Part shown: in pieces, positions 1 through 64,000 of the stretch
How the letters are laid out: each line of letters begins with the position of its first letter
Numbering within the stretch: the first letter of the stretch is position 1
NCBI RefSeq assembly: GCF_028200735.1
Contig: NZ_JAQKPV010000002.1
Span: 186,001-250,000, forward strand
Length of the DNA stretch: 64,000 bases
DNA from: Streptomyces sp. ACA25
GTDB taxonomy: Bacteria > Actinomycetota > Actinomycetes > Streptomycetales > Streptomycetaceae
Direction of reading: 5' to 3'
Notes under the pieces: model-generated
Database searches by the model: none
Told to the model about the DNA's origin: nothing
The model's input: the letters and a program-made list of their open reading frames with translations, nothing else
Made by a program: the position numbers and the translations under genes

Positions 1-413
1 ACCACCTGAAACCTGCGTACACCGGGTTAGCGCAGCCAGTGAAGTCACTACGTAGGTTTGTCGACTTCCCGATATGGCAACACCCAAACGCGGAACCGGT
101 TGGGGAGTTGACCTGCTGACGGAGTGAAGTATGTCGGTACCCACTGACACCGCAGGTCAGCTCCTTCCCCTCGGAAAAGCCGAACTCATGCCCAGGAGTG
201 CACTTCGGGAGCCGACCGGTGACCGGCTCCGTGCCGGACTGCCGAGTAGCCCGGAAACGGACCCTTGACACCTCCCGGGCGGCTCTGTCACATGCGGCTC
301 CGTCACATGCGGCTCCGCACGGCGGACGGGGAGGGGGACACTCGGCGAGGCCCGGCGAGCCCGCCACGCGGTGCGGAGGCGCAGAGGCGCGCGCCGCGAG
401 GGGACGCCATGCC
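1..413. other. Intergenic stretch, lower GC, no gene seen
   Basis: No credible coding region is visible. The first ~200 bases are clearly less GC-rich (about 55% in the first 60 bases) than the rest of the window. They hold an imperfect inverted repeat, 104-116 with 152-164 (12 Watson-Crick pairs and one G-T), around a 35-base loop. The stretch lies beyond the 3' end of the initiator tRNA, where tRNA-integrating elements insert, but no integrase or repeated tRNA 3' end is visible inside the window. It may be the edge of a transferred segment or a promoter region for a gene outside the window. Confidence 0.5.
104..164. repeat. Imperfect inverted repeat
   Basis: Arms 104-116 and 152-164 pair at 12 of 13 positions plus one wobble, with a 35-base loop. 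There is no T-run on either side, so it does not look like an intrinsic terminator. It could be an operator or part of an RNA structure. Confidence 0.4.
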
Positions 414-447
414 GAAGGGCCCGGAGTCTGATGACTCCGGGCCCTTC
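414..447 (-). terminator. Intrinsic terminator of the tRNA gene
   Basis: A perfect 15-bp inverted repeat (414-428 with 433-447) has a 4-base loop. It begins three bases past the CCA end of the tRNA, in the direction of tRNA transcription. There is little T-tract, as usual for high-GC actinobacterial terminators. Confidence 0.8.
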
Positions 448-449
448 CT

Positions 450-526
450 TGGTAGCGGGGACAGGATTTGAACCTGCGACCTCTGGGTTATGAGCCCAGC
501 GAGCTACCGAGCTGCTCCACCCCGCG
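450..526 (-). tRNA. Initiator tRNA-fMet (CAT anticodon)
   Basis: Read on the minus strand, the sequence folds into a 77-nt cloverleaf with an encoded CCA end (450-452). The anticodon is CAT inside the loop CTCATAA, and the T-loop is TTCAAAT. The anticodon stem carries three consecutive G-C pairs (GGG/CCC), and the first acceptor pair is a mismatch (C1 opposite T72). These two features separate initiator from elongator methionine tRNAs. A strong hairpin follows at 414-447. Confidence 0.95.
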
Positions 527-600
527 GCGGGTCTCCCTCTCGGGCGACAGACAAGACCTTACCACGGTCCTGACGACCCGTTCCGCGGGGTGTGCGCAGG

Positions 601-3600
601 TCACTCGTCGTCCGGCTCGTCCTCCTCGGCCTCGTCCTCGGCGTCCTCCTGGCGGGCGGCCTCGTCCAGCTCGGAGATGCTGTCCAGAGCGGCGTTGAGC
701 CGCTCCTGGGCCTCACCGAACGCGGACCAGTCGCCCTCCGCGAGAGCTGCCTCGGCATCCTCCCGGGCCTCGAACGCGTCGCTCAGGAGGTCGGCGAGGC
801 TTGCCTCCCCTGCCTCCTCGGGCTCCTCGCCCGGCTCTGCGGGCTCGGCCGGCTCGACGTCCTCACCGGACTCGGTGATCCCGAACAGCACGTCGAGCGC
901 GTCATCGAGACTGTCCTCGTAGGCAGTCTGCTCGCCGTACGAAGCCAGCACCTTCTGCATGCGCGGATACTCGGCACCGGCACCCCGGACATAGACCGGC
1001 TCCACGTACAGCAGGTCGTCGCCGAGCGGCAGGGTCAGCAGGTTGCCGTACTGCACCTCGGAGTCGCCCCGCTGGATGATGTTGATCGACTCGGCGATGA
1101 CCGGGTCCGCGTTCCACTGGCTCTGCACCTGCTGCGGTCCCGGTGTCGAGGTGTTGCTCGGCAACTGGAGGACCCGCATCGTGCCGTAGTCCTCGCTGCG
1201 GGCGTCCGCCTCCACCGCCATGTAGGCGGCCAGCGTCTCGCGGTCCCGCGGGTTGTACGTCGTGGTCAGCGAGAAGGACCGCTCGTCGGTCCCCGGCATC
1301 CTGATGCTCAGGTAGTAGGCCGGCACCGGGTTGTTCGGGGACGTCGGGTCGTTCGGGACCTCCCAGCGCTCACCGCCGGTGTAGAACAGGCTGGCCGAGT
1401 CGACGTGGTACCGCTGCAGCAGGTCCCGCTGGACGTTGAAGAGATCCTGCGGGTACCGGAGGTGCGCCATCAGCTCCTCGCTGATTTCACTCCTGGGGGT
1501 GACGGTGCCGGGGAATGCCTTCTTCCAGGTCTCCAGGACCGGCTCGCCCTCCTCCCACTCGTAGAGCACCACTTCGCCGGAGTACGCGTCCACCGTCGCC
1601 TTCACGGAGTTGCGCATGTAGTTGATCTGGTTCTGCTGGGCGAGCACCTGCCGCTGCGCGTCGGTCAGCGCGGTCTCGGTGGCCTCGTCCAGGATCGTCC
1701 GGGAGGAATACGGGAACCCGTTGCTGGTGGTGTACGTGTCCACGATCCACTGGACGCGGCCGTCCACCACCGCGGGGTACGGGTCACCGTCGATCGTCAG
1801 CCACGGCGCGACCGCCTCGACCCGCTCCTGCGGGGTCCGGCGGTACATGATCTGCGAACCCTCGCCGATCGCTCCGGAGTAGAGGATCTGCGGCTCGCCC
1901 ATGGTGAGGGCGTAGGCGGCCCGGTTGAAGTAGTTGCCCAGGCTGATACCGCCCGGACCGGTGTAGCTGTAGTCGACCTCACGGCTCGGGTCGGCAGGCT
2001 CCTCTTCCGGTGCCTCCTCCTCGGCCGGTGCCTCCTCCTCCGCCGGGGCCTCCTCCTCGGCGGGGGGCTCCTCACCCTCCTCCAGCGGCGGCACCTCCTC
2101 GGCGTCCGGGCTCTGCTCGCCCCGGATGTAGTCGAGCTCGGGCTGCGGACCGCCGACGATGGACCAGTTCGTGGTCGACTCGCCGAAGTAGATGCGCGGC
2201 TCGTACTCACCGAGCTCACCCTGCGGAGGCAGCTCCGCCTCGGTGAAGACCGGGGTGCCGTTGCCGGCGATGTCGTCACCGCGGGCCGCGACAACACCGA
2301 AGCCGTGGGTGTAGCGGAAGTGGTCGTTGATCCAGTTCCGGTCCGGCAGTCGCTCGATGTCGATCTCACGGACACCGATCACGGTGTCCTGCTCGCCGTT
2401 CTCCGTCGGGTACCGGTCGACGTCCAGCGTGCTGGCGAAACGGTAGTAACCGCGAATCTGCTGCAGCTGCTGGAAGGCCGGAGAGATGACGTTCGGGTCG
2501 GCCAGACGGATGCTGGCGGCCTGGTTGACGTCGTCCCGCAGTTCGGCGCGGTTCTCGTCGGTGATCGCCACCGGTTCCTGCCCGCCGAAACTCTCCATCT
2601 CGATGTCCGCGACCCCGTACGCCTCCTTGGTGGAGTCCAGGTGCTTCTGGATGTACGGCCGCTCCATGGCCGCCTCGTTCGGGCGGACCTGGAACTGCTG
2701 CACCAGGGCGGGGTACACGCCGCCGATCAGCACCGCGGAAAGCACCATCAGGCCGAGGCCGATGACCGGGAGCTGCCACACCCGGCGCCACAGGGTGGCG
2801 AAGAAGAGCACCGCGCAGATGGCCGCGATGATCGTCAGGATGGTCTTCGCCGGCAGATAGGCGTTGGCGTCCACATACCGCAGCCCGGTCCAGCCCTCGG
2901 CGTCCCGGAAGTCGCTGCTCTTCAGCGCGAGACCGTACCGGTCGAACCAGTAGGCCACCGCCTTCAGCGCCACGAAGAGGCCGAGCAGCACGGAGAGGTG
3001 GCTGGTGGCCGCAGGGGTGATCCGGTTGCCCGGCGTGGTGATCCGCAGCCCGCCGTACAGGTAGTGCACCAGCGCGGCGGCGATCAGCGAGAGCACGACG
3101 ATCGCGAAACCGAAACCGAGCAGGAAACGGTAGAACGGCAGGTCGAAGGCGAAGAACGACACATCGCGTCCGAACTGCGGGTCGGTGATCCCGAACGTGG
3201 TCCCGTTCACCCACTCCAGCCAGGTGCGCCATTGTCCGGAGGCGGATCCGCCCGCGATGAGCCCGATCAGCAGCGAGACGCCGAGCAGCACCCACTTCTT
3301 GTAGGGCGCGATGCTCATCCGGTAACGGTCGAGGTTCTGCTGCTCCATGGACATCGCGCTCAGTGGCGGCCGGAGCCGGTGCGCGAGCCAGATGTTGAAG
3401 CCGACCGCCAGCGCCATCAGCAGGGCGAAGACAGCGAAGAGGACGATCCGCGTGAGGAGTTGCGTGGTGAAGACGCTGGTGTAGTCGACCGACTGATACC
3501 AGAGCCAATCCGTCCAGAACCCCGCGAACATCGCGAACAAGATGGCGAGGCCGGCGAGGATGGCCGCAGTGATCAGCAGTGTCTTGGCGCCGCCCGAGGG

Positions 3601-3708
3601 TCGGCCCATACTGATTCGCGGCATGCCGGGCCCGCCGGGCCCCTGGGGACCTCTTGGACCTCTGGGGCCGTTAGGACCGTTGGGGCGGCCCGAGCCCCGG
3701 TCCGGCAT
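601..3708 (-). CDS. UPF0182 family large integral membrane protein
   Basis: A 1035-aa protein of the UPF0182 family, common in actinobacteria and of unknown function. About seven hydrophobic segments occupy the first third, with the family-typical stretches [20 protein letters not shown] and [21 protein letters not shown] long extracytoplasmic region follows, then an acidic, Glu-rich C-terminal tail. A low-complexity insert of repeated Pro-Ala-Glu-Glu-Glu-Ala units (around 1990-2090) interrupts the large domain. The start at 3708 (MPDRGSGR) matches the usual family N-terminus; in-frame ATGs at 3765 and further in are alternatives, and no strong Shine-Dalgarno decides. It has the same relation to the downstream PDZ protease as Rv3193c/Rv3194c in mycobacteria. 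Confidence 0.9.
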
Positions 3709-3841
3709 CTGGAAAGCCAAGGTGCGCACCTCAAAGATTCGCAGTGGATGGAGGGCCCAGGACATGAGGGGCCCACTCGACTAACTTACTGAAGCTTTAC
3801 TCGGTTCCCGTTTCCGGGGTCGGGGACGGCACGATATAGGC

Positions 3842-4429
3842 ATGAACAACATCCCTCTCGACAGTCCCCGACCTGCCCAGGCGGCCGTGAACCCGCTCAC
3901 CCGGGCCGTACTGGAGATCGACACCTACGCCGCCGGGCTCGGCTGGGACCGTCCCGCGCGCCTGTTCGCCCTCGTCGACACCACCCGCCTCCGCTCCCAG
4001 GAACCGGAACTGGCCGACCGGCTCGGGCTGGACGACGACGCCCCCGCACCGCCCGGGGGCTCACTGACCCCGGTGGAGCAGGACGAACTGCCGGCCGGTG
4101 CCCCCCTGGACGAGTTCCTGGCCACCATCGGCTGGCCGGACGCGGTGGCGGGCTGCGCACTGACCGTGGAGCGGCTGATGCTGCCGCCGTCCGCCGAGGA
4201 GTCCGTGCCGGCGGACCTGCGGGGCGAGGAGAACGCGGCAGCGCTGGCCCAGTGGGTCGCTGCCCACCCCGACCGGCAGGAAGTGCGGATGACCGTGGGT
4301 GTGCTGCGCGACGGGAAGCGGGAATCGGCCATCCGTCTGCGGGAGAAGGACTCCGACACCGAGGTGCTCACCGGCCCGGATCTGGTGCCCGGGCTCGCCG
4401 AGGCGCTGACCGCCACCTTCGAGGGCTGA
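3842..4429 (+). CDS. PPA1309 family protein
   Basis: A 195-aa soluble protein resembling the actinobacterial PPA1309 family, whose function is not known. The N-terminal half holds the characteristic NPLTRAVLEID and LGWDRPARLFALVDT stretches; the C-terminal half resembles a small alpha/beta domain (MTVGVLRDGKRESAIRL). No signal peptide or membrane segment is seen. It is transcribed divergently from the UPF0182 gene and convergently with the PDZ protease. The ATG at 3842 is the only sensible start. Confidence 0.85.
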   Translation: MNNIPLDSPRPAQAAVNPLTRAVLEIDTYAAGLGWDRPARLFALVDTTRLRSQEPELADRLGLDDDAPAPPGGSLTPVEQDELPAGAPLDEFLATIGWPDAVAGCALTVERLMLPPSAEESVPADLRGEENAAALAQWVAAHPDRQEVRMTVGVLRDGKRESAIRLREKDSDTEVLTGPDLVPGLAEALTATFEG

Positions 4430-4437
4430 GCCGGACG

Positions 4438-4468
4438 CGGCCCGCCGGCGGGCGCCCCCGGCGGGCCG
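4438..4468. terminator. Bidirectional hairpin between convergent genes
   Basis: A perfect 11-bp GC-rich stem (4438-4448 with 4458-4468) with a 9-base loop sits exactly between the stop of the PPA1309 gene and the stop of the PDZ protease gene. Confidence 0.65.
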
Positions 4469-4469
4469 G

Positions 4470-5597
4470 TCAGCGGGCCGCGCAGGTCTCCACGCTCCCG
4501 GTGTCCCCGTCCCGGATCGAGGCCAGCGCGTCCAGAGCGTCGTCCATCGTGGTGACTTTCACCAGGGTCAGCCCGTCCGGGGAGTCCGCGGCCGCGGCCG
4601 CGCAGTTCTCCTCCGGGGTCAGGAAGAAGTCGGCGCCCCGCTCGCGGGCCGCGAGGGTCTTCATGCTCACCCCGCCGATGGGCCCGACGTTGCCCTCGAG
4701 GTCGATGGTGCCGGTGCCGGCCACGAAGGACCCGCCGGTGAGGTCGTCCGGGGTGAGCTTGTCGATCAGCCCGAGGGCGAACATCAGCCCGGCGCTGGGC
4801 CCGCCGATGTCGGCGAGCTCGATCTCGATGTCGAACGGCAGGACGTGACCCGTTCCGGCCTGGATTCCCACGATCGCGCGGCCGTCGTCCGGCGCGGCGG
4901 CCGTGGTCACGGTGACGTCCTCGGTGACCTCGGGCTCCTCGCCGGCAGGCTCCCCCTCCTCCGCTTCCTCCGCACGCACGACGGTGAAGACCACGTCCTC
5001 GCCGGCCTCGTGGCGGGTGACCAGCTCGGCGACCTCCGCCGGTTCCCCGACCTCCGTGCCGTCCACCGCCAGGATCACGTCCCCGGCGTGCAGCACACCT
5101 TCCGACGGGCTGTCCTTGATCACGGAGGAGACGATGGTGCGGGTGGGGATCTCGTAACCCAGCTCGGTCAGCGCGGCGACCTTGGCGCTCTCCTGCGACC
5201 GGCTGAACTCCTCGGCGTTCTCCGCGTCGACCTCCTCGGCCGTGCGGTCGTCCGGATAGAGCGTCCCGTGCGGCACCACCGCGCTGTCCGGGGAGAGCCA
5301 GCCCCGGACCGCCTCGAGCATGTTCATCCGGTAACCCACGCCCGTGACCCGGACGGTCGTCATGTTCAGGTGACCGCTGGTCTCGTACGTCTCGGCGTCC
5401 GCGATGGCGAGCACCGGATCGTCGTCCGCCTCGCAGGCGGCCTCGAGGTCCTCCCGGCCGCCTTTTCCGCAGCCCAGGGTGTTGAAGGTGGGGCCGGGGG
5501 ACATCTCCGCGTAATCCACCCTGACCAGCACGGCGACGGACAACATGGCTATGAGAAGCAGAGCTGACGTCACCAGGGTCGCGGTACGGCGAGGCAT
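4470..5597 (-). CDS. Membrane-anchored PDZ-domain serine protease (YlbL/Lon-like)
   Basis: A 375-aa protein with one N-terminal transmembrane helix (about residues 8-28), a PDZ domain in the middle (VIKDSPSEGVLHAGDVILAV) and a C-terminal Lon-type S16 peptidase domain. The catalytic Ser-Lys dyad is visible: Ser in GGPSAGLMFALG and Lys in GGVSMKTLAARERG. An acidic linker of Glu-rich sequence lies between PDZ and protease. The likely role is an envelope-facing processing protease; its substrate is unknown. Start 5597 (MPRRTATL) is chosen because it opens directly into the signal-anchor; an upstream in-frame start at 5663 adds a polar stretch that is not family-like. It corresponds to Rv3194c in mycobacteria. 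Confidence 0.9.
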   Translation of the reverse strand: MPRRTATLVTSALLLIAMLSVAVLVRVDYAEMSPGPTFNTLGCGKGGREDLEAACEADDDPVLAIADAETYETSGHLNMTTVRVTGVGYRMNMLEAVRGWLSPDSAVVPHGTLYPDDRTAEEVDAENAEEFSRSQESAKVAALTELGYEIPTRTIVSSVIKDSPSEGVLHAGDVILAVDGTEVGEPAEVAELVTRHEAGEDVVFTVVRAEEAEEGEPAGEEPEVTEDVTVTTAAAPDDGRAIVGIQAGTGHVLPFDIEIELADIGGPSAGLMFALGLIDKLTPDDLTGGSFVAGTGTIDLEGNVGPIGGVSMKTLAARERGADFFLTPEENCAAAAADSPDGLTLVKVTTMDDALDALASIRDGDTGSVETCAAR

Positions 5598-5655
5598 GTC
5601 CCGACAGTACGTGACGCCGCCGGCGAGCGTCCGCCGGGGCCGTCCGGGATCCTGG

Positions 5656-5865
5656 TCACCCACCCTGGCCCGCGCCGGAGACGCCCCCGGGTCCGGGGTC
5701 CCGCCCGGTCCGCTCCATGGCTGCCCGGAAGGCGAGGTGCCGGCTGACCCCCGAGGAGTCGTGCACAGCGCCCGATCCGGTGCCCCGGCGGACGGCCAGA
5801 GCGCTCCAGACTCCCGCCCCCAGCGCCCCCGCCGCCGGTATCAGCCACCACAACAGCACGTCCAT
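5656..5865 (-). CDS. Small membrane protein of unknown function
   Basis: A 69-aa protein with an N-terminal hydrophobic helix (VLLWWLIPAAGALGAGVWSA), then a basic and polar cytoplasmic tail (FRAAMERTGRDP). It lies 58 bases upstream of the PDZ protease on the same strand, so co-transcription is likely. I recognise the arrangement from other Streptomyces but no function is known. Codon use matches the neighbours, supporting a real gene. Confidence 0.7.
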   Translation of the reverse strand: MDVLLWWLIPAAGALGAGVWSALAVRRGTGSGAVHDSSGVSRHLAFRAAMERTGRDPGPGGVSGAGQGG

Positions 5866-6037
5866 GAGCGAACCTCCCGCGTCAGCACATCACCCGGCCG
5901 GACGTTCCCCGGACGGGGTCCGCGGGACGCCGGCAGCTCCCGGGAACAACGCTGGGCCGTACGTGCGGGTGGCGCAACCGGAGCAGTCGGCGGGGCAACC
6001 GGAGCAATACCGCGCCGGACGGGGCGAGGGGACCCGC

Positions 6038-6487
6038 TCAGCAGGCTCCGACCCACTCCTGGGTGCCGTCCGCAAAGGTCTGGTGCTTCCAGATCGGCAC
6101 GGAGTGCTTGAGGTCGTCGATCAGCCTCCGGGAGGCCTCGAACGCCTCGCCCCGGTGCGGACAGGACACCGCCACCACCACGGCGAGGTCGCCGATGGCC
6201 AGCTCCCCCACCCGGTGCACGGCGGCCAGTGCCAGGACGGGGAAGTCCGCCACCACCCGCTCGGCCACCCGGCGCAGTTCGCCCTCCGCCGTCGGATGTG
6301 CGGAATAGGCCAGGGAGGTGACGGACGCCCCCTCCGCGTGGCCGTCGTGGTCCCGGACCGTGCCGGCGAACAGCGCGGTGCCGCCCGCGGCGTCGTCGCC
6401 CACGGCGGAGAAGACCTCGTCCACGGAGAGCGGGGTGTCCCGGATCGCCAGCAGGCGGATCGGACCGGTCGGATCGGTGTTCTGCAT
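6038..6487 (-). CDS. moaE: Molybdopterin synthase catalytic subunit MoaE
   Basis: A 149-aa MoaE homologue, which transfers sulfur from thiocarboxylated MoaD to precursor Z (cPMP) to make molybdopterin. The family signatures are present: GGTALFAGTVRDHD near the start, an internal AVHRVGELAIGD stretch, and the C-terminal SVPIWKHQTFADGTQEWVG with the conserved lysine. Length matches the family. The start at 6487 (MQNTDPTG) is preferred; an ATG at 6505 is possible. No moaD is next to it; MoeZ, which sulfurates MoaD, lies about 25 kb away at 31298-32476. Confidence 0.93.
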   Translation of the reverse strand: MQNTDPTGPIRLLAIRDTPLSVDEVFSAVGDDAAGGTALFAGTVRDHDGHAEGASVTSLAYSAHPTAEGELRRVAERVVADFPVLALAAVHRVGELAIGDLAVVVAVSCPHRGEAFEASRRLIDDLKHSVPIWKHQTFADGTQEWVGAC

Positions 6488-6531
6488 GTCGCCATGCTGC
6501 CCCATCACCCGCGCGGCCCGGCGGCCGGCCA

Positions 6532-7704
6532 TCAGCGCCGCCTGCGACGGGCCCGGCGGACCAGGGCGGCCGTGCCGACCAGGGCCACGGTCGCCCCCGC
6601 GGCACCGAGCGTGGTGGCGGCGTCCTTGCGCCCCAGCCGGCGGCCCGCCACGGTGTGCCGGCCGGCGACCTCCTCCAGCAGCTGGGCCAGCACCTCCTCG
6701 TTCGTCCACCGCGGGCGCCAGCCCGCCTCGTGCAGCCGGCTGCCGCTCACCACCCAGGGGTGCATCGTGTACGCCAGGTCCCCCGCCGGGGAGGGGGTGA
6801 GGCCGAGCCGGTGCAGCCGGGCGGCGGCGCCCAGGGCCACCGTCGAGGGAAGCTCCATGCGCCGCATCCCGGACAGCTCCTCCACCTCCTCCTGCTCCAG
6901 CCAGCCGTCACAGGCCACCGCGACCTGGCCCTCGACCTTCTCCAGCGCCGCGTATTCCAGGGCACTGACCAGATCCTCGACATGGCAGAACTGCCAGCGC
7001 GGGCGCGAACCGGCGACCACCAGCAGCCGCGGCGACTCGAAGTAGCGGGTCAGTGCGGTGTCCGTCCCGCCGACGAGCACCGCGGGACGCATCACCGTGA
7101 CGTTCAGCCCGGGATGGGCCCGCGGGGCCCGTTCGGCCAGCCGCTCGATCTCCAGCAGGTCACCGACCCCGGTGGCCTCCGCGGTCGCCCGCAGCTCGGC
7201 GTCCTCGGAGAGCGGCACCTCGTTGTCCGGCAGCGCTCCATAGACCATCGCCGAGGTGCACAGCACGACACGCCGGACGCCCGCGGCAGCCGCCGCGGTG
7301 AGCACGGTCTGGGTACCGCGGACGTTGTAGGCGCTGCGGGCGGCAGGGTCCGCCTCCAGATCGAGGTCCACGGCAAGGTGCACCACCACATCCACCGGAC
7401 TGCCGTCCCCGCGCAGCCGCTCGGCGATCAGCGGATCCCGGACATCCAGGGTGTGCCACTCGATGCCGGCGGTCGCTTCGCCGGCGGGCGTGGCTCCGGC
7501 GGCCTGGGCCCCGCCGGTGGCGTGGATCCCGTGGAAGTCACCCAGCCGCTCGTCCAGGGCGAGCACCCGCTTGACTCCCTCGGCGCCCGCCAGACGCCTG
7601 GTGAGCAGGGCGCCCACGCCGCCCGCGGCGCCGGTGACCGCGACGGTCAGCCCGGCCGCGGGGGCTTTTCGCGCTGCGCGAACGGTCGGTTCCGGGGAAC
7701 TCAC
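6532..7704 (-). CDS. Extended SDR-fold protein with a C-terminal membrane tail
   Basis: A 390-aa NAD(P)-binding Rossmann protein of the extended SDR/epimerase family. The nucleotide-binding glycine motif is TGAAGGVGALL. The expected Tyr-x3-Lys catalytic pair is not visible: the place after MVYGALPDNEVPL where it should fall reads GVGDLLEIERLAER. It may therefore bind a nucleotide without classical SDR catalysis. The last ~25 residues form a hydrophobic helix followed by an Arg-rich end, suggesting membrane tethering. The GTG start at 7704 is supported by a GGAG sequence seven bases upstream. It lies upstream of moaE on the same strand with a 44-base gap. Confidence 0.8.
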   Translation of the reverse strand: MSSPEPTVRAARKAPAAGLTVAVTGAAGGVGALLTRRLAGAEGVKRVLALDERLGDFHGIHATGGAQAAGATPAGEATAGIEWHTLDVRDPLIAERLRGDGSPVDVVVHLAVDLDLEADPAARSAYNVRGTQTVLTAAAAAGVRRVVLCTSAMVYGALPDNEVPLSEDAELRATAEATGVGDLLEIERLAERAPRAHPGLNVTVMRPAVLVGGTDTALTRYFESPRLLVVAGSRPRWQFCHVEDLVSALEYAALEKVEGQVAVACDGWLEQEEVEELSGMRRMELPSTVALGAAARLHRLGLTPSPAGDLAYTMHPWVVSGSRLHEAGWRPRWTNEEVLAQLLEEVAGRHTVAGRRLGRKDAATTLGAAGATVALVGTAALVRRARRRRR

Positions 7705-7869
7705 AAGACGTCTCCAACGGTTGTTTCGGTACGACGTGCGCGCCCCCCATCCTGCCTGAGACACCTCTAGGCTGGGGGGACAGACCACCGGATCGTGCGC
7801 GTTTCCTGACCGGCCGGCCGGCCGGACCGTCCGATTCCCCGTCCGACGACACAAGAGCCGAGGATTTCC

Positions 7870-9303
7870 GTGAGCGACAACCCATTCGGATTCGGCCTCC
7901 CGCCGGAGGAGCCGGAGGACGGCGAGTCCAGGAAGAAGCGGGGCGGGGGCCCCGACCCCGCCGACAATCCGCTGGCCGCGATGTTCGGCTCGCTGGGAGC
8001 CGGAGGGATGCAGCCGCAGGATCTGGGCGCGGCCTTCCAGCAGCTCGGTCAGATGCTGTCCTACGAGGGCGGCCCGGTGAACTGGGACCTGGCGAGGAAT
8101 GTGGCCCGGCAGTCGGTGACCCAGGGCAGCCCGGACGGGTCCAAGGACGCCGCCGTCGGACCGCGGGAGCACGCACAGGTCGAGGAGTCGCTACGGCTTG
8201 CGGACCTCTGGCTGGACGCGGTCACCTCCCTGCCCTCGGGCGCCCACTCGACGGTGGCCTGGAGCCGCGCCGAGTGGGTCGAGGCGACACTGCCGGTGTG
8301 GAAGGAACTGGTGGACCCGGTCGCGGAGCGGGTCGGCACCGCGATGGGCGAGGTGCTCCCTCAGGAGATGCAGGCCATGGCCGGCCCGCTGCTCGGGATG
8401 ATGCGGTCCATGGGCGGCGCGATGTTCGGCACGCAGATCGGGCAGGCCGTCGGGGTGCTCGCCGGTGAGGTGGTCGGTTCCAGCGACATCGGGCTGCCGC
8501 TCGGCCCCGCGGGCAAGGCGGCCCTGCTGCCCCGGAACATCACCCTGTTCGGAGAAGGTCTGGGCGTGGCCCAGGACGAGGTGCGGCTCTACCTCGCGCT
8601 GCGGGAAGCCGCCCACCAGCGGCTCTTCGAGCACGTGCCGTGGCTCCGGTCGCACCTCTTCGGCGCGGTGGAGGGCTACGCGCGCGGCATCGAGGTGGAC
8701 ACCGCCAAACTGGAGGACATGGTCGGGCAGCTCGATCCGAGCCGTCCCGAGGAGCTGCAGGAGAAGCTGCAGCAGGGGCTCTTCCAGCCGGAGGACACCC
8801 CCGGCCAGAAGGCCGCGCTGGCCCGGCTGGAGACCGCACTGGCACTGGTCGAGGGCTGGGTGGACGCCGTCGTGCACGCCGCGGCCGAACCGCACCTGCC
8901 GTCGGCCTCCGCGCTGCGGGAGACGCTGCGCCGCCGCCGCGCCTCCGGGGGCCCGGCGGAGCAGACGTTCGCCACCCTGATCGGGCTGGAACTGCGGCCG
9001 CGCCGCCTGCGCGACGCCGCCCGGCTGTGGGCCTCACTGACCGACGCCCGGGGCTCCGAGGGGCGCGACGCGCTCTGGGCGCACCCCGACATGCTGCCGA
9101 CCGCCGGTGACCTCGACGACCCCGACGGCTTCGTGCACCGTGAGCAGCCCGACTTCTCCGAGCTGGACCGGATGCTGGGGGATGCGGCCGAGGACGAGCC
9201 GGCGTCCGGCACGGCCGGCGAGGGTCCGGATGCGGCGGACGGCAAGGACCGCGGCGGCAGCGGCACCGAGGGCGATGCGCCGGAGGGCGGTCGCGCCGGG
9301 TGA
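7870..9303 (+). CDS. Zincin_2 (DUF2342) family putative metalloprotease
   Basis: A 477-aa protein of the actinobacterial Zincin_2 family. The diagnostic region is LYLALREAAHQRLFEHVPWL, the family's divergent form of a zinc-peptidase helix, followed by AVEGYARGIEVD. The N-terminal ~60 residues are Gly-, Pro- and Asp-rich, and the C-terminal ~50 residues are low complexity (Asp, Gly, Glu). The GTG start at 7870 has GAGG upstream. It corresponds to Rv3195 in the mycobacterial cluster. Its stop overlaps the start of the NUDIX gene by four bases, indicating translational coupling. Protease activity is inferred from the family only. Confidence 0.85.
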   Translation: MSDNPFGFGLPPEEPEDGESRKKRGGGPDPADNPLAAMFGSLGAGGMQPQDLGAAFQQLGQMLSYEGGPVNWDLARNVARQSVTQGSPDGSKDAAVGPREHAQVEESLRLADLWLDAVTSLPSGAHSTVAWSRAEWVEATLPVWKELVDPVAERVGTAMGEVLPQEMQAMAGPLLGMMRSMGGAMFGTQIGQAVGVLAGEVVGSSDIGLPLGPAGKAALLPRNITLFGEGLGVAQDEVRLYLALREAAHQRLFEHVPWLRSHLFGAVEGYARGIEVDTAKLEDMVGQLDPSRPEELQEKLQQGLFQPEDTPGQKAALARLETALALVEGWVDAVVHAAAEPHLPSASALRETLRRRRASGGPAEQTFATLIGLELRPRRLRDAARLWASLTDARGSEGRDALWAHPDMLPTAGDLDDPDGFVHREQPDFSELDRMLGDAAEDEPASGTAGEGPDAADGKDRGGSGTEGDAPEGGRAG

Positions 9304-9824
9304 GGCTGCACGAGGACGCTGTCCGGGTGCTGAGCGGCTGGGCGGCCCCCGATCCGGAGCAGGGCCGGCTGGCCCGGGAGTACCGTTCCCACCTGGCCGC
9401 TCACCGGGACGGCATGTGGAAGTCCTGCGGCGAAGGCCACCTCACCGCAAGCGCGCTGGTGGTGGACCCGCCGCGGCAGCGGGTGCTGCTGACCCTGCAC
9501 CGCAAGCTGCGGCGCTGGCTGCAGACCGGCGGGCACTGTGAGCCCCAGGATGTGACGCTGGCCGGTGCCGCGTTGCGGGAGGCCACCGAGGAGTCGGGGC
9601 TGCCGGGGCTGCGGCTGCTGCCCGGGCCGGTGCGGCTGGACCGGCACCGCACCCCGTGCGCCTGGCATCTGGACGTGCAGTACGCGGTGGTGGCCCCGGA
9701 CGGGAAGCCGCCGGCGATCAGTGACGAATCGCTGGAGCTGCGCTGGTTCGGGTACGACGAGGTCGCCGGCGCGGCCGACGACTCGGTGGTCCGGCTGATG
9801 CGGCGCACCCGGATGCTGCTCTGA
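9300..9824 (+). CDS. NUDIX hydrolase
   Basis: A 174-aa single-domain NUDIX hydrolase. The NUDIX box is present, with the glutamates in ALREATEESGL preceded by GGHCEPQD. Substrates of this family are nucleoside diphosphates linked to another moiety; none can be assigned here. The GTG start at 9300 overlaps the upstream stop codon (GTGA), so it is translationally coupled to the Zincin_2 gene. Confidence 0.9.
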   Translation: MRLHEDAVRVLSGWAAPDPEQGRLAREYRSHLAAHRDGMWKSCGEGHLTASALVVDPPRQRVLLTLHRKLRRWLQTGGHCEPQDVTLAGAALREATEESGLPGLRLLPGPVRLDRHRTPCAWHLDVQYAVVAPDGKPPAISDESLELRWFGYDEVAGAADDSVVRLMRRTRMLL

Positions 9825-9893
9825 TCCGGGCGGTGTCCGAACGGCCTGCCCGGACCCGCCGGCTCCGGCGTCCGGCCGCGTCGAGTACCGCCG

Positions 9894-10505
9894 TCACCCC
9901 CCGGGCGGCCGGCAGGGGGGCAAGGCGTGCGGCAACCGCTCGGCCGCGACCACTCCCTCCAGGTAACCGCGGGCCCGTTCGGTGCGCGGGTAGGAGTCGA
10001 GAAGCCGCCAGAAACCGGGCCCGTGCCCGGGCACGAGCAGGTGGGCGAGCTCGTGCAGGAGGACGTAGTCGAGCACGTACTCCGGCATCCCCTGCAGCCG
10101 GTGGGAGAGCCGGATGCTGCCGAGCGCGGGAGTGCAGGAGCCCCAGCGGGCGTTCTGGTTCGTGACCCAGCGCACGCTGCGCGGACGGGCGCGCCCGCCG
10201 AGATAGCGCTCGGAGAGCTCGGAGGCCCGGGCCTGCAGATCATCGCCGTCCAGGATGCGCCGGTGCTCCTGGGCCGCCAGCTTGTCGAGCATGACGGACA
10301 CCCAGCGCCGCTCCTCTTCCGCGGTCATCCGCGCGGGGATGAGCACCACGGTGCGATCGCCCTCGCGATAGGCCGAGACGGTGCGGCGGCGGCGCGAACT
10401 GCGCCGCACTTCCACCGGCCCGGCCGGCCTCCCGTCCACCCGGGCAGGACCCGCCGCGGTCGGGCGCGGCGGCGGACCGGTGCGGTTCAGCGGATCGGCG
10501 GGCAC
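9894..10505 (-). CDS. YgjP-type (M48-like, DUF45) metallopeptidase
   Basis: A 203-aa protein with the zinc site HELAHLLVPGHGPGFW (HExxH plus a third histidine) and the preceding NARWGSCT motif typical of YgjP/DUF45 proteins. No signal peptide is seen, so it is probably cytoplasmic. The N-terminal ~45 residues are Pro- and Arg-rich. The GTG at 10505 is the first in-frame start. It is transcribed divergently from the E1-like gene at 10689, across a 183-base intergenic region that could carry both promoters. Confidence 0.87.
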   Translation of the reverse strand: MPADPLNRTGPPPRPTAAGPARVDGRPAGPVEVRRSSRRRRTVSAYREGDRTVVLIPARMTAEEERRWVSVMLDKLAAQEHRRILDGDDLQARASELSERYLGGRARPRSVRWVTNQNARWGSCTPALGSIRLSHRLQGMPEYVLDYVLLHELAHLLVPGHGPGFWRLLDSYPRTERARGYLEGVVAAERLPHALPPCRPPGG

Positions 10506-10688
10506 ACGATGACGTTACCCGCTGACAGCCGGAAATGTCCTGCTCCCTTCGCAACCGGTCCGGCCGGCGGTCAACGCGCGTCCAGCTTGTGCGACAACCG
10601 CCACGGCCTGTGGACAACCCGGCACCGTGGACGGCCCGACGGCCGCATGCTGGGCCCCTGTCGCACTCCACGAGCGTGAGGGGCCGTT

Positions 10689-11819
10689 GTGCATCCGATG
10701 ATCAAACCTTCGCTGCGCCGCGGCTGGCGGGACCGGCAGACCGTGCGCTACGGCGTGACCCCGGCGCACTCCGTGCTGTTCGGCCCGTTGGACAGTGCGA
10801 CGGAGAGCTTCCTCAGCCTCCTCGACGGCACCCGGGGCCTTCCGGCCCTGCGGGACGCGGCCGCGGCGCTGGGGCTCGGCCGCGGAGCGGCGGACCGGCT
10901 GGCCCGGCAGCTCGCGCAGGTGGGTGTGCTGGACGACGCCACGGCCGACCGCAGCGGGGCGGCTCAGGTGACGGAAGCGCTGCGGCCGGATCTCGCCTCG
11001 TTGTCGCTGCTCCATCCCGACCCGGGCGCCGGCCTGCGCACGCTCCTGGCCCGCCGTCACGCCTGGGTGCAGATCCGGGGGGCGGGCCGGGTCGGGGCAG
11101 CCACCGCGGTGACCCTGGCTCAGGCCGGGGTCGGCCGGGTGGAGGTCGTCGACGGCGGGGAGGTCGCCCCGGGTGACGTCTCCCCCGGCGGGGTGCGCGC
11201 GGAACAGGCGGGACGGCGGCGCGACGCGGCGGCCCGCGCCGCCGTGCACGCCGCGGTTCCCTGGTCCCGGGCACCGCGCGCGGACCGGCAGGAGGGGGCC
11301 CGGCTGGTCGTGGTCGCCCCCCGGGACGGGCTCGCGGCCTACGCGCCCGATCCCGCGGCCGTCCGCCCGGTGCTGGAGTCCGGCACGCCGCATCTGTACG
11401 CGGGCGTGGTGGAGGGGACCGGCTTCGCCGGACCGTTGGTGCTGCCGGGGGTGACCGGCTGCGCGGAGTGCCTGCTGCGCGGGCGGACCCAGCGGGAGCC
11501 GGGCTGGCCGCTGTTGGTGGGTCAGTGGCGGAACGCCAGACGGGGCGGGGTGCCCGCCTGCGACGCCGCCCTGGCTGCGCTCGTGGCCGGGTTCACGGCT
11601 TCACTCGCGCTGAGCCATCTCGACGGGACGCCGGGGTCTCCGCCCGGGATCCGGACGGAGGTGGTGCTCCCGGAGCTGTCCGTGAGCCGGATCCCCGTGG
11701 ATCCGCACCCGGAGTGCGCGTGCGGTGCGGCGGGAGCCGGGACGTCCGGGGTTTCCCCGGCCGGCCCGGCTCCCGGGGGCGGTCAGCAGGGCCGCTCCCG
11801 TACCGCGGTTACTGCATGA
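10689..11819 (+). CDS. E1/ThiF-like protein with an N-terminal winged-helix-like domain
   Basis: A 376-aa protein. Residues ~20-95 resemble the small winged-helix/PqqD-like domain seen in some ThiF-type partners of peptide-modifying systems. The rest is a ThiF/MoeB-type Rossmann domain with RGAGRVGAATAVTLAQAG. Where active E1 enzymes have an acidic pair and an Asn-Arg-Gln stretch, this protein reads VVDGGEVAPGDVSPGGV, so adenylation is doubtful. Four cysteines (CAEC and CAC near the end) could form a structural zinc site. The GTG start at 10689 has GAGGGG five bases upstream. No carrier protein, dehydrogenase or YcaO partner is nearby. Confidence 0.75.
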   Translation: MHPMIKPSLRRGWRDRQTVRYGVTPAHSVLFGPLDSATESFLSLLDGTRGLPALRDAAAALGLGRGAADRLARQLAQVGVLDDATADRSGAAQVTEALRPDLASLSLLHPDPGAGLRTLLARRHAWVQIRGAGRVGAATAVTLAQAGVGRVEVVDGGEVAPGDVSPGGVRAEQAGRRRDAAARAAVHAAVPWSRAPRADRQEGARLVVVAPRDGLAAYAPDPAAVRPVLESGTPHLYAGVVEGTGFAGPLVLPGVTGCAECLLRGRTQREPGWPLLVGQWRNARRGGVPACDAALAALVAGFTASLALSHLDGTPGSPPGIRTEVVLPELSVSRIPVDPHPECACGAAGAGTSGVSPAGPAPGGGQQGRSRTAVTA

Positions 11820-12078
11820 CGGCCCTCGCCAGGGCACGCCGGGCGCGCTGGGAGGCAGCCTCGGCCCGCCGGTGCAGCCGACGGGAGCGGCGCTCCAGGC
11901 GCCCCGCGGTGGCCAACCGTTGGGCCAGCCGTTGGGATTCCGCCTCGCGGATGCGTTCGTGGATCTGCGAGCGGGCCATGGCTTCCGAGATGAGTTGCAT
12001 GTGGCGGGTCCTGTTCCGGGTCTGACGGGCGTCGCCCGCAGGCGGTTCGGTGCTGTGGGGTGTGTGGTCGTTGTTCAT
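11809..12078 (-). CDS. Small Arg-rich protein of unknown function
   Basis: An 89-aa protein, very rich in Arg, Ala, Glu and Gln, predicted mostly helical (HERIREAESQRLAQRL). The start at 12078 (MNNDHTPHS) is the internal ATG nearest the family-like N-terminus; the open frame extends further upstream without a better start. Its 3' end overlaps the convergent ThiF-like gene by 11 bases. It lies just downstream of wblC on the same strand with a 115-base gap. I do not recognise a family. Confidence 0.6.
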   Translation of the reverse strand: MNNDHTPHSTEPPAGDARQTRNRTRHMQLISEAMARSQIHERIREAESQRLAQRLATAGRLERRSRRLHRRAEAASQRARRALARAVMQ

Positions 12079-12193
12079 GTCCGCTGCCTGTCCGGGGCCG
12101 TGAGCTGTCGGCTGTCCGATCGTTCCTGTCCTCATGTCCGGTCCGCCTCGCTGCCGTTCCGCGAGAGGGAGGCTCCGGACACCACTGCGGTGC

Positions 12194-12550
12194 TCATGAG
12201 AGGACCGGGTTCTTGCGGGGCCGGCCTCGGGGCCGCTTGCGCGGGACGACGACGCCCTGCACGAACAGCTCGCCGCCCCAGACTCCCCAGGGCTCACGGC
12301 GGTCCTTGGCGCCCGAGAGGCAGGCGTCGCGCAGCGGGCAGGCCCGGCACAGGGACTTCGCGTACTCGACATCCGAGGGTGACTCGGCGAAGAAGACCTC
12401 CGGGTCGTAGGTGCGGCAGGGCACGTCGGTGTCGAGTTGCTCGATGGCCTCGTCGAGCTCGTTGAGGGTGAACTGCGGGAACACAGAATTCTCCGGATCA
12501 GGTGGTGAGTCCAGGTCGGGCGATGACGGGGCGGTGGTTGCGAGTCGCAC
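12194..12550 (-). CDS. wblC: WhiB-family transcription factor WblC (WhiB7 type)
   Basis: A 118-aa iron-sulfur transcription factor that partners with the principal sigma factor and controls intrinsic resistance to ribosome-targeting antibiotics in actinobacteria. The four cluster cysteines are C45, C68, C71 and C77 (C-x22-C-x2-C-x5-C). The GVWGG turn is at 89-93, and an AT-hook (RKRPRGRPRK) closes the C-terminus, as expected for the WhiB7/WblC subgroup. The gene has a long 5' leader (12551-13080) with an upstream ORF and a terminator-like hairpin, and a promoter with an A/T tract overlapping the end of uvrD2. The neighbours uvrD2, mycoredoxin and NudC match the whiB7 locus of mycobacteria. 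Confidence 0.97.
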   Translation of the reverse strand: MRLATTAPSSPDLDSPPDPENSVFPQFTLNELDEAIEQLDTDVPCRTYDPEVFFAESPSDVEYAKSLCRACPLRDACLSGAKDRREPWGVWGGELFVQGVVVPRKRPRGRPRKNPVLS

Positions 12551-12619
12551 GGTGGTGTGTCCTCGTCTCGTCGGTTGTCGGTCTGTTCCGGCTGGTAGCC
12601 GGGCGCCGGGGCAAACAGA

Positions 12620-12654
12620 AGGGCCGCGGATCCCGGTGTGGGTTCCGCGGCCCT
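12620..12654 (-). terminator. Terminator-like attenuator hairpin in the wblC leader
   Basis: An 11-bp perfect stem (12620-12630 with 12644-12654), extended internally by three G-C pairs, is followed in the minus-strand direction by TTCTGTTT. This has the form of an intrinsic terminator yet lies 70 bases upstream of the wblC start, with the upstream ORF ending just before it. Such a site would stop transcription before wblC unless the leader refolds. Confidence 0.75.
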
Positions 12655-12666
12655 GGAAAGGTGCCG

Positions 12667-12687
12667 ACCTGATCTCGCCGATCAGGT
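12667..12687 (-). promoter_or_regulatory. Hairpin spanning the stop codon of the wblC upstream ORF
   Basis: A perfect 8-bp stem (12667-12674 with 12680-12687) has a 5-base loop. The stop codon of the 94-codon upstream ORF (12682-12684) lies within it, so a terminating ribosome would cover the stem. It is placed to couple translation of the leader to folding of the terminator at 12620-12654. Confidence 0.55.
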
Positions 12688-12966
12688 GGGGTCACTCCAG
12701 GGATCGAGCCCGCGGAGGGCCCACATCGTGCAAAGCTGCGTCTTCTGGTGTCCAAAAAGCTGATTGCCGGCACCATGGGCTGCATCGCTGCAGTCGACTG
12801 CCGCCGCTGCTACCTCAGGCGCCTGGATCGGTCGCGCGCTGCTGCGCTCCCGGATACGGGAAGCCGCCGGACGCACTGCCGCACCGGTGCCGGGCAGGCC
12901 GGACTCGAGCGGGCAGGAGGCGACGGCCTCGCGGCCGACCAGTTTGGTGATCGTCTTCATGGTCAT
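12682..12966 (-). CDS. Upstream ORF in the wblC leader (94 codons)
   Basis: An open frame starts ATG-ACC-ATG at 12966 with a strong Shine-Dalgarno (GAGGAGG) eight bases upstream, and encodes MTMKTITKLVGREAVAS and further residues to DPWSDPT. It resembles no protein family I know. Its position between the wblC promoter and a terminator-like hairpin suggests a leader whose translation state controls read-through into wblC, as described in general terms for whiB7. The peptide itself may not matter. Which of the two ATGs is used is open. Confidence 0.6.
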   Translation of the reverse strand: MTMKTITKLVGREAVASCPLESGLPGTGAAVRPAASRIRERSSARPIQAPEVAAAAVDCSDAAHGAGNQLFGHQKTQLCTMWALRGLDPWSDPT

Positions 12967-13081
12967 GGGGATCGCCTCCTCTCTGCGTCGGGAGTCTCAG
13001 GGCCGGTGTGCGCCGGCCGGGTCGTTCAGTACAGCACGGCTCAGGGGGGAGCGGCAGGCTCCTCCTTGGCCGTGTGAACAC

Positions 13082-13120
13082 GCTATGCGGATCGCTCGGG
13101 CGAGCGCAAACTATTTTTCC
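13082..13120 (-). promoter_or_regulatory. Probable wblC promoter with an A/T tract next to the -35
   Basis: On the minus strand, a GGAAAAATAG tract (13111-13120) is followed by a -35-like TTGCGC (13104-13109), a 16-base spacer and a -10-like CATAGC (13082-13087). WhiB7/WblC-dependent promoters are known for a short A/T stretch just upstream of the -35, so this is a candidate autoregulated promoter. It overlaps the stop codon of the helicase gene. Confidence 0.55.
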
Positions 13121-15366
13121 GAAGAGAGTGTGCCGGTTTCCGGGAGAGTTTCCGGAAGGGGGTCCTCCGCTTCGGCGAGCGGTTCCTCCCCTGCGCAGAG
13201 CGCCAGCACCTCGGTGCCGAACTGCCGGAGTTTCCGGGCTCCCACACCGGAAACCGAGGACAATTCGGACTCGGTGGCCGGCACCGCCTCGGCGATCGCG
13301 GTCAGCGTGACATCGGTGAACACGGCGAACGCCGGACGGCCGAGCTCCGCGGCCCGGCCCCGGCGCCACTCATGGAGACGCTCGAACAGCGCCTCGTCGC
13401 GCTGCGCGGGGCAGTCCACACAGCGGCGCAGCTTGAGCTCGGGTGCGTCGGTCAGCGTGCGCCCGCACACCCGGCACCGCACCGGGCCGCGCGGTGTGCG
13501 CCGCCGCGGGGCGGCGGCACCCCGCTCGATGCCCCCGCCACCGCCCGTGGAACGCCCGGCGCCGGCCGTCCCGGGACGCAGACCGTCCAGGAAGCGGCTG
13601 GGTTGCCGGTTGGCGCGGCCCCCCGGCGAGCGGGCCAGGGACCAGGACAGAGCGAGATGCAGCCGGGCCCGGGTGATGCCGACGTACAGCAGGCGCCGCT
13701 CCTCCTCGATCTGCTCAGGCGTCCGGGCGTAGGTGAGGGGCAGCATGCCGTCGGTGAGCCCGACCAGGAAGACGGCGTCCCACTCCAGGCCCTTGGCCGC
13801 GTGCAAGGAGGCCAGGGTGACTCCCTCGACGGCCGGCGCGTGCTGCGCGGCCGCCCGTTCCTCGAGCTCCCTGACGAAGTCGGCCAGCGAAGCCCCTGGC
13901 CGCGCGGCGCCGAAGTCCTCGGCCAGCCGGACCAGCGAGCGCAGCGACTCCCAGCGGTCCCGCACGGCGCCGGACCCGGCGGGGGGCTCAGGGGTCCACC
14001 CGGTGCTGCCCAGCACGGCGCCGACCTGCTCGGCGAGGCCCACGGCGTCGGCCAGCGCACTGTCGTTGGAGCCGGCCCGCGCCGCTCCCCGCAGGGCAAG
14101 CCCGGCCTGGCGCACCTCCGGTCGCTCGAAGAAGCGCTCGGCGCCCTTCAGCTGATAGGGGACACCGGCATCCGCCAGGGCCTGCTCGTAGATCTCGGAC
14201 TGGGCGTTGATCCGGAAGAGCACGGCGATCTCGCCGGCCGACACCCCGCCGTTGATGAGCTCCTGGATCCGCCGGGCGGTGGCCGCCGCCTCGGCGGGCT
14301 CGTCCGGGTACTCGCTCCAGGAGGGCTCGGGGCCCGCGGACCGCTGGGAGACCAGCTCGAGGCGGTGCTCGGCCGCCCGGCCGCGCGCCCGGCCGAGGAG
14401 CCCGTTGGCCAGATGCACCACCTGAGGGGTGGAGCGGTAGTCCCGGACCAGCCGCACCACGGTTGCGTCCGGGTGCCGGGACCGGAAGGTGAGCAGATGG
14501 TCGGGGGTCGCCCCGGTGAAGGAGTAGATCGTCTGGCTGGCGTCACCGACCACGCACAAACTGTTCCGGTCCCCCAGCCACAGCTGCAGCAGACGCTGCT
14601 GGAGCGGGCTGACGTCCTGGTACTCGTCGACGACGAAGTGCTGGTACTGGCGCCGGACCACCTCGGCGATGTCGGGACGGTCCTGCAGGACGCCGACGGT
14701 GAGCAGCAGCACGTCCTCGAAATCGATCACCGAGCGCTCCTGTTTGAGCTGCTCGTACATCGCGTAGATCCGGGCGGTCTCCGCAGGATCGCGCGGCGCC
14801 TCACGGTCCGCGGCGGTCACCGCCGCCGGGTAGTCCTCGGGGGTGGTCTGAGTGACCTTGGCCCACTCGATCTCCGCCGTCACATCCCGCAGTTCCGCCC
14901 GCTCCAGCCGTACCCGCCGGCGCGCCGCCGCCTCGGCCACCAACTGGACCTTGCGTTCCAGCAGCCGCGGCAGCTCCCCGCCGACCGCCTTCGGCCAGAA
15001 GTACTGCAGCTGACGCAGCGCCGCGGAGTGGAACGTCCGGGCCTGCACTCCGGCCACCCCGAGCTCCCGCAGCCGCCCGCGCATCTCCCCCGCGGCCCGG
15101 TGGGTGAAGGTGACGGCCAGCACCGCGGCGGGCGGCAGCACTCCGGCCCGCACCCCGTAGGCGATGCGATGGGTGATCGCCCGGGTCTTGCCGGTGCCGG
15201 CCCCGGCCAGCACGCACACCGGGCCCTGCAGCGCCGTCGCCACCTCGCGCTGCTCGGGGTCGAGCCCTTCGAGCACCGCGTCGGCGTCCGCCGGCGGTAC
15301 GGGGAAGTTCGACGGTGCCGGGACCTGCGGGAAAGGAGTGGCCTGTGCTGCTGTCACCCACCCCAT
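13111..15366 (-). CDS. uvrD2: UvrD2-type ATP-dependent DNA helicase with HRDC domain
   Basis: A 751-aa superfamily 1A helicase. Walker A is AGAGTGKTRAI (Lys60), the DExx box is VVDEYQDVSPLQQRL, and motif III is GDASQTIYSFTGA. The C-terminal third has a four-cysteine motif (CRVC ... CVDC) and an HRDC domain (VFTDVTLTAIAEAVP), the layout of actinobacterial UvrD2. It is inferred to act in DNA repair and strand separation. Start 15366 (MGWVTAAQ) is chosen over 15426; neither has a strong Shine-Dalgarno. The stop overlaps the wblC promoter. Mycoredoxin is divergent upstream. Confidence 0.92.
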   Translation of the reverse strand: MGWVTAAQATPFPQVPAPSNFPVPPADADAVLEGLDPEQREVATALQGPVCVLAGAGTGKTRAITHRIAYGVRAGVLPPAAVLAVTFTHRAAGEMRGRLRELGVAGVQARTFHSAALRQLQYFWPKAVGGELPRLLERKVQLVAEAAARRRVRLERAELRDVTAEIEWAKVTQTTPEDYPAAVTAADREAPRDPAETARIYAMYEQLKQERSVIDFEDVLLLTVGVLQDRPDIAEVVRRQYQHFVVDEYQDVSPLQQRLLQLWLGDRNSLCVVGDASQTIYSFTGATPDHLLTFRSRHPDATVVRLVRDYRSTPQVVHLANGLLGRARGRAAEHRLELVSQRSAGPEPSWSEYPDEPAEAAATARRIQELINGGVSAGEIAVLFRINAQSEIYEQALADAGVPYQLKGAERFFERPEVRQAGLALRGAARAGSNDSALADAVGLAEQVGAVLGSTGWTPEPPAGSGAVRDRWESLRSLVRLAEDFGAARPGASLADFVRELEERAAAQHAPAVEGVTLASLHAAKGLEWDAVFLVGLTDGMLPLTYARTPEQIEEERRLLYVGITRARLHLALSWSLARSPGGRANRQPSRFLDGLRPGTAGAGRSTGGGGGIERGAAAPRRRTPRGPVRCRVCGRTLTDAPELKLRRCVDCPAQRDEALFERLHEWRRGRAAELGRPAFAVFTDVTLTAIAEAVPATESELSSVSGVGARKLRQFGTEVLALCAGEEPLAEAEDPLPETLPETGTLSSEK

Positions 15367-15567
15367 GCTGCCAGGTCCACCCGGCGGTACCGGCTGCTTG
15401 TCCACAGGCCGCGGTCCTTCCCTCATACCGGGAATGGACGACGGGCCGGTGGATGTTCCCCGCTGGGCAGCTCAGCGGGACCGGGGCCACGGGCGCCGGC
15501 CGGGCGGGGCGCCCGAGCTGACCGGATCACCCATCACGCGCAACCGAAGCGAAGGAGTGCGGAGTCC

Positions 15568-15813
15568 ATGCCGGGAACCGTGACGATGTACAGCACCACC
15601 TGGTGCGGCTACTGCCGTCGGCTGAAGGGCCAGATGGAACGCGAGGGGATCGCCTACACCGAGGTCAACATCGAGCACGACCCGGCGGCAGCAGAACTCG
15701 TGGAGCGGGCGAACGACGGTAATCAGACGGTGCCGACCCTCCTCTTCGAGGACGGCTCGACCCTGACCAACCCCTCGCTGGCCCAGGTGAAGCAGAAGAT
15801 GGCCGCCGGGTGA
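15568..15813 (+). CDS. mrx1: Mycoredoxin (glutaredoxin-like thiol reductase)
   Basis: An 81-aa glutaredoxin-fold protein with the active site C13-G-Y-C16 in TWCGYCRRLKGQ, a cis-proline TVPTLLF motif and the C-terminal TNPSLAQVKQKM helix. Mycoredoxins reduce protein-mycothiol mixed disulfides in actinobacteria, drawing electrons from mycothiol. The ATG at 15568 has GGAG seven to ten bases upstream. It is divergent from uvrD2, matching Rv3198A beside Rv3198c. Confidence 0.93.
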   Translation: MPGTVTMYSTTWCGYCRRLKGQMEREGIAYTEVNIEHDPAAAELVERANDGNQTVPTLLFEDGSTLTNPSLAQVKQKMAAG

Positions 15814-15830
15814 CGGTTGTCCGGTGACCC

Positions 15831-15875
15831 GTGAGCCCGAGCCCCGGCACCCCGCGTGCCGGGGCTCGGGCTCAC
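15831..15875. terminator. Bidirectional terminator between mrx1 and nudC
   Basis: A perfect 19-bp inverted repeat (15831-15849 with 15857-15875) has a 7-base loop, between convergent genes. The right arm includes the nudC stop codon (15872-15874). Confidence 0.85.
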
Positions 15876-16804
15876 GGCCGGGGCAGTGGCTTCCCGTACC
15901 AGAGCTCGACCAGGCGGGCCGCGATCGAGATGCCTGCCGGGGGCAGTATCTCTCCCGATTCGATGGCGCTCCGCAGGTCGTCCCGGGAGAACCAGCGCGC
16001 CTCCTCGATCTCCTCGCCGTCGACCCGCACCTCGCCCCCGACGGCACGGGCCACGAAACCGAGCATCAGGGCCGACGGGAACGGCCACGGCTGGCTGGCG
16101 ATGTACTCGACCTCGCCCACCGTGACACCGACCTCCTCCGCGACCTCCCGGACCACTGCCTGCTCGATGGACTCCCCCGGCTCCACGAAACCCGCCAGGG
16201 TGGAGAAGCGGCCCTCGGGCCAGTGCACCTGCCGGCCGAGCAGCGCCCGGTCCTCGGCGTCCGTGACCAGCATGATCACCGCCGGGTCGGTGCGCGGATA
16301 GTGCTCGGCGCCACAGGCCGGGCAGCGGCGGACGTGCCCGGACGCCGCGATCACGGTGTGCTCCCCGCACCGCGAGCAGAACCGGTGCATCCGCTGCCAG
16401 TTCTCCAGGGCCACAGCGTGCACCAGCAGCTCGCTGTCCCGCTCGCTCAGCAGCCCGGCGGCCTCGCGGAGCCCGGCAGGGCGGGCCGCCGCGTCCATCC
16501 GGCCCGGGAGGCTGTCCTTCTGCAGGGCGAAGTACCGGACGCCGCTCTCGTCCGTCCCCAGGAAGTACCGGTGCTGCTCGGTCACCGGCGCGTCGAAGGA
16601 CGGCATCAGCACCAGCTCGGTCCGCCCGTCCGGGGCGTCCTCCACCAGAGCCTGGCCTCCGGACACCACGAACACGCGGGTGGTCGGATGGCTCCAGGCG
16701 GCTGCGAGCCAAGCCTCATCCAGGCGATGACCGGAGGCCCGGTCGATGCCTCCGGTACCTGCGAGCGTGACCGACTGGACGGCGTTGTCCGGTGTGATAC
16801 GCAT
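15872..16804 (-). CDS. nudC: NAD(+) diphosphatase NudC
   Basis: A 310-aa NudC-type NUDIX hydrolase that cleaves NAD(H) to NMN(H) and AMP and, in characterised members, removes NAD caps from RNA. The zinc ribbon is visible (CSRCGEH ... RRCPACGAEHYPRTDP), then the NUDIX box (GFVEPGES ... REVAEEVGV) and the NudC signature SQPWPFP. Length matches the family. The start ATG is at 16804. It lies 29 bases downstream of adnB, so it may be read from the same transcript. Confidence 0.95.
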   Translation of the reverse strand: MRITPDNAVQSVTLAGTGGIDRASGHRLDEAWLAAAWSHPTTRVFVVSGGQALVEDAPDGRTELVLMPSFDAPVTEQHRYFLGTDESGVRYFALQKDSLPGRMDAAARPAGLREAAGLLSERDSELLVHAVALENWQRMHRFCSRCGEHTVIAASGHVRRCPACGAEHYPRTDPAVIMLVTDAEDRALLGRQVHWPEGRFSTLAGFVEPGESIEQAVVREVAEEVGVTVGEVEYIASQPWPFPSALMLGFVARAVGGEVRVDGEEIEEARWFSRDDLRSAIESGEILPPAGISIAARLVELWYGKPLPRP

Positions 16805-16833
16805 GGGCAGAGCCTATCCGGGAGAGCGCGGGT

Positions 16834-19800
16834 TCAGCGGTCCTGTCCCATGAGCAGCCGCTCGAGCCCCGCCCGGTCCGGAAGACCGGCCGGCCGGACC
16901 AGCGCACCGCTGCGGACGTGGAGGAAGGCGGCGCCGACCCGATCCACCGGCAGACCGTGACGCTCCGCCCAGGCCAGCCGGTAGACGGCCAGCTGCAGCG
17001 GATCGGCGTCCTGGCCGCGCCCCGTCTTCCAGTCGATGATCTCGAATCCGTCGCCGTCCCGGTACACGGCGTCGATCCGGCCGCGGATCACCCGTCCCGC
17101 CAGGCTCAGCTGGAACGGGGCCTCGATCCGGTACGGGGTCCGGTGGGCGTAGGGCGTGCGTCCGAAAGCCTCCTTGAGCACCGCCAGTTCCCGCTCGTCC
17201 CGGATCTCGGTGTCCTCGTCGGGGTCTCCGCCGGGCAGTTCGTCGGGGCCGAGCATCGGCAGCGCCAGGGTTTCGAAGCGGGACTCCACCCAGGCGTGGA
17301 AGCGCGTGCCGCGCCGGGCGGCCGGCTGAGGCGGGCGGGGCATCGGACGGGCCAGTTCGCGGGCGAACCCCTCCGGGTCCTCGGCCAGCCGCTGCAGCTG
17401 GGAAGTGGTCAGGGAGTACGGCAGCGACACCTCACGGACCCCCTGCCGGGCCCGGCGCAGCTCGGTGGAGAGCGACTCCAGGTCCCGGTCCCAGGAGGCG
17501 GCGGTCCGCTGCTCCTCCGGGGTGAGCCCGTCGTCCCCGGCGGCGGCGGGCCCGGGGGCCGGCGCACCGGGCCCGCCGTCCACGTGGGCAGGGTCCGCGG
17601 GGACCTCCGGACCGCCGGGCCCACCGGTCACGCCGCGCAGCAGGGCCAGTACCTCTCCGGCGGCGACGCGGCGACGGCCGGCGGACCCGGCGTCCAGTGG
17701 CAGCGGCCACGCGTGCTCCTCCGCCGCGGCGTCCAGTGTGGGGTTCTCCGCCCCTTCCTCGGGCGGCTCGGCCCAGGCATCGACCTCGCCGTGCCCCGGC
17801 CCGGCCTCGCAGTGGCGGCGCAGTGCCAGCAGGAACTCCGACGGTTCCCGGGGCGTGCGCAGGCCCGGGCTCCAGCGGTGCGCCGAGCCGAGCAGCAGGG
17901 ACCGCGGGCGGGTGAAGGTGACGTAGCCGAGCCGCAGCTCCTCCAGCCCGCGGTGTTCGCGGACCTCCGCCTGGTAGTCGCGGTAGGCGGCGGCGGTCCA
18001 TTCCCCGACGGCCGGCAGGGTCGGCGCGTCGCCGCGCAGCGGGTGCGGGAGGGTGTGCGCGTGCCGCAGCCAGGAGTCCTGTGCCCGTTCCTTGGGGAAG
18101 CCCTTCCGGTGCAGCCCGGGGACGGCCACCACATCCCACTCCAGGCCTTTCGCCTTGTGCGCGGTGAGCACCTTGAGGGTGTTCTCGGCGCTGGGCAGTG
18201 AGCTGTCGAGCCCTCTGTCGTGTTCCGTGGCGGCCCGCAGGAACGCGAGGAAGGCGGGCAGGGTGGCCTCCCGGTCCAGCGCGGTGCTCTGCCGGCCGGA
18301 GGCGAAGCCGGCTGCGACGTCCAGGAAGGCGTCCAGGGTTTCCCGGCGGCGGGCGGCCAGGGCCTGCGGGGACGCGGAGAGCTCGACCTCGAGTCCGGTG
18401 ACCGCCAGCACGCGGTGCAGCACGTCCATCAGCGGGTCACCGACCGAGCGCCGCAGCTCACGGATCTCGGCGGCGAGGTGCGCGAACCGGACTCTGGCTT
18501 CCGCGGAGAACGGCAGCCCGTCCTCCGGCTCCTGCGGGGAGCGTCCCGCGAAGGTGTCGAGTGCGTCGGCGAGCGAGGTGAGCTCGGCCGGGTCGGTGCC
18601 CTCCACGGCAGCGGTGAGCGCGTCCTCGCCGGGCCGGCCGCCGGGCCGCCGCACGAGCAGCCGGGCCCGGCGGCCGAGCAGCGCCAGGTCGCGCGGTCCG
18701 ATGCGCCAGCGCGGTCCGGTGAGCAGCCGCACCAGGGCGGCGTTCGCCGTCGGGTCGGCGAGCACCTGGCAGACGGCGAGGAGGTCCGCGATCTCGGGCA
18801 GGTGCAGCAGGCCGGAGAGGCCGACGACCTCGACCGGCAGCTCGCGGTCGACCAGCGCCCGCTGGATCTCGGCGAAGTCACCCGCGGTGCGGCACAGCAC
18901 GGCGATCTCTCCGGGTGGCGTGCCGGTGTGCACCAGGTGGGCGAGGGAGTCGGCGAGCCAGTCCAGCTCCTCGGCCTGGGTGGACAACAGGGCGCAGCGC
19001 ACCCCGCCCTCGTGTTCGGCGCCGGGGGCTGCCCGCAGCGCGTCGACTCCGGGGTGGCGGGCGCGCAGCGGGGCGGCGAGCGCGTTGGCCAGGGTGAGCA
19101 GCCGGCCGCCGCTGCGTCGGTTCTCGTGCAGGGCGAAGCGGCGCGCGGGGCTGCCGTCACGGTGCGGGAAGTGGTCCGGGAACTCGTCGAGGTTGGCCAC
19201 CGAGGCGCCGCGCCATCCGTAGATGGCCTGGCAGGGGTCGCCGACGGCGGTGACGGCGTGACCGGTGCCGGCGCCGAAGAGTCCGGAGAGCAGGATCCGC
19301 TGGGCGACGGAGGTGTCCTGGTACTCGTCGAGCAGCACCACGGCGTACCGTTCGCGCAGCACCCGGCCCACTTCGGGAACGTCGCGGGCGAGGACCGCGG
19401 ACAGGGCGATCTGGTCGCCGAAGTCGATGAGATCCCGCTCCCGCTTGCGCCTGCGGTACTCCTCCACGACGGTCAGCAGCTGCTGCCGGCCCCGGGCCGC
19501 TTCCGGTATCCGGCGCAGGTCGGCGTTGGTGAGCCGCACCCCGGCCAGCTCGTCGAGCAGCGCCCGGTCGGCGGCACGCAGCCGCTCCGGGGAGACCAGG
19601 TGTTCCGACAGCTCGCCGTCGAGGGCGATGAGGTCCTCGATCAGGGAGCCGAGCCGCCGGGGGGTGGAGGTGGAGGCGGCGGTGGGTGCCTCGAACTCGG
19701 CCGGAGCGGCGCGCAGCACCTCGGCGGCCAGCTGGAACCGGGAGGCGTCGGCAAGCAGCCGGGAGGCGGGCTCGAGGCCCAGCCGCAGCCCGTGCTCCTT

Positions 19801-20193
19801 GAGCAGCCGGCCGGCGAAAGCGTGGTAGGTGGAGATCTCGGGCTCGCCCGCGATGCCGTCCGGCGGCTCGGCCGGGCCGGTGGAGCCGGACGGGCCGGAG
19901 AGTTCTGCGGGGACGAGCACCCCGGCCCGGTGCAGCGCCCGGTGCACGCGTTCGGCGAGCTCTCCGGCGGCCTTGTTGGTGAAGGTCAGGCCGAGGACCT
20001 GCTCGGGGGCGACCTGCCCGGTGCCGACGAGCCAGACGACGCGGGCCGCCATCACCGTGGTCTTGCCGGAGCCCGCACCTGCCACGATGACCTGCGGGGC
20101 GGGCGGCGCGGTGATGCAGGCGGTCTGTTCCGGGGTGAAGGGAATCCCGAGGAGCTGCGCGAGCTCCCCGGGGTCCCTGAGTCTGGCGGGCAC
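16834..20193 (-). CDS. adnB: AdnB-like helicase-nuclease subunit
   Basis: A 1119-aa UvrD-family motor fused to a C-terminal RecB-type PD-(D/E)xK nuclease. Walker A is AGAGSGKTTVMAAR (Lys44) and the DExx box is VVLLDEYQDTSVAQRILL. The nuclease active-site string is GRIDAVY ... EIIDWKTGRG ... LQLAVYRLAW. AdnA and AdnB form the double-strand-break resecting helicase-nuclease of actinobacteria. This gene lacks the cysteine cluster seen in its partner, consistent with AdnB. The GTG start at 20193 places MPARLRDPGELAQLLG, a Q-motif-type N-terminus, first. A lipoprotein gene lies between it and adnA. Confidence 0.9.
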   Translation of the reverse strand: MPARLRDPGELAQLLGIPFTPEQTACITAPPAPQVIVAGAGSGKTTVMAARVVWLVGTGQVAPEQVLGLTFTNKAAGELAERVHRALHRAGVLVPAELSGPSGSTGPAEPPDGIAGEPEISTYHAFAGRLLKEHGLRLGLEPASRLLADASRFQLAAEVLRAAPAEFEAPTAASTSTPRRLGSLIEDLIALDGELSEHLVSPERLRAADRALLDELAGVRLTNADLRRIPEAARGRQQLLTVVEEYRRRKRERDLIDFGDQIALSAVLARDVPEVGRVLRERYAVVLLDEYQDTSVAQRILLSGLFGAGTGHAVTAVGDPCQAIYGWRGASVANLDEFPDHFPHRDGSPARRFALHENRRSGGRLLTLANALAAPLRARHPGVDALRAAPGAEHEGGVRCALLSTQAEELDWLADSLAHLVHTGTPPGEIAVLCRTAGDFAEIQRALVDRELPVEVVGLSGLLHLPEIADLLAVCQVLADPTANAALVRLLTGPRWRIGPRDLALLGRRARLLVRRPGGRPGEDALTAAVEGTDPAELTSLADALDTFAGRSPQEPEDGLPFSAEARVRFAHLAAEIRELRRSVGDPLMDVLHRVLAVTGLEVELSASPQALAARRRETLDAFLDVAAGFASGRQSTALDREATLPAFLAFLRAATEHDRGLDSSLPSAENTLKVLTAHKAKGLEWDVVAVPGLHRKGFPKERAQDSWLRHAHTLPHPLRGDAPTLPAVGEWTAAAYRDYQAEVREHRGLEELRLGYVTFTRPRSLLLGSAHRWSPGLRTPREPSEFLLALRRHCEAGPGHGEVDAWAEPPEEGAENPTLDAAAEEHAWPLPLDAGSAGRRRVAAGEVLALLRGVTGGPGGPEVPADPAHVDGGPGAPAPGPAAAGDDGLTPEEQRTAASWDRDLESLSTELRRARQGVREVSLPYSLTTSQLQRLAEDPEGFARELARPMPRPPQPAARRGTRFHAWVESRFETLALPMLGPDELPGGDPDEDTEIRDERELAVLKEAFGRTPYAHRTPYRIEAPFQLSLAGRVIRGRIDAVYRDGDGFEIIDWKTGRGQDADPLQLAVYRLAWAERHGLPVDRVGAAFLHVRSGALVRPAGLPDRAGLERLLMGQDR

Positions 20194-20322
20194 GGGACAA
20201 GAGGCTAGTGCCTCGCCACCGGGCCCGGCGCCGTCACGGTACGGGAGAGCGCGGTGCCGTCTCCGCGGCGGCCGGTGCTCGCGGGGCCGCCGCAGGGCCG
20301 CTCCCGTCCGGTGCCGGTGCGG

Positions 20323-21036
20323 TCAGCTGAAGACCTCTTCGAGGGAGACGGTGTCGCTCTCGTCGGGAACGTCCACCTCCACCTTCTGGTTGTAGTCGGA
20401 GTAGGTCACGCTGCCCTCGTCCTCGGTGCCCTCGACCGTCATCTTCATGATGTAGGCCTCACCGGAGTCGGCGATGTAGGTGGTGCGGACCTCTTCCCCC
20501 TCCTGCTTCTGCAGGCCGACCGTGGGCGTGCCGTCGACGTCCTCACCGTCGATCCGCTCCAGGTCCTCGCCGAGGTCCTCGGACTCCAGCTCGGCGACCA
20601 TCTGGTCCATGTCACAGGCAGAGCCCACCGGGGATCCGCCCTGGCCGTCGGGGAAGGCGAGCCAGCGGCCCGCTATCTTCTCGTTCAGCTCGGTGCCGTC
20701 GGTGCCGGTCATGTCCCAGAACTCGTCAGCGGCCTTGATGTACATGGTCCCGTCGACGGAGCGGAACTCGGTCTCCCCCTGCTCGGTCATCGTCATGGTG
20801 CCGGTGCACTGGCCCGCACGGGAGATCGATGCCTGGAGCTGCATCTCGCCGTCGGGGGTCTCGAAGGTACCGTCCACGGAGAGGGACTCGACCTCGTTCA
20901 TCGCTTCCACCGTCCGCTCGGCGACCTCGGTTGCGCTGAGGCCGTCCAACTCACCACCGTCGCTGCCGCATCCCGCGGTGCCCAGCGCCAGGGCGGTCAC
21001 CGCCGCCGCGGCCAGGATGCTCTGCTTCGTCGTCAC
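20323..21036 (-). CDS. Putative lipoprotein (LppX/LprG-like fold)
   Basis: A 237-aa secreted lipoprotein with the signal peptide and lipobox LGTAGC, where Cys23 is the lipidation site. The mature part resembles the LppX/LolA-like actinobacterial lipoproteins, with a central MYIKAADEFWDMTG stretch and an acidic C-terminus. The GTG start at 21036 is set by GAGGAG six bases upstream. It lies between adnA and adnB on the same strand. A second protein of similar plan is encoded at 46363-47124. The ligand is unknown; this fold often carries lipids or precursors. Confidence 0.85.
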   Translation of the reverse strand: MTTKQSILAAAAVTALALGTAGCGSDGGELDGLSATEVAERTVEAMNEVESLSVDGTFETPDGEMQLQASISRAGQCTGTMTMTEQGETEFRSVDGTMYIKAADEFWDMTGTDGTELNEKIAGRWLAFPDGQGGSPVGSACDMDQMVAELESEDLGEDLERIDGEDVDGTPTVGLQKQEGEEVRTTYIADSGEAYIMKMTVEGTEDEGSVTYSDYNQKVEVDVPDESDTVSLEEVFS

Positions 21037-21135
21037 TGGTTGCTCCTCAAGTCTGTGGACCGCCATCGGACCACAGGCCGCGGGACGGTGGCGAACCGGG
21101 CTGCGCCCGGGCTCGTCTCCGGGGCCGGCGCGGCG

Positions 21136-24100
21136 TCAGTCCACCACGTGACGGCCCTCGGGCCGGGCGCTGCACGCGCTGTGGAAACTGCAGTTGCCGC
21201 AGTGCCGGCCGGGGGCCGGGGTGAAGCGTTCGTCCAGCACCCGCCCGGCTGCCTCGGCCAGCAGCTCCCCGACCCATCCCCCGGCGGCCCCGGCGGGGGA
21301 CGGGTCCGTGCCGGGGTCACCGGACAGCGGCGGCTGTCGGCGGACCGCCGGGCGGAGTTCGCCGCCTTCCTTGCGGGAGGCGGCCTGGCGCAGGTACACG
21401 AGCTCGGCACCGCCGAGCCGCGCGGCGCTGTCCTCGGTGGCACCGTTGTGCCGCAGCGCCAGCTGATAGACCGCCAGCTGGGGGTCGGACGCGGTCTCGG
21501 CGGGGCTCAGCGCCCGGGCACCGGTCTTGAAGTCCACGACGTAAGCGCGGCCCTCGGTGTCCCGCTCCACGCGGTCCAGCACCCCGCGGATCCGGACCTC
21601 GTGCTCCCCGGCCCGCAGGGTGACGTCGAACGGCTCCTCGGTGGCGACGGGTGTCCGCCCGGTGTCGCGCTGCTGGACATGCCAGTTCAGGAAGCGTTCC
21701 AGTGCGGCCCGCGCCTCCTCCTTCTCTTTCCTGGACTGCCAGGGGGCGTCGAAGGCGAGGGAGTCCCAGACGGTCTCCAGCCGTTCCATGAGCACCGCCA
21801 GGTCCGCCGGGGTACTGCCGGACGCCACCTCGTCGGCCAGCACGTGCAGCACGTTCCCGAAGCCCTGGGCGGCAGTGGCCGGTGAGGCGGCGTGCACCTC
21901 GCGGTCCAGGAACCACTGCAGCGAGCAGGTGTTCAGCAGCTGCCCCAGGGCGCTGCCGGACAGGGCGACGGGCCGCTCCGGGTCACGCACCGGAACGTCG
22001 TTGACGGTCTGCTCGCGCAGCCCCCACCAGCGCTGCGGGTGGGCGGCGGGCACCAGGGCGTGCCCCTCGTCGTCCCGCAGTACCGCGAGGCGGGCGAGCC
22101 GTTCCGCGGCGGCCTTCCGCAGCGCGGGGGAGGCGGCGGGGTCCACTGTGGTGGCGCGCAGTTCGGCGACGAGCGCGGCAACGGACAGCGGCCGCCGCGG
22201 CCGGCTGCTCACGTTCTCCGGCTCCACCCCCAGCTCGGTGAGGAACCGGGACGGCTGGTCGCCGTCGTCCGCGCCGCGCACCGCGGTCACCACCAGCCGG
22301 TCCCGGGCCCGGGTGGCGGCCACGTAGAACAGCCGGCGTTCCTCGGAGAGCAGCGCGGCCGGGCTCAGCGGCTCCGCCAGGCCCTGCCGGCCGATCCGGT
22401 CGGCCTCCAGCAGCGAGCCGCGGCGTCGCAAGTCGGGCCAGAGACCTTCCTGTACTCCGGCGACCACCACCAGGGACCACTCCAGCCCCTTGGCCCGGTG
22501 CGCGGTCAGCAGCCGCACGGCCTCCGGCCGCACCGCGCCCGGGGCTCGGGTGTCGGCCGCGATGTCGTGGGCATCGAGCTCCGCCAGGAAGTTGAGGGCA
22601 CCGCGGCCCCCGGTGCGCTCCTCGGCACGGGCGGCGGCGTCGAACAGCGCGCACACGGCGTCCAGGTCCCGGTCGGCGTTGCGGCCGCCGGCACCACCCC
22701 GCCGGGCCGCCCGTTCCAGCCGCTGCGGCCAGGCCGTGCCGTCCCACAGGTCCCACAGCGCCTCCTCCGCGCTGCCGCCTCCGGTCAGCCGCTCCCGCGC
22801 CTTGCGGAGCAGCAGACCGAGCCGCTGGGCGGCCGCGGCACAGGCGGGGTCGTGGGCGACGAGCCGCTCCGGCTCGGCGAGGGCGCGGGCGAGGAGCTCG
22901 TCGGAGGGCGCGGGGACCGCGGTGCCCGCCTCCCGCTCCTCCTGGCGCAGTGCCCGGCCGAGCCGGCGCAGCTCGGCGGCGTCCATGCCGCCGAGCGGAG
23001 AGGTCAGGAGCGTCAGAGCGGTCGCGGTGTCGAGCGCCTGTGGTGCGGCCACCGCACGCAGCGCCGTCAGCAGGGGGGAGACCGCCGGTTCGTGCCGCAG
23101 CGGGAGATCGTCACCGTCGACCTCCAGGGGGACGCCGGCCGAGGTCAGTGCCCGGCGCACGCCCGGGATGGACCGGCTGCCGGCCCGCACCAGGACCGCC
23201 ATCTCCCGCCAGGGCAGGCCCTCCTCCAAGTGGGCGCGGCGCAGCAGGTCGGCGATGTTGGCGAGCTCGGCACCCGGGGTGGGGTAGGTGAAGACCTGCA
23301 CCCTGCCGCCGGCCCGGGAGGCGGACAGTTCACGGTGCTCGCGCACCTTGCCTGCGGGCAGCCGGGCGAGCGGCATCCGCCGGGTGAGCTGCCTGGTGGC
23401 GGCGAGCAGCCGTGCTCCGCTGCGGCGGCCGGCCCGCAGCACCGATACGGGGGCGGGCTGCCCGGCGGTGGTGCGGAAGGTGCCCGGGAAGTCGAGGATG
23501 CCGTTCACGTCCGCGCCCCGGAAAGCGTAGATCGACTGGTCGGGGTCCCCGAAGACCATCAGGTCCCGGCCGCCGTCCGTGAACGCCCGCAGCAGCCGGA
23601 CCTGGGAGGGGTCGGTGTCCTGGTACTCGTCGACGAACACCGCGTCGTAGGCCCCGCGCACCCGCCGGGTGTTCTCCTCGCGCTCGGCGACCGTCACGGC
23701 CCGGTGCACCAGCTCGGCGTAGTCCAGCACCCCCTGGGACTCGATGACGTCCAGGTACTCGGCGAGGAAGCGGGCCGCCGCCTCCCAGTCGGGGCGGCCG
23801 GTGCGCCGGGCGAACGCCGCGAGGGTGTGGGGTCCGAGGCCGAGCTCCCGGCTCCGGGCGAGCACGGCCCGCAGCTCGTCGGCGAACCCGCGGGTGGTCA
23901 GGCACTCCCGCAGCTCCGCGGGCCAGCGGATGCCGCGCCCGGTGCGTTCCAGGTCCACTTGCCCCGCGAGCAACTCGCGCAGGTACAGGTCCTGTTCCGG
24001 GCCGGAGAGCAGCCGCAGCGGCTCGGCGAACAGCTCGCGGTCCTGGTGGGCACGGACCAGACCGTAGGCGAAGGAGTGGAAGGTGGTGGCCTGGGGGGAC

Positions 24101-24450
24101 CGGCCCGCGAGGCGGGCCGTCATCCGGTCGCGCAGCTCGGCGGCTGCCTTCCGGCTGAAGGTCAGCACCAGGATGCGTTCGGGGTCGGTACCGCGCCGCA
24201 CCCGCTCGGCCACGGACTCCGTCAGGGTGGTCGTCTTGCCGGTGCCGGGGCCGGCCAGCACCAGCAGCGGCCCGCCGGGGTGCTCAACCACGGCCCGCTG
24301 ACTTGCGTCCACGACAGGGAACCCCGCGGGCGCCGACGGCGTCCGTACCAGCCGGTATGTGCCGGGGTCGGCGGACCCGGGTCCGCCCGGGCCCCCGGGG
24401 GGCTGATCGGTGAAGGGTTCGGGGAACGGATCGGAGAGGCTCACGTGCAT
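21136..24450 (-). CDS. adnA: AdnA-like helicase-nuclease subunit with Fe-S cluster cysteines
   Basis: A 1104-aa UvrD-type motor plus C-terminal nuclease. Walker A is AGPGTGKTTTLTE (Lys72) and the DExx box is AVFVDEYQDTDPSQVRLL. The nuclease core is RIRGVLDRVERD ... VVDFKTGARAL ... QLAVYQLAL. A cysteine before it (LNTCSLQWFLDRE) and three at the end (CGNCSFHSAC) form the four-cysteine pattern that in AddB- and AdnA-type nucleases holds a [4Fe-4S] cluster. Start 24450 (MHVSLSDPFPEPF) is chosen because the extra upstream residues are Arg/Pro-rich and unlike the family. It is upstream of the lipoprotein and adnB on the same strand. Confidence 0.9.
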   Translation of the reverse strand: MHVSLSDPFPEPFTDQPPGGPGGPGSADPGTYRLVRTPSAPAGFPVVDASQRAVVEHPGGPLLVLAGPGTGKTTTLTESVAERVRRGTDPERILVLTFSRKAAAELRDRMTARLAGRSPQATTFHSFAYGLVRAHQDRELFAEPLRLLSGPEQDLYLRELLAGQVDLERTGRGIRWPAELRECLTTRGFADELRAVLARSRELGLGPHTLAAFARRTGRPDWEAAARFLAEYLDVIESQGVLDYAELVHRAVTVAEREENTRRVRGAYDAVFVDEYQDTDPSQVRLLRAFTDGGRDLMVFGDPDQSIYAFRGADVNGILDFPGTFRTTAGQPAPVSVLRAGRRSGARLLAATRQLTRRMPLARLPAGKVREHRELSASRAGGRVQVFTYPTPGAELANIADLLRRAHLEEGLPWREMAVLVRAGSRSIPGVRRALTSAGVPLEVDGDDLPLRHEPAVSPLLTALRAVAAPQALDTATALTLLTSPLGGMDAAELRRLGRALRQEEREAGTAVPAPSDELLARALAEPERLVAHDPACAAAAQRLGLLLRKARERLTGGGSAEEALWDLWDGTAWPQRLERAARRGGAGGRNADRDLDAVCALFDAAARAEERTGGRGALNFLAELDAHDIAADTRAPGAVRPEAVRLLTAHRAKGLEWSLVVVAGVQEGLWPDLRRRGSLLEADRIGRQGLAEPLSPAALLSEERRLFYVAATRARDRLVVTAVRGADDGDQPSRFLTELGVEPENVSSRPRRPLSVAALVAELRATTVDPAASPALRKAAAERLARLAVLRDDEGHALVPAAHPQRWWGLREQTVNDVPVRDPERPVALSGSALGQLLNTCSLQWFLDREVHAASPATAAQGFGNVLHVLADEVASGSTPADLAVLMERLETVWDSLAFDAPWQSRKEKEEARAALERFLNWHVQQRDTGRTPVATEEPFDVTLRAGEHEVRIRGVLDRVERDTEGRAYVVDFKTGARALSPAETASDPQLAVYQLALRHNGATEDSAARLGGAELVYLRQAASRKEGGELRPAVRRQPPLSGDPGTDPSPAGAAGGWVGELLAEAAGRVLDERFTPAPGRHCGNCSFHSACSARPEGRHVVD

Positions 24451-24664
24451 CGCAGGTTCTCGCGGGAGCTCCCCTCCACGGCAACAGGGAGAAGAGCGAT
24501 CGTGCCGACGGTACGCCAGTCGGCGGCGGGGCCGCGGCCCCGGGTCCGGCTCTCCGTCGGGGCGGCGACTTCCCCGCGGCGCTGCCGGATGACGGAAGCT
24601 GGGAGGTGTGAGCTGTGCACGCATGTTCCCCTCGCAGCCCGCCGGCCCGGCCCGGGCGGCGGGT

Positions 24665-24979
24665 TCACGGGGTGCCGTCCCACCGGGCGCGCCGCATGTC
24701 GAGCCGCGGCGGATCGCCGTCCCGCAACGGCGTGCCCTCCGCTCGGTAGTGCGCCAGGGCGCGCTGCTCGTGGCCGGGGAGCAGCCGGCCGTCCGCCCGT
24801 ACCACGCGCCACCACGGGACCGCGCCGCCGTACCGGGACAGCACCCCGCCCACCTGCCGCGGCCCGCCCTCCGCGAGCCCGGCGGCGATGTCCCCGTAGG
24901 TCAGCACCCGCCCCGGCGGTATCCGCTCGGCGGCGGAGAGCACCCGGTCGGTGTAGTCGCTCACACGCGTCGGTCCGGC
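24665..24979 (-). CDS. Alkyltransferase-like (ATL) DNA repair protein
   Basis: A 104-aa homologue of the DNA-binding domain of O6-alkylguanine-DNA alkyltransferases. The helix-turn-helix and arginine-finger region (PPGRVLTYGDIAAGLAEGGPRQVG) is present. The active-site motif PCHR is replaced by PWWR, so the acceptor cysteine is missing. ATL proteins bind alkylated guanine without repairing it and hand it to nucleotide-excision repair. The start is uncertain between 24979, 24988 and 25012; none has a clear Shine-Dalgarno. It matches Rv3204 in the mycobacterial locus. Confidence 0.9.
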   Translation of the reverse strand, partial: AGPTRVSDYTDRVLSAAERIPPGRVLTYGDIAAGLAEGGPRQVGGVLSRYGGAVPWWRVVRADGRLLPGHEQRALAHYRAEGTPLRDGDPPRLDMRRARWDGTP

Positions 24980-25059
24980 CATGCGGGCCATGGTGCCGTA
25001 TTCGGGGGACACTGCGCGGCGGGCGCCGGACCGTGCAACGATCGTTCCGGCGGTGACAC

Positions 25060-27822
25060 GTGATACGGGGCGAAGAAGAGACGGAGCAGCAGGACGGACG
25101 GGCCGGGGAAACGACCCGGCCGACGTCCGGCGCTGCGCCGCGCGCGGGAGCGGGATCCGCGGCGCACGGAGCGGAGCGTACGCCCAGCGGGGCGCATGCG
25201 GTGGGGCCGGCCGCGACGGCCCCCGAGGAGGAGCCGGAGCGGCCCGGTGAGGAACGACTGGACGGGGACGAGCCGATCCTCGCCGCCCGGGTGCACCGGC
25301 CCGCCGACCTGGTGCGCATCCTGCTGGGCCTGCTCGGCATCAGCCTGGTCCTGGCGGTCGCGACCTTTGCGATCGGCACCACCGAAGGCCTGGAACGGGA
25401 CATCGGTGACGCCGCCGGGCAGGCCCCGCCGGTTCTGATCAGCTTCGCCGGCTTCGCGGCCAGCATCGCCGTCCTCATCGTTCCGGTGGCCTTCGCGGTC
25501 GAGCGGCTGATCAAACGGGACGGGCTGCGGATCGCCGACGGAGTGCTGGCCGCCGTGCTGGCCCACGGCGTCGCGCTCTCCTTCAGCCTGTGGGTCGCCC
25601 GGATGGCGCCGCAGGAGGTGCGCAACGCCCTCACCACCACCATTCCCGGCGGCGGAGGCATGACCGAGCCGGTGCACGGCTACCTGGCTCCGGTCATCGC
25701 CTACATGACCGCCGTGGGCATGGCCCACCGGCCGCGCTGGCGGATCCTCATGTGGGGCGTGCTGGTACTGGACGCCCTCGCGGTCCTGATCGGCGGCCAC
25801 ACCACCCCGTTCTCCATCCTGGTGACGGTGCTCATCGGCTGGACAGTGGCCTACGGCACGCTGTACGCGGTCGGCCAGCCCAACGTCCGGCCCACCGGGC
25901 AGCAGCTGCTCACCGGCCTGCGCCGGCTCGGCTTCCGTGCGGTGGGCGCGGTCCGCGCGGACGAGCCCGGCGACGCCGGGCGGGAGGAGCGCGGCAGCAG
26001 TGACGAGATCAGCCGCCGCTATCTGGTGACCCTGGAGTCCGGCCCGCCCCTGGACGTCACCGTGGTCGACCGGGAGCAGCAGGCCCAGGGGTTCTTCTAC
26101 CGGGCCTGGCGCCGAGTGGTGGTGCGGGGCATCACCCAGCGGCGCAGCCTGCAGTCGCTGCGGCAGGCATTGGAGCAGGAGGCCCTGCTCGCCTACGCCG
26201 CGCACGCCTCGGGTGCCAACGCACCCGAGCTGATCGCCACCTCCGAGTTGGGTCCCGACGCGGTGATGCTGGTCTACCAGCACATCGACGCCAGAGATCT
26301 CGACTCCGTTCCGGAGGAGGAGATCTCCGGCGCGCTGATGGAGAACGCCTGGCGGCAGGTCGCCGCACTGCAGTCGCGGCAGATCGCCCACCGCGGGCTG
26401 GTCGGCCGGTCACTGCTCGTGGGCCGCGACGGCGAGGTCTACGTGACCGACCTGCGCGGGGGAGAGATCGCGGCCGGGGATCTGCTGCTGCGGATGGATA
26501 TCGCCCAGCTGCTCACCACCTTCGGGCTCCGGGTCGGCGCAGAGCGGTCGGTGGCGGCGGCGGTGCGGGTGCTGGGCTCCGACGCGGTCGCCAACAGCCT
26601 GCCGCTGCTCCAGCCGATCGCCCTGAGCCGCGGCACCCGGCAGCAGCTGCGACAGCTCGGCCGGGAACGCTCCCAGCGGGAGCGGGAAGCGGTCCTGACC
26701 GCCTCCCGCGCCTACCGGGAGGCGGTCGGTGACCTGCCCGCCACCGGCCGGAAGGCGGTGCGGGCCGCCAGGCAGGCCGAGAAGCAGGTGATGGACGAGG
26801 CTCTGGAGAACGCCAAGGAGCCGGATCTGCTGTCCGAGATCCGGCAGCAGATGCTGCTGATCAGGCCCCGGGCCCCGCTGGAGCCCGCCCGGCTGGAACG
26901 CATCAGACCCCGCACCCTGGTGACCCTGATCGCCGGTGCGTTCGCCGCCTACTTCCTGATCACGCAGCTCATCCACATCGACTTCCACCGGGTCGTGGAG
27001 GATGCCAACTGGGCCTGGGTGATCGCCGCCGCGGCGTTCTCCGTGCTGTCCTACTTCGCGGCGGCGGTGAGCCTGCTGGGCTTCGTCCCGGAGAAGGTCC
27101 CGTATCTGCGGACCGTGCTGGCTCAGGTGGCGGGCTCGTTCGTGAAGCTGGTGGCACCCGCGGCCATCGGCGGCGTCGCGCTCAACACCCGCTACCTGCA
27201 GCGCTCCGGTGTACGGCCCGGCCATGCGGCGGCGAGTGTCGGGGCGAATCAGCTGTTCGGTCTGGGCAGCCATGTCACTCTGCTGCTGGTCTTCGCCTAC
27301 CTCACCGGTACCCAGCAGACCCCGACGCTCTCCCCCTCCCGCACGGTGATCGCCGGCCTGCTGACGGCGGCGGTGCTGACGCTGATCGTCACCGCCGTGC
27401 CGGGGGTGCGCAGGTTCCTCTCCGAGCGCCTGCGGTCTCTGTTCGCCGGTGTGGTGCCCCGGATGCTCGACGTGGTCCAGCGTCCGCGGAAGCTGCTCAG
27501 CGGCATCGGCGGCATGGTGCTGATGACACTGGCGTTCTCCCTCTGCCTGGATGCCTCGGTACGTGCCTTCGGCGGGGACGTCAACTTCACCACGGTGGCT
27601 CTGATCTTCCTGGCCGGCAACGCGCTGGGCTCGGCCGCGCCCACCCCGGGCGGCCTGGGCGCGGTGGAGGCCGCGCTCTTCACCGGACTGACGGCGTTCG
27701 CCGGCATGCCGGCCGACAGCGCCATGCCGGCGACGCTGCTGTTCCGGCTGATGACCTTCTGGCTGCCGGTGCTGCCCGGCTGGCTGGCGTTCACCCACCT
27801 CACCCGCAAAGAGGCGCTCTGA
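25060..27822 (+). CDS. Membrane protein with a kinase-like middle domain and a YbhN/LPG-synthase-type flippase domain
   Basis: A 920-aa fusion. Residues ~75-290 contain several hydrophobic helices. Residues ~320-560 are cytoplasmic and look like a degenerate ABC1/RIO-type kinase: IAHRGLVGRSLLVG stands where a catalytic loop should be and VYVTDLRGGE where the DFG-like motif should be, so catalysis is doubtful. The last ~270 residues form a multi-helix domain of the lysylphosphatidylglycerol synthase transmembrane/YbhN family, with the APTPGGLGAVEAAL signature. The N-terminal ~70 residues are polar and disordered. The GTG start at 25060 is weakly supported. The substrate is unknown; lipid translocation is a family-based guess. 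Confidence 0.8.
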   Translation: MIRGEEETEQQDGRAGETTRPTSGAAPRAGAGSAAHGAERTPSGAHAVGPAATAPEEEPERPGEERLDGDEPILAARVHRPADLVRILLGLLGISLVLAVATFAIGTTEGLERDIGDAAGQAPPVLISFAGFAASIAVLIVPVAFAVERLIKRDGLRIADGVLAAVLAHGVALSFSLWVARMAPQEVRNALTTTIPGGGGMTEPVHGYLAPVIAYMTAVGMAHRPRWRILMWGVLVLDALAVLIGGHTTPFSILVTVLIGWTVAYGTLYAVGQPNVRPTGQQLLTGLRRLGFRAVGAVRADEPGDAGREERGSSDEISRRYLVTLESGPPLDVTVVDREQQAQGFFYRAWRRVVVRGITQRRSLQSLRQALEQEALLAYAAHASGANAPELIATSELGPDAVMLVYQHIDARDLDSVPEEEISGALMENAWRQVAALQSRQIAHRGLVGRSLLVGRDGEVYVTDLRGGEIAAGDLLLRMDIAQLLTTFGLRVGAERSVAAAVRVLGSDAVANSLPLLQPIALSRGTRQQLRQLGRERSQREREAVLTASRAYREAVGDLPATGRKAVRAARQAEKQVMDEALENAKEPDLLSEIRQQMLLIRPRAPLEPARLERIRPRTLVTLIAGAFAAYFLITQLIHIDFHRVVEDANWAWVIAAAAFSVLSYFAAAVSLLGFVPEKVPYLRTVLAQVAGSFVKLVAPAAIGGVALNTRYLQRSGVRPGHAAASVGANQLFGLGSHVTLLLVFAYLTGTQQTPTLSPSRTVIAGLLTAAVLTLIVTAVPGVRRFLSERLRSLFAGVVPRMLDVVQRPRKLLSGIGGMVLMTLAFSLCLDASVRAFGGDVNFTTVALIFLAGNALGSAAPTPGGLGAVEAALFTGLTAFAGMPADSAMPATLLFRLMTFWLPVLPGWLAFTHLTRKEAL

Positions 27823-27930
27823 CCACCCCGGGCCCGCCGGAGACGGCCCCGGGCCCGCACCCCCTGTGCCGGCGGATCCCGTAACCTGCCCTGAGCGAAA
27901 ACCGATCGAACTGGGGACTCGGGGGGTCCG

Positions 27931-29556
27931 ATGGCCGGTGCCGGGCGGCACGGAATACGCACGGTCGCCGCACTGCTCGGTGCCCTGCTGGCGGTCACCG
28001 CCTGTGTGAGCAGCAAGGCCGGAATCCCCGCCCCGCACGGGAAACCGGAGGTCGCCGACACGTTCCCTCCGGACGGGGACGACGGAACACCGGGCGGCCC
28101 CGGCTCTCCCCCGGCCGTGTTCACCGAGCAGACACTGGACTGGGCGGAGTGCGGGGCGCCCACCCCCCTGCAGGGCAGCGGACCGGCACCCGGCGGGCCC
28201 TGGCGGTGTGCCGAGCTGACCGTACCGCTGGACCACTCCCGGCCGGAGGGCGAGACCCTCGGCATCGCACTGATCCGGGCCGAGGCCACCGGCAGCCGGA
28301 GCCGCGTCGGCTCACTGGTGTTCAACTTCGGCGGCCCCGGGGGCTCCGGAGTGGCCGCGCTGCCCCGGATGGGCGAGCGGTTCGACCGGCTGCGCGAGGC
28401 CTACGACCTTGTCAGCTTCGACCCGCGCGGGGTCGGGGAGAGCGCGGGCGTGATCTGCCTCGACGACGAGGAACTCGACGCCGCCACCCAGGACTCCGAC
28501 CGCAGCCACCCCCGTACACCCGCCCAGGAGGCGGCCTTTCTCGACCGGAAGCAGGAGTACGCCGCGGCCTGCCGGGCGAACGCCGGAGACCTGCTGCCGC
28601 ACCTCACCACCGTGGCCACCGCCCGGGACCTGGACCTGCTGCGCCACGTGCTGGGCGACAGCAAGCTGCACTACTACGGAGCCTCGTACGGCACCAAGCT
28701 GGGCGGCGTGTACGCGGGCTTGTTCCCCGAACGGGTGGGCCGCACGGTCTTCGACTCCGTCGTGGACCCGACCAGCGACCTGGTGGGGCGCTCCCTCGCC
28801 CACACCGCGGGCTTCCAGCTGGCACTGGACAACTACTTCACCGACTGCGCCGAGCGGTACGGGCCCGACTGCCCCACCGGCAGCGGACCCGCGCAGGGCA
28901 ATGAGATCCTCGCCGGCCTGCTGGCCGGTCTGGACCGGGAGCCACTGCCCACCGGCAGCGGGCGCGAGCTCACCCAGAGCCTGGCCGTGACCGGCGTGCT
29001 CGCCTCGCTGTACTCCGAGAACTTGTGGCCGGTCCTGACCGAGGCCCTGCGGCAAGCCCTGGACAGGCGGGACGGCGGGCAGCTGCTGGCCGCCGCCGAC
29101 CGGTACAACGGCCGCGACCAGCTGGGCCGGTACCGGAATCTGCACTCCGCGAACACCGCGATCAACTGTGCCGACTTCGCCTCCCGGCCCGGCATCGAGG
29201 ACGTCCACCGGCACCGCCCCGAGTTCGCGGAGATCTCGCCGGTCTTCGGTGAGTACCTGGTGTGGAACCTGCTGAGCTGCACCGCATGGCCGGTGACCGG
29301 AGAACGGGACCAGCCGCATGTCCGCGCCCCGGGCGCCCGTCCCATCCTGCTGATCGCGACGACCGGCGACCCCGCCACGCCCTACGCGGGCGCCGAGCGC
29401 ATGCAGCAGGAGCTCGGCGAGGACGTCGGCGTCCTGCTGACCTACGACGGGGACGGCCACGGCGCCTTCAGCAGCGGCAACGCCTGCGTCCGTACCGCCG
29501 TCCATGCACATCTGCTGTCCGGCGCCACGCCGGAGGACGGCATGATCTGTACGTGA
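27931..29556 (+). CDS. Secreted lipoprotein alpha/beta hydrolase with TAP-like C-terminal domain (copy 1)
   Basis: A 541-aa exported hydrolase of the tripeptidyl-aminopeptidase-like (S33) group. The signal peptide ends in lipobox LLAVTAC (Cys25). The nucleophile elbow is GASYGTKLGG and the oxyanion region is FNFGGPGGSG; the acid and histidine lie near GDPATPYAGAERM and GDGHGAF in the TAP C-terminal domain. It probably trims peptides outside the membrane. It is followed after 20 bases by a close paralogue, so the two are likely one operon and arose by tandem duplication. Confidence 0.9.
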   Translation: MAGAGRHGIRTVAALLGALLAVTACVSSKAGIPAPHGKPEVADTFPPDGDDGTPGGPGSPPAVFTEQTLDWAECGAPTPLQGSGPAPGGPWRCAELTVPLDHSRPEGETLGIALIRAEATGSRSRVGSLVFNFGGPGGSGVAALPRMGERFDRLREAYDLVSFDPRGVGESAGVICLDDEELDAATQDSDRSHPRTPAQEAAFLDRKQEYAAACRANAGDLLPHLTTVATARDLDLLRHVLGDSKLHYYGASYGTKLGGVYAGLFPERVGRTVFDSVVDPTSDLVGRSLAHTAGFQLALDNYFTDCAERYGPDCPTGSGPAQGNEILAGLLAGLDREPLPTGSGRELTQSLAVTGVLASLYSENLWPVLTEALRQALDRRDGGQLLAAADRYNGRDQLGRYRNLHSANTAINCADFASRPGIEDVHRHRPEFAEISPVFGEYLVWNLLSCTAWPVTGERDQPHVRAPGARPILLIATTGDPATPYAGAERMQQELGEDVGVLLTYDGDGHGAFSSGNACVRTAVHAHLLSGATPEDGMICT

Positions 29557-29576
29557 TCGTCAACCAGGGGAAGTCC

Positions 29577-31199
29577 ATGCCCAGAAACCCACGACCGCAC
29601 CGCCGCGCCGCCGCCGCGGCTCTGGCCGCTGCCCTGCTGGCCGCCGGGTGCAGCGGCAGCACATCGGCCGACGACCGGGAACGGGACGGCTCCGGTGCCA
29701 CGGACCGGTCCACCCCCGCCGCCCAGGCGTATCCGGGGGTGCCGGACGACCTGGCCCAGCAGCGGCTGGAATGGGAGAGCTGCGGGGCACCGACCGAGCT
29801 GCAGGGCGAGGGGCAGCCCCCCGGTGAGCTGGACGACGGCACCCCCTGGCAGTGCGCCGAGCTCACCGTTCCGCTGGACTGGAGCGAACCCGGCGGCGAC
29901 ACCATTGACCTTGCACTGATCCGGGCGGAGAGCTCCTCCCGGGACGGGAACCGGGTCGGCTCCCTGGTCTTCAACTTCGGCGGCCCCGGCGCGTCCGGGG
30001 TCTTCACCATGCCGCTCGTGTCGGAGGACTACGCCTCCCTGCGCACCGGCTTCGACCTGGTCAGCTTCGACCCGCGGGGGGTCGGCGAGAGCGCGGGCGT
30101 GGTCTGTTTCGACGGCGAGCAGCAGGACGCCGTGGACCAGGAACACGGCAGCCTCCCGCAGACACCGGAGGACGAGGCGGCCCTGGAGAAGCTGGACGAG
30201 CAGTACATCGCCGCCTGCGAGGAGAATTCGGGAGACGTGCTGCCGCACGTCACCACCACCAACACCGCACGGGATCTGGATCTGCTGCGGCACGTCCTCG
30301 GCGACACCAAGCTGCACTACTTCGGCATCTCCTACGGCACCGAGCTGGGCGGGGTGTACGCCAACCTGTTCCCGGAACGGGTGGGGCGGGCGGTGCTGGA
30401 CGCCGTCGTGGACCCGACGGGCAACCTCCTGGAGCAGTCGCTGCAGCAGGCCGAGGGGTTCCAGCTGGCGCTGGAGAACTACATGGCCGACTGCGCCGGG
30501 CAGGACCCGGAAGGGTGCCCCACCGGCAGCGGCCCGGAGGAGGGCAACGAGATCCTCGCCGGCCTGCTGGCCGGGCTCGCCGAGGAACCGCTGCCCACGG
30601 AGGACGACCGCGACCTCACCCAGACGCTGGCCGTCACCGGCATCGCCGCCGCGCTGTACTCCGAGGAAACCTGGCCCTACCTGACCACCGCCCTGGAGCT
30701 GGCGCTGGAGGGCCGCGGCGACGTGCTGCTGCTGTTCGCGGACGCCTACAACGGCCGGGGCGACGACGGCACCTACTCCAACCAGAACGCGGCCCACGTC
30801 GCGATCCGCTGCGCCGACTCCTCGGCCGGCCTGGACCGCACTGCCGTCGACGAACACCGGGACGAATTCCTGGCCGCCTCTCCGGTGTTCGGAGAGTTCC
30901 TGGTGTGGAGCCTGACCGGGTGCGACGGCTGGCCGGTCGAGGGGGAGAGCGACAACCCCGAGGTGAGCGCCGAGGGCTCCTCCGAGATCCTGCTGATCGC
31001 GACGACCGGTGACCCGGCCACCCCGTACGCGGGCGCCGAGCGCATGCAGCAGGAGCTGGGCGAGGGCGTCGGCATCCTGCTGACCTACGACGGTGAGGGG
31101 CACGGCGCGTACAACGGCACGGACCCCTGCATCACCGAGGCGGTGGACGAGTACCTGCTCGCCGGCATGGTCCCGAAGGACGGCCTCGTCTGCGGCTGA
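29577..31199 (+). CDS. Secreted lipoprotein alpha/beta hydrolase with TAP-like C-terminal domain (copy 2)
   Basis: A 540-aa paralogue of the preceding gene. The lipobox is LLAAGC (Cys25), the nucleophile elbow GISYGTELGG, the oxyanion region FNFGGPGASG, and the C-terminal GDPATPYAGAERM and GEGHGAYN. The middle and C-terminal halves align without large gaps to copy 1, while the signal peptide and the first ~60 mature residues differ. The ATG at 29577 has AGGGGA six bases upstream. A strong hairpin follows the stop. Confidence 0.9.
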   Translation: MPRNPRPHRRAAAAALAAALLAAGCSGSTSADDRERDGSGATDRSTPAAQAYPGVPDDLAQQRLEWESCGAPTELQGEGQPPGELDDGTPWQCAELTVPLDWSEPGGDTIDLALIRAESSSRDGNRVGSLVFNFGGPGASGVFTMPLVSEDYASLRTGFDLVSFDPRGVGESAGVVCFDGEQQDAVDQEHGSLPQTPEDEAALEKLDEQYIAACEENSGDVLPHVTTTNTARDLDLLRHVLGDTKLHYFGISYGTELGGVYANLFPERVGRAVLDAVVDPTGNLLEQSLQQAEGFQLALENYMADCAGQDPEGCPTGSGPEEGNEILAGLLAGLAEEPLPTEDDRDLTQTLAVTGIAAALYSEETWPYLTTALELALEGRGDVLLLFADAYNGRGDDGTYSNQNAAHVAIRCADSSAGLDRTAVDEHRDEFLAASPVFGEFLVWSLTGCDGWPVEGESDNPEVSAEGSSEILLIATTGDPATPYAGAERMQQELGEGVGILLTYDGEGHGAYNGTDPCITEAVDEYLLAGMVPKDGLVCG

Positions 31200-31228
31200 C
31201 CGAGGGCATTGTTTCCGGCCCCGGTACG

Positions 31229-31264
31229 CGGAAGGGGCCACCGGTCATCCGGCGGCCCCTTCCG
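31229..31264. terminator. Bidirectional terminator between the TAP hydrolase and moeZ
   Basis: An 11-bp perfect outer stem (31229-31239 with 31254-31264) is continued by an inner CCGG/CCGG stem with a TCAT loop. It lies between the stops of convergent genes. Confidence 0.8.
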
Positions 31265-31297
31265 TCGGGGTCCCTGTCGGGCCCTTCCGGATCCTGG

Positions 31298-32476
31298 TCA
31301 GTAGACCGGCTTGTCGGGCTCGATCTGGTTCACCCAGCCGATGACTCCCCCGCCGACGTGCACCGCGTCGGAGAAGCCCGCGTTCTTCAGCACGGCAAGG
31401 ACCTCCGCGGAGCGGACACCCGTCTTGCAGTGCAGGACGATCCGCTTGTCCTGCGGCATGCTCCCCAGGGCATCGCCCATCAGGAACTCGTTCTTCGGGA
31501 TCAGCCGGGCTCCGGGGATCGAGACGATCTCGTACTCGTTCGGCTCCCGCACATCGATGATGTCGATCTTCTCGTCCGCGTCGATCCATTCCTTGAGCTG
31601 CTTCGCGGTGATCGTCGACTCCATGGCCGCCGCCTGGGCCTCCTCGGAGACGACGCCGCAGAACGCCTCGTAGTCGATCAGCTCGGTGACGGTCGGGTTC
31701 TCCCCGCACACCGCGCAGTCCGGATCCTTGCGGATCTTGACCTGGCGGTACGTCATCTCCAGGGCGTCGTAGATCATCAGCCGGCCGAGCAGCGGCTCAC
31801 CGATTCCGGCGAGCAGTTTGATGGCCTCGTTGACCTGGATGGATCCCACCGACGCGCACAGCACGCCCAGGACACCGCCCTCGGCGCAGGAGGGGACCAT
31901 GCCGGGGGGCGGGGGCTCCGGGTAGAGGCAGCGGTAGCAGGGACCGTGCTCGGACCAGAAGACCGACGCCTGGCCGTCGAAGCGGTAGATCGAACCCCAG
32001 ACGTACGGCTTGTTCAGCAGCACGCAGGCGTCGTTGACCAGGTACCGGGTGGCGAAGTTGTCCGTACCGTCCACGATCAGGTCGTACTGCTCGAAGATCT
32101 CCATCACGTTGGAGGAGTCGAGCCGCTCATTGTGCAGATTGACGGTGACGTACGGGTTGATCCCGAGCACCGTGTCCTTGGCGGACTCCGCCTTGGGGCG
32201 GCCGATGTCGGCCTGGCTGTGAATGATCTGCCGCTGCAGATTCGATTCGTCGACCTCGTCGAACTCCACGATGCCGAGGGTGCCGACGCCTGCGGCAGCC
32301 AGGTACATCAGGGCCGGGGAGCCGAGCCCGCCGGCGCCCACACAGAGCACCTTGGCGTTCTTCAGGCGCTTCTGCCCGGCCATCCCGACGTCCGGGATGA
32401 TCAGGTGGCGGGAGTACCTGCGGACCTCGTCGACGGTGAGCTCGGCAGCCGGCTCGACCAGGGGGGGCAGCGACAC
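31298..32476 (-). CDS. moeZ: Adenylyltransferase/sulfurtransferase MoeZ
   Basis: A 392-aa two-domain enzyme. The N-terminal MoeB/ThiF-type domain adenylates the C-terminal glycine of sulfur carriers: VGAGGLGSPALMYLAAAG for ATP binding, then SNLQRQIIHS, with CYRC and CAVC as the zinc site. The C-terminal rhodanese domain then donates sulfur, with the active-site Cys in LHCKTGVRS. In actinobacteria MoeZ serves MoaD, CysO and related carriers. The GTG start at 32476 has GGAG five bases upstream; the in-frame ATG at 32539 would add a stretch absent from the family. It probably supplies MoaE's partner. Confidence 0.95.
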   Translation of the reverse strand: MSLPPLVEPAAELTVDEVRRYSRHLIIPDVGMAGQKRLKNAKVLCVGAGGLGSPALMYLAAAGVGTLGIVEFDEVDESNLQRQIIHSQADIGRPKAESAKDTVLGINPYVTVNLHNERLDSSNVMEIFEQYDLIVDGTDNFATRYLVNDACVLLNKPYVWGSIYRFDGQASVFWSEHGPCYRCLYPEPPPPGMVPSCAEGGVLGVLCASVGSIQVNEAIKLLAGIGEPLLGRLMIYDALEMTYRQVKIRKDPDCAVCGENPTVTELIDYEAFCGVVSEEAQAAAMESTITAKQLKEWIDADEKIDIIDVREPNEYEIVSIPGARLIPKNEFLMGDALGSMPQDKRIVLHCKTGVRSAEVLAVLKNAGFSDAVHVGGGVIGWVNQIEPDKPVY

Positions 32477-32683
32477 GGGGGCTCCGATGATCTGAGGGAA
32501 CAGTCGTACGTCCGACAACAGTGACACGCCCTGTCTCATTCCGAGACCGCCGTCCCGAGACGCGAGATACCCGTGTCCCAGAGGCCGGGCAGCGGCTCCC
32601 CGTCCCGGACGGCCCGGTCAGGGACGGACCGGCCCCGGAACACTGTCAGGGCCGGGGGGCCCGGGCTCCCGGTCCCCGGAGGG

Positions 32684-33637
32684 TCACATGCGGCACGCCG
32701 CTTCCATCCAGATGTCCCCCAGCGACTCCTCCAGACTGATCCTGGCCCGCCACCCCAGCCGGTCACGGGCGGTGCGGACGTCGGCCTGCTGCCAGGCACC
32801 GCACCCGTCCGGGTAGGGGGCGTGCGGGACGGCGGCCGGGACGGCCTGATCGGCACTGCGCTGAGCCGGCGGGCCGGCCGGTGGGGCGTCCAGCTCGTGC
32901 AGCGAGCCGGTGTATCCCGAGATCCGGGCGAGCGAGACCGCGGCCTCCCGGAGCCGGACGGCCTGACCGGTACCGATGTTGACCACGCCCTGAGCCGCGG
33001 AGAGCGTCGCGGCGTGCACCGCCCGGGCGATGTCCCGGACGTCCACGAAGTCCCGGCGCACGGCCAGCCCGCCGAGCTTCAGCTCACTCTCCCCGTGCTG
33101 CATCGCGCGCCGCAGGGAGTCGGCCAGCCGCCCGAGCGGAGAACCGGCCGGGGTCCCCGGGCCGGCCGGGGAGAACACCCGCAGGATGATCGCGTCCAGA
33201 CCGGAACCGAGCACCAGCTCACTCGCGGCCAGCTTGCTGACTCCGTAGGGGCCACCCGGCCGGGGGGTGGCGTCCTCGGCAAGCGAGGAACCGAGTGCGG
33301 ACGGCCCGTACTCGGCTGCGCAACCCAGGTGCACCAGCCGCGCGCCGCAGCCGCTGCGCCGCAGAGATTCGCACAGCGTGGCGGTGGCCACGGTGTTGTG
33401 CCGGGTCAGCTCACTGGCGGTCCCGCGGATCGCCCCCGCGCAGTTGACGACGACCCCCGGCTGCACGGCGTCCAGGAACCGGGTCAGCGCTCCGGGACTT
33501 CCGGTGGACAGGTCGAACCGGACGTCGGCGTCGTCACCGCGGCCCAGCGCGGTGAGCTGAACAGCGGGGTCGGCAAGCAGCCGGTCGGCCACGAATCGTC
33601 CGAGGTACCCACCTGCACCGAGCAGCAGCACTCTCAT
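32684..33637 (-). CDS. NAD-dependent epimerase/dehydratase family protein
   Basis: A 317-aa extended SDR with the nucleotide-binding motif GAGGYLGRFVADRL and the Tyr-x3-Lys pair in GPYGVSKLAASEL. A RDFVDVRDIARAVHAA stretch is typical of sugar-nucleotide epimerases. No glycosyltransferase or other sugar gene adjoins it, so the substrate cannot be named. The ATG start is at 33637, with a perfect 8-bp inverted repeat 26-44 bases upstream. Confidence 0.87.
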   Translation of the reverse strand: MRVLLLGAGGYLGRFVADRLLADPAVQLTALGRGDDADVRFDLSTGSPGALTRFLDAVQPGVVVNCAGAIRGTASELTRHNTVATATLCESLRRSGCGARLVHLGCAAEYGPSALGSSLAEDATPRPGGPYGVSKLAASELVLGSGLDAIILRVFSPAGPGTPAGSPLGRLADSLRRAMQHGESELKLGGLAVRRDFVDVRDIARAVHAATLSAAQGVVNIGTGQAVRLREAAVSLARISGYTGSLHELDAPPAGPPAQRSADQAVPAAVPHAPYPDGCGAWQQADVRTARDRLGWRARISLEESLGDIWMEAACRM

Positions 33638-34167
33638 CGTTCTCTCCTTGTTCCGTGGGGGGGTTCCGGCGCGGCCGGAACGGTCGGTTCGGCGGGCATG
33701 CCCTGGACAGGAGCGCTCCGGCCGGAACAGCCGGCCTCAGGGCTTCGGTCGTCGTGTGTCACGGCGCCGCCCGGCGCCGGACGGCGCGGCGACGCCTGCG
33801 AAAGGACGGTATGTCCGCAAGGCCGTGGCGTGACGGACAGTTACCCGAGGAACCACCGGAAGGGGTGAAGAAACGTAACTACTGGCGAAGTGGGGCGTTA
33901 CGGCGCGGTAGAGGAGCTCCGCGCGCCGTCGGCCGCGCCCTCAACCCTGTGCGGCGCGACGCACGCACCCGGAGCCGGAACCCGTGCCGGGCCCCGGGCT
34001 GCTCCGCAGGATCGCCGGGACGGGCAGGCTGCCGACTCCTGTGCGCGGCACCATCGTCCGGCTCGGTGCGACACTCGGCATCTCCCTGCCCGAACTCGCC
34101 GCCCGAACTCGCCCACGTCCGGCGCGCCGGTTCGGGGCCGAGTCCACCGGCTCGCCGGCGGGTCCGG
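33638..34167. other. 530-base intergenic stretch without a gene
   Basis: No frame shows convincing coding features. The notable element is the inverted repeat at 33663-33681 near the epimerase start. A short inverted CGTAAC/GTTACG pair lies around 33870-33901. It lies downstream of the DUF3152 gene and upstream of the epimerase, both on the minus strand, so it probably carries the epimerase promoter. Confidence 0.5.
33663..33681. promoter_or_regulatory. Perfect inverted repeat upstream of the epimerase
   Basis: Arms GTTCCGGC (33663-33670) and GCCGGAAC (33674-33681) surround a 3-base centre, 26-44 bases before the epimerase start codon. This fits an operator for a dimeric repressor or a leader hairpin. 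Confidence 0.35.
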
Positions 34168-35202
34168 CTAGTTGTCCGGGTGCGGCCAGGGATTCTTCTC
34201 GCAGGTGAGGCCGTTTATGGTCAGGAACTTGGTCTGCTGCATCATCACCGGCGCGGGCTCCCCCTCGCCGGGACACACCACGTGACCGTAGCCGAGCCGG
34301 TGCCCCACCTCATGGTTGATGAGCATCTGCCGGTAGCCGCGGATGTCGCCGTCGTACGTCTCGGCTCCCTGCGCCCAGCGCCAGCCGTTGATCATGACCC
34401 GCTCGGTGGAGGCGGAGTCGCAGGAGACGTTTTCCACCGTCACGTTCAGGCCGGACTTCGCGCACCACTCGGCAGTGGTGCCCGGGGTCGCCAGGGTGAC
34501 GACGAAGTCGTACTGGCCGGACGAAACCCGGGCAAAGCTGCGCTCGCCGTTGTTGCCCCAGCTGCGCGGGTCGCTCAGTGTCCGGTGCACGATCTCCGCG
34601 AACACCCCGGCGTCCCAGTCGGTCTCGGGCTCCACATCCACCCGGTAGCGCAGCAGCGTGGTGGCGTCCGGGTCCGCGGGCGGATCGCTGCCGGGCACCG
34701 GGACCAGCTCCCCCGAGCCGGCCAGCTCCGGATCCAGGTCGGACACCGAGTCCAGGTGCTCTTCGTAGGCCGGCTCCTGACCGTCCCGCCTCCCGGCCTC
34801 CACACCGCCCCCGCCGGCCGACTTGGGATCCGCGGAGGTGTCGCCCCGCTCGGCAGGGCCGGTGGCAGCCTCCTGTTCGGCATCCCCCACCTGCCCGGTG
34901 ACGGTGACGGCCAGCACCGTCACCACGGCCGCCGCGGTCACCCCGGTCAGGGACCGGCCCCAGCCGCCGGGCCGGTCCCCCGGCTCCCGCCGGGCAGCCG
35001 CCCGCCGGGAGCCGCCGGCGTGCCTGCGCGGGCCCGGCACGGCCGGGTCGGGCTCGGACGAGGAGGGAGGGGGTGCGCCGTAGTGCTGCTCGTCGAAGGC
35101 ATCGACGTAATCCTGTCGTGGCCCCTGCCGGGGGCCGGCTGTCCGCGGGGTCGTCACCCGGTCCGGGTCCGCTGTCCCGGCCGGGTGCTCGCGCCTCTCC
35201 AT
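34168..35202 (-). CDS. DUF3152 membrane-anchored protein with a metzincin-like zinc motif
   Basis: A 344-aa protein. A disordered cytoplasmic N-terminus (~90 residues) is followed by one transmembrane helix (LTGVTAAAVVTVLAVTVTG), a Gly/Glu-rich linker and an extracytoplasmic DUF3152 domain. The domain contains HEVGHRLGYGH, a metzincin-type zinc site (HExGHxLGxGH), so an extracellular zinc peptidase is likely although not proven for the family. Four cysteines may form disulfides. Start 35202 (MERREHPAG) has TGAGG six bases upstream, inside the end of the upstream hydrolase gene. The two are probably one operon. It matches Rv3207c next to MoeZ. Confidence 0.87.
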   Translation of the reverse strand: MERREHPAGTADPDRVTTPRTAGPRQGPRQDYVDAFDEQHYGAPPPSSSEPDPAVPGPRRHAGGSRRAAARREPGDRPGGWGRSLTGVTAAAVVTVLAVTVTGQVGDAEQEAATGPAERGDTSADPKSAGGGGVEAGRRDGQEPAYEEHLDSVSDLDPELAGSGELVPVPGSDPPADPDATTLLRYRVDVEPETDWDAGVFAEIVHRTLSDPRSWGNNGERSFARVSSGQYDFVVTLATPGTTAEWCAKSGLNVTVENVSCDSASTERVMINGWRWAQGAETYDGDIRGYRQMLINHEVGHRLGYGHVVCPGEGEPAPVMMQQTKFLTINGLTCEKNPWPHPDN

Positions 35203-35210
35203 GAGCGGCC

Positions 35211-36230
35211 TCAGCTCCCAGGTGCTTCGGCGGCGGGCCGGGTTCCCTGACCCGGGAGACGCGGGGACGGAGCGGGCTCCGCACCGGTGTCCGCCAGCAG
35301 TTCCCGGAAGGCGTCGGCGACGGCTTCCGGGTACTCCATCATCGCCATGTGACCGGCGTCCGGAAGGGCCAGCAGCCGGGACCGGCCGAAGGCCGCAGCG
35401 GCCCGGTCCGCCATCCGGTACGACACCACGCGGTCCCGGCCCCCGTACACCAGCAGGGTCGGGGCGAGGACCCGCTCGGCCTGCCGCCAGAGCGAGTACT
35501 GGCCGCCCAGCGTGTAGCTGTTCACGATCCCCCGCGCGGAACGGCTCAGCGAGTCCCAGAAGTACGGGAGGGACTGCCGCCGCTCGAGTTCCTCGATCGC
35601 CGCCCTGAGCTCCTCGGGTGCGATGCGCGCCGGATCCCCGTAACACAGCTGCAGTATTCCGCGAGCACGTTGCTCCAGGGAGGACTCCCGGGTCATCCGC
35701 CGGACCAGCCCGGCCACACCCGGCGCGGCCAGCAGCGCGGTGGGGAGCACGGCGCGCTGCGGCCTGCGCTCCGGCAGTGCGGGCGAGATGAGGGTGAGCG
35801 TCCGGATCAGATCGGGGCGGAGCGCGGCGACCCGGGTGGCCACGGCGCCGCCCAGGGAGTTGCCGAGCAGGTGCACGGGCCCGCGGTCGCTGGCCGCCAG
35901 GTAGCGCAGGACGGCTCTGGTGTGTCCGGCCACCGAGTAGTCACCGTCGTCCGGGGGCGGCGACGCCCCGAACCCGGGCAGGTCCAGCGCCTCGCACTCG
36001 ACGGTTCCGGCCAGCCGCTCCATCAGCGCGGACCAGTTCCGCGAGCTGCCGCCGAGACCGTGCACGAGGAGGGCCGGTTCCAGCTCGTCCCGCTCGGCAG
36101 CCCGGCGGCGCACCGCCAGGGCCGATCCCGGCAGGTCCAGACACCGGATCGTCTCGGCTTCCCGTACTCCCGGCCAGCCCTCCGCGGCGGCCAGCGCTGC
36201 CTCGGCACGCTGCTCTTGGGTCGGTGACAT
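35211..36230 (-). CDS. Alpha/beta hydrolase
   Basis: A 339-aa alpha/beta-hydrolase. The oxyanion motif is LLVHGLGGSSRNW, the nucleophile elbow GNSLGGAVAT, the acid YGGRDRVVS and the histidine PDAGHMAMMEYPEAV. No signal peptide is present. The substrate cannot be deduced. The stop lies eight bases before the DUF3152 start, implying co-transcription with that membrane protein. Confidence 0.88.
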   Translation of the reverse strand: MSPTQEQRAEAALAAAEGWPGVREAETIRCLDLPGSALAVRRRAAERDELEPALLVHGLGGSSRNWSALMERLAGTVECEALDLPGFGASPPPDDGDYSVAGHTRAVLRYLAASDRGPVHLLGNSLGGAVATRVAALRPDLIRTLTLISPALPERRPQRAVLPTALLAAPGVAGLVRRMTRESSLEQRARGILQLCYGDPARIAPEELRAAIEELERRQSLPYFWDSLSRSARGIVNSYTLGGQYSLWRQAERVLAPTLLVYGGRDRVVSYRMADRAAAAFGRSRLLALPDAGHMAMMEYPEAVADAFRELLADTGAEPAPSPRLPGQGTRPAAEAPGS

Positions 36231-36350
36231 GACGCAATACTACGAAGCGGGGCGGCCCGCATCCGCCTTGGCGGCGACGCCACGCCGTTCGCGTGTTGTT
36301 CCGGGGGCTCCTAGGCTGGAGCCACGCGCGTCCATACGGAGGTAGTGACC

Positions 36351-36572
36351 ATGCCGATCGACCCCACCGAACCGGACAGTCTCGAAGAGTTCCCCCACGA
36401 GGAGGAGAACTTGGACAACGAGGCATCGGAGGCCGACGCCGCGGAGCAGCGGGCCGAGCTGCTCGAGCACCGGGATGTCCCTCTCACCGGTCCGGTACCG
36501 GCCGAGGCGAACGCCGCGGATCTGGCGGAGCAGGCCCGCGTGGTGGAACTGGACGACGAGGACTACCGGTGA
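36351..36572 (+). CDS. Small acidic conserved protein of unknown function
   Basis: A 73-aa protein strongly rich in Glu and Asp (EEFPHEEENLDNEASEADAA), ending ARVVELDDEDYR. No domain is recognised. The ATG at 36351 has GGAGG eight bases upstream, which favours it over the GTG six bases earlier. It is divergent from the hydrolase gene. Confidence 0.7.
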   Translation: MPIDPTEPDSLEEFPHEEENLDNEASEADAAEQRAELLEHRDVPLTGPVPAEANAADLAEQARVVELDDEDYR

Positions 36573-36731
36573 ACGACGGGCCGGCCCGGGCCTCGCGGCG
36601 ACCCGTTCGCTTGTCCACGGAGTGAAATGCTCGTCTCGCGATGCACGGAGGAGGGTTACCCGACCGTACGATTGCGGCCGGAGCGCATGACCCCAGCACC
36701 CGCAGCGCACTGAACCGAAATGGGAGGCGGC

Positions 36732-37361
36732 GTGACAGCCATCGATCACACCGAGGCACGCCCCCGCGGCACCCGATTGCCGCGCCGAGCCCGACGTAAC
36801 CAGCTCCTGGGCGCGGCCCAGGAGGTGTTCGTCGCCCAGGGCTACCACGCCGCAGCGATGGACGACATCGCCGACCGGGCCGGTGTCAGCAAGCCGGTGC
36901 TCTATCAGCACTTCCCCGGCAAGCTCGAGCTCTACCTGGCTCTGCTCGGCCAGCACTGCGACGCGCTGGTCGCCACCGTGCGGCACGCGCTCGTGTCCAC
37001 CAGCGACAACAAACAGCGCATTGCCGCGACCATGGACGCCTACTTCGACTACGTCGAGCAGGAGGGCGGCGCGTTCCGGCTGGTCTTCGAGTCCGACCTG
37101 ACGAACGAGCCCGCGGTGCGGGAACGCGTCGACAAGGTCTCACTGGACTGCGCGGAGCTGGTCAGCCCGCTGATCGCGGAGGACACCGACCTGCCGGAGG
37201 ACGAGTCGATGCTGCTGGCGGTGAGCCTGTGCGGACTGGCCCAGATCACCGCCCGCTACTGGCTGGGCTCCGGCCGCCGGATCCCCCGGGACACGGCGAA
37301 GAGCCTGACCGCCTCCCTGGCCTGGCGCGGCATCGCCGGCTTCCCCATGCAGCACGACTGA
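36732..37361 (+). CDS. TetR family transcriptional regulator
   Basis: A 209-aa TetR-type repressor. The N-terminal helix-turn-helix is clear (MDDIADRAGVSKPVLYQHFP), and the C-terminal domain is helical with an IAATMDAYFDYVEQEGGAFR stretch. The GTG start at 36732 is preferred because GGAGG lies four bases upstream; an ATG at 36720 is the alternative. The regulated genes are unknown. The order TetR then DUF3107 is the same as Rv3208-Rv3208A. Confidence 0.93.
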   Translation: MTAIDHTEARPRGTRLPRRARRNQLLGAAQEVFVAQGYHAAAMDDIADRAGVSKPVLYQHFPGKLELYLALLGQHCDALVATVRHALVSTSDNKQRIAATMDAYFDYVEQEGGAFRLVFESDLTNEPAVRERVDKVSLDCAELVSPLIAEDTDLPEDESMLLAVSLCGLAQITARYWLGSGRRIPRDTAKSLTASLAWRGIAGFPMQHD

Positions 37362-37477
37362 GGGGTGTTCGCTCTCGGCGTGGCCGACCCGGCAGGGTCG
37401 TCGGCCCCGCGCGGCTACGCTGGGCGGGTACGGCGCGGGCCACCGCGCACGTCACGAAGCATGCGGAGGGACAAGCC

Positions 37478-37705
37478 GTGGAGATCAAGATCGGCGTTCA
37501 GCACACGCCGCGCGAGATCGTTCTCGAGAGCGGACAGTCTGGCGAGGAGGTGGAGCGCGCGGTGAACGAGGCGCTCTCCGGCGGCAGCAATCTGCTCAGC
37601 CTCACCGACGAGCGCGGTCGCAAGGTGCTGGTCCCCGCGGACCGGGTGGCCTACGTGGAGATCGGCGAGCAGGTGTCGCGCAAGGTGGGCTTCGGCGCGC
37701 TCTGA
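37478..37705 (+). CDS. DUF3107 family protein
   Basis: A 75-aa protein of the actinobacteria-specific DUF3107 family (VEIKIGVQHTPREIVLESG ... ERGRKVLVPADRVAYVEIG). The GTG start at 37478 has GGAGGG seven bases upstream. It follows the TetR gene and is followed by a strong terminator. Function is unknown. Confidence 0.88.
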   Translation: MEIKIGVQHTPREIVLESGQSGEEVERAVNEALSGGSNLLSLTDERGRKVLVPADRVAYVEIGEQVSRKVGFGAL

Positions 37706-37740
37706 GCCGGACGGCGTTCGCGCCCCGGCGCGGATTGGCG

Positions 37741-37775
37741 AGACGGCGGCCGGAGGATTCCTCCGGCCGCCGTTT
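37741..37775 (+). terminator. Intrinsic terminator after the DUF3107 gene
   Basis: A 13-bp perfect GC stem (37744-37756 with 37760-37772) with a 3-base loop is extended outward by A-T, G-T and A-T pairs into a short T run. Confidence 0.8.
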
Positions 37776-37835
37776 CGCGGACCGGCTCCCAGGGGTAGGA
37801 CGCAGGCGTCCGAACTGCCCCCTACGGGAGGTCTC

Positions 37836-38120
37836 ATGGTCTGGGAAACGCTCGGCTCGATCGTCCTCGGACTCGCCGTGGCGTTCGCCGCCACCCACTG
37901 GCGCCCCACACGTTTCCCGCATCACACCCTCGCCCTGGCCACCGGAGCGGGAGCCGCGCTGTTCGGGGGCGTGCTCGCCCGTGCCGTGCTCGGTCCCGGC
38001 CACGCGGCAGCCACCATGACCATCGCCCTGGCAGTGAGCGTCGCCCTGGTGTCGCTGCTGGTCCGCCCGCGGCCCACCGGGCGCAACCAGTACGTCACCT
38101 CCCGGCCGGCCCGCGGCTGA
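37836..38120 (+). CDS. Small membrane protein, about three transmembrane segments
   Basis: A 94-aa hydrophobic protein: TLGSIVLGLAVAFAATHW, then ALATGAGAALFGGVLARAVL, then MTIALAVSVALVSLLV, with a basic C-terminus. The ATG at 37836 has GGGAGG four to five bases upstream. The family is not recognised. Confidence 0.75.
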   Translation: MVWETLGSIVLGLAVAFAATHWRPTRFPHHTLALATGAGAALFGGVLARAVLGPGHAAATMTIALAVSVALVSLLVRPRPTGRNQYVTSRPARG

Positions 38121-38175
38121 GGGGCCGTCCGGGCCGAGCGTGCACCGGCCCCCGCGGCCCCGTAGGCTCACCGCC

Positions 38176-38778
38176 GTGGATGTGCGAGGGCCGGTCGAGG
38201 AACAGCTGACGTCTGCGCTGGGCGAGCCGGAGGCGCGGGCCTCCGTGACCTTCCTGGGCACCGACCGGATCGAGGTGCTCCGCTGGATCACCGCCGGGAC
38301 GGGCCCCGAGCCACCCGTCGTGCGGTACGCCACCCTCGGGATGTCCGCGGCTCCGATGGCCGATCCCACGGCGGGCGTCGCCGATCCGGACCGCGGGCCG
38401 CGCGCCGAGCTGCTGCTCACGCTGCGGGCCGGCCGGGCCGGGACGGACCAGGTGCTGCGTCCGCTCGCGGTGCTCGCCGCCGCCCCCCAGGTGGAGGGTG
38501 TGGTGGTCGCCCCGGGCGCGTCGCTGGACGTCGGCTCACCTCTGTGGCCCGGGGCCCCGTACACCTCCGTGCTGGTCGGCGCGTCCGGCGGTCTCGTCCC
38601 CGATCTGGTCCTGCCCACGCCGCTGGACCCGGTCCGGTTCTTTCCCCTGCTGCCCATGACCCCCAATGAGGCAGCATGGAAGCGCGTGCACGGAAGCGAG
38701 GCGCTGGAGGAGCGATGGCTGACGCATGGCACGGATCTGCGCGACCCCGGCCGGATTTCGGTTCCACTGACCGGGTGA
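38176..38778 (+). CDS. Suppressor-of-fused (SUFU) domain protein
   Basis: A 200-aa protein that resembles bacterial SUFU-domain proteins, whose role is unknown outside some immunity proteins of contact systems. Visible stretches are VVRYATLGMSAAPM, RAELLLTLRAG and the C-terminal FFPLLPMTPNEAAWKRVHGS. No toxin gene adjoins it. The GTG start at 38176 has no strong Shine-Dalgarno. Confidence 0.72.
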   Translation: MDVRGPVEEQLTSALGEPEARASVTFLGTDRIEVLRWITAGTGPEPPVVRYATLGMSAAPMADPTAGVADPDRGPRAELLLTLRAGRAGTDQVLRPLAVLAAAPQVEGVVVAPGASLDVGSPLWPGAPYTSVLVGASGGLVPDLVLPTPLDPVRFFPLLPMTPNEAAWKRVHGSEALEERWLTHGTDLRDPGRISVPLTG

Positions 38779-38815
38779 CTGTCCTTGACGCGGGGCCGGT
38801 CCGCGAGGAGCGTGG

Positions 38816-39460
38816 GTGCCCATGAGGGGCGAACCGAGTTGCCCGAAGTGCGGTGGCCGGGTACGGGCACCCGGCCTCTTCTCCGATTACTGGCAGTGCT
38901 CGGTGCACGGTGCCGTGCACCCGCTCCAGCCGGTCATGCCACCCAGCGTGGAAGCGCTCGGTGTGGTCGTGAACCGCACCCACGTGCCGGTGTGGATGCC
39001 CTGGCCACTGCCGGTGGGCTGGCTGTTCACCGGCGTCGCGTCGGCCGGCGACGACCGCAGCGGTGGGCGGGCGACCGCCGTCGCCTGCTCGGGGCCGGCA
39101 CCGCTGGGCGGCCCCGGTGAGCTGCTGCTGATCGCCGAGGAGCTGGGCGTCGGCCTCGGGGCGCGGCACGCCGGCATTACCGGCCCCGATCCCGCTCCGT
39201 ACATCCGGGTCGACCAGCCCCCGCATGCCAAGGTGCTGGCGGCCGGCCGCCTCACCCCGCTGTGGAACGTCAGCGGCGCCCCGCCCGACCGGGCCGTGTT
39301 CGCGGGCGAGGCCCGCGGGCTCTGGCTGTGGGCCGTCGTCTGGCCGGAGCAGTCCGGGCTGCTCATGTACGACGAGCTGGTACTGACCGACCTGCGCGAG
39401 GCGGGGGCCGAGTCGGAGCTCATCCCGTGCGGGGCGATCTCCCCCCAGCTGCTCGCCTGA
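38816..39460 (+). CDS. DUF6758 family protein with an N-terminal zinc-ribbon-like motif
   Basis: A 214-aa protein that starts with a zinc-ribbon-like pattern (CPKCGG ... YWQCSVHG). The rest is a mixed domain with LLLIAEELGVGLGARHAG and LWLWAVVWPEQSGLLMYDEL. It is conserved in Streptomyces; function unknown. The GTG at 38816 has GAGGAG five bases upstream; the ATG at 38822 is also possible. Confidence 0.78.
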   Translation: MPMRGEPSCPKCGGRVRAPGLFSDYWQCSVHGAVHPLQPVMPPSVEALGVVVNRTHVPVWMPWPLPVGWLFTGVASAGDDRSGGRATAVACSGPAPLGGPGELLLIAEELGVGLGARHAGITGPDPAPYIRVDQPPHAKVLAAGRLTPLWNVSGAPPDRAVFAGEARGLWLWAVVWPEQSGLLMYDELVLTDLREAGAESELIPCGAISPQLLA

Positions 39461-39527
39461 CGGTCCGGGGCGGCGCACCGATACCCTGGGGTCGACCTGT
39501 CCGTGCCGCCCCTGGGAGAGCCGCGCC

Positions 39528-40370
39528 GTGCGCATCGATCTGCACACCCACTCCACGGCTTCCGACGGCACCGACTCCCCCGCCGAGCTGGTCCGTGCCG
39601 CGGCGGCGGCCGGCCTGGACGTAGTGGCTCTGACCGACCACGACACGGTGGCCGGCCTGGAGGAAGCAGCCGCCGCGCTGCCTGCCGGGCTCACTCTGGT
39701 CCCCGGCTGCGAGCTGTCCTGCCGGCTCGGCCCGGTCAGCCTGCACATGCTCGGCTACCTCTTCGACCCGACGGAGCCCCGGCTGGCCCGGGAGCGGGAA
39801 CTGTTGCACGACGACCGGGTACCGCGGGCCCGCGCCATGGTGGCCAAGCTGCGCGAGCTCGGCGCCCCGGTCACCTGGGAACGCGTCCGTGCCCTGGCGG
39901 ACGGCGCGGTGGGCCGCCCGCACATCGCCACGGCGATGGTGGAGGCGGGCGTGATCGGCAGTGTCTCCGAGGCCTTCACCCAGGAGTGGATCGCCGACGG
40001 GGGGCGAGCGCACGTGGACAAGCACGAGCTGGACGCACTCACCGCGGTGCGTCTCATCCGTGAGGCCGGCGGGGTCGCGGTCTTCGCCCACCCCTTCGCG
40101 GTCAAGCGGGGCAGGACCGTCCCGGAGAGCGCCCTGGCCGAACTCGCCGCCGCCGGACTCGACGGCCTCGAGGTCGACCACATGGACCATGACGCGGCGG
40201 CCCGCGCCCGGCTGCGCGGCCTGGCCGCCGATCTCGGCCTGCTGACGACCGGCTCCAGCGACTACCACGGCAGCCGCAAGACCTGTCTGCCGGGCGAGCA
40301 CACCACGGCTCCCGACGTGTACGCCGAGATCGCAGCCCGCGGCTCCGGGGCACGGCCGGTCACGGCCTGA
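39528..40370 (+). CDS. PHP-domain phosphoesterase
   Basis: A 280-aa PHP-fold metal-dependent phosphoesterase. The ligand motifs are all present: DLHTHSTASDG, VALTDHDTV, GCELS, GRPHIA, FAHPF and SSDYHG. The closest characterised relatives (RNase AM/YciV type) hydrolyse 3',5'-nucleoside bisphosphates and trim short RNA ends, so a similar activity is likely. The GTG start is at 39528. The marC gene follows after 41 bases, probably in the same operon. Confidence 0.9.
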   Translation: MRIDLHTHSTASDGTDSPAELVRAAAAAGLDVVALTDHDTVAGLEEAAAALPAGLTLVPGCELSCRLGPVSLHMLGYLFDPTEPRLARERELLHDDRVPRARAMVAKLRELGAPVTWERVRALADGAVGRPHIATAMVEAGVIGSVSEAFTQEWIADGGRAHVDKHELDALTAVRLIREAGGVAVFAHPFAVKRGRTVPESALAELAAAGLDGLEVDHMDHDAAARARLRGLAADLGLLTTGSSDYHGSRKTCLPGEHTTAPDVYAEIAARGSGARPVTA

Positions 40371-40411
40371 CCCGCTTCCGCCCTCACCTTCCACCGCTTC
40401 CGAGGCTCCAC

Positions 40412-41023
40412 GTGTTCGACTTCGCCCTGTTCGGCTCCGTCTTCGTCACCCTGTTCGTCATCATGGACCCACCGGGGACCACCCCGATCTTCCTCGCCCT
40501 GACCTCCGGCCGTCCCGTCAAAGTACAGCGCCGGATGGCTTGGCAGGCGTCCCTGGTGGCGCTCGGCGTGATCACCGTCTTCGGCCTCGCGGGCCACCAG
40601 ATCCTGGACTACCTCGGGGTGTCGCTGCCCGCCCTGATGATCGCCGGTGGTCTGCTGCTGCTGCTGGTGGCGCTCGATCTGCTGACCGGCAAGACCGATG
40701 AGCCCACCCAGACCAAGGACGTCAACGTGGCCCTTGTTCCGCTGGGCATGCCCTTGCTCGCCGGGCCCGGCGCGATCGTCACGGTGATCCTCGCGGTGCA
40801 GAACGCCGACAGCGCCTGGGACCACAGTGCGGTCTGGGCCGCCATCGCCGTCATGCACCTCGTCCTCTGGCTGACGATGCGCTACTCGCTCCTCATCGTC
40901 CGGGTGATCAAGGACGGCGGCGTGGTGCTGGTGACCCGGCTGTCGGGCATGCTGCTGTCGGCGATCGCGGTCCAGCAGATAGCCAACGGGGTGATCGGCT
41001 TCCTCGAGGCGGGCACCGGCTGA
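40412..41023 (+). CDS. MarC family integral membrane protein
   Basis: A 203-aa protein with six predicted transmembrane helices. It has the MarC-type N-terminus (FVIMDPPGTTPIFLALT) and the central PLGMPLLAGPGAIVTVI motif. The family is widespread; its transport substrate is unsettled and the old link to multiple antibiotic resistance is not supported by its name. The GTG start is at 40412. Confidence 0.9.
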   Translation: MFDFALFGSVFVTLFVIMDPPGTTPIFLALTSGRPVKVQRRMAWQASLVALGVITVFGLAGHQILDYLGVSLPALMIAGGLLLLLVALDLLTGKTDEPTQTKDVNVALVPLGMPLLAGPGAIVTVILAVQNADSAWDHSAVWAAIAVMHLVLWLTMRYSLLIVRVIKDGGVVLVTRLSGMLLSAIAVQQIANGVIGFLEAGTG

Positions 41024-41036
41024 GCTGCGGGCCAGG

Positions 41037-41897
41037 TCAGGAACGCGCCCCCACGCCCGCCCAGAAGTCGAGCATCGCGGTCGCCGTGGCCACCGGCCGG
41101 TCGACATTCGGGGAGTGTTCGGCTCCCTTGATCACCGAACGGTGCGCGTTCAGGCGCTGCGCCATCTCGTCCATCGCCGGCACCGGCCAGGCCTCGTCGC
41201 GCTCCCCGGAGAGCACGTGCACGGGGAGGCCCGCGGCGGCCAGCCGGTCGACCCGGTCCGGCTCACGGCGCAGCGTACGGCCGGTGGTGCGCAACTGGGC
41301 CGGCCTTCCTGCCAGCCAGCGCTGCCGCAGAAAATCTGTGACCTCGTTCTCCTCGGCGACCGGGTTCCACACCCGCCACACCCCGCTCGGCCCGAGGACC
41401 GGGAGCCCTCCGCACAGCATCCGCACCTTCCACCTCTGCCGACGGGTGATCCGGCCCGGCCCGGAGCTCATCAGCGTGAGCGAGGCGAACGGCATCGTCC
41501 GGCCGTGCGCCGCCGCCCGGAGGACGGCTCCGCGGGAGATCAGCCCTCCCAGGGAGTGCCCGACCAGGTGTACCGGCCCGTGCTCACGGAGCTCGGCCGC
41601 CTGTGCGAGCACGTCCTCGGCCAGCGCCCCGAGCCGGTAGGCCGCCCGTTCCGCCGGACCGGGGGTCTCGAACTGTCCCCGGCCGTCAACGGCGACCGCC
41701 CGGTAGCCGGCGGCTGCCAGCGGGCCGAGAAGCGCGATGAAGTCTTCCTTGCTGCCGGTGTAGCCGGGTACCAACAGGGCGGTGCCCGACGGGTCGGCCC
41801 CGGGACCGGCGTCCAGCACGGCGAACTCCCCGCGCCGGGTGGGGAGCCGACGGGCGCGCACCCCGCCGGGCGGCTGGATGAAGGGGGGTCTGCTCAC
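41037..41897 (-). CDS. Alpha/beta fold hydrolase
   Basis: A 286-aa alpha/beta-hydrolase. It has LLVPGYTGSKEDF as oxyanion loop, GHSLGGLISRGA as nucleophile elbow, SGERDEAWP with the acid and KGAEHSPNVDRP with the histidine. No signal peptide. Substrate unknown. It ends 13 bases from the convergent marC stop. Confidence 0.88.
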   Translation of the reverse strand: MSRPPFIQPPGGVRARRLPTRRGEFAVLDAGPGADPSGTALLVPGYTGSKEDFIALLGPLAAAGYRAVAVDGRGQFETPGPAERAAYRLGALAEDVLAQAAELREHGPVHLVGHSLGGLISRGAVLRAAAHGRTMPFASLTLMSSGPGRITRRQRWKVRMLCGGLPVLGPSGVWRVWNPVAEENEVTDFLRQRWLAGRPAQLRTTGRTLRREPDRVDRLAAAGLPVHVLSGERDEAWPVPAMDEMAQRLNAHRSVIKGAEHSPNVDRPVATATAMLDFWAGVGARS

Positions 41898-42118
41898 CCC
41901 ACGACTCTATCCGGAGAGCCTTCCGGCGCGGGGCGGGCACCGTGCCGGTCCCCCCGCATTCCGCCACACCCGGGGAGCATCGTCACGGAACATGCGGGTA
42001 CGTCCGTGGGGCGAGGGTTTCCGCACCTGGCACGGTTCACGCGGGTGCCGCGAGCCCGGGTGCTGTCAGTGCCGCTCACTACGCTCGCGCATACGACCGA
42101 CCGGGAAGGGCAGGACCG

Positions 42119-42892
42119 ATGAGACCGCTGGATCACGACCGTTACTGCACCGAAGTGGTCACGCAAACAAGGCAGTTCGCAGCACAGCTGAGCACAGCGC
42201 AGCTGTCGCTCCCCGTCCCGGCCTGTCCGGGGTGGACTCTGGCCGACCTGGGGCGGCATGTCGGGGGCAATCTGCGGACGGTCGGGACGGCGGTGCTCAC
42301 CGGCCGCCCGGTGGACGACACCGGCAGCCAGGTGCCCGGCGCCTCCGGGCCGGCCGACAACGATCCGGTGGCGATGGAGGCCTGGCTCCTCACGGAGGCG
42401 GACCGGTTCGCGTCCGCAATGCTGGCCGCGGGCCCGGCGGCCGAAGTGCAGGTGTGGGGCATCGAGGGCACCACGGCCTTCTGGGCCCGCCGGGCGGCAC
42501 ACGACGTGGTGGTGCACCGGGCGGATGTGGCCGCCGCACTCGGCTCCGCCTACCACGTCGCCCCGGACATGGCCGCCGACGCGATCGACGAGCTCCTCGA
42601 GCTGTTCGAGGGGGAGGATGTGGAGCTGGGGCCGGCCGGCCGGAGCATCCACCTGCATGCGACGGACACCGGGGGCACCGAGGAGCGGGCAGCCGAGTGG
42701 TTCATCGAACTGGACGACGAGGGCTTCGGCTGGCGACGGGCGCACGGCCGGGCCACGGTGACGCTGCGCGGACCGCTCAGTGACCTGCTGCGGGTGTTCC
42801 ACCGGCGGCTGCCGCCCCGCAGCGAAGGTCTCGAGGTACTGGGTGAGACCGCGCTGCTGGACCGCTGGCTGCAGCAGGTCGCGCTCCGCTGA
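42119..42892 (+). CDS. Maleylpyruvate-isomerase family, mycothiol-dependent-enzyme-like protein
   Basis: A 257-aa DinB-fold protein with the MDMPI N-terminal domain (SLPVPACPGWTLADLGRHVG) and a C-terminal SCP-like domain. Members use mycothiol or form related thiol-transferase folds. The usual metal-binding E-x3-H of the family reads D-x3-H here (AAHDVVVHRADV), so metal binding is uncertain. The ATG at 42119 is chosen because the family motif begins ~15 residues in and a purine-rich GGGAAGGGCAGG precedes it. Confidence 0.85.
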   Translation: MRPLDHDRYCTEVVTQTRQFAAQLSTAQLSLPVPACPGWTLADLGRHVGGNLRTVGTAVLTGRPVDDTGSQVPGASGPADNDPVAMEAWLLTEADRFASAMLAAGPAAEVQVWGIEGTTAFWARRAAHDVVVHRADVAAALGSAYHVAPDMAADAIDELLELFEGEDVELGPAGRSIHLHATDTGGTEERAAEWFIELDDEGFGWRRAHGRATVTLRGPLSDLLRVFHRRLPPRSEGLEVLGETALLDRWLQQVALR

Positions 42893-42898
42893 GCCGCG

Positions 42899-42926
42899 CC
42901 CCGGGACGGGAGGTGCGGTCCCGGGG
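42899..42926. terminator. Hairpin between convergent genes
   Basis: A perfect 9-bp stem (42899-42907 with 42918-42926) with a 10-base loop lies between the MDMPI-family stop and the DEAD-box helicase stop. Confidence 0.6.
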
Positions 42927-42943
42927 GAGGGTTGTGCCCGAGG

Positions 42944-44596
42944 TCAGCCCTCGGAGGGTGCGGCCGGGGTGCCGCTTCCGCCCCGGGTGCGACGACGGCG
43001 CGACGGGGCGGGGGCGTCCGGGGTGACCTCTCCGGACGAGCCCGAAGGGCCGGCGGACGTCTCCTGCTGCTGGGGAGGAGCGGTCGCGGCCCCGGCCCGG
43101 GTACGACGGCGGCGGCGCGGGCGGCGCGGACCGGCCGCACCCTCCGCGGCCTCGGCGGGGGCGGCGTCCGGACCGGCGCCGGTGCTCGGGCCGGCCGTCG
43201 CCTCGGCCGGAGAGCCCCCGCGGGTGCGGCGGCGCTGACGGGGGGCCCGGGTGCTCTTCGGTGCCTCCTCGGCTGCGCCGCGGTCGCTGTCCCGGCCGCC
43301 CCGGCGGCGGTCGGTCCCGCCGAGGTCCTCGAGCTCCTCCGCGCCCAGCCCGGCACGGGTCCGTTCGGCACGCGGCAGCACGCCCTTGATGCCCTCGGGG
43401 ATGCTCAACGCCTCACGCAGGTGCGGAGAGGTGGAGTAGGTCTCCGGCGGGTCGGGGAGCCCCAGGTCCAGCGCCTTGTTGATCAGCTGCCAGCGGGGGA
43501 TGTCGTCCCAGTCCACCAGGGTGACCGCGATGCCCTTCGCTCCCGCCCGGCCGGTGCGGCCGATGCGGTGCAGATAGGTCTTCTCGTCCTCCGGCGACTG
43601 GTAGTTGACCACATGGGTGACGCCGTCCACATCGATGCCCCGCGCGGCGACATCCGTGCAGACCAGGACATCGACCTTGCCGTTGCGGAAAGCCCGCAGC
43701 GCCTGCTCCCGGGCACCCTGCCCGAGATCGCCGTGCACGGCGCCGGCGGCGAAGCCACGGCGGCTCAGCTGGTCGGCGACATCGGCGGCGGTGCGCTTGG
43801 TGCGGCAGAAGACCATGACAAGCCCGCGCCCGTCGGCCTGCAGAATGCGCGAGAGCATCTCCACCTTGTCCATGGAGTGCGCGCGGAAGGCGTGCTGCTT
43901 GGTGTTGGCGACGGTCTGGCCCTCACCTTCCGGGGAGGTGGCCCGGATGTGGGTGGGACGCGTCATGTAGCGGCGGGCCAGCGAAATGACCTGCCCCGGC
44001 ATGGTGGCCGAGAACAGCATGGTCTGGCGCTTCGCGGGCAACAGCTTGATGATCTTCTCGACGTCGGGCAGGAAGCCCAGGTCGAGCATCTCGTCGGCCT
44101 CGTCCAGGACGAGCGCCCGCACCGCCGACAGGTCGAGCTTCTTCTGGCCGGCCAGGTCGAGAAGCCGGCCAGGGGTGCCGACGACCACGTCGACGCCCTT
44201 CCGCAGCGCCTCGACCTGCGGCTCGTAGGCCCGGCCGCCGTAAATGGCCAGCACGCGGACGTTGCGGGCCTTGCCGGCGGTCTGCAGGTCATTGGTGACC
44301 TGCTGGCACAGTTCACGGGTGGGCACGACAATGAGCGCCTGCGGGGCTTCCGTCAGCTGCTCGGGGCGGGCCCGGCCGGCTTCGACGTCGGCGGGAACGG
44401 TGACGGTTTCCAGGACGGGCAGCCCGAATCCGAGAGTCTTCCCCGTGCCGGTCTTGGCCTGGCCGATGACGTCGGAGCCGGCCAGGGCGACGGGAAGGGT
44501 GAGCTCCTGGATGGGGAACGGCGTGACGATGCCGACGGCCTCCAGGGCCTCGGCCGTCTCTGCCAGAATTCCGAGGTCTCGAAATGTGGTGGACAG
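42944..44596 (-). CDS. rhlE: DEAD-box RNA helicase (RhlE type) with basic repeat tail
   Basis: A 550-aa DEAD-box helicase. The Q-motif VTPFPIQELTLPV, Walker A AKTGTGKTLG, motif II VLDEADEMLDLGF, SAT and HRIGRTGRAG are all present. The C-terminal ~130 residues are disordered and contain three Arg-rich repeats of the form R(R/Q)RRRTRxG, likely for RNA binding. Homologues begin just before TTFRDLGIL. The in-frame codon there is CTG (44594-44596), preceded by AAGAGG with an eight-base spacer, so a CTG start is likely. In-frame ATGs exist at 44704 and 44719 but would add an unusual N-terminus. Matches Rv3211. Confidence 0.9.
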   Translation of the reverse strand: MSTTFRDLGILAETAEALEAVGIVTPFPIQELTLPVALAGSDVIGQAKTGTGKTLGFGLPVLETVTVPADVEAGRARPEQLTEAPQALIVVPTRELCQQVTNDLQTAGKARNVRVLAIYGGRAYEPQVEALRKGVDVVVGTPGRLLDLAGQKKLDLSAVRALVLDEADEMLDLGFLPDVEKIIKLLPAKRQTMLFSATMPGQVISLARRYMTRPTHIRATSPEGEGQTVANTKQHAFRAHSMDKVEMLSRILQADGRGLVMVFCRTKRTAADVADQLSRRGFAAGAVHGDLGQGAREQALRAFRNGKVDVLVCTDVAARGIDVDGVTHVVNYQSPEDEKTYLHRIGRTGRAGAKGIAVTLVDWDDIPRWQLINKALDLGLPDPPETYSTSPHLREALSIPEGIKGVLPRAERTRAGLGAEELEDLGGTDRRRGGRDSDRGAAEEAPKSTRAPRQRRRTRGGSPAEATAGPSTGAGPDAAPAEAAEGAAGPRRPRRRRRTRAGAATAPPQQQETSAGPSGSSGEVTPDAPAPSRRRRTRGGSGTPAAPSEG

Positions 44597-44949
44597 GATG
44601 CTTGCCTCTTCTGTGTGACGCGAAACACGGCGGCGAGGCGGGTCTGTGTCACCGTGCCGTTGGGCGACGGCCCAGGGAGGCCGTCCGGCGCGGGACCCGG
44701 TCATCTCGCTCAAGCGCATGCACCGCGCGAGCGGGGTCCTTCACACGGACTCACATCCGCGTGGGGGCGGTCGGGTCGGAGCCGATCGGGCCACCGACCG
44801 GGCATCCGCGGGAGCCCTGGTCGTTCCCAGGGGCTCCGGATAGGAATGTGACCCACCGTCGACCGGGGGCCTATATCACTGTACCCCGGATCCGCGCATA
44901 TGTGTCAGGTGTGATCGGCCGGGGCCCGGTGAGGGCTATTCTGCGGACC
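44597..44949. other. Divergent promoter region of rhlE and the ferritin-like gene
   Basis: About 350 bases between the CTG start of the helicase and the ATG at 44950. It is AT-richer around 44865-44945. A TATTCT-like -10 at 44936-44941, eight bases before the ferritin-like gene's ATG, could give a near-leaderless transcript, and a TGATATAG on the other strand near 44872-44879 could serve rhlE. If rhlE starts at the ATG at 44719, part of this stretch is coding. Confidence 0.4.
44605..44610 (-). promoter_or_regulatory. Ribosome-binding site supporting a CTG start for rhlE
   Basis: The minus-strand sequence AAGAGG lies eight bases before the in-frame CTG at 44594-44596 and matches the anti-Shine-Dalgarno. 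The upstream ATGs have no comparable site. Confidence 0.45.
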
Positions 44950-45687
44950 ATGGAGACGCCCGAGAATCCAGCTGCCGGATCCGACACGTCAGGGGAGATC
45001 GCCGCCCAGGACTGGGCTCAGGCATCCGCAGATCCACGGTACCGCGCAGCCGTCGTCGACCTGCTGGGCGCCCTGGCCTACGGCGAGCTCGCGGCCTTCG
45101 AGCGGCTCGCGGAGGACGCGAAGCTCGCCCCGTCCCTCGACGACAAAGCCGCGCTGGCGCGGATGGCCGCGGCCGAGTTCCACCATTTCGAGCGGCTCAC
45201 CGAGCGGCTGACCGCGATCGACGAGAAGCCGACGGCGGCCATGGAGCCGTTCGCCGCTGCCCTGGACGAGTTCCACCGGCTCACCGCACCCTCCGACTGG
45301 CTGGAGGGCCTGGTCAAGGCCCACGTGGGGGACGCGATCGCGGCCGACTTCTACCGGGAGGTCGCCGCCCGGCTGGACACCGACACCCGGTCACTGATGC
45401 TGCGTGTGCTCGACGACACCGGCTACGCCGCGTTCGCGGTGGACAAAGTGCGGGCGGCCATCGAAGCCGACCCCCGGCTCGGGGGCCGGCTCGCGCTGTG
45501 GGCCCGGCGGCTGATGGGCGAAGCGCTCTCCCAGGCGCAGCGCGTGGTCGCCGACCGGGACGCGCTGTCCACCATGCTGGTGGGCGGCGTCGCGGACGGC
45601 TTCGACCTGGCGGAGATCGGCCGGATGTTCTCCCGCATCACCGAGGCCCACACCCGCCGGATGGCGGCCCTGGGCCTGGCCTCGTGA
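44950..45687 (+). CDS. Ferritin-like (MiaE/tRNA-hydroxylase-like fold) protein
   Basis: A 245-aa helical protein of the ferritin-like superfamily. Possible di-iron ligands are in LAYGELAAFERL, AAAEFHHFERL and AHVGDAIAADFYREV, and near the end RITEAHTRRM. It resembles Rv3210c, next to rhlE in mycobacteria. Iron binding or hydroxylase chemistry is inferred from fold only. The ATG is at 44950; a -10-like TATTCT lies only eight bases upstream, suggesting a nearly leaderless message. Confidence 0.8.
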   Translation: METPENPAAGSDTSGEIAAQDWAQASADPRYRAAVVDLLGALAYGELAAFERLAEDAKLAPSLDDKAALARMAAAEFHHFERLTERLTAIDEKPTAAMEPFAAALDEFHRLTAPSDWLEGLVKAHVGDAIAADFYREVAARLDTDTRSLMLRVLDDTGYAAFAVDKVRAAIEADPRLGGRLALWARRLMGEALSQAQRVVADRDALSTMLVGGVADGFDLAEIGRMFSRITEAHTRRMAALGLAS

Positions 45688-45776
45688 TTCCGGTCACGGC
45701 CGTGGCGGCGGGGGCCGGGCACCCGGCCCGGCCGGACCCCCTCGTGGACCGGCGCCCGCTCTCGTAGGCTCTCGCC

Positions 45777-46295
45777 ATGGACGTGACACCGCTGGATCGG
45801 GCCCTGATCGAGGAATCCGCCAAGAAGTCCGGGCTGGTCTGGGTCCGGGGCCCGCAGGGGCCCGCCCGGGCGCTGTGGCACCTCTGGCACGACGGGGCGG
45901 TCTGCCTGGTCGGCGGTCCCGGTGAGCAGCCGCTGGACGGGCTGGGCCTGGCCGACGGCGGCCCCGCCACGGTCAGTGTCCGCAGCAAGGACAAGGGCGG
46001 CCGGCTGGTGGTCTGGCCGGCGGTGGTGCGCGAGCCGGTGCCGGACGGGGAGCTCTGGCGGGCGACCGCCGAGGAGCTCCGGGGCAAGCGGCTGAACGCT
46101 CCGGACACGGAACAGCTGACCGAGCGCTGGGCACGGGAGTGCCGGCTGCTCCGTCTCGAGCCGTCCGGGCCGCCCTCGCAGCGGCCCGGGCAGCTGCCGC
46201 AGGACTCCGGAGCAGCTCCTCCGTTGCCCACCCCCAACACCACCCGGGGTCCGCTGCCCACCGGCCTTCCGGTCCGGCGCCGCGCCACCCGCTGA
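45777..46295 (+). CDS. Conserved Streptomyces protein of unknown function
   Basis: A 172-aa protein with an N-terminal mixed domain (LIEESAKKSGLVWVRGP ... ALWHLWHDGAVCLVGGPGEQ) that recalls small flavin-type split-barrel folds, and a Pro-rich C-terminus. There is no confident family. It follows the ferritin-like gene on the same strand after 89 bases. The ATG is at 45777. Confidence 0.7.
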   Translation: MDVTPLDRALIEESAKKSGLVWVRGPQGPARALWHLWHDGAVCLVGGPGEQPLDGLGLADGGPATVSVRSKDKGGRLVVWPAVVREPVPDGELWRATAEELRGKRLNAPDTEQLTERWARECRLLRLEPSGPPSQRPGQLPQDSGAAPPLPTPNTTRGPLPTGLPVRRRATR

Positions 46296-46362
46296 ACGCC
46301 TCCGCGGGCCGCACAGCCGTGGGTGTTCCGTGCCTGCGGAGCCGGCGCGAAGGCCTGCGCGG

Positions 46363-47124
46363 TCAGTCCTCGGGACCGGCCTTGAGGATCTGGTCCCCGT
46401 AGTCGACGACCTGGTCCTCCTTGGGGGCCCGCAGGGTGAACTCCTTGTTCCAGTCGGCCATCCTCAGTTCACCGGCCTCCCCGCCGCGGGCCAGGCGCAT
46501 CGGATAGGGGGTGCCGATGAGTGAGATTTCCATCACTCCGCCGGCTCCCTCGCTCGCCACCACCTGGATGGTCTGCACCCCGCCGAGCTCACCGCGCTCC
46601 CCGGTCCGGCGCTCGCCCTCCAGGGTGAGCAGCCCCTCCAGCATCACGCTCTTGTCCGTGAAGCCGCTCAGCTGCTCGTATGCCGGATCTTCCGGGGCAA
46701 CCTTCACGTACTTGCCGACCAGCTTGTCGGCAGGGCTGCTGTCGAGGCCGGCCTCCTCCTCGGAGTCCACCTGCTGGTGCTCCCAGAACGCGGCATCGGC
46801 CTTGATGAACAGCTCCTCGCCGACCCGCAGCAGTTCGAAGGTGGTCCCCTGGGTGGAGACCTCGCCGATGCCGCCCTCCGGCCCCAGCCTCATGTCGAGG
46901 CGGAAGGAGCCGCCCTCGGTCACGACGCTGCCGGACAGCCGCAGCGCCTCCGCGTCCCCGGCCGCCTCCCGGGCGCGGTCCTCTATGGTCTCCGCCGGCA
47001 ACTGGGCGAGCCCATTGGTGCCCTCGTCCGGATCCGGGGAACCGCATCCGATGAGCACGGCGGCCAGTCCGGCGCACAGTGCGCCCCCCACGCCGGAGCG
47101 CCACCTGCGGGCTCGTACGGTCAC
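46363..47124 (-). CDS. Putative lipoprotein (LppX/LprG-like fold), second copy of its type
   Basis: A 253-aa exported lipoprotein with lipobox VLIGC (Cys27). The central LFIKADAAFWEHQQ and KLVGKYVKV stretches align with the lipoprotein at 20323-21036 (MYIKAADEFWDMTG, KIAGRWLAF), so the two are paralogues. The GTG start at 47124 opens into MTVRARRWRSGVG, a normal signal peptide n-region. The gene diverges from mrp. Ligand unknown. Confidence 0.85.
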   Translation of the reverse strand: MTVRARRWRSGVGGALCAGLAAVLIGCGSPDPDEGTNGLAQLPAETIEDRAREAAGDAEALRLSGSVVTEGGSFRLDMRLGPEGGIGEVSTQGTTFELLRVGEELFIKADAAFWEHQQVDSEEEAGLDSSPADKLVGKYVKVAPEDPAYEQLSGFTDKSVMLEGLLTLEGERRTGERGELGGVQTIQVVASEGAGGVMEISLIGTPYPMRLARGGEAGELRMADWNKEFTLRAPKEDQVVDYGDQILKAGPED

Positions 47125-47238
47125 GTCGCCTGCCACTCCCTCGAGTTCACCTGGGTCGGGAGCCGCAGCGTACCCGGCGTCCCGGGCAACGCCCAGGGCC
47201 GGTCCCGTATGGAGTGGGCGGGCCGTACCATCGGGTAC

Positions 47239-48405
47239 ATGGCTACCGACACCCCCGTTGCGACTGACGCCGTGCCGACCGAGGAAGCGGTCCGCGCCGC
47301 CCTCGCCACGGTGAACGACCCGGAGATCCACCGCCCCATCACCGACCTCGGCATGGTGAAGTCGGTCGAGGTGGCGGCGGACGGCTCCGTCGCGGTGGGG
47401 GTCTACCTGACCGTCTCCGGCTGCCCCATGCGGGAGACCATCACCTCGAACGTGTCCACGGCCGTGCGCGGGGTCGCGGGGGTCACCGGGGTCGAGGTCG
47501 AGCTCGACGTGATGAGTGACGAGCAGCGCAAGGAGCTGGCCTCCATGCTGCGCGGCGGCAAGACCGAGCGGGAGGTCCCGTTCGCCCAGCCGGGGTCCCT
47601 CACCCGGGTGTACTGCGTGGCCTCCGGCAAGGGCGGGGTCGGCAAGTCCTCGGTGACGGTCAACATCGCCGCGGCGATGGCGGCGGACGGGCTGAAGGTC
47701 GGCGTCGTGGACGCCGACATCTACGGCCACTCGGTGCCCCGGATGCTCGGCACCGACGCGCGGCCCACCCAGGTGGAAGACATGATCATGCCGCCGTCCG
47801 CGCACGGCGTGAAGGTCATCTCCATCGGCATGTTCACCCCCGGCAACGCACCGGTGGTGTGGCGCGGCCCGATGCTGCACCGGGCGCTCCAGCAGTTCCT
47901 CGCCGACGTCTTCTGGGGTGACCTCGACGTGCTGCTGCTGGACCTTCCTCCGGGGACCGGTGACATCGCCATCTCGGTTGCCCAGCTCATTCCGAATGCC
48001 GAGATCCTCGTGGTGACCACCCCGCAGCAGGCCGCCGCCGAGGTTGCCGAGCGCGCCGGTTCCATCGCGGTGCAGACCCACCAGAAGATCGTGGGTGTCG
48101 TGGAGAACATGTCCGGCCTGCCGTGCCCGCACTGCGACGAGATGGTCGACATCTTCGGCACGGGCGGCGGCCGTCAGGTGGCCGAGGGCCTCACCCGCAC
48201 CACCGGCACCGACGTCCCGGTCCTCGGCTCGATCCCGATCGACGTCCGGCTGCGGGAGGGTGGGGACGAGGGGAAGCCCGTCGTCCTGACCGACCCCGAC
48301 TCGGCCGCGGGCACCGCCATCCGCAACGTGGCCTCCGCCCTGGGGAGCCGGAAGCGCGGGCTGGCCGGGATGTCGCTGGGTGTGACCCCGCGCAACAAGT
48401 TCTGA
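47239..48405 (+). CDS. mrp: Mrp/ApbC-family iron-sulfur cluster carrier ATPase
   Basis: A 388-aa P-loop ATPase that carries iron-sulfur clusters to target proteins. The N-terminal ~100 residues form a MIP18/FSCA (DUF59) domain (VNDPEIHRPITDLGMV, VSGCPMRETI). The Walker A with deviant lysine is SGKGGVGKSS, the Walker B-like DADIYGHSVPRML, and the cluster-binding CxxC is CPHC. Position in the gene order matches Rv1229c. The ATG is at 47239. Confidence 0.95.
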   Translation: MATDTPVATDAVPTEEAVRAALATVNDPEIHRPITDLGMVKSVEVAADGSVAVGVYLTVSGCPMRETITSNVSTAVRGVAGVTGVEVELDVMSDEQRKELASMLRGGKTEREVPFAQPGSLTRVYCVASGKGGVGKSSVTVNIAAAMAADGLKVGVVDADIYGHSVPRMLGTDARPTQVEDMIMPPSAHGVKVISIGMFTPGNAPVVWRGPMLHRALQQFLADVFWGDLDVLLLDLPPGTGDIAISVAQLIPNAEILVVTTPQQAAAEVAERAGSIAVQTHQKIVGVVENMSGLPCPHCDEMVDIFGTGGGRQVAEGLTRTTGTDVPVLGSIPIDVRLREGGDEGKPVVLTDPDSAAGTAIRNVASALGSRKRGLAGMSLGVTPRNKF

Positions 48406-48505
48406 TCGGCTCCGCGCGGGACAGGCATCGCGGGACCGGCATCCGCACCGGTTGACTTCGAGGTGCACCGCCCGCTCAGCGCGCGGTGCCTTCCGCGCCG
48501 CTCCG

Positions 48506-49141
48506 TCAGGCGTAGGCCCCGAGGTCGCCGATCACCGCGAACCCCAACCCGTAGGCGCTCATCCCCCGGCCGTACGCCCCGAGGTGGGTACCGTCGGGGG
48601 CGGCCCCGGCCAGGACCCAGCCGTAGGTCGACTCGCGGTAGTGGAAGTCGGTCGGTGTGCCGTCCACCGGCAGCGACAGGGCCGTCCAGTCCCCGCCTTC
48701 CAGGTTGTCGGCCAGGTCCCACGCCAGGACGGTCTGCTGCTCCAGCCAGTCCTCGCGGAGGATGCGCTCCATCTGGGTCGGCCACGTGCACGCCAGGAGT
48801 CCGGACCCTGCCAGCCAGGCGGCAGAGCCGACCGAGGTGGCGTCCAGCACCCCTGTGCCGTCCGGACTGGGGCGGACGGGGCGGTTCGCCACCGTGATCA
48901 CCACCGCGAAGTGCTGCTCGCCCGGCTCACCGCGCAGCGAGGGCTCCTCCCCGTGTCCGGTGGAGCCGTACTCCACGGACCCGTCGGCGGCCTTCCCCAC
49001 CCGCAGCAGCCACCGCGGACCGGAGAACGCTTCGTCGAGGCCGTACCAGGGGAAGCCTGCCGCCCGGTAGCCGTCCGCTGCGGGGCGCGCTCCGGACAGC
49101 CTCCGGGCAGTGTGCGGCTCAAGCCGGCTCGTCGTCTCCAT
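48506..49141 (-). CDS. Conserved hypothetical protein
   Basis: A 211-aa soluble protein without signal peptide. Notable stretches are GSAAWLAGSGLLACTWPTQM and FHYRESTYGWVLAGAAPDGTH, and it ends GLGFAVIGDLGAYA. No family recognised. Convergent with mrp. The ATG at 49141 is preferred to an upstream start at 49192, which would add a basic stretch. Confidence 0.7.
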   Translation of the reverse strand: METTSRLEPHTARRLSGARPAADGYRAAGFPWYGLDEAFSGPRWLLRVGKAADGSVEYGSTGHGEEPSLRGEPGEQHFAVVITVANRPVRPSPDGTGVLDATSVGSAAWLAGSGLLACTWPTQMERILREDWLEQQTVLAWDLADNLEGGDWTALSLPVDGTPTDFHYRESTYGWVLAGAAPDGTHLGAYGRGMSAYGLGFAVIGDLGAYA

Positions 49142-49280
49142 GCGCGGACGCCTCCTCCTCACGGGGTGTCCGGACGGGAACCTCCCGGACACACGTGAGG
49201 ATAGTCATTCAGGCGCGGCGGGTCGGGCATGCCCACCGCACAGAAGCGGCAAACACCCGGGAAACCGCCCGAATCCCCCA

Positions 49281-49730
49281 TCAGGTGGCGTCGGCGTCGA
49301 ATGGCGGGGCCTCGGATTTCGGCGTGGCGGACGGCCCCGCGGCCGGGGCCTCGTCCTTGGTGAGCCGCACCCCACCGGCCCCGTCACCCGGCTTCGGTGC
49401 GGGCGCCCGCCCGTTCACGGCGTCGGACACCTCGGTCAGCTCCTTGCGGACGTCCAGGCCGCTGCGGAGCTCCTTGAGTCCGAGCTGGTCGTTGTCCAGC
49501 AGGTGCTTCTTCGCGAACCGCTTCGGGTTGAGGTCATCGAACTCGAAGTCCTTGAACTCAGGCCCCAACTCGGCTCGGATGTCCCGCTTCGCGGTGTCGG
49601 AGAAGTCCCGCACCTTCCGCACGAAGCGCGCCGCGTCCTGGATCATCTTCGGCAGCTTGTCCGGCCCGAAGACCAGGATGGCCAGAATGATGAGCGCGAT
49701 GAACTCCAGCGACCCAATATCGAAGAACAC
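49281..49730 (-). CDS. tatB: Sec-independent protein translocase subunit TatB
   Basis: A 149-aa TatB: an N-terminal membrane helix (FIALIILAILVFGPDKLP), an amphipathic helix (KMIQDAARFVRKVRDFSD) and a charged, disordered tail. TatB binds twin-arginine substrates with TatC. The GTG at 49730 has GAGGGAG five to six bases upstream. It lies downstream of htrA on the same strand, as in mycobacterial sigE-rseA-htrA-tatB. The tail is longer than in E. coli, as usual in actinobacteria. Confidence 0.93.
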   Translation of the reverse strand: MFFDIGSLEFIALIILAILVFGPDKLPKMIQDAARFVRKVRDFSDTAKRDIRAELGPEFKDFEFDDLNPKRFAKKHLLDNDQLGLKELRSGLDVRKELTEVSDAVNGRAPAPKPGDGAGGVRLTKDEAPAAGPSATPKSEAPPFDADAT

Positions 49731-49854
49731 CTGACAGCTCCCTCATCGCAGGCACGGACCCGGCAGCACTAGCCGAGGGCAACGGTACTCGCCCCGGACG
49801 GCCGGCGGGAGCCTCCCGGCGGCCGGGAGCCGGGGCGGAAGCCGAAGCACCAGG

Positions 49855-51342
49855 TCAGTCGTCGCTCGCCTCGCCCAGAGTCACCGACAGGAACTCCTCC
49901 CGCCCGTCCCGCTCGAGCGTCAGCCGCAGCTCATCACCCGGGTGGTATCCGCGGACCCGTACGATGAGCTCCTCGCCACTGCGCACCCGGTCACCGTTCA
50001 CCGCGGTGATGACGTCCCCCTCCCTGACTCCGGCGGCAGCGGCGGGCCCTCCGGGCACGACCGCCGGCCCTCCGGTGCCCCCGGCCACCCGGGCTCCCTC
50101 ACCGGCGTAGCCCATGTCCAGCTTCACTCCGATGACCGGATGGGTGGCGCGACCGGTGTTGATCAACTGCTCGGCGACCCGCTTGCCCTGGTTGACCGGA
50201 ATCGCGAACCCGAGCCCGACGCTGCCGGCCCGGGCGTCGTCGGGGTTCTCCGGGCCCTGGTCGAGTTCGGGGGTGCGGATCGCACTGTTGATTCCGACGA
50301 CCCGGCCGTCCGCGTCCACCAGCGGCCCACCGGAATTGCCGGGGTTGATCGGGGCATCGGTCTGCAGCGCGTTCACGTAGGAGACGTCCCCGCCGTCCCG
50401 TGCTCCGCCCGCGGTGATCGGCCGGTCGGTGGCGCTGATGATGCCCGCGGTGACGGTTCCGTCGAGGTCGAAGGGGGCCCCGAAAGCAACCACCGGGTCA
50501 CCGACCCGCACCATGTCGGAGTCGCCCAGCGGCAACGGGCTGAGCCCGGAGACACCGGTGACCTTCACCACAGCAAGGTCGTACCCGCTGTCCTGGCCGA
50601 TGATCTCCGCACGGACGGTGTCCCCGCTGCTGAAGGTCACCTGTATCCGGCCGCCCGAGCCGGCCGGGCGCACCACGTGCGCATTGGTGAGGATGTGGCC
50701 CTGATCGTCGAGGACGAAGCCGGTACCGGTGCCGCCGGAACCACCTCCCCGCACATGCAGCGTGACCACTCCCGGCAGCACCGCCTCAGCGATGCCCGCG
50801 ACGGTGCCGGGGGCCGCGTCCCGGTCCTCCACCGCGGTCTGCTCCAGCCTGACCTCGCTGAAGGCCCCGTTGCGCTCCAGCTGGACGCCGACCGCCCCGC
50901 CCACCGTACCGGCGGCCAGCGCGACGATCAGCGCCCCGGTCAGCAGCCTGGCACGACCGGGTTTCCCGGGCGGCACGGCGTCGAGGCGAGGCGTGTCCCC
51001 ACCTCCCGGGCCGCCGGGTGCCGGCCCTCCGCCCGGGAACACGGAACCGGTGCTGACGGGCGCCCAGGGGTCGTAGCGGCGCAGCGGCACACCGGGCGGA
51101 ACGGGCCCCGGAGGGGCCGGCTCCTGGGCCCGGCCGGGCGGCGGAGGTGCGGCCGTCGCGCCCGGCGGCAGCGGCGTGCCCCCGGGCGGAGTCGGGAGGG
51201 GGCGCTGCACCGGCGGCGCCGGGGCCCACGGCCCCGGCCGGCCGTACGGCGGGGTTCCGTAGGGGTCCGGCCCGTGCAGAGGTCCGGAGCCCTCCGGCCG
51301 GTCCGGGAAATCTCCCCCGGAGTTGCTCTGCCCCTCATCCAT
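49855..51342 (-). CDS. htrA: HtrA-type membrane-anchored serine protease with PDZ domain
   Basis: A 495-aa envelope protease. A ~130-residue Pro/Gly-rich cytoplasmic N-terminus precedes one transmembrane helix (LLTGALIVALAAGTVGGAVG), then the trypsin-like domain with His in TNAHVV, Asp in YDLAVVKV and Ser in NPGNSGGPL, then a PDZ domain (AAGVREGDVITAVNGDRV). Start 51342 (MDEGQSNSGG) has GGGGA five bases upstream; an in-frame ATG lies at 51354. It is probably controlled by the upstream sigma/anti-sigma pair in the envelope stress response. Confidence 0.93.
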   Translation of the reverse strand: MDEGQSNSGGDFPDRPEGSGPLHGPDPYGTPPYGRPGPWAPAPPVQRPLPTPPGGTPLPPGATAAPPPPGRAQEPAPPGPVPPGVPLRRYDPWAPVSTGSVFPGGGPAPGGPGGGDTPRLDAVPPGKPGRARLLTGALIVALAAGTVGGAVGVQLERNGAFSEVRLEQTAVEDRDAAPGTVAGIAEAVLPGVVTLHVRGGGSGGTGTGFVLDDQGHILTNAHVVRPAGSGGRIQVTFSSGDTVRAEIIGQDSGYDLAVVKVTGVSGLSPLPLGDSDMVRVGDPVVAFGAPFDLDGTVTAGIISATDRPITAGGARDGGDVSYVNALQTDAPINPGNSGGPLVDADGRVVGINSAIRTPELDQGPENPDDARAGSVGLGFAIPVNQGKRVAEQLINTGRATHPVIGVKLDMGYAGEGARVAGGTGGPAVVPGGPAAAAGVREGDVITAVNGDRVRSGEELIVRVRGYHPGDELRLTLERDGREEFLSVTLGEASDD

Positions 51343-51409
51343 GGCTGTCCCCATCGTGTCCGCCTGCCCTGTTCCCGGCTCTGGATTCAACCAGGTCCGG
51401 GAAGCGACT

Positions 51410-52282
51410 TCAGCGCGGACTCACTGCGTCGAGCACGCCGGGCACGCTCGCACTCGGCCGGGGTACGGGCGGTGGAGTGGCCGGCGCGGGCTCGGACGCC
51501 CCCGGAGCGGGCAGCGGGCCGGCCACCGGTCCCGGAACCGGTGAGTGCGGAGGACTCTGCGGGGTCACCAGCAGGGCCGGCAGCTGCGGGCCGATGACGG
51601 GCTGCGGCATGACCACCGCGGGCCAGGGGTTCGTCTCCCCCAGCGGCCCGCTGTCGCCCAGCAGCACCGCGTCCGCCTGCTCACTCGACCGGTCGGCCGC
51701 GCGGCCCGGCGGGCGGGATGCCGCGGGCGGGGGTGTCTGGCCACTGGCGACCGTCACGGGCGGGCCGTCACTGCCCGGCCCTGCCGTCGGCGTCGCTCCT
51801 CCGCCGGTGGTCAGCGCACCACCGATCGCGATCGCGGCCAGGGAGAAGGCACCGGCCGCGGCGAAGGCGAAGCGATGGCCGCGGAGTCCCCGCGAAGCAC
51901 CGGTGTCGTGGATCCGGAATCCGGCCCCCGTCGCCAGCCGGGACGGGCCGAAGAGCGCGTCCTCCGGCCTGCCGGAGCCGGGCAGCAGGTCGAAACCGGC
52001 GCCCGAAGGACTGCCGTCGAAGGGCGAGGGCCGGCTGTCCCCGGCGGCGGGCAGTCCTTGCAGCCGGGCCATGAGCCGCTCCGAGGGAGGCGGCAGCGCG
52101 CTGTCCGCGAACACGCTCTTCAGCCTTCGCTGGGCATCGGCCTCGGCCTTGCAGCCGGTGCAGGTCGCGAGATGCGCCAGCACCCGCTCCCGGCTGTCGT
52201 CGCACAGCTCTCCGTCGATCAGGGCGGCCAGGCTGTCCCCCAGGTGGTGCTCCGCGGAGCCGCCCGCTGCGGCACGGGTCAC
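51410..52282 (-). CDS. Zinc anti-sigma factor, membrane-anchored (RseA-like)
   Basis: A 290-aa protein. The N-terminal ZAS motif is complete (H37-x3-C41-x2-C44 in HLATCTGC), a transmembrane helix follows at about 133-155 ([20 protein letters not shown]), and a long Pro-rich extracytoplasmic region ends the protein. It should bind and inhibit the adjacent ECF sigma factor. Its GTG start overlaps the sigma stop by four bases (GTGA), so the two are translationally coupled. In mycobacteria the RseA tail is shorter; here the outside part is extended. Confidence 0.9.
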
Positions 52283-53067
52283 GCGGATCCGCCTTCCCCG
52301 GTGTGCGCCGCGGTCAGCACCGGAGAGGGCTGCTCCGGCTGCGCCGACGCCCCCTGCGGCGACCGGTGGTGCAGCGCCTTGCGGAGGTGCGAACGGCCAC
52401 GGTGAATACGGCTGCGCACCGTGCCCAGCTTCACCCCGAGCGTGGTGGCGATCTCCTCATAGCTCAGGCCCTCGATGTCACAGAGCACCACCGCGGCCCG
52501 GAAATCCGGGGCAAGGGTGTCCAGGGCGAGCTGGACGTCGGCGTCGAAGTGGGTGTCGTTGAAGTGCTGCTGCGGCGAGGGCTCACGGCTGGGAAGCCGC
52601 TCGGCCGCGTCGTCACCGAGCGCGTCGAACCGGATGCGCTGCTTGCGGCGGACCGTGTCGAGAAAGAGGTTGGTGGTGATGCGATGCAACCAGCCCTCGA
52701 ACGTGCCGGGTGTGTAGGTCGACAGCGAGCGGAACACCCGGACGAAAACCTCCTGGGTGAGGTCCTCCGCGTCATGCTGATTACCGGTCAGCCGGTAGGC
52801 GAGCCGGTAGACCCGAGCGCTGTGGGTGCTGACGATCTCCTCCCAGCTGGGTGGAGTCCACGCCTGACCATCGGCGCCCGTACCGAATGTCGCGGTGGCG
52901 GTGGTGCCGTCAGCGGTGGCGGTGGCGGCCTTGGCACGGTCAGCGGTGTCAGTCACGGAATGTGGTCCGCCGGCAGACCTCCGGAAGCGCATGCGCACTC
53001 CCCGGCCCACGGACGCGACCGCACCTCCCCTGTCGGATCTGGTGGTGTCCGGTGGAGTCCTTACCAT
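52279..53067 (-). CDS. ECF sigma factor (mycobacterial SigE-like)
   Basis: A 262-aa ECF-type sigma factor. Region 2 is clear ([36 protein letters not shown]), and region 4 holds the helix-turn-helix ([21 protein letters not shown]). The N-terminal ~75 residues are an extension. Start 53067 has GAGG five bases upstream; a GTG at 53073 and internal starts at 52992 and 52957 could make shorter forms, as multiple starts are known for mycobacterial SigE. The name sigE is avoided because S. coelicolor SigE is a different protein. Divergent from the O-methyltransferase gene. Confidence 0.9.
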
Positions 53068-53213
53068 AGCCACCTCGCCCGTTAGCTCCGGATAAGCATT
53101 GTTGACCGGCCCGCGGTCCGCGCCGTGCGGACTCCGCTGTGGGATGAACGCCCGGTCCCCGCGTCCGGTTCCCCCCGGGAGTCGATACAGTCAAAGCGCG
53201 TGGCAGACGGGGA

Positions 53214-53225
53214 CAGGAGAGGGCC
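53214..53225 (+). promoter_or_regulatory. Ribosome-binding site that points to an ATT start
   Basis: AGGAG (53215-53219) stands six bases before ATT at 53226-53228. The open frame contains no ATG, GTG, TTG or CTG between the preceding in-frame stop (53145-53147) and this point, and conserved protein sequence begins directly after it. Confidence 0.6.
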
Positions 53226-53876
53226 ATTACCGGCAATCGGCTGACGAGCTGGGCGTTCGCCGAGGCGTACGGCGCACCGGACGCCGATTCCGCCGAGGGG
53301 GCGGCCCTGAGCTGGGCTCGTGAGCGCGCCCAGGAGGCCGGGCTCCGCACCGTCTCGCCCGGTACCGGGGACGTTCTGCGGATGCTCGCCGCGAGCACCG
53401 GCGCCAAGGCCGTGGTGGAGATCGGCACCGGCACCGGGATATCCGGCCTCTACCTGCTCCAGGGCATGCGCGCCGACGGCGTCCTGACCACCGTCGACAT
53501 GGAGCCCGAGCGGCAGCAGTTCGCCCGGCAGGCGTTCCGCGCGGCCGGCTTCGCAGCCAACCGCGCCCGGTTCATCCCCGGCCATGCCTCCGACGTCCTG
53601 CCCCGGCTCGCCGACGGCGGCTACGACCTGGTGTTCTGCGACGGTGACCGCGACGGGTACGGGTACTGCCTGGAGGAGTCGATGCGCCTGCTGCGCCCGG
53701 GCGGCGTCGTCTGTTTCGCCGGCGTCTTCGCGGACGGGCGCACCGTCGACTCCGCTGCGCAGCCCGCGGAGGTGCTCGGACTGCGGGAGCTGCTGTGGAC
53801 GATCCGGGAGAGCGAGGAGCTGGTACCCGCGCTGCTCCCCGTCGGTGACGGCCTGCTGTGCGCGGTCAGGAAGTGA
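53226..53876 (+). CDS. SAM-dependent O-methyltransferase (family 3), probable ATT start
   Basis: A 216-aa methyltransferase of the O-methyltransferase family 3. The SAM site is AVVEIGTGTGISGLYLLQGM, followed by VDMEPERQQFARQAF and DLVFCDGDRDGY. The only ATG in frame is at 53382, which would remove ~50 conserved residues (NRLTSWAFAEAYG, EAGLRTVSPGTGDVLRML). The frame is open back to 53148 without any standard start. An ATT at 53226 with a well-placed Shine-Dalgarno is the best candidate. Divergent from the sigma factor, as Rv1220c and sigE are in mycobacteria. Substrate unknown. Confidence 0.85.
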   Translation: MTGNRLTSWAFAEAYGAPDADSAEGAALSWARERAQEAGLRTVSPGTGDVLRMLAASTGAKAVVEIGTGTGISGLYLLQGMRADGVLTTVDMEPERQQFARQAFRAAGFAANRARFIPGHASDVLPRLADGGYDLVFCDGDRDGYGYCLEESMRLLRPGGVVCFAGVFADGRTVDSAAQPAEVLGLRELLWTIRESEELVPALLPVGDGLLCAVRK

Positions 53877-53932
53877 GCGGTGGTCCGCGATGATGTCCGG
53901 CCCCGCGACCGCGGCCCGGGTGCGCGCACCGC

Positions 53933-53968
53933 GCTGCCCCGGGCGCAGGGAAAACGCTCCGGGGCAGC
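53933..53968. terminator. Hairpin after the O-methyltransferase
   Basis: A perfect 10-bp stem (53933-53942 with 53959-53968) has a 16-base loop and sits between the convergent O-methyltransferase and DUF3117 genes. Confidence 0.5.
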
Positions 53969-53997
53969 TCAGCAGGATTCAGGCCGGTGGGCGGGGG

Positions 53998-54165
53998 TCA
54001 GCCGCACACCTTCTTCAGTTCCTCATCGAGTGCGACCGCTTCGTCCGGGGTCAGCTCGACGACGAGCCGCCCGCCGCCTTCGAGCGGAACGCGCATGATG
54101 ATGCCCCGCCCCTCCTTGTTCACCTCGAGCGGGCCATCGCCCGTCCGCGGCTTCATGGCCGCCAT
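53998..54165 (-). CDS. DUF3117 family protein (55 aa)
   Basis: A 55-aa protein beginning MAAMKPRTGDGPLEVNKEGR and continuing with IIMRVPLEGGGRLVVELTP, ending ALDEELKKVCG. This is a near-invariant actinobacterial family (Rv1211 in M. tuberculosis) of unknown function. It is easily missed because of its size. The ATG at 54165 has AAGGGGA six bases upstream. Confidence 0.92.
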   Translation of the reverse strand: MAAMKPRTGDGPLEVNKEGRGIIMRVPLEGGGRLVVELTPDEAVALDEELKKVCG

Positions 54166-54478
54166 GCTCGTTCCCCTTCCTGAAACCAGCTCGTCGCAGC
54201 CGACAACCCAGACGTCACCGGCATCGAACAGATTGCTTCTTCACCATTATCCCGCATGGAATGACCCGATGACCAACATCGGTGAGTATCCCTTCGGCAA
54301 CACGTACCCGCAAAACGCCGCAATCCGGGGAAGGAGCCGCATTGCCGCACCGATCTCCCCGGCGCCTCGCCGACGGAGAATGGCGTACGTCACTCTTTCA
54401 CCTCCCACGGCCACCGGCGCCGGGTGAGGGCCGGGGCACCACCTGCCGGTGATCCGGACATGCGTCATGCTGTGGCGC
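54166..54478. other. Divergent promoter region between DUF3117 and the crotonase gene
   Basis: 313 bases with no convincing coding frame. The part near 54225-54330 is AT-richer than the surroundings. An inverted CATGCG/CGCATG pair (54459-54464 with 54476-54481) overlaps the crotonase ATG and could be an operator; no Shine-Dalgarno precedes that ATG. Confidence 0.4.
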
Positions 54479-55273
54479 ATGGCTGACACCGACACCGTGC
54501 GCTACGACGTGACCGACCAGCTGGCCACCATCACGCTGGACCGCCCCGGGGCGATGAACGCTCTCGACATCGCCACGAAAGAAGCGCTTCGCGCCGCCCT
54601 GCACCGGGCCGCGGAGGACCCGGAGGTACGGGCCGTTCTTCTGACCGGCTCAGGGCGAGCCTTCTGCGTGGGGCAGGACCTGAAAGAGCACATCGGGGAG
54701 CTGTCACAGGGCGGCGGCTCGGCGCTGAACACCGTGGCGGTCCACTACAACCCGATCGTCAACGCCATCGCGGAGATGCGGAAGCCGGTGGTGGCAGGCG
54801 TCAACGGAGTCGCGGCGGGCGCCGGGATGGGCTTCGCGCTGGCCGCCGACTACCGAGTGGTCGCGGAGAGCGCCACCTTCACCACGGCCTTCGCCGGCAT
54901 CGCTCTGACGGCGGACTCCGGGCTGTCCTGGACGCTTCCCCGGCTGATCGGCGCAGGCCGGGCGGCCGACCTGCTGCTCTTCCCCCGCAAGATCGACGCC
55001 CGGGAGGCGGAGCGGCTGGGAATCGCCCAGCAGGTGGTCGCCGACGAGGAGCTCGCAGCGGTGTCCACCGAGGTCGCCCGCCGGCTGGCCGCAGGCCCGA
55101 CGGTCGCCTACGCGGCGATCAAGGAATCGCTCGCCCACGCGGCGGGGCACACCCTGGCGGAGTCCCTCGAACGCGAAGGGGAACTGCAGGTCCGGGCCGG
55201 TGACTCCGAGGACCACCACGCGGCGGTGGCGGCGTTCGTGGCCAAGGAAAAGCCGGTCTTCCGCGGCAGGTGA
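54479..55273 (+). CDS. Enoyl-CoA hydratase/isomerase family protein (PaaG-like)
   Basis: A 264-aa crotonase. The oxyanion-hole motifs are FCVGQDLKEH and NGVAAGAGMGFALAAD. The catalytic segment reads GIALTADSGLSWTLPRLIG, with Asp rather than the paired glutamates of hydratases, which is the arrangement of PaaG-type ring isomerases. It may act on a CoA ester isomerisation rather than hydration; the substrate is unknown. No other phenylacetate gene is nearby. The ATG at 54479 is the family-like start; upstream in-frame ATGs add only 4-10 residues. Confidence 0.9.
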   Translation: MADTDTVRYDVTDQLATITLDRPGAMNALDIATKEALRAALHRAAEDPEVRAVLLTGSGRAFCVGQDLKEHIGELSQGGGSALNTVAVHYNPIVNAIAEMRKPVVAGVNGVAAGAGMGFALAADYRVVAESATFTTAFAGIALTADSGLSWTLPRLIGAGRAADLLLFPRKIDAREAERLGIAQQVVADEELAAVSTEVARRLAAGPTVAYAAIKESLAHAAGHTLAESLEREGELQVRAGDSEDHHAAVAAFVAKEKPVFRGR

Positions 55274-55303
55274 GCCGGGTTCCCCGGTCAGCGACTCCAA
55301 GGT

Positions 55304-55334
55304 CGGCGCTCCCGCAGGCCGGCGCTCCCGCAGG
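55304..55334. repeat. Tandem 16-bp repeat, two copies
   Basis: The 15-base unit at 55304-55318 (CGGCGCTCCCGCAGG) recurs at 55320-55334, immediately before the stop codon of the DivIVA-domain gene. Two copies only; significance unknown. Confidence 0.7.
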
Positions 55335-55736
55335 TCAGTGCGGTTCCTGCGGACCGGCCGGGCCGGACGGGGCTCCCGTGGACGGAAGGCCCGGTGCCTC
55401 CCCGGAGGCCGGTACCGCCGGTGGCCGGTCGCCGGACAGTGCGGTCTCGAGCTCGGTGATCCGGGCCTCGCGTTCGGCCAGTTCGGCGGCGAGCCGGTCC
55501 AGCACATCGTCGACCTCCGCCATGCGGTAGCCGCGCGCCGCGACAGGAAGCCGGACCGCTACCACGTCGGCCGGTCCGACCGGACGGTCCCGCGGCAGCG
55601 GGTCGTCCGGCCGGTCCGGCTCCGCGTCCGGCAGACCGCCGGTCGTGGGCCCGCCCGAGCCGTCGCCGCTGCCCAGCACCGCCAGCGTGACGCCGGCCAC
55701 CACCACGACCATCACCGCCATCAAGAACCAGAACAC
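55335..55736 (-). CDS. DivIVA-domain membrane protein
   Basis: A 133-aa protein: an N-terminal transmembrane helix (WFLMAVMVVVVAGVTLAVLG), a Gly/Pro linker, then a DivIVA-like motif (ARGYRMAEVDDVLDRLAAEL) that begins a short coiled coil. It resembles Rv1209. DivIVA proteins mark cell poles and division sites; this short form is a likely membrane-bound partner. The ATG is at 55736. Confidence 0.82.
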   Translation of the reverse strand: MFWFLMAVMVVVVAGVTLAVLGSGDGSGGPTTGGLPDAEPDRPDDPLPRDRPVGPADVVAVRLPVAARGYRMAEVDDVLDRLAAELAEREARITELETALSGDRPPAVPASGEAPGLPSTGAPSGPAGPQEPH

Positions 55737-55840
55737 GGCCGTCTCCCCTTGCCCTCACTCGGCTGCTGTTGCCGTCGATCGTCCCACGCCGCGGAGACGG
55801 CCGTCCGCGGACGGTCCGGGCCCCGCCGTATCCTCGCTGC

Positions 55841-56701
55841 ATGCTGCGACTGGGAACCCGCGAGTTTGCGACCGACGAACCGGTGATCATGGCCATCGTC
55901 AACCGCACCCCGGACTCGTTCTACGACCAGGGCGCGACCTTCCTCGACGAGCCGGCGCTGGACCGGGTCGGACAGGCGGTCGACGAGGGTGCCGCGATCG
56001 TGGACATCGGAGGGGTGAAGGCCGGACCCGGTGCGGCGGTGGACGCCGCCGAGGAGATCCGGCGCACGGTGGGCTTCGTCGGCGAGGTCCGCCGGCGGCA
56101 CCCGGACGTGGTGATCAGCGTGGACACCTGGCGGCACGAGGTCGGGGAAGCCGTCTGCGCAGCCGGAGCCGACCTGCTGAACGACGCCTGGGGCGGGGTC
56201 GATCCGAAGCTCGCCGAGGTCGCCGCCCGGCACGGGGCCGGCCTGGTGTGCACGCACACCGGCGGGGCGCAGCCCCGTACCCGGCCGCACCGGGTGGCGT
56301 ACCGGGACGTGATGGCCGACATCCTGGAGGTCACCGCGGGACTGGCCGAGCGTGCCGTGCGGCTCGGCGTACGCCGTGACGCGATCCTCATCGACCCCGG
56401 TCACGACTTCGGCAAGTCCACCCGGCACTCCCTGGAGGCCACCCGCCGGCTCGACGAGATGACGGCCACCGGCTGGCCGGTGCTGGTATCGCTGTCCAAC
56501 AAGGACTTCGTCGGTGAGACGCTGGATGTCCCGCTGAAGGAACGGCTGGTCGGGACGCTGGCCACCACCGCGGTCTCCGCCTGGCTGGGTGCCCGGGTCT
56601 ACCGGGTGCACGAGGTGGCCGAGACCCGCCAGGTGCTCGAGATGGTGGCGGCCATCGCCGGTCACCGGCCCCCACGGGTGGCCCGCCGCGGCCTCGCCTG
56701 A
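55841..56701 (+). CDS. folP2: Dihydropteroate synthase-like protein FolP2
   Basis: A 286-aa TIM barrel of the DHPS family, related to mycobacterial FolP2 (Rv1207). Pterin- and phosphate-binding motifs are recognisable (IVNRTPDSFYD, IVDIGGVKAGPG, SVDTWRHE, NDAWGG, DPGHDFGK). The loops around the p-aminobenzoate site differ from the folate-pathway FolP, and the mycobacterial paralogue is reported not to replace FolP, so a folate role should not be assumed. The ATG is at 55841. Confidence 0.9.
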   Translation: MLRLGTREFATDEPVIMAIVNRTPDSFYDQGATFLDEPALDRVGQAVDEGAAIVDIGGVKAGPGAAVDAAEEIRRTVGFVGEVRRRHPDVVISVDTWRHEVGEAVCAAGADLLNDAWGGVDPKLAEVAARHGAGLVCTHTGGAQPRTRPHRVAYRDVMADILEVTAGLAERAVRLGVRRDAILIDPGHDFGKSTRHSLEATRRLDEMTATGWPVLVSLSNKDFVGETLDVPLKERLVGTLATTAVSAWLGARVYRVHEVAETRQVLEMVAAIAGHRPPRVARRGLA

Positions 56702-56723
56702 CGGGGCCGGGCGGGCTCGGGGC

Positions 56724-57467
56724 TCACGGCTTGGTCACCAGAGCCACGGCCTCGTCGACATCGTCGGTGAGGTGGAAGAGGTTCTCGTCCTTGGCGCTCG
56801 CCTTGCCCTCGCTGATGACCTTGCTCCGGATCCAGTCGACCAGGCCCTGCCAGTAGTCCGTGCCGAGGAGCACGATCGGAAAGTGGGTCACCTTCTGGGT
56901 CTGCACCAGGGTCATCGCCTCGAACAGCTCGTCCAGCGTGCCGAACCCGCCCGGCAGGACGACGAAGCCCCGCGCGTATTTCACGAACATCGTCTTCCGG
57001 ACGAAGAAATAGCGGAAGTTCACCCCGATATCGACGTGCGAGTTCAACCCTTGCTCGAAGGGCAGCTCGATCCCCAGACCGACCGAGACCCCGCCGCCCT
57101 CACGGGCCCCCCGGTTCGCCCCCTCCATCGCACCCGGCCCACCGCCGGTGATCACCGCGAAGCCGGCGTCCACCAGCCCGCGGCCGACCCGGACCGCCAG
57201 GTCGTACTCCACGGTGCCCGGAGGCGTGCGCGCCGAACCGAAGACGCTCACCGCCGGACCGAGCTCGGCCAGCGCCCCGAAGCCTTCGACGAACTCGGCC
57301 TGGATGCGCAGCACCCGCCACGGATCACCGTGCACCCAGTCCGACGGGCCGGTGCTGTCCAGCAGCCGCTGATCGGTGGTGCCGGGCACCACCTGGCCCC
57401 GACGTCGCACGACCGGGCCGAGGCGCTGCTCCCCCCGGTGCTCGGAAGGCTGTTCCCCGATGCTCAT
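56724..57467 (-). CDS. LOG family (TIGR00730) nucleotide 5'-monophosphate phosphoribohydrolase-like protein
   Basis: A 247-aa Rossmann-type protein with the LOG signatures GGGPGAMEG and PGGFGTLDELFEA. LOG enzymes release the base from nucleotide monophosphates; Rv1205 is the mycobacterial homologue. The extra ~40 N-terminal residues before the domain are common in this subgroup. The ATG at 57467 has AAGGAG six bases upstream. Convergent with folP2. Confidence 0.9.
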   Translation of the reverse strand: MSIGEQPSEHRGEQRLGPVVRRRGQVVPGTTDQRLLDSTGPSDWVHGDPWRVLRIQAEFVEGFGALAELGPAVSVFGSARTPPGTVEYDLAVRVGRGLVDAGFAVITGGGPGAMEGANRGAREGGGVSVGLGIELPFEQGLNSHVDIGVNFRYFFVRKTMFVKYARGFVVLPGGFGTLDELFEAMTLVQTQKVTHFPIVLLGTDYWQGLVDWIRSKVISEGKASAKDENLFHLTDDVDEAVALVTKP

Positions 57468-57569
57468 TCCGTACTCCTTAGCGCCTGGTCTTCCCCCTGC
57501 AGGTTACGTCCCGGGAGTGAAGTGCGGCGGGCCGCCGGACGAACGGGCAGCCGTTCGGGGCGGAACATC

Positions 57570-58649
57570 TCAGTCACCGAGCCAGGCCCGCAGTCGCTCC
57601 TCGCAGTGCAGGATGAGCGCGGTGTCCACGTGCTCGTCCCGCTTGTGCGCCAGGTTCGGGTCGCCGGGGCCGTAGTTGACCGCGGGCACGCCGAGGGCGC
57701 TGAACCGGGACACGTCGGTCCAGCCGTACTTCGGCCGGGCCCGGCCGCCCACCGCCGCCATGAAGTCCCGGGCCGCGGGGTGTCCCAGCCCCGGCAGAGC
57801 GCCCGGTGAATGGTCGTCGACGGTGTACTCCGCGACGCCGCAGCCCTCGAACACCTCCATGACGTGCGCCACCGCCTCCTCCTCGCTGCGGTCCGGTGCG
57901 TAGCGGTAGTTGACCGTCACGGTGCAGGCGTCCGGGATGACATTGCCTGCCACCCCGCCCTCGATCCGCACGGCGTTCAGGCCCTCGCGGTACTCCAGGC
58001 CGTCGATCACCGGGCGCCGGGGCCGGTACCCGGCCAGCCGGCCGAGCACCGGGGCGGCGGCGTGGACGGCGTTCTCCCCCAACCAGCTCCGGGCCGAGTG
58101 GGCCCGCTGCCCGGACAGCAGCAGCAGCATCCGCAGGGTGCCCTGGCAGCCGCCCTCGACCTCCCCGCCGGACGGCTCGAGGAGCACCGCGAAGTCGGCG
58201 GCCAGCCACTCCGGATGTGCTGCGGCGAGGTGCCCCAGACCGTTCCGCTCGGCCTCGACCTCCTCGTTGTCGTAGAACACGAAGGTCAGGTCGCGGTTCG
58301 GCTCGGACAGCGTCGCGGCGATGCGCAGCTGCACCGCGACGCCTGCCTTCATGTCGCTGGTGCCGCAGCCCCACAGCAGCCCGTCCGCATCGAGCCGGGA
58401 CGGCAGGTTCCCGGCGACCGGCACCGTGTCGAGGTGCCCCGCGAGCACCACCCGCTCCGCGCGGCCCAGTTCGGTACGGGCCACGACGTTGTTGCCGAAC
58501 CGGTCCACCCTCAGGTGGGGCAGCGCGCGCAGGGCCGTCTCCACGGCGTCGGCGAGCGGCTCCTCGGAACCGCTGACCGAGGGGATGTCGACGAGCTGCG
58601 CGGTGAGCGCGGCCGCGTCCGGACCGAGGTCGAGTACGGGTCGCTGCAT
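57570..58649 (-). CDS. dapE: Succinyl-diaminopimelate desuccinylase DapE
   Basis: A 359-aa M20-family metallohydrolase. It releases succinate to give LL-diaminopimelate, the precursor of lysine and peptidoglycan. Metal-ligand motifs are [20 protein letters not shown] and [13 protein letters not shown], followed by the second-domain [10 protein letters not shown] stretch. Start 58649 (MQRPVLDLG) matches the actinobacterial family; the frame extends upstream to 58751. The transaminase DapC of the preceding pathway step is encoded at 60503-61597. Confidence 0.93.
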
Positions 58650-58704
58650 GGAGGCGAGGGTACCCGCGGCGCAGTACGGGCCCGCACCGGTTACCTTATG
58701 TCGC

Positions 58705-59631
58705 GTGCCTCCCCCGACTGCCGCTCCCCCGCGTCCCCCGCGCCCGGACACTCCCGGGCCGCCGCCCCGCCGCAGGCTGTTCCGCGCCGGCTCGGCGGCG
58801 GCGGTACTTCTCGGCCTGGTGGCTTACGCGGTGGTGCACTACGAGTCGGGCGGCGCCCGGGCACCGCACTGCACGGTGGCCGGACGGGAGGACGGCGAGC
58901 CCTACACGCTGCAGCCGCAGCAGGCGGCCAACGCCGCCACCATCGAGGCGGTGGGTTCGGCCCGGGAACTGCCGGAAAGGGCGGTGACCATAGCCATCGC
59001 CACCGCGATGCAGGAGTCCAGCCTGCGCAACATCGACTACGGCGACCGGGATTCCCTCGGGCTCTTCCAGCAACGGCCCTCCATGGGCTGGGGCTCCGAG
59101 GAGGAGATCATGGATCCTGTCTACGCCTCGGGCAAGTTCTACGATCACCTGGTGCTCGTCCCGGACTACCTGGACATGCCGCTGACCGAGGCTGCCCAGG
59201 AGGTCCAGCGCAGCGCCTTCCCGGACGAGTACGCCAAGCACGAGCCGGACGCCGCCGCTCTGGCCGCGGCGCTGACCGGACGTTCGGCGGCGGCGCTCAA
59301 CTGCCATCCCGGCACTCCCCCTGCGGCCGGCGACCCGGAGGAGATCACCAGCAGGCTGAGCCGGGAGTTCGGGGAGGCGGTGGCTCCGCTCGGCGGGCCC
59401 GCCGAGGTCGTCGTGCCGGTTGCCCCGGGCAATGAGCGGCAGGGCTGGGAACTGGCGCACTGGGCGGTGGCGCACTCCGCTGAGCTGGGCATAGCGCGCA
59501 TCGACCACGCGGGGATGACCTGGGAGGCGCGCCGGTCCTCGCGCGGCTGGCAGGAGACGGGCGGGGCGGATGCGGGTGATGCCCGCGGGACCTCGGCGGA
59601 ACTGCGACTGACCGTCGCCCTCGCGGAGTGA
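58705..59631 (+). CDS. Membrane-anchored lysozyme-like (SLT-type) protein
   Basis: A 308-aa protein with a Pro-rich N-terminus, a transmembrane helix ([18 protein letters not shown]) and an extracytoplasmic domain of lytic-transglycosylase type: [12 protein letters not shown] with a candidate catalytic Glu, then [15 protein letters not shown]. The C-terminal half ([20 protein letters not shown]) is like a small accessory domain. The GTG at 58705 has no Shine-Dalgarno; CTTATG a few bases upstream could be a -10 for a leaderless message. Hydrolysis of peptidoglycan is not certain. Confidence 0.8.
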
Positions 59632-60026
59632 CGCACCGGGCCGCCGGTGGGCCGCCCCGGGCCGGGCCGGTGCCCTCCACGGACGGCACCGGGAGCCGCT
59701 ACAACGGCCCAGGACATTCGTGCGGCATTTCACCCGACCGAGTGGATCCTCGGTGCTCCGGACTCCCGGGAAGTCGGTGGCCCGGCCCTCTGCGTCTCCG
59801 GGAATTCCCTGCCGGCACGGCGATGTGACGTTTCTTCAGAAGTCCTCGGAAAGCGTCGGTGAACCAGGACAACAGAAGCCGATAATGCGACGCGTTACCA
59901 AGCCTTTACCTGGCCCGGCCGCAACCTGAAGGGGCTCCACGGCGATAGGCACTGCGTCCGGACGGTCTTCCCGGCCGGACAGCACCGCATCATCCGAGTT
60001 GAGTATCTCTCCGCCGAAGGAGCAAC
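59632..60026. other. 395-base intergenic stretch upstream of a secreted protein gene
   Basis: No gene seen. The stretch, especially 59810-60020, is AT-richer than its surroundings and probably contains the promoter and 5' leader of the secreted-protein gene. I could not match any known riboswitch consensus by eye. Confidence 0.45.
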
Positions 60027-60437
60027 ATGTCCCACCCCCTGAAGCGCCGCATGGCCAAGGCCGCCCTCGTGCTCGCCGCCGGCGCGGCCCCCGTCGTCGG
60101 TGCTGCCGGCGCCGCCAGCGCCGCGGCACTGCCGCAGGCCACGGACCTGGGCGGGCTGAGCAACGTCGACGGCGCCCTGGTCGGCGACGTCACCGACTCC
60201 ACCACCGAACTGGCGGGGGAGGCCGGAGGCGAAGCCGTCAGGACCGCCGTACCGGCGGCCGGCCGGACCGTCGGTGTCGCGGGCCGCAGCGCCACCCCGG
60301 TGGCCCAGGACACCGCCGGGAGCGCCGCGGGCGACGCCGGCACCATCCTCGGCGAAACCGCCTCGTCGGCCATGGGCAGCGGGCTGCCGAACACCGGGTC
60401 GCTGGGCGGTCTCCCCCTCGGGAGCCTGGGAATCTGA
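60027..60437 (+). CDS. Small secreted protein of unknown function
   Basis: A 136-aa protein with a signal peptide (RRMAKAALVLAAGAAPVVGA, cleavage near ASA-AALPQ) and a mature part low in charge, rich in Ala, Gly, Thr and Leu (GLSNVDGALVGDVTDST ... LPNTGSLGGLPLGSLGI). No cysteine is present in the mature protein. The ATG at 60027 has AAGGAG. The long leader (59632-60026) and strong terminator suggest a separately regulated monocistronic gene. Confidence 0.8.
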   Translation: MSHPLKRRMAKAALVLAAGAAPVVGAAGAASAAALPQATDLGGLSNVDGALVGDVTDSTTELAGEAGGEAVRTAVPAAGRTVGVAGRSATPVAQDTAGSAAGDAGTILGETASSAMGSGLPNTGSLGGLPLGSLGI

Positions 60438-60447
60438 ATCATCCCGG

Positions 60448-60485
60448 CCGGACGGGGCCCGGGAGCGTTCCCGGGCCCCGTCCGG
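60448..60485. terminator. Strong bidirectional terminator
   Basis: A perfect 17-bp stem (60448-60464 with 60469-60485) with a GCGT loop lies between the convergent secreted-protein and dapC genes. Confidence 0.85.
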
Positions 60486-60502
60486 CGGCCGGTCCGTCCG
60501 GC

Positions 60503-61597
60503 TCATCGCAGTCGGCGGACCGCCTCGGCGACGCGTTCGTCCGTCGCCGTGAGAGCCACCCGCACGAACCGGTCACCGGCAGGTCCGTAAAAGTCGCCGG
60601 GAGCGACCAGCACACCGTGCCGGCTCAGCTCGTCCACCGTCTCCCAGCAAGGCTCGTCCCGGGTCGCCCAGAGATAGAGCGATGCCTCGCTGTGCTCGAT
60701 CCGGAAGCCCCGCGCCAGCAGCATGTCGCGCAGCGCCGTCCGGCGGGCGGCGTACCGCTCGCGCTGCTCCGCGACGTGCGTGTCGTCGCGGAGAGCCGCC
60801 ACCGTGGCTGCCTGCACCGGGGCGGGCACCATCATGCCGCCGTGTTTGCGGATGTGCAGCAGCTCGCCCAGCACCGCCGCGTCACCGGCGAGGAACGCCG
60901 CCCGGTAGCCCGCCAGGTTCGACCGCTTGGACAGCGAGTGCACGGACACCAGGCCCTCGGTGCTGCCGTCACACACGTCCGGGTGCAGCACGGAGACCGG
61001 CTCCGCCTCCCAGCCCAGCTCCAGATAGCACTCGTCGCTGAACACCAGCACACGATGCTCCCTGGCCCACTCCACCGCCGCACGCAGCTCCGCCACGGAG
61101 AGCACCCGGCCGGTGGGGTTGGAGGGTGAGTTCAGCCAGAGCAGCTTCAGCCCGGCCGGGTCGAGTGCGGTGACGTCGTCGTACGTCACCGCCTCCGCCC
61201 CCGCCAGTCTCGCCCCGACCTCGTACGTCGGATAGGCCAGCCGGGGGAACGCCACCCGGTCTCCCGGGCCGAGTCCCAACTGCGTCGGCAGCCAGGCCAC
61301 CAGCTCTTTGGAACCGATCACCGGCAGCACCTGGCGATGGTCCAGCCGTCCGGCTCCCAGACGTCGCCCGCACCAAGCGACCAAGGCGTCCCGCAGCTCC
61401 TCGGTGCCCCACACGGTGGGATAGCCCGGACGGTCGCTCGCTCCGGCGAGCGCCCGTTGAACGAGCGCCGGAACGGGGTCCACCGGCGTACCGACGGACA
61501 GGTCCACCATCCCCCGGGGGTGCGCCGCCGCGGCGGCCTTGTACGGCTCGAGCCGGTCCCAGGGGAAGGCCGGCAGGCGTGAGGAGACGGATGACAC
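60503..61597 (-). CDS. dapC: Succinyldiaminopimelate transaminase DapC
   Basis: A 364-aa PLP-dependent aminotransferase of the class I/II fold. The PLP lysine lies in HSLSKRSNLAGYRAAF, and the substrate-loop signatures are LNSPSNPTGRV and FSDECYLELGW. It converts N-succinyl-2-amino-6-oxopimelate to succinyl-diaminopimelate, the step before DapE. The gene directly follows the ferredoxin gene, as Rv1178 follows Rv1177. The GTG start is at 61597. Confidence 0.92.
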   Translation of the reverse strand: MSSVSSRLPAFPWDRLEPYKAAAAAHPRGMVDLSVGTPVDPVPALVQRALAGASDRPGYPTVWGTEELRDALVAWCGRRLGAGRLDHRQVLPVIGSKELVAWLPTQLGLGPGDRVAFPRLAYPTYEVGARLAGAEAVTYDDVTALDPAGLKLLWLNSPSNPTGRVLSVAELRAAVEWAREHRVLVFSDECYLELGWEAEPVSVLHPDVCDGSTEGLVSVHSLSKRSNLAGYRAAFLAGDAAVLGELLHIRKHGGMMVPAPVQAATVAALRDDTHVAEQRERYAARRTALRDMLLARGFRIEHSEASLYLWATRDEPCWETVDELSRHGVLVAPGDFYGPAGDRFVRVALTATDERVAEAVRRLR

Positions 61598-61669
61598 GTG
61601 CTGCTTCTTTCTGAGCGGTGCCGGGCCCGGGGTGGTTCGCTGAGGCCGGTCGGGGCGGGAGGGCGAACA

Positions 61670-61704
61670 CCTGGCCCCGCACGGACACGCCGTGCGGGGC
61701 CAGG
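61670..61704 (-). terminator. Hairpin between fdxA and dapC
   Basis: A perfect 15-bp stem (61670-61684 with 61690-61704) has a 5-base loop. It stands 34 bases past the ferredoxin stop and 73 bases before the dapC start, on the same strand, so it could end or attenuate read-through. Confidence 0.75.
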
Positions 61705-61737
61705 GGACGGGATGCGAGGGGCCTCAGCGGCCGGTGC

Positions 61738-62064
61738 TCACTCCTCGTGGCTCTGCGGGGGAAGCGCGGCCACAAGGGGGTGGTCACGCTCGATCAGCCC
61801 GAGCTTGCTGGCACCGCCGGGCGAGCCGAGCTCATCGAAGAACTCGACGTTCGCCTTGTAGTAGTCCTTCCACTCCTCCGGGGTGTCATCTTCATAGAAG
61901 ATGGCCTCGACAGGGCAGACCGGCTCGCACGCTCCGCAGTCCACGCATTCGTCGGGGTGGATGTAGAGCATCCGCTCGCCCTCGTAGATGCAGTCGACGG
62001 GGCACTCCTCGATGCAGGCCTTGTCCTTAAGGTCGACACAAGGCTCCGCGATGACGTAGGTCAC
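61738..62064 (-). CDS. fdxA: Seven-iron ferredoxin FdxA
   Basis: A 108-aa ferredoxin with eight cysteines: C9, C17, C21, C25 in CVDLKDKACIEECPVDC, and C40, C43, C46, C50 in CVDCGACEPVC. In such proteins one cysteine (here C25) is free, giving one [3Fe-4S] and one [4Fe-4S] cluster. The GTG at 62064 has GAGGAGG upstream. A likely electron donor for cytochromes P450 and other reductive steps, but its partner is not in the window. Confidence 0.96.
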   Translation of the reverse strand: MTYVIAEPCVDLKDKACIEECPVDCIYEGERMLYIHPDECVDCGACEPVCPVEAIFYEDDTPEEWKDYYKANVEFFDELGSPGGASKLGLIERDHPLVAALPPQSHEE

Positions 62065-62204
62065 GCTGTCGTTCCTCCTCGTTAGGGGCGGCGGGGTTCT
62101 CCGCAGCTCCGCCGCCAGGCGCGCGGGAGCGCGGCGTCGTCGATGCTCAGGCCTAGTATCGCGGGTGCGGCACTCAGGACGCACACGAGGGGCGGATCAA
62201 TACA

Positions 62205-63206
62205 GTGGAGTTCACCACGGGCGTACGGGCAGAAATCCGCATCAGCGCCGCTGACGTGGGTAAACGCGTGTCCGTCCGCAGTGAGACGGGCCCGGGGGCA
62301 GAACCGGCAAGATTCACCGACACAGTGGGGGTTCTCACGTCGTGGACGGACGGCGTGCTGCGGGTCACCCGGCGGAACGGCGAAGTGGTACGGCTGGCCG
62401 AGGGTGCCCTGTTCGCAGCCAAAGTGGTGCCCGCAGCTCCGGCGAGGCGGCGGGGAATTCCGGCCGGTGACGTGCGGGAACTGACCGAGGTGGCCGCACG
62501 GGGCTGGCCCGCCCCGGAGCAGGAGAGGATCGGGGACTGGATCTGCCGGGCGGCCGACGGCTGGACCCGTCGGGCCAACTCGGCCGTCCCCAGCGGCCCG
62601 GGCGAGCCGGACATCCACCGGATCACCTCCTGGTACGCGGCCCGCGGGCTCCCTGCTCAGCTGCACCTGCCGACCGGCTCCGCGGCCGGCCGGGAGCTGC
62701 TGGCCGCCGAACTGGACCGGCAGGGGTGGACGGCGACGGGTCACGCGGTGCTGCTGGTCGCCGGGCTGGCGGCGCTCGCCGACCGGGAACCGGACCACCG
62801 GGTCGTCGTGGAGCACGAACCGACCGGCACCTGGCTGCGCGGGTACCCCCGCGCGGCGGACCACCCGGAGGCCGCCCTGCGGGTGCTCCCTGCCGGACCG
62901 GATGTCTTCTTCGCCACAGTGCCGGGCCGGGGCGCCGACCCGGCGGCGGTGGGTCGCTGTGTGGTGGACGGCCGCTGGGCGGGGTTCGCCGCGATCGAGG
63001 TGGCTCCGGCGCACCGGAGGGAAGGGCTGGCCACCGCGGTCATGGCCGAACTGGCACGGGACGCGCTCGCCCGGGGCGCGTCCGCGGCCTACCTGCAGGT
63101 GGAACGGGACAACGAAGCCGCACACCGGCTGTACGAGCGGCTGGGGTTCGCGGTGCACCACCACTATCACTACCGGCATCGTCAGCGGACCGGGCCGGTC
63201 CGCTGA
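62205..63206 (+). CDS. GNAT family N-acetyltransferase with an N-terminal extension
   Basis: A 333-aa protein. The N-terminal ~75 residues are a small beta-rich domain (VGKRVSVRSE ... VGVLTSWTDGVLRVTRRNG). The C-terminal ~150 residues form a GNAT fold with the acetyl-CoA motif VAPAHRREGLATAVM and NEAAHRLYERLGF. The target of acetylation is unknown. The GTG start is at 62205. The stop codon lies within a terminator hairpin. Confidence 0.88.
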   Translation: MEFTTGVRAEIRISAADVGKRVSVRSETGPGAEPARFTDTVGVLTSWTDGVLRVTRRNGEVVRLAEGALFAAKVVPAAPARRRGIPAGDVRELTEVAARGWPAPEQERIGDWICRAADGWTRRANSAVPSGPGEPDIHRITSWYAARGLPAQLHLPTGSAAGRELLAAELDRQGWTATGHAVLLVAGLAALADREPDHRVVVEHEPTGTWLRGYPRAADHPEAALRVLPAGPDVFFATVPGRGADPAAVGRCVVDGRWAGFAAIEVAPAHRREGLATAVMAELARDALARGASAAYLQVERDNEAAHRLYERLGFAVHHHYHYRHRQRTGPVR

Positions 63207-63208
63207 CG
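63180..63208 (+). terminator. Terminator hairpin overlapping the GNAT stop codon
   Basis: A perfect 12-bp stem (63180-63191 with 63197-63208) with a 5-base loop. The TGA stop (63204-63206) lies in its right arm. It lies between two convergent genes. Confidence 0.75.
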
Positions 63209-63222
63209 ATGGCGCCGGCCCG

Positions 63223-64000
63223 TCAGTTCGGTTCCAGGTCGATGATCCCGACCCTCTTCTCCGGCTCCGTCTCCCGGAGCGCCAGCCGCAGGGCACCGGC
63301 GACATCCTCCGGACCGACCGGCGTGCGACTGCCGTCTCCCCGGGTGACCAGCACATTGGCGAACTGGGAACCGTACAGGCTCTGCAGGACCTCCAGGTCG
63401 TAACTGTCCACCAGCTTGCCGTCCACCGGCTCCATGGACACGAACTGCTGCAGCGAGAACTCCGGGCTGAAGTCGATGGCGGCCACCCCACCCGCGGACA
63501 CGGTGACGAGGCCCGACATCGCGGGTTCAGCGAACTCCTCCATCGCCCGCTCCACCTCGGCCCGGCCGATCTCCGGCTCCTGAGTGGTCACCGGAACCTC
63601 GACCAGCGGATTCTCACCGCTCTCGGCCCGCTGCCGGTAGGCGTCCTCGACGGCCTGCGCAGCGGCCTCGGCATCGACGGTGGTGCCCTCCTCGCCGTAG
63701 AAGGGGGTGGGCACCCCGCCCTCGAAGGAGATCGAGCCGTTCCTCGGCCCGGCACCGCTGTCCTCGTCCATGGCGAGGTCGGTCAGGGCCGCGCCGAGTT
63801 TCTCGCCGTCGACTGCGAACTCGGGGGCGACCTGCCGCTCCGCACCGAACAGCGACCCGATGACCGTGAGCGGGTTGTAGTCCTGCCCGCTCGCGGCCCG
63901 CACGGTTGCCTCGGTGTCGATCGTCAGGCCCGCGACGGCGGGCTTGAGCTCCAGCTCGTCGTTGCCCACGAGCAGCACGAGGGGAGCGTTGGCGGACTGG
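63223..64000 (-). CDS. Partial gene: cell-wall-type protein with VanW-associated peptidoglycan-binding-like domains (5' end outside window)
   Basis: At least 259 residues of an extracytoplasmic protein whose N-terminus lies beyond the window. The frame continues upstream of the first internal candidate start (63978). Two repeats of the putative peptidoglycan-binding domain found with VanW proteins seem present (ISFEGGVPTPFYGEEGTTV followed by DAEAAAQAVEDAYRQRAESG, and EVPVTTQEPEIGRAEVERAM), then MSGLVTVSAGGVAAIDFSP. The C-terminus ends RVGIIDLEPN. The gene is probably intact outside the window. Confidence 0.6.
   Translation of the reverse strand, partial: QSANAPLVLLVGNDELELKPAVAGLTIDTEATVRAASGQDYNPLTVIGSLFGAERQVAPEFAVDGEKLGAALTDLAMDEDSGAGPRNGSISFEGGVPTPFYGEEGTTVDAEAAAQAVEDAYRQRAESGENPLVEVPVTTQEPEIGRAEVERAMEEFAEPAMSGLVTVSAGGVAAIDFSPEFSLQQFVSMEPVDGKLVDSYDLEVLQSLYGSQFANVLVTRGDGSRTPVGPEDVAGALRLALRETEPEKRVGIIDLEPN

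Follow-up and report, generated by a model that had tools for sequence, protein, structure and literature searches.

The regulator WblC/WhiB7 is a switch for intrinsic resistance to many ribosome-targeting drugs in actinobacteria. In 2022, Lee, Lee and Roe (doi 10.1111/mmi.14834) reportedly described a transcription attenuator of wblC/whiB7, operating in Streptomyces and in mycobacteria and mediated by a leader open reading frame (uORF). According to the available excerpts of other papers, translation of the whiB7/wblC uORF leads to a terminator and failure of translation to an antiterminator, also under amino-acid starvation (PMC11550727); the same terminator/antiterminator scheme is given for whiB7 in PMC9618640 and PMC13393426, WblC is placed under ribosome-mediated attenuation in PMC12421871, whiB7 is treated as a well-characterised attenuator in PMC13236596, and attenuation 3' of the uORF appears in mycobacterial transcriptomes (PMC4128351). 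The attenuation principle for wblC/whiB7 is therefore not new: it is already published, as the original prediction for the locus studied here had stated and as the excerpts of papers citing Lee et al. (2022) bear out. What is described below is an orthologue of this known attenuator, with a fuller anatomy and a testable refinement.

The locus belongs to Streptomyces sp. ACA25, whose genome comprises 5.43 Mb in 87 contigs. It resembles the attenuator of Lee et al. (2022), as excerpted in the citing papers, in the orthologous gene, the leader uORF, the intrinsic terminator and the antiterminator on failed translation, and those excerpts reveal no difference in principle. The elements found are a WhiB7-type regulator, a frame-conserved uORF led by a Shine-Dalgarno sequence (SD), a Rho-independent terminator between the two, a conserved antiterminator that excludes the terminator (its base, taken alone, being without covariation in the alignment) and, as a sequence pattern with one mismatch in its box, a WblC-responsive promoter 5' of the uORF. 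A composite hairpin whose apex carries the stop codon, a nearly neutral uORF body and the freedom of this body from Trp codons are described here for the wblC leader. These three features do not appear in titles and abstract openings among the matches listed, which carries little weight since most subscription papers lie outside that material.

Leaders of the erm type depend on a short conserved arrest peptide. Mentioned also in the excerpt of PMC4128351, they are similar in that ribosome stalling in a leader ORF alters the RNA fold and raises resistance. They differ in the peptide itself, because the body of the wblC uORF is almost without peptide-level selection: purifying selection on the leader peptide is not seen there (pN/pS 0.87), and only in the last 14 codons does the ratio fall to 0.47. 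The ABC-F attenuators are5sc and tiaA of Streptomyces also combine a uORF, a terminator and an antiterminator before an antibiotic-response gene, but their uORFs are tiny (MLV and MVGDDDISG) and stall the ribosome at the start codon for one drug group, according to the excerpt of PMC12421871, whereas the wblC uORF has about 90-130 codons.

Locus, uORF and predicted promoter

The window, that is, the whole stretch of 64,000 nucleotides that was analysed, carries on its minus strand, in this order, a UvrD-like helicase gene (15426-13111), the leader and wblC, the whiB7 orthologue (12550-12194, with a GTG start taken from the list of open reading frames). All features given below in window coordinates lie on this strand. 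In a profile search, the wblC product matched the Pfam family Whib with 54 bits (cut-off 23.6), and an AT-hook, RGRPRKNP, was read by eye; a search of WblC against NCBIfam gave no match. Judged by WblC, the strain is closest among named organisms to Streptomyces triticirhizae and Streptomyces sp. 8K308. When the whole window was compared with Rfam, the only match was a tRNA elsewhere, leaving the leader without a family above the gathering score, and the leader alone gave a single match below that score (18.7 of 43 bits, E 0.12).

As the original prediction had noted, the leader contains an ORF of 94 codons with a strong SD. This uORF (12682..12966) runs from an ATG to a UGA stop at 12684-12682, and the sequence AGGAGG (12975..12980) lies 8 nt before the ATG. 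For comparison, 217 wblC loci were collected: L007-L175 (169 loci) represent the Streptomyces side, meaning the genus together with part of the nearest genus in the family, and L176-L223 (48 loci) come from elsewhere in the class (other genera, families and orders). They are the best-scoring matches of each search together with chosen representatives, a non-random and partly non-independent sample in which some genomes occur twice (e.g. L020/L086, L022/L090, L044/L080 and L052/L094) and the 169 Streptomyces-side uORFs reduce to 163 distinct ones. Relatives of the uORF were found by tblastn in all of the first 138 loci, which belong to the Streptomyces side (138/138; lenient settings, weakest E 9e-7). 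A permissive scan, looking only 5-60 nt before the terminator arm and accepting an SD core of at least 4, placed an SD-led uORF in 214 of 215 leaders, with its stop 18-31 nt 5' of the arm; under the rule used, L202 has no SD-led start. Within the Streptomyces side the uORF has 88-133 codons; outside it the range is 61-202, the upper value being that of L220, which is doubtful. Eight further leaders came from family f6, and a similar scan found both terminator and uORF in six of them and no terminator in L238 and L244.

A promoter of the WblC type is predicted 5' of the uORF, at 13080..13118, from the consensus given in the accessible part of PMC7157823 (GAAAWY, 3 nt, TKGMNN, 16-19 nt, TANNNT). 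The box AAAAAT (13118-13113), with one mismatch to GAAAWY, is followed by the -35 element TTGCGC (13109-13104), a spacer of 18 and the -10 element TAGCGT (13085-13080), and the transcript would be expected to start at 13073-13072. With the search pattern relaxed and widened to take in the AAAAAT box of this window, 193 of the 214 leaders have a match 5' of the uORF and none of the 214 has one on the reverse strand; in the matches, the -10 element ends a median of 112 nt before the uORF. A generic promoter scan of the leader region found nothing. Because the WblC-type pattern sits 5' of the uORF, the predicted start, at about 13072, is upstream of 12620, a start downstream of that position having been named beforehand as evidence against attenuation.

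Two minor observations concern this region. The WblC box of the predicted promoter shares bases with the helicase stop codon (window 13111-13119). Furthermore, the motif TGHTSTACT (here TGCTGTACT, 13028-13036) is conserved in the leader at a median of 69 nt before the uORF start, being present in 160 of the 169 Streptomyces-side leaders and 7 of the 45 others, with no occurrence on the reverse strand or in shuffles; it is possibly a second -10 element.

Terminator and composite antiterminator

The intrinsic terminator (12620..12654), delimited by folding and comparison, pairs a 5' strand at 12654-12644 with a 3' strand at 12630-12620 through 11 pairs if the outer A-U is included and 10 without it. 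The inner part of the hairpin consists of an A.A opposition (12643/12631) and then CCC facing GGG, and the U-rich tail TTCTGTTT occupies 12613..12620. Twelve bases (12666-12655) separate the hairpin from the helix at the uORF stop codon, so that the predicted layout, in which a terminator-like hairpin stands at this distance past the stop helix and is followed by its U-rich tail, all before wblC, is present in the sequence. Folding, which had been proposed as a check, gave -64.8 kcal/mol for the 131-nt region (z -3.33), with none of 200 shuffles as low. A standard terminator scan of the window found none at the leader, a miss attributed to the loop limit of 3-8 and to the A.A opposition, which interrupts the long stem.

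Among the relatives, all 217 wblC leaders of the main set have a terminator, 215 identified by scan and two (L180 and L222) by eye, both of the latter having been missed because the wblC match overlapped the terminator. There is little variation in the arms within the class, with 18 different 14-base sequences among 214 leaders, and in family f6 the core reads GGCCACGG instead of GGCCGCGG. A fixed-loop version of the pattern gave 27 matches in 296 genomes of the class, 23 beside wblC, one not, and three that could not be compared with wblC places. In the genome of strain ACA25 itself, the full pattern occurs at one other place. Reuse of the terminator sequence elsewhere in this genome was considered and rejected: the looser GGCCGCGG inverted repeat was found at 18 places, against 14 for a reversed control, and the core is therefore ordinary. 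As to the A.A opposition, it is kept in at least 183 of 215 leaders, a perfect stem being one base away, and it may weaken the terminator against the antiterminator.

Two features had been proposed separately in the original prediction, namely an 8-bp hairpin over the uORF stop codon and an alternative pairing of UCCGCGG, inside the uORF, with CCGCGGA of the terminator 5' arm. Both belong to a single composite antiterminator, in which an outer stem that had been missed connects them. The stop-codon helix (12667..12687; alignment, swap tests) forms the apex and pairs ACCUGAUC (12687-12680) with GAUCAGGU (12674-12667), the UGA lying inside it as anticipated. The outer stem pairs CCCUGGAG (12695..12702, uORF positions -18 to -11, containing the Trp codon at -5) with UUCCAGGG (12651..12658), which runs from immediately 5' of the arm into it and shares the first bases of the terminator. 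The base joins GGG (12722-12720) and UCCGCGG (12716-12710), both inside the uORF (12710..12722, positions -38 to -26), to CCGCGGA (12650-12644) and CCC (12642-12640), this 3' strand (12640..12650) being shared with the terminator 5' arm. Outer stem and base were delimited by folding and swap tests. The seven-base pairing proposed at first is complementary and has strand-swap support with imperfect controls, but it is only the base of a longer hairpin that includes the stop helix.

For folding, each leader was cut so as to begin 42 nt upstream of the uORF stop and to finish with the terminator 5' arm, which corresponds to the RNA before the 3' arm is made. In 50 leaders the typical fold is a single long hairpin that rises from the base through a bulge of roughly 7 nt and the outer stem and is capped by the stop-codon helix. 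Among 50 non-redundant leaders, 49 have at least 5 bases of the 5' arm paired with the uORF (212/214 of all leaders) and 39 have at least 2 bases of the stop codon paired (201/214), the other 11 leaving it unpaired or nearly so; the outer stem is weak in L178, L207, L219, L220 and L221. Against dinucleotide shuffles, these folds have a mean z of -2.96, with values below -2 in 39/50; for the RNA of this window ending before the 3' arm, the folding energy is -45.4 kcal/mol (z -2.7). Stability favours the terminator state over the antiterminator state, by 5.8 kcal/mol here and by a mean of 8.7 in the 50 leaders (range 0 to 15.4), and the switch therefore needs kinetic control; the calculated energy gap fits a switch that would be set by which hairpin forms first.

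Comparative covariation, which had also been suggested as a check, gave a divided answer in alignment A1 (50 leaders). The terminator and the stop helix together have 14 pairs changed on both sides, against a shuffle mean of 7.8 (0/500 as high). For the stop helix alone, 60 cells are changed on both sides versus 26.4 in shuffles (0/500), the count of such pairs being unexceptional (7 versus 5.9, 143/500). The antiterminator base gave no covariation beyond shuffles in this alignment (72.1% versus 71.9% paired), and slid versions of it pair at 31-47%. Synonymous-codon shuffles, in which codon frequencies came from the same uORFs and the peptide was kept, were also used to judge the duplex energy between uORF end and terminator arm: 3 of 50 leaders ranked 5 or better of 100, and the window's own leader ranked 34. 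The energy of the base duplex is not unusual, and its pairing therefore rests on comparative evidence.

Strand-swap tests were adopted because the synonymous null keeps a peptide that itself encodes the complement, and because register shifts spoil the alignment for some helices. The A1 count for the outer stem was likewise replaced by folding and swapping, since it is out of register where the terminator starts AGG. In these tests, the duplex energy of a leader's own strands is compared with that of swapped strands, with one row per distinct strand pair and relatedness otherwise uncorrected. Outside the Streptomyces side, z was -6.6 for the outer stem, -9.3 for the stop helix, -6.3 for the terminator and -4.1 for the base, while controls with more upstream uORF pieces gave 0.3 (outer partner), 1.5 (stop arm) and -2.6 (base arm). 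When each distinct arm was entered once, the base had -18.63 kcal/mol for own strands versus -16.65 (p 0.0005; controls p 0.024, 0.11 and 0.64), and with 23 distinct arms, six of them from f6 and L220 excluded, z was -5.5 (controls 0.8, -2.3 and -2.1). For four of six f6 uORFs (L237, L241, L242 and L243) the own arm is a better partner than the common arm, for L239 it is equally good and for L240 worse; in L191, L037, L058 and L219, the own arm pairs no better than the common one. A compensation read by eye in L025 was discarded (own arm -17.8, common arm -17.9). From the swap results, the outer stem, the stop helix and the terminator are therefore firmly supported as predicted helices, and the base moderately so.

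The length of the uORF, its stop-codon hairpin and the alternative pairing had been regarded as details specific to this leader; they belong instead to a shared plan of wblC leaders. Hairpins and uORF frame are kept in relatives, the terminator, the uORF and the stop helix recur far beyond the genus, and the predicted folding plan looks fuller than at first seen and common to many actinobacterial families. Such a comparative structure names the bases expected to make the switch.

Frame and peptide of the uORF

No in-frame stop occurs in the 163 distinct Streptomyces-side uORFs. The other forward frames are open in 0 and 11 of the 163, and base-shuffled copies in 14/163; antisense frame 0 is open in 159/163 because TTA, CTA and TCA codons are rare, a caveat on frame openness. 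The 226 close uORF pairs, in which one sequence may serve up to six times, differ by 414 indels, of which 366 have a length divisible by three. The kept frame bears on the view that there is no attenuator here, the terminator serving the upstream helicase gene, the uORF being a chance ORF and the wblC promoter lying downstream. It is true that the terminator is downstream of the UvrD-like gene, that chance ORFs are frequent in GC-rich DNA and that the generic promoter scan was empty in the region. However, the frame is kept in 163/163 distinct uORFs, the helices join the uORF, the stop codon and the terminator arm, and a WblC-type promoter pattern lies 5' of the uORF, all of which makes such an arrangement extremely improbable.

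In the uORF body, the 226 close pairs of the Streptomyces side have a pN/pS of 0.87, with about equal change at the three codon positions (0.097, 0.109 and 0.106). For random uORF pairs the ratio was 0.94 in the reading frame, against 0.87 and 0.95 when the frame was shifted, and the GC content at third positions is 0.78 in the body versus 0.89 in wblC. Since stops are absent, indels come mostly in threes and pN/pS is 0.87, it is the frame that counts, and the peptide of the body has little importance. The final 14 codons, with a pN/pS of 0.47, are the stretch that also holds the RNA helices, and on the Streptomyces side the uORF ends with Trp at -5 in 168/169 and Pro at -2 in 167/169.

So strong a conservation of the last residues, together with their lower pN/pS, is what could be expected if, as in erm leaders, a specific nascent peptide and a drug together stalled the ribosome and the antiterminator were freed by this stall alone. 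Yet the conserved end coincides with the RNA helices, and four leaders from elsewhere in the class (L200, L205, L208 and L218) have lost the Trp codon while keeping the outer stem with other bases. In addition, the body drifts nearly freely in close pairs, with equal change at the three codon positions, and a stall at the very end would, with a textbook footprint, cover the antiterminator base. An arrest peptide thus seems unlikely. On the Streptomyces side, the kept frame and the almost neutral body favour, as far as sequence comparison can indicate, a sensor of completed translation, and the composite structure explains a conserved uORF end despite a drifting body peptide.

Proposed switch and codon content of the uORF body

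The wblC leader is very probably a transcription attenuator that senses whether the ribosome finishes the uORF. The translation-coupled attenuator put forward in the original prediction is in this sense supported by the conserved terminator, uORF and helices, by the promoter pattern and by the excerpts of the citing papers. The composite antiterminator draws on the last 13 uORF codons, the stop codon and the terminator 5' arm. In healthy cells, the ribosome would get to the uORF end, covering the antiterminator base while on the last dozen or so codons and opening the stop helix and the outer stem when on the stop codon; the 5' arm would thus be free for the 3' arm, and transcription would end near 12613. 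Were a drug or a missing aminoacyl-tRNA to halt the ribosome upstream of about codon 80, the composite hairpin would fold as the RNA emerges and hold the 5' arm, so that RNA polymerase would read on into wblC, whose product would then act on the promoter. With the textbook value for the ribosome footprint, a stall at codons 1 to about 80 should leave the hairpin free. One leader could in this way answer many unrelated drugs, through any stall before the last dozen or so codons and without a drug-specific arrest peptide.

A narrower role, in which the uORF would mainly report the shortage of one amino acid, e.g. alanine as cited for mycobacterial whiB7, draws on the Ala-rich body (18.5%) and on the induction by amino-acid starvation mentioned in excerpts of papers citing Lee et al. 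(2022). The Ala count is, however, only a little above the expectation from base composition (2750 versus 2358 on the Streptomyces side, 673 versus 656 elsewhere), and this role is judged very unlikely. A sensor of uORF completion, the preferred reading, may also be considered in the light of the codons that the body avoids. In Streptomyces-side bodies (here 12724-12963), counted without the start codon and the last 14 codons and with expectation by codon position, a single Trp codon is present in 14,833, that of L160, where base composition predicts 104-107. TGG is seen 269 and 143 times in the two alternative frames (415 and 138 expected), and it occupies 52 and 31 alignment positions there versus one in frame; the Trp codons of these uORFs stand at fixed places near the end. 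Asp and Pro codons are also depleted in frame (log2 -1.4 and -1.1). In 42 bodies from other families (L216, L220 and L223 being left out for doubtful uORF starts), Trp is not depleted (39 observed versus 27-31 expected) and the depletion of Asp and Pro is weaker.

One reading of the Trp-free body is that slow codons 5' of the antiterminator would trip the switch by accident. Extended further, this leads to a pure completion sensor, a tentative proposal that we hold to be possible rather than probable: the peptide would be irrelevant, the length of the uORF would serve as a dragnet for any stall, and selection on the body would favour decoding without pauses, with Trp codons purged and Asp and Pro codons reduced on the Streptomyces side, leaving genuine translation stress as the sole trigger. 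Trp, Pro and Asp would be confined to the last positions of the uORF, at which a ribosome that pauses would shield the antiterminator and the gene stays off, and the stop codon at the apex would make the terminating ribosome the off signal. As a separate observation on codon content, Gln codons occur in the bodies of L007-L223 at about double the frequency expected from base composition, and this holds both for the Streptomyces side and for the other families (log2 1.1-1.2).
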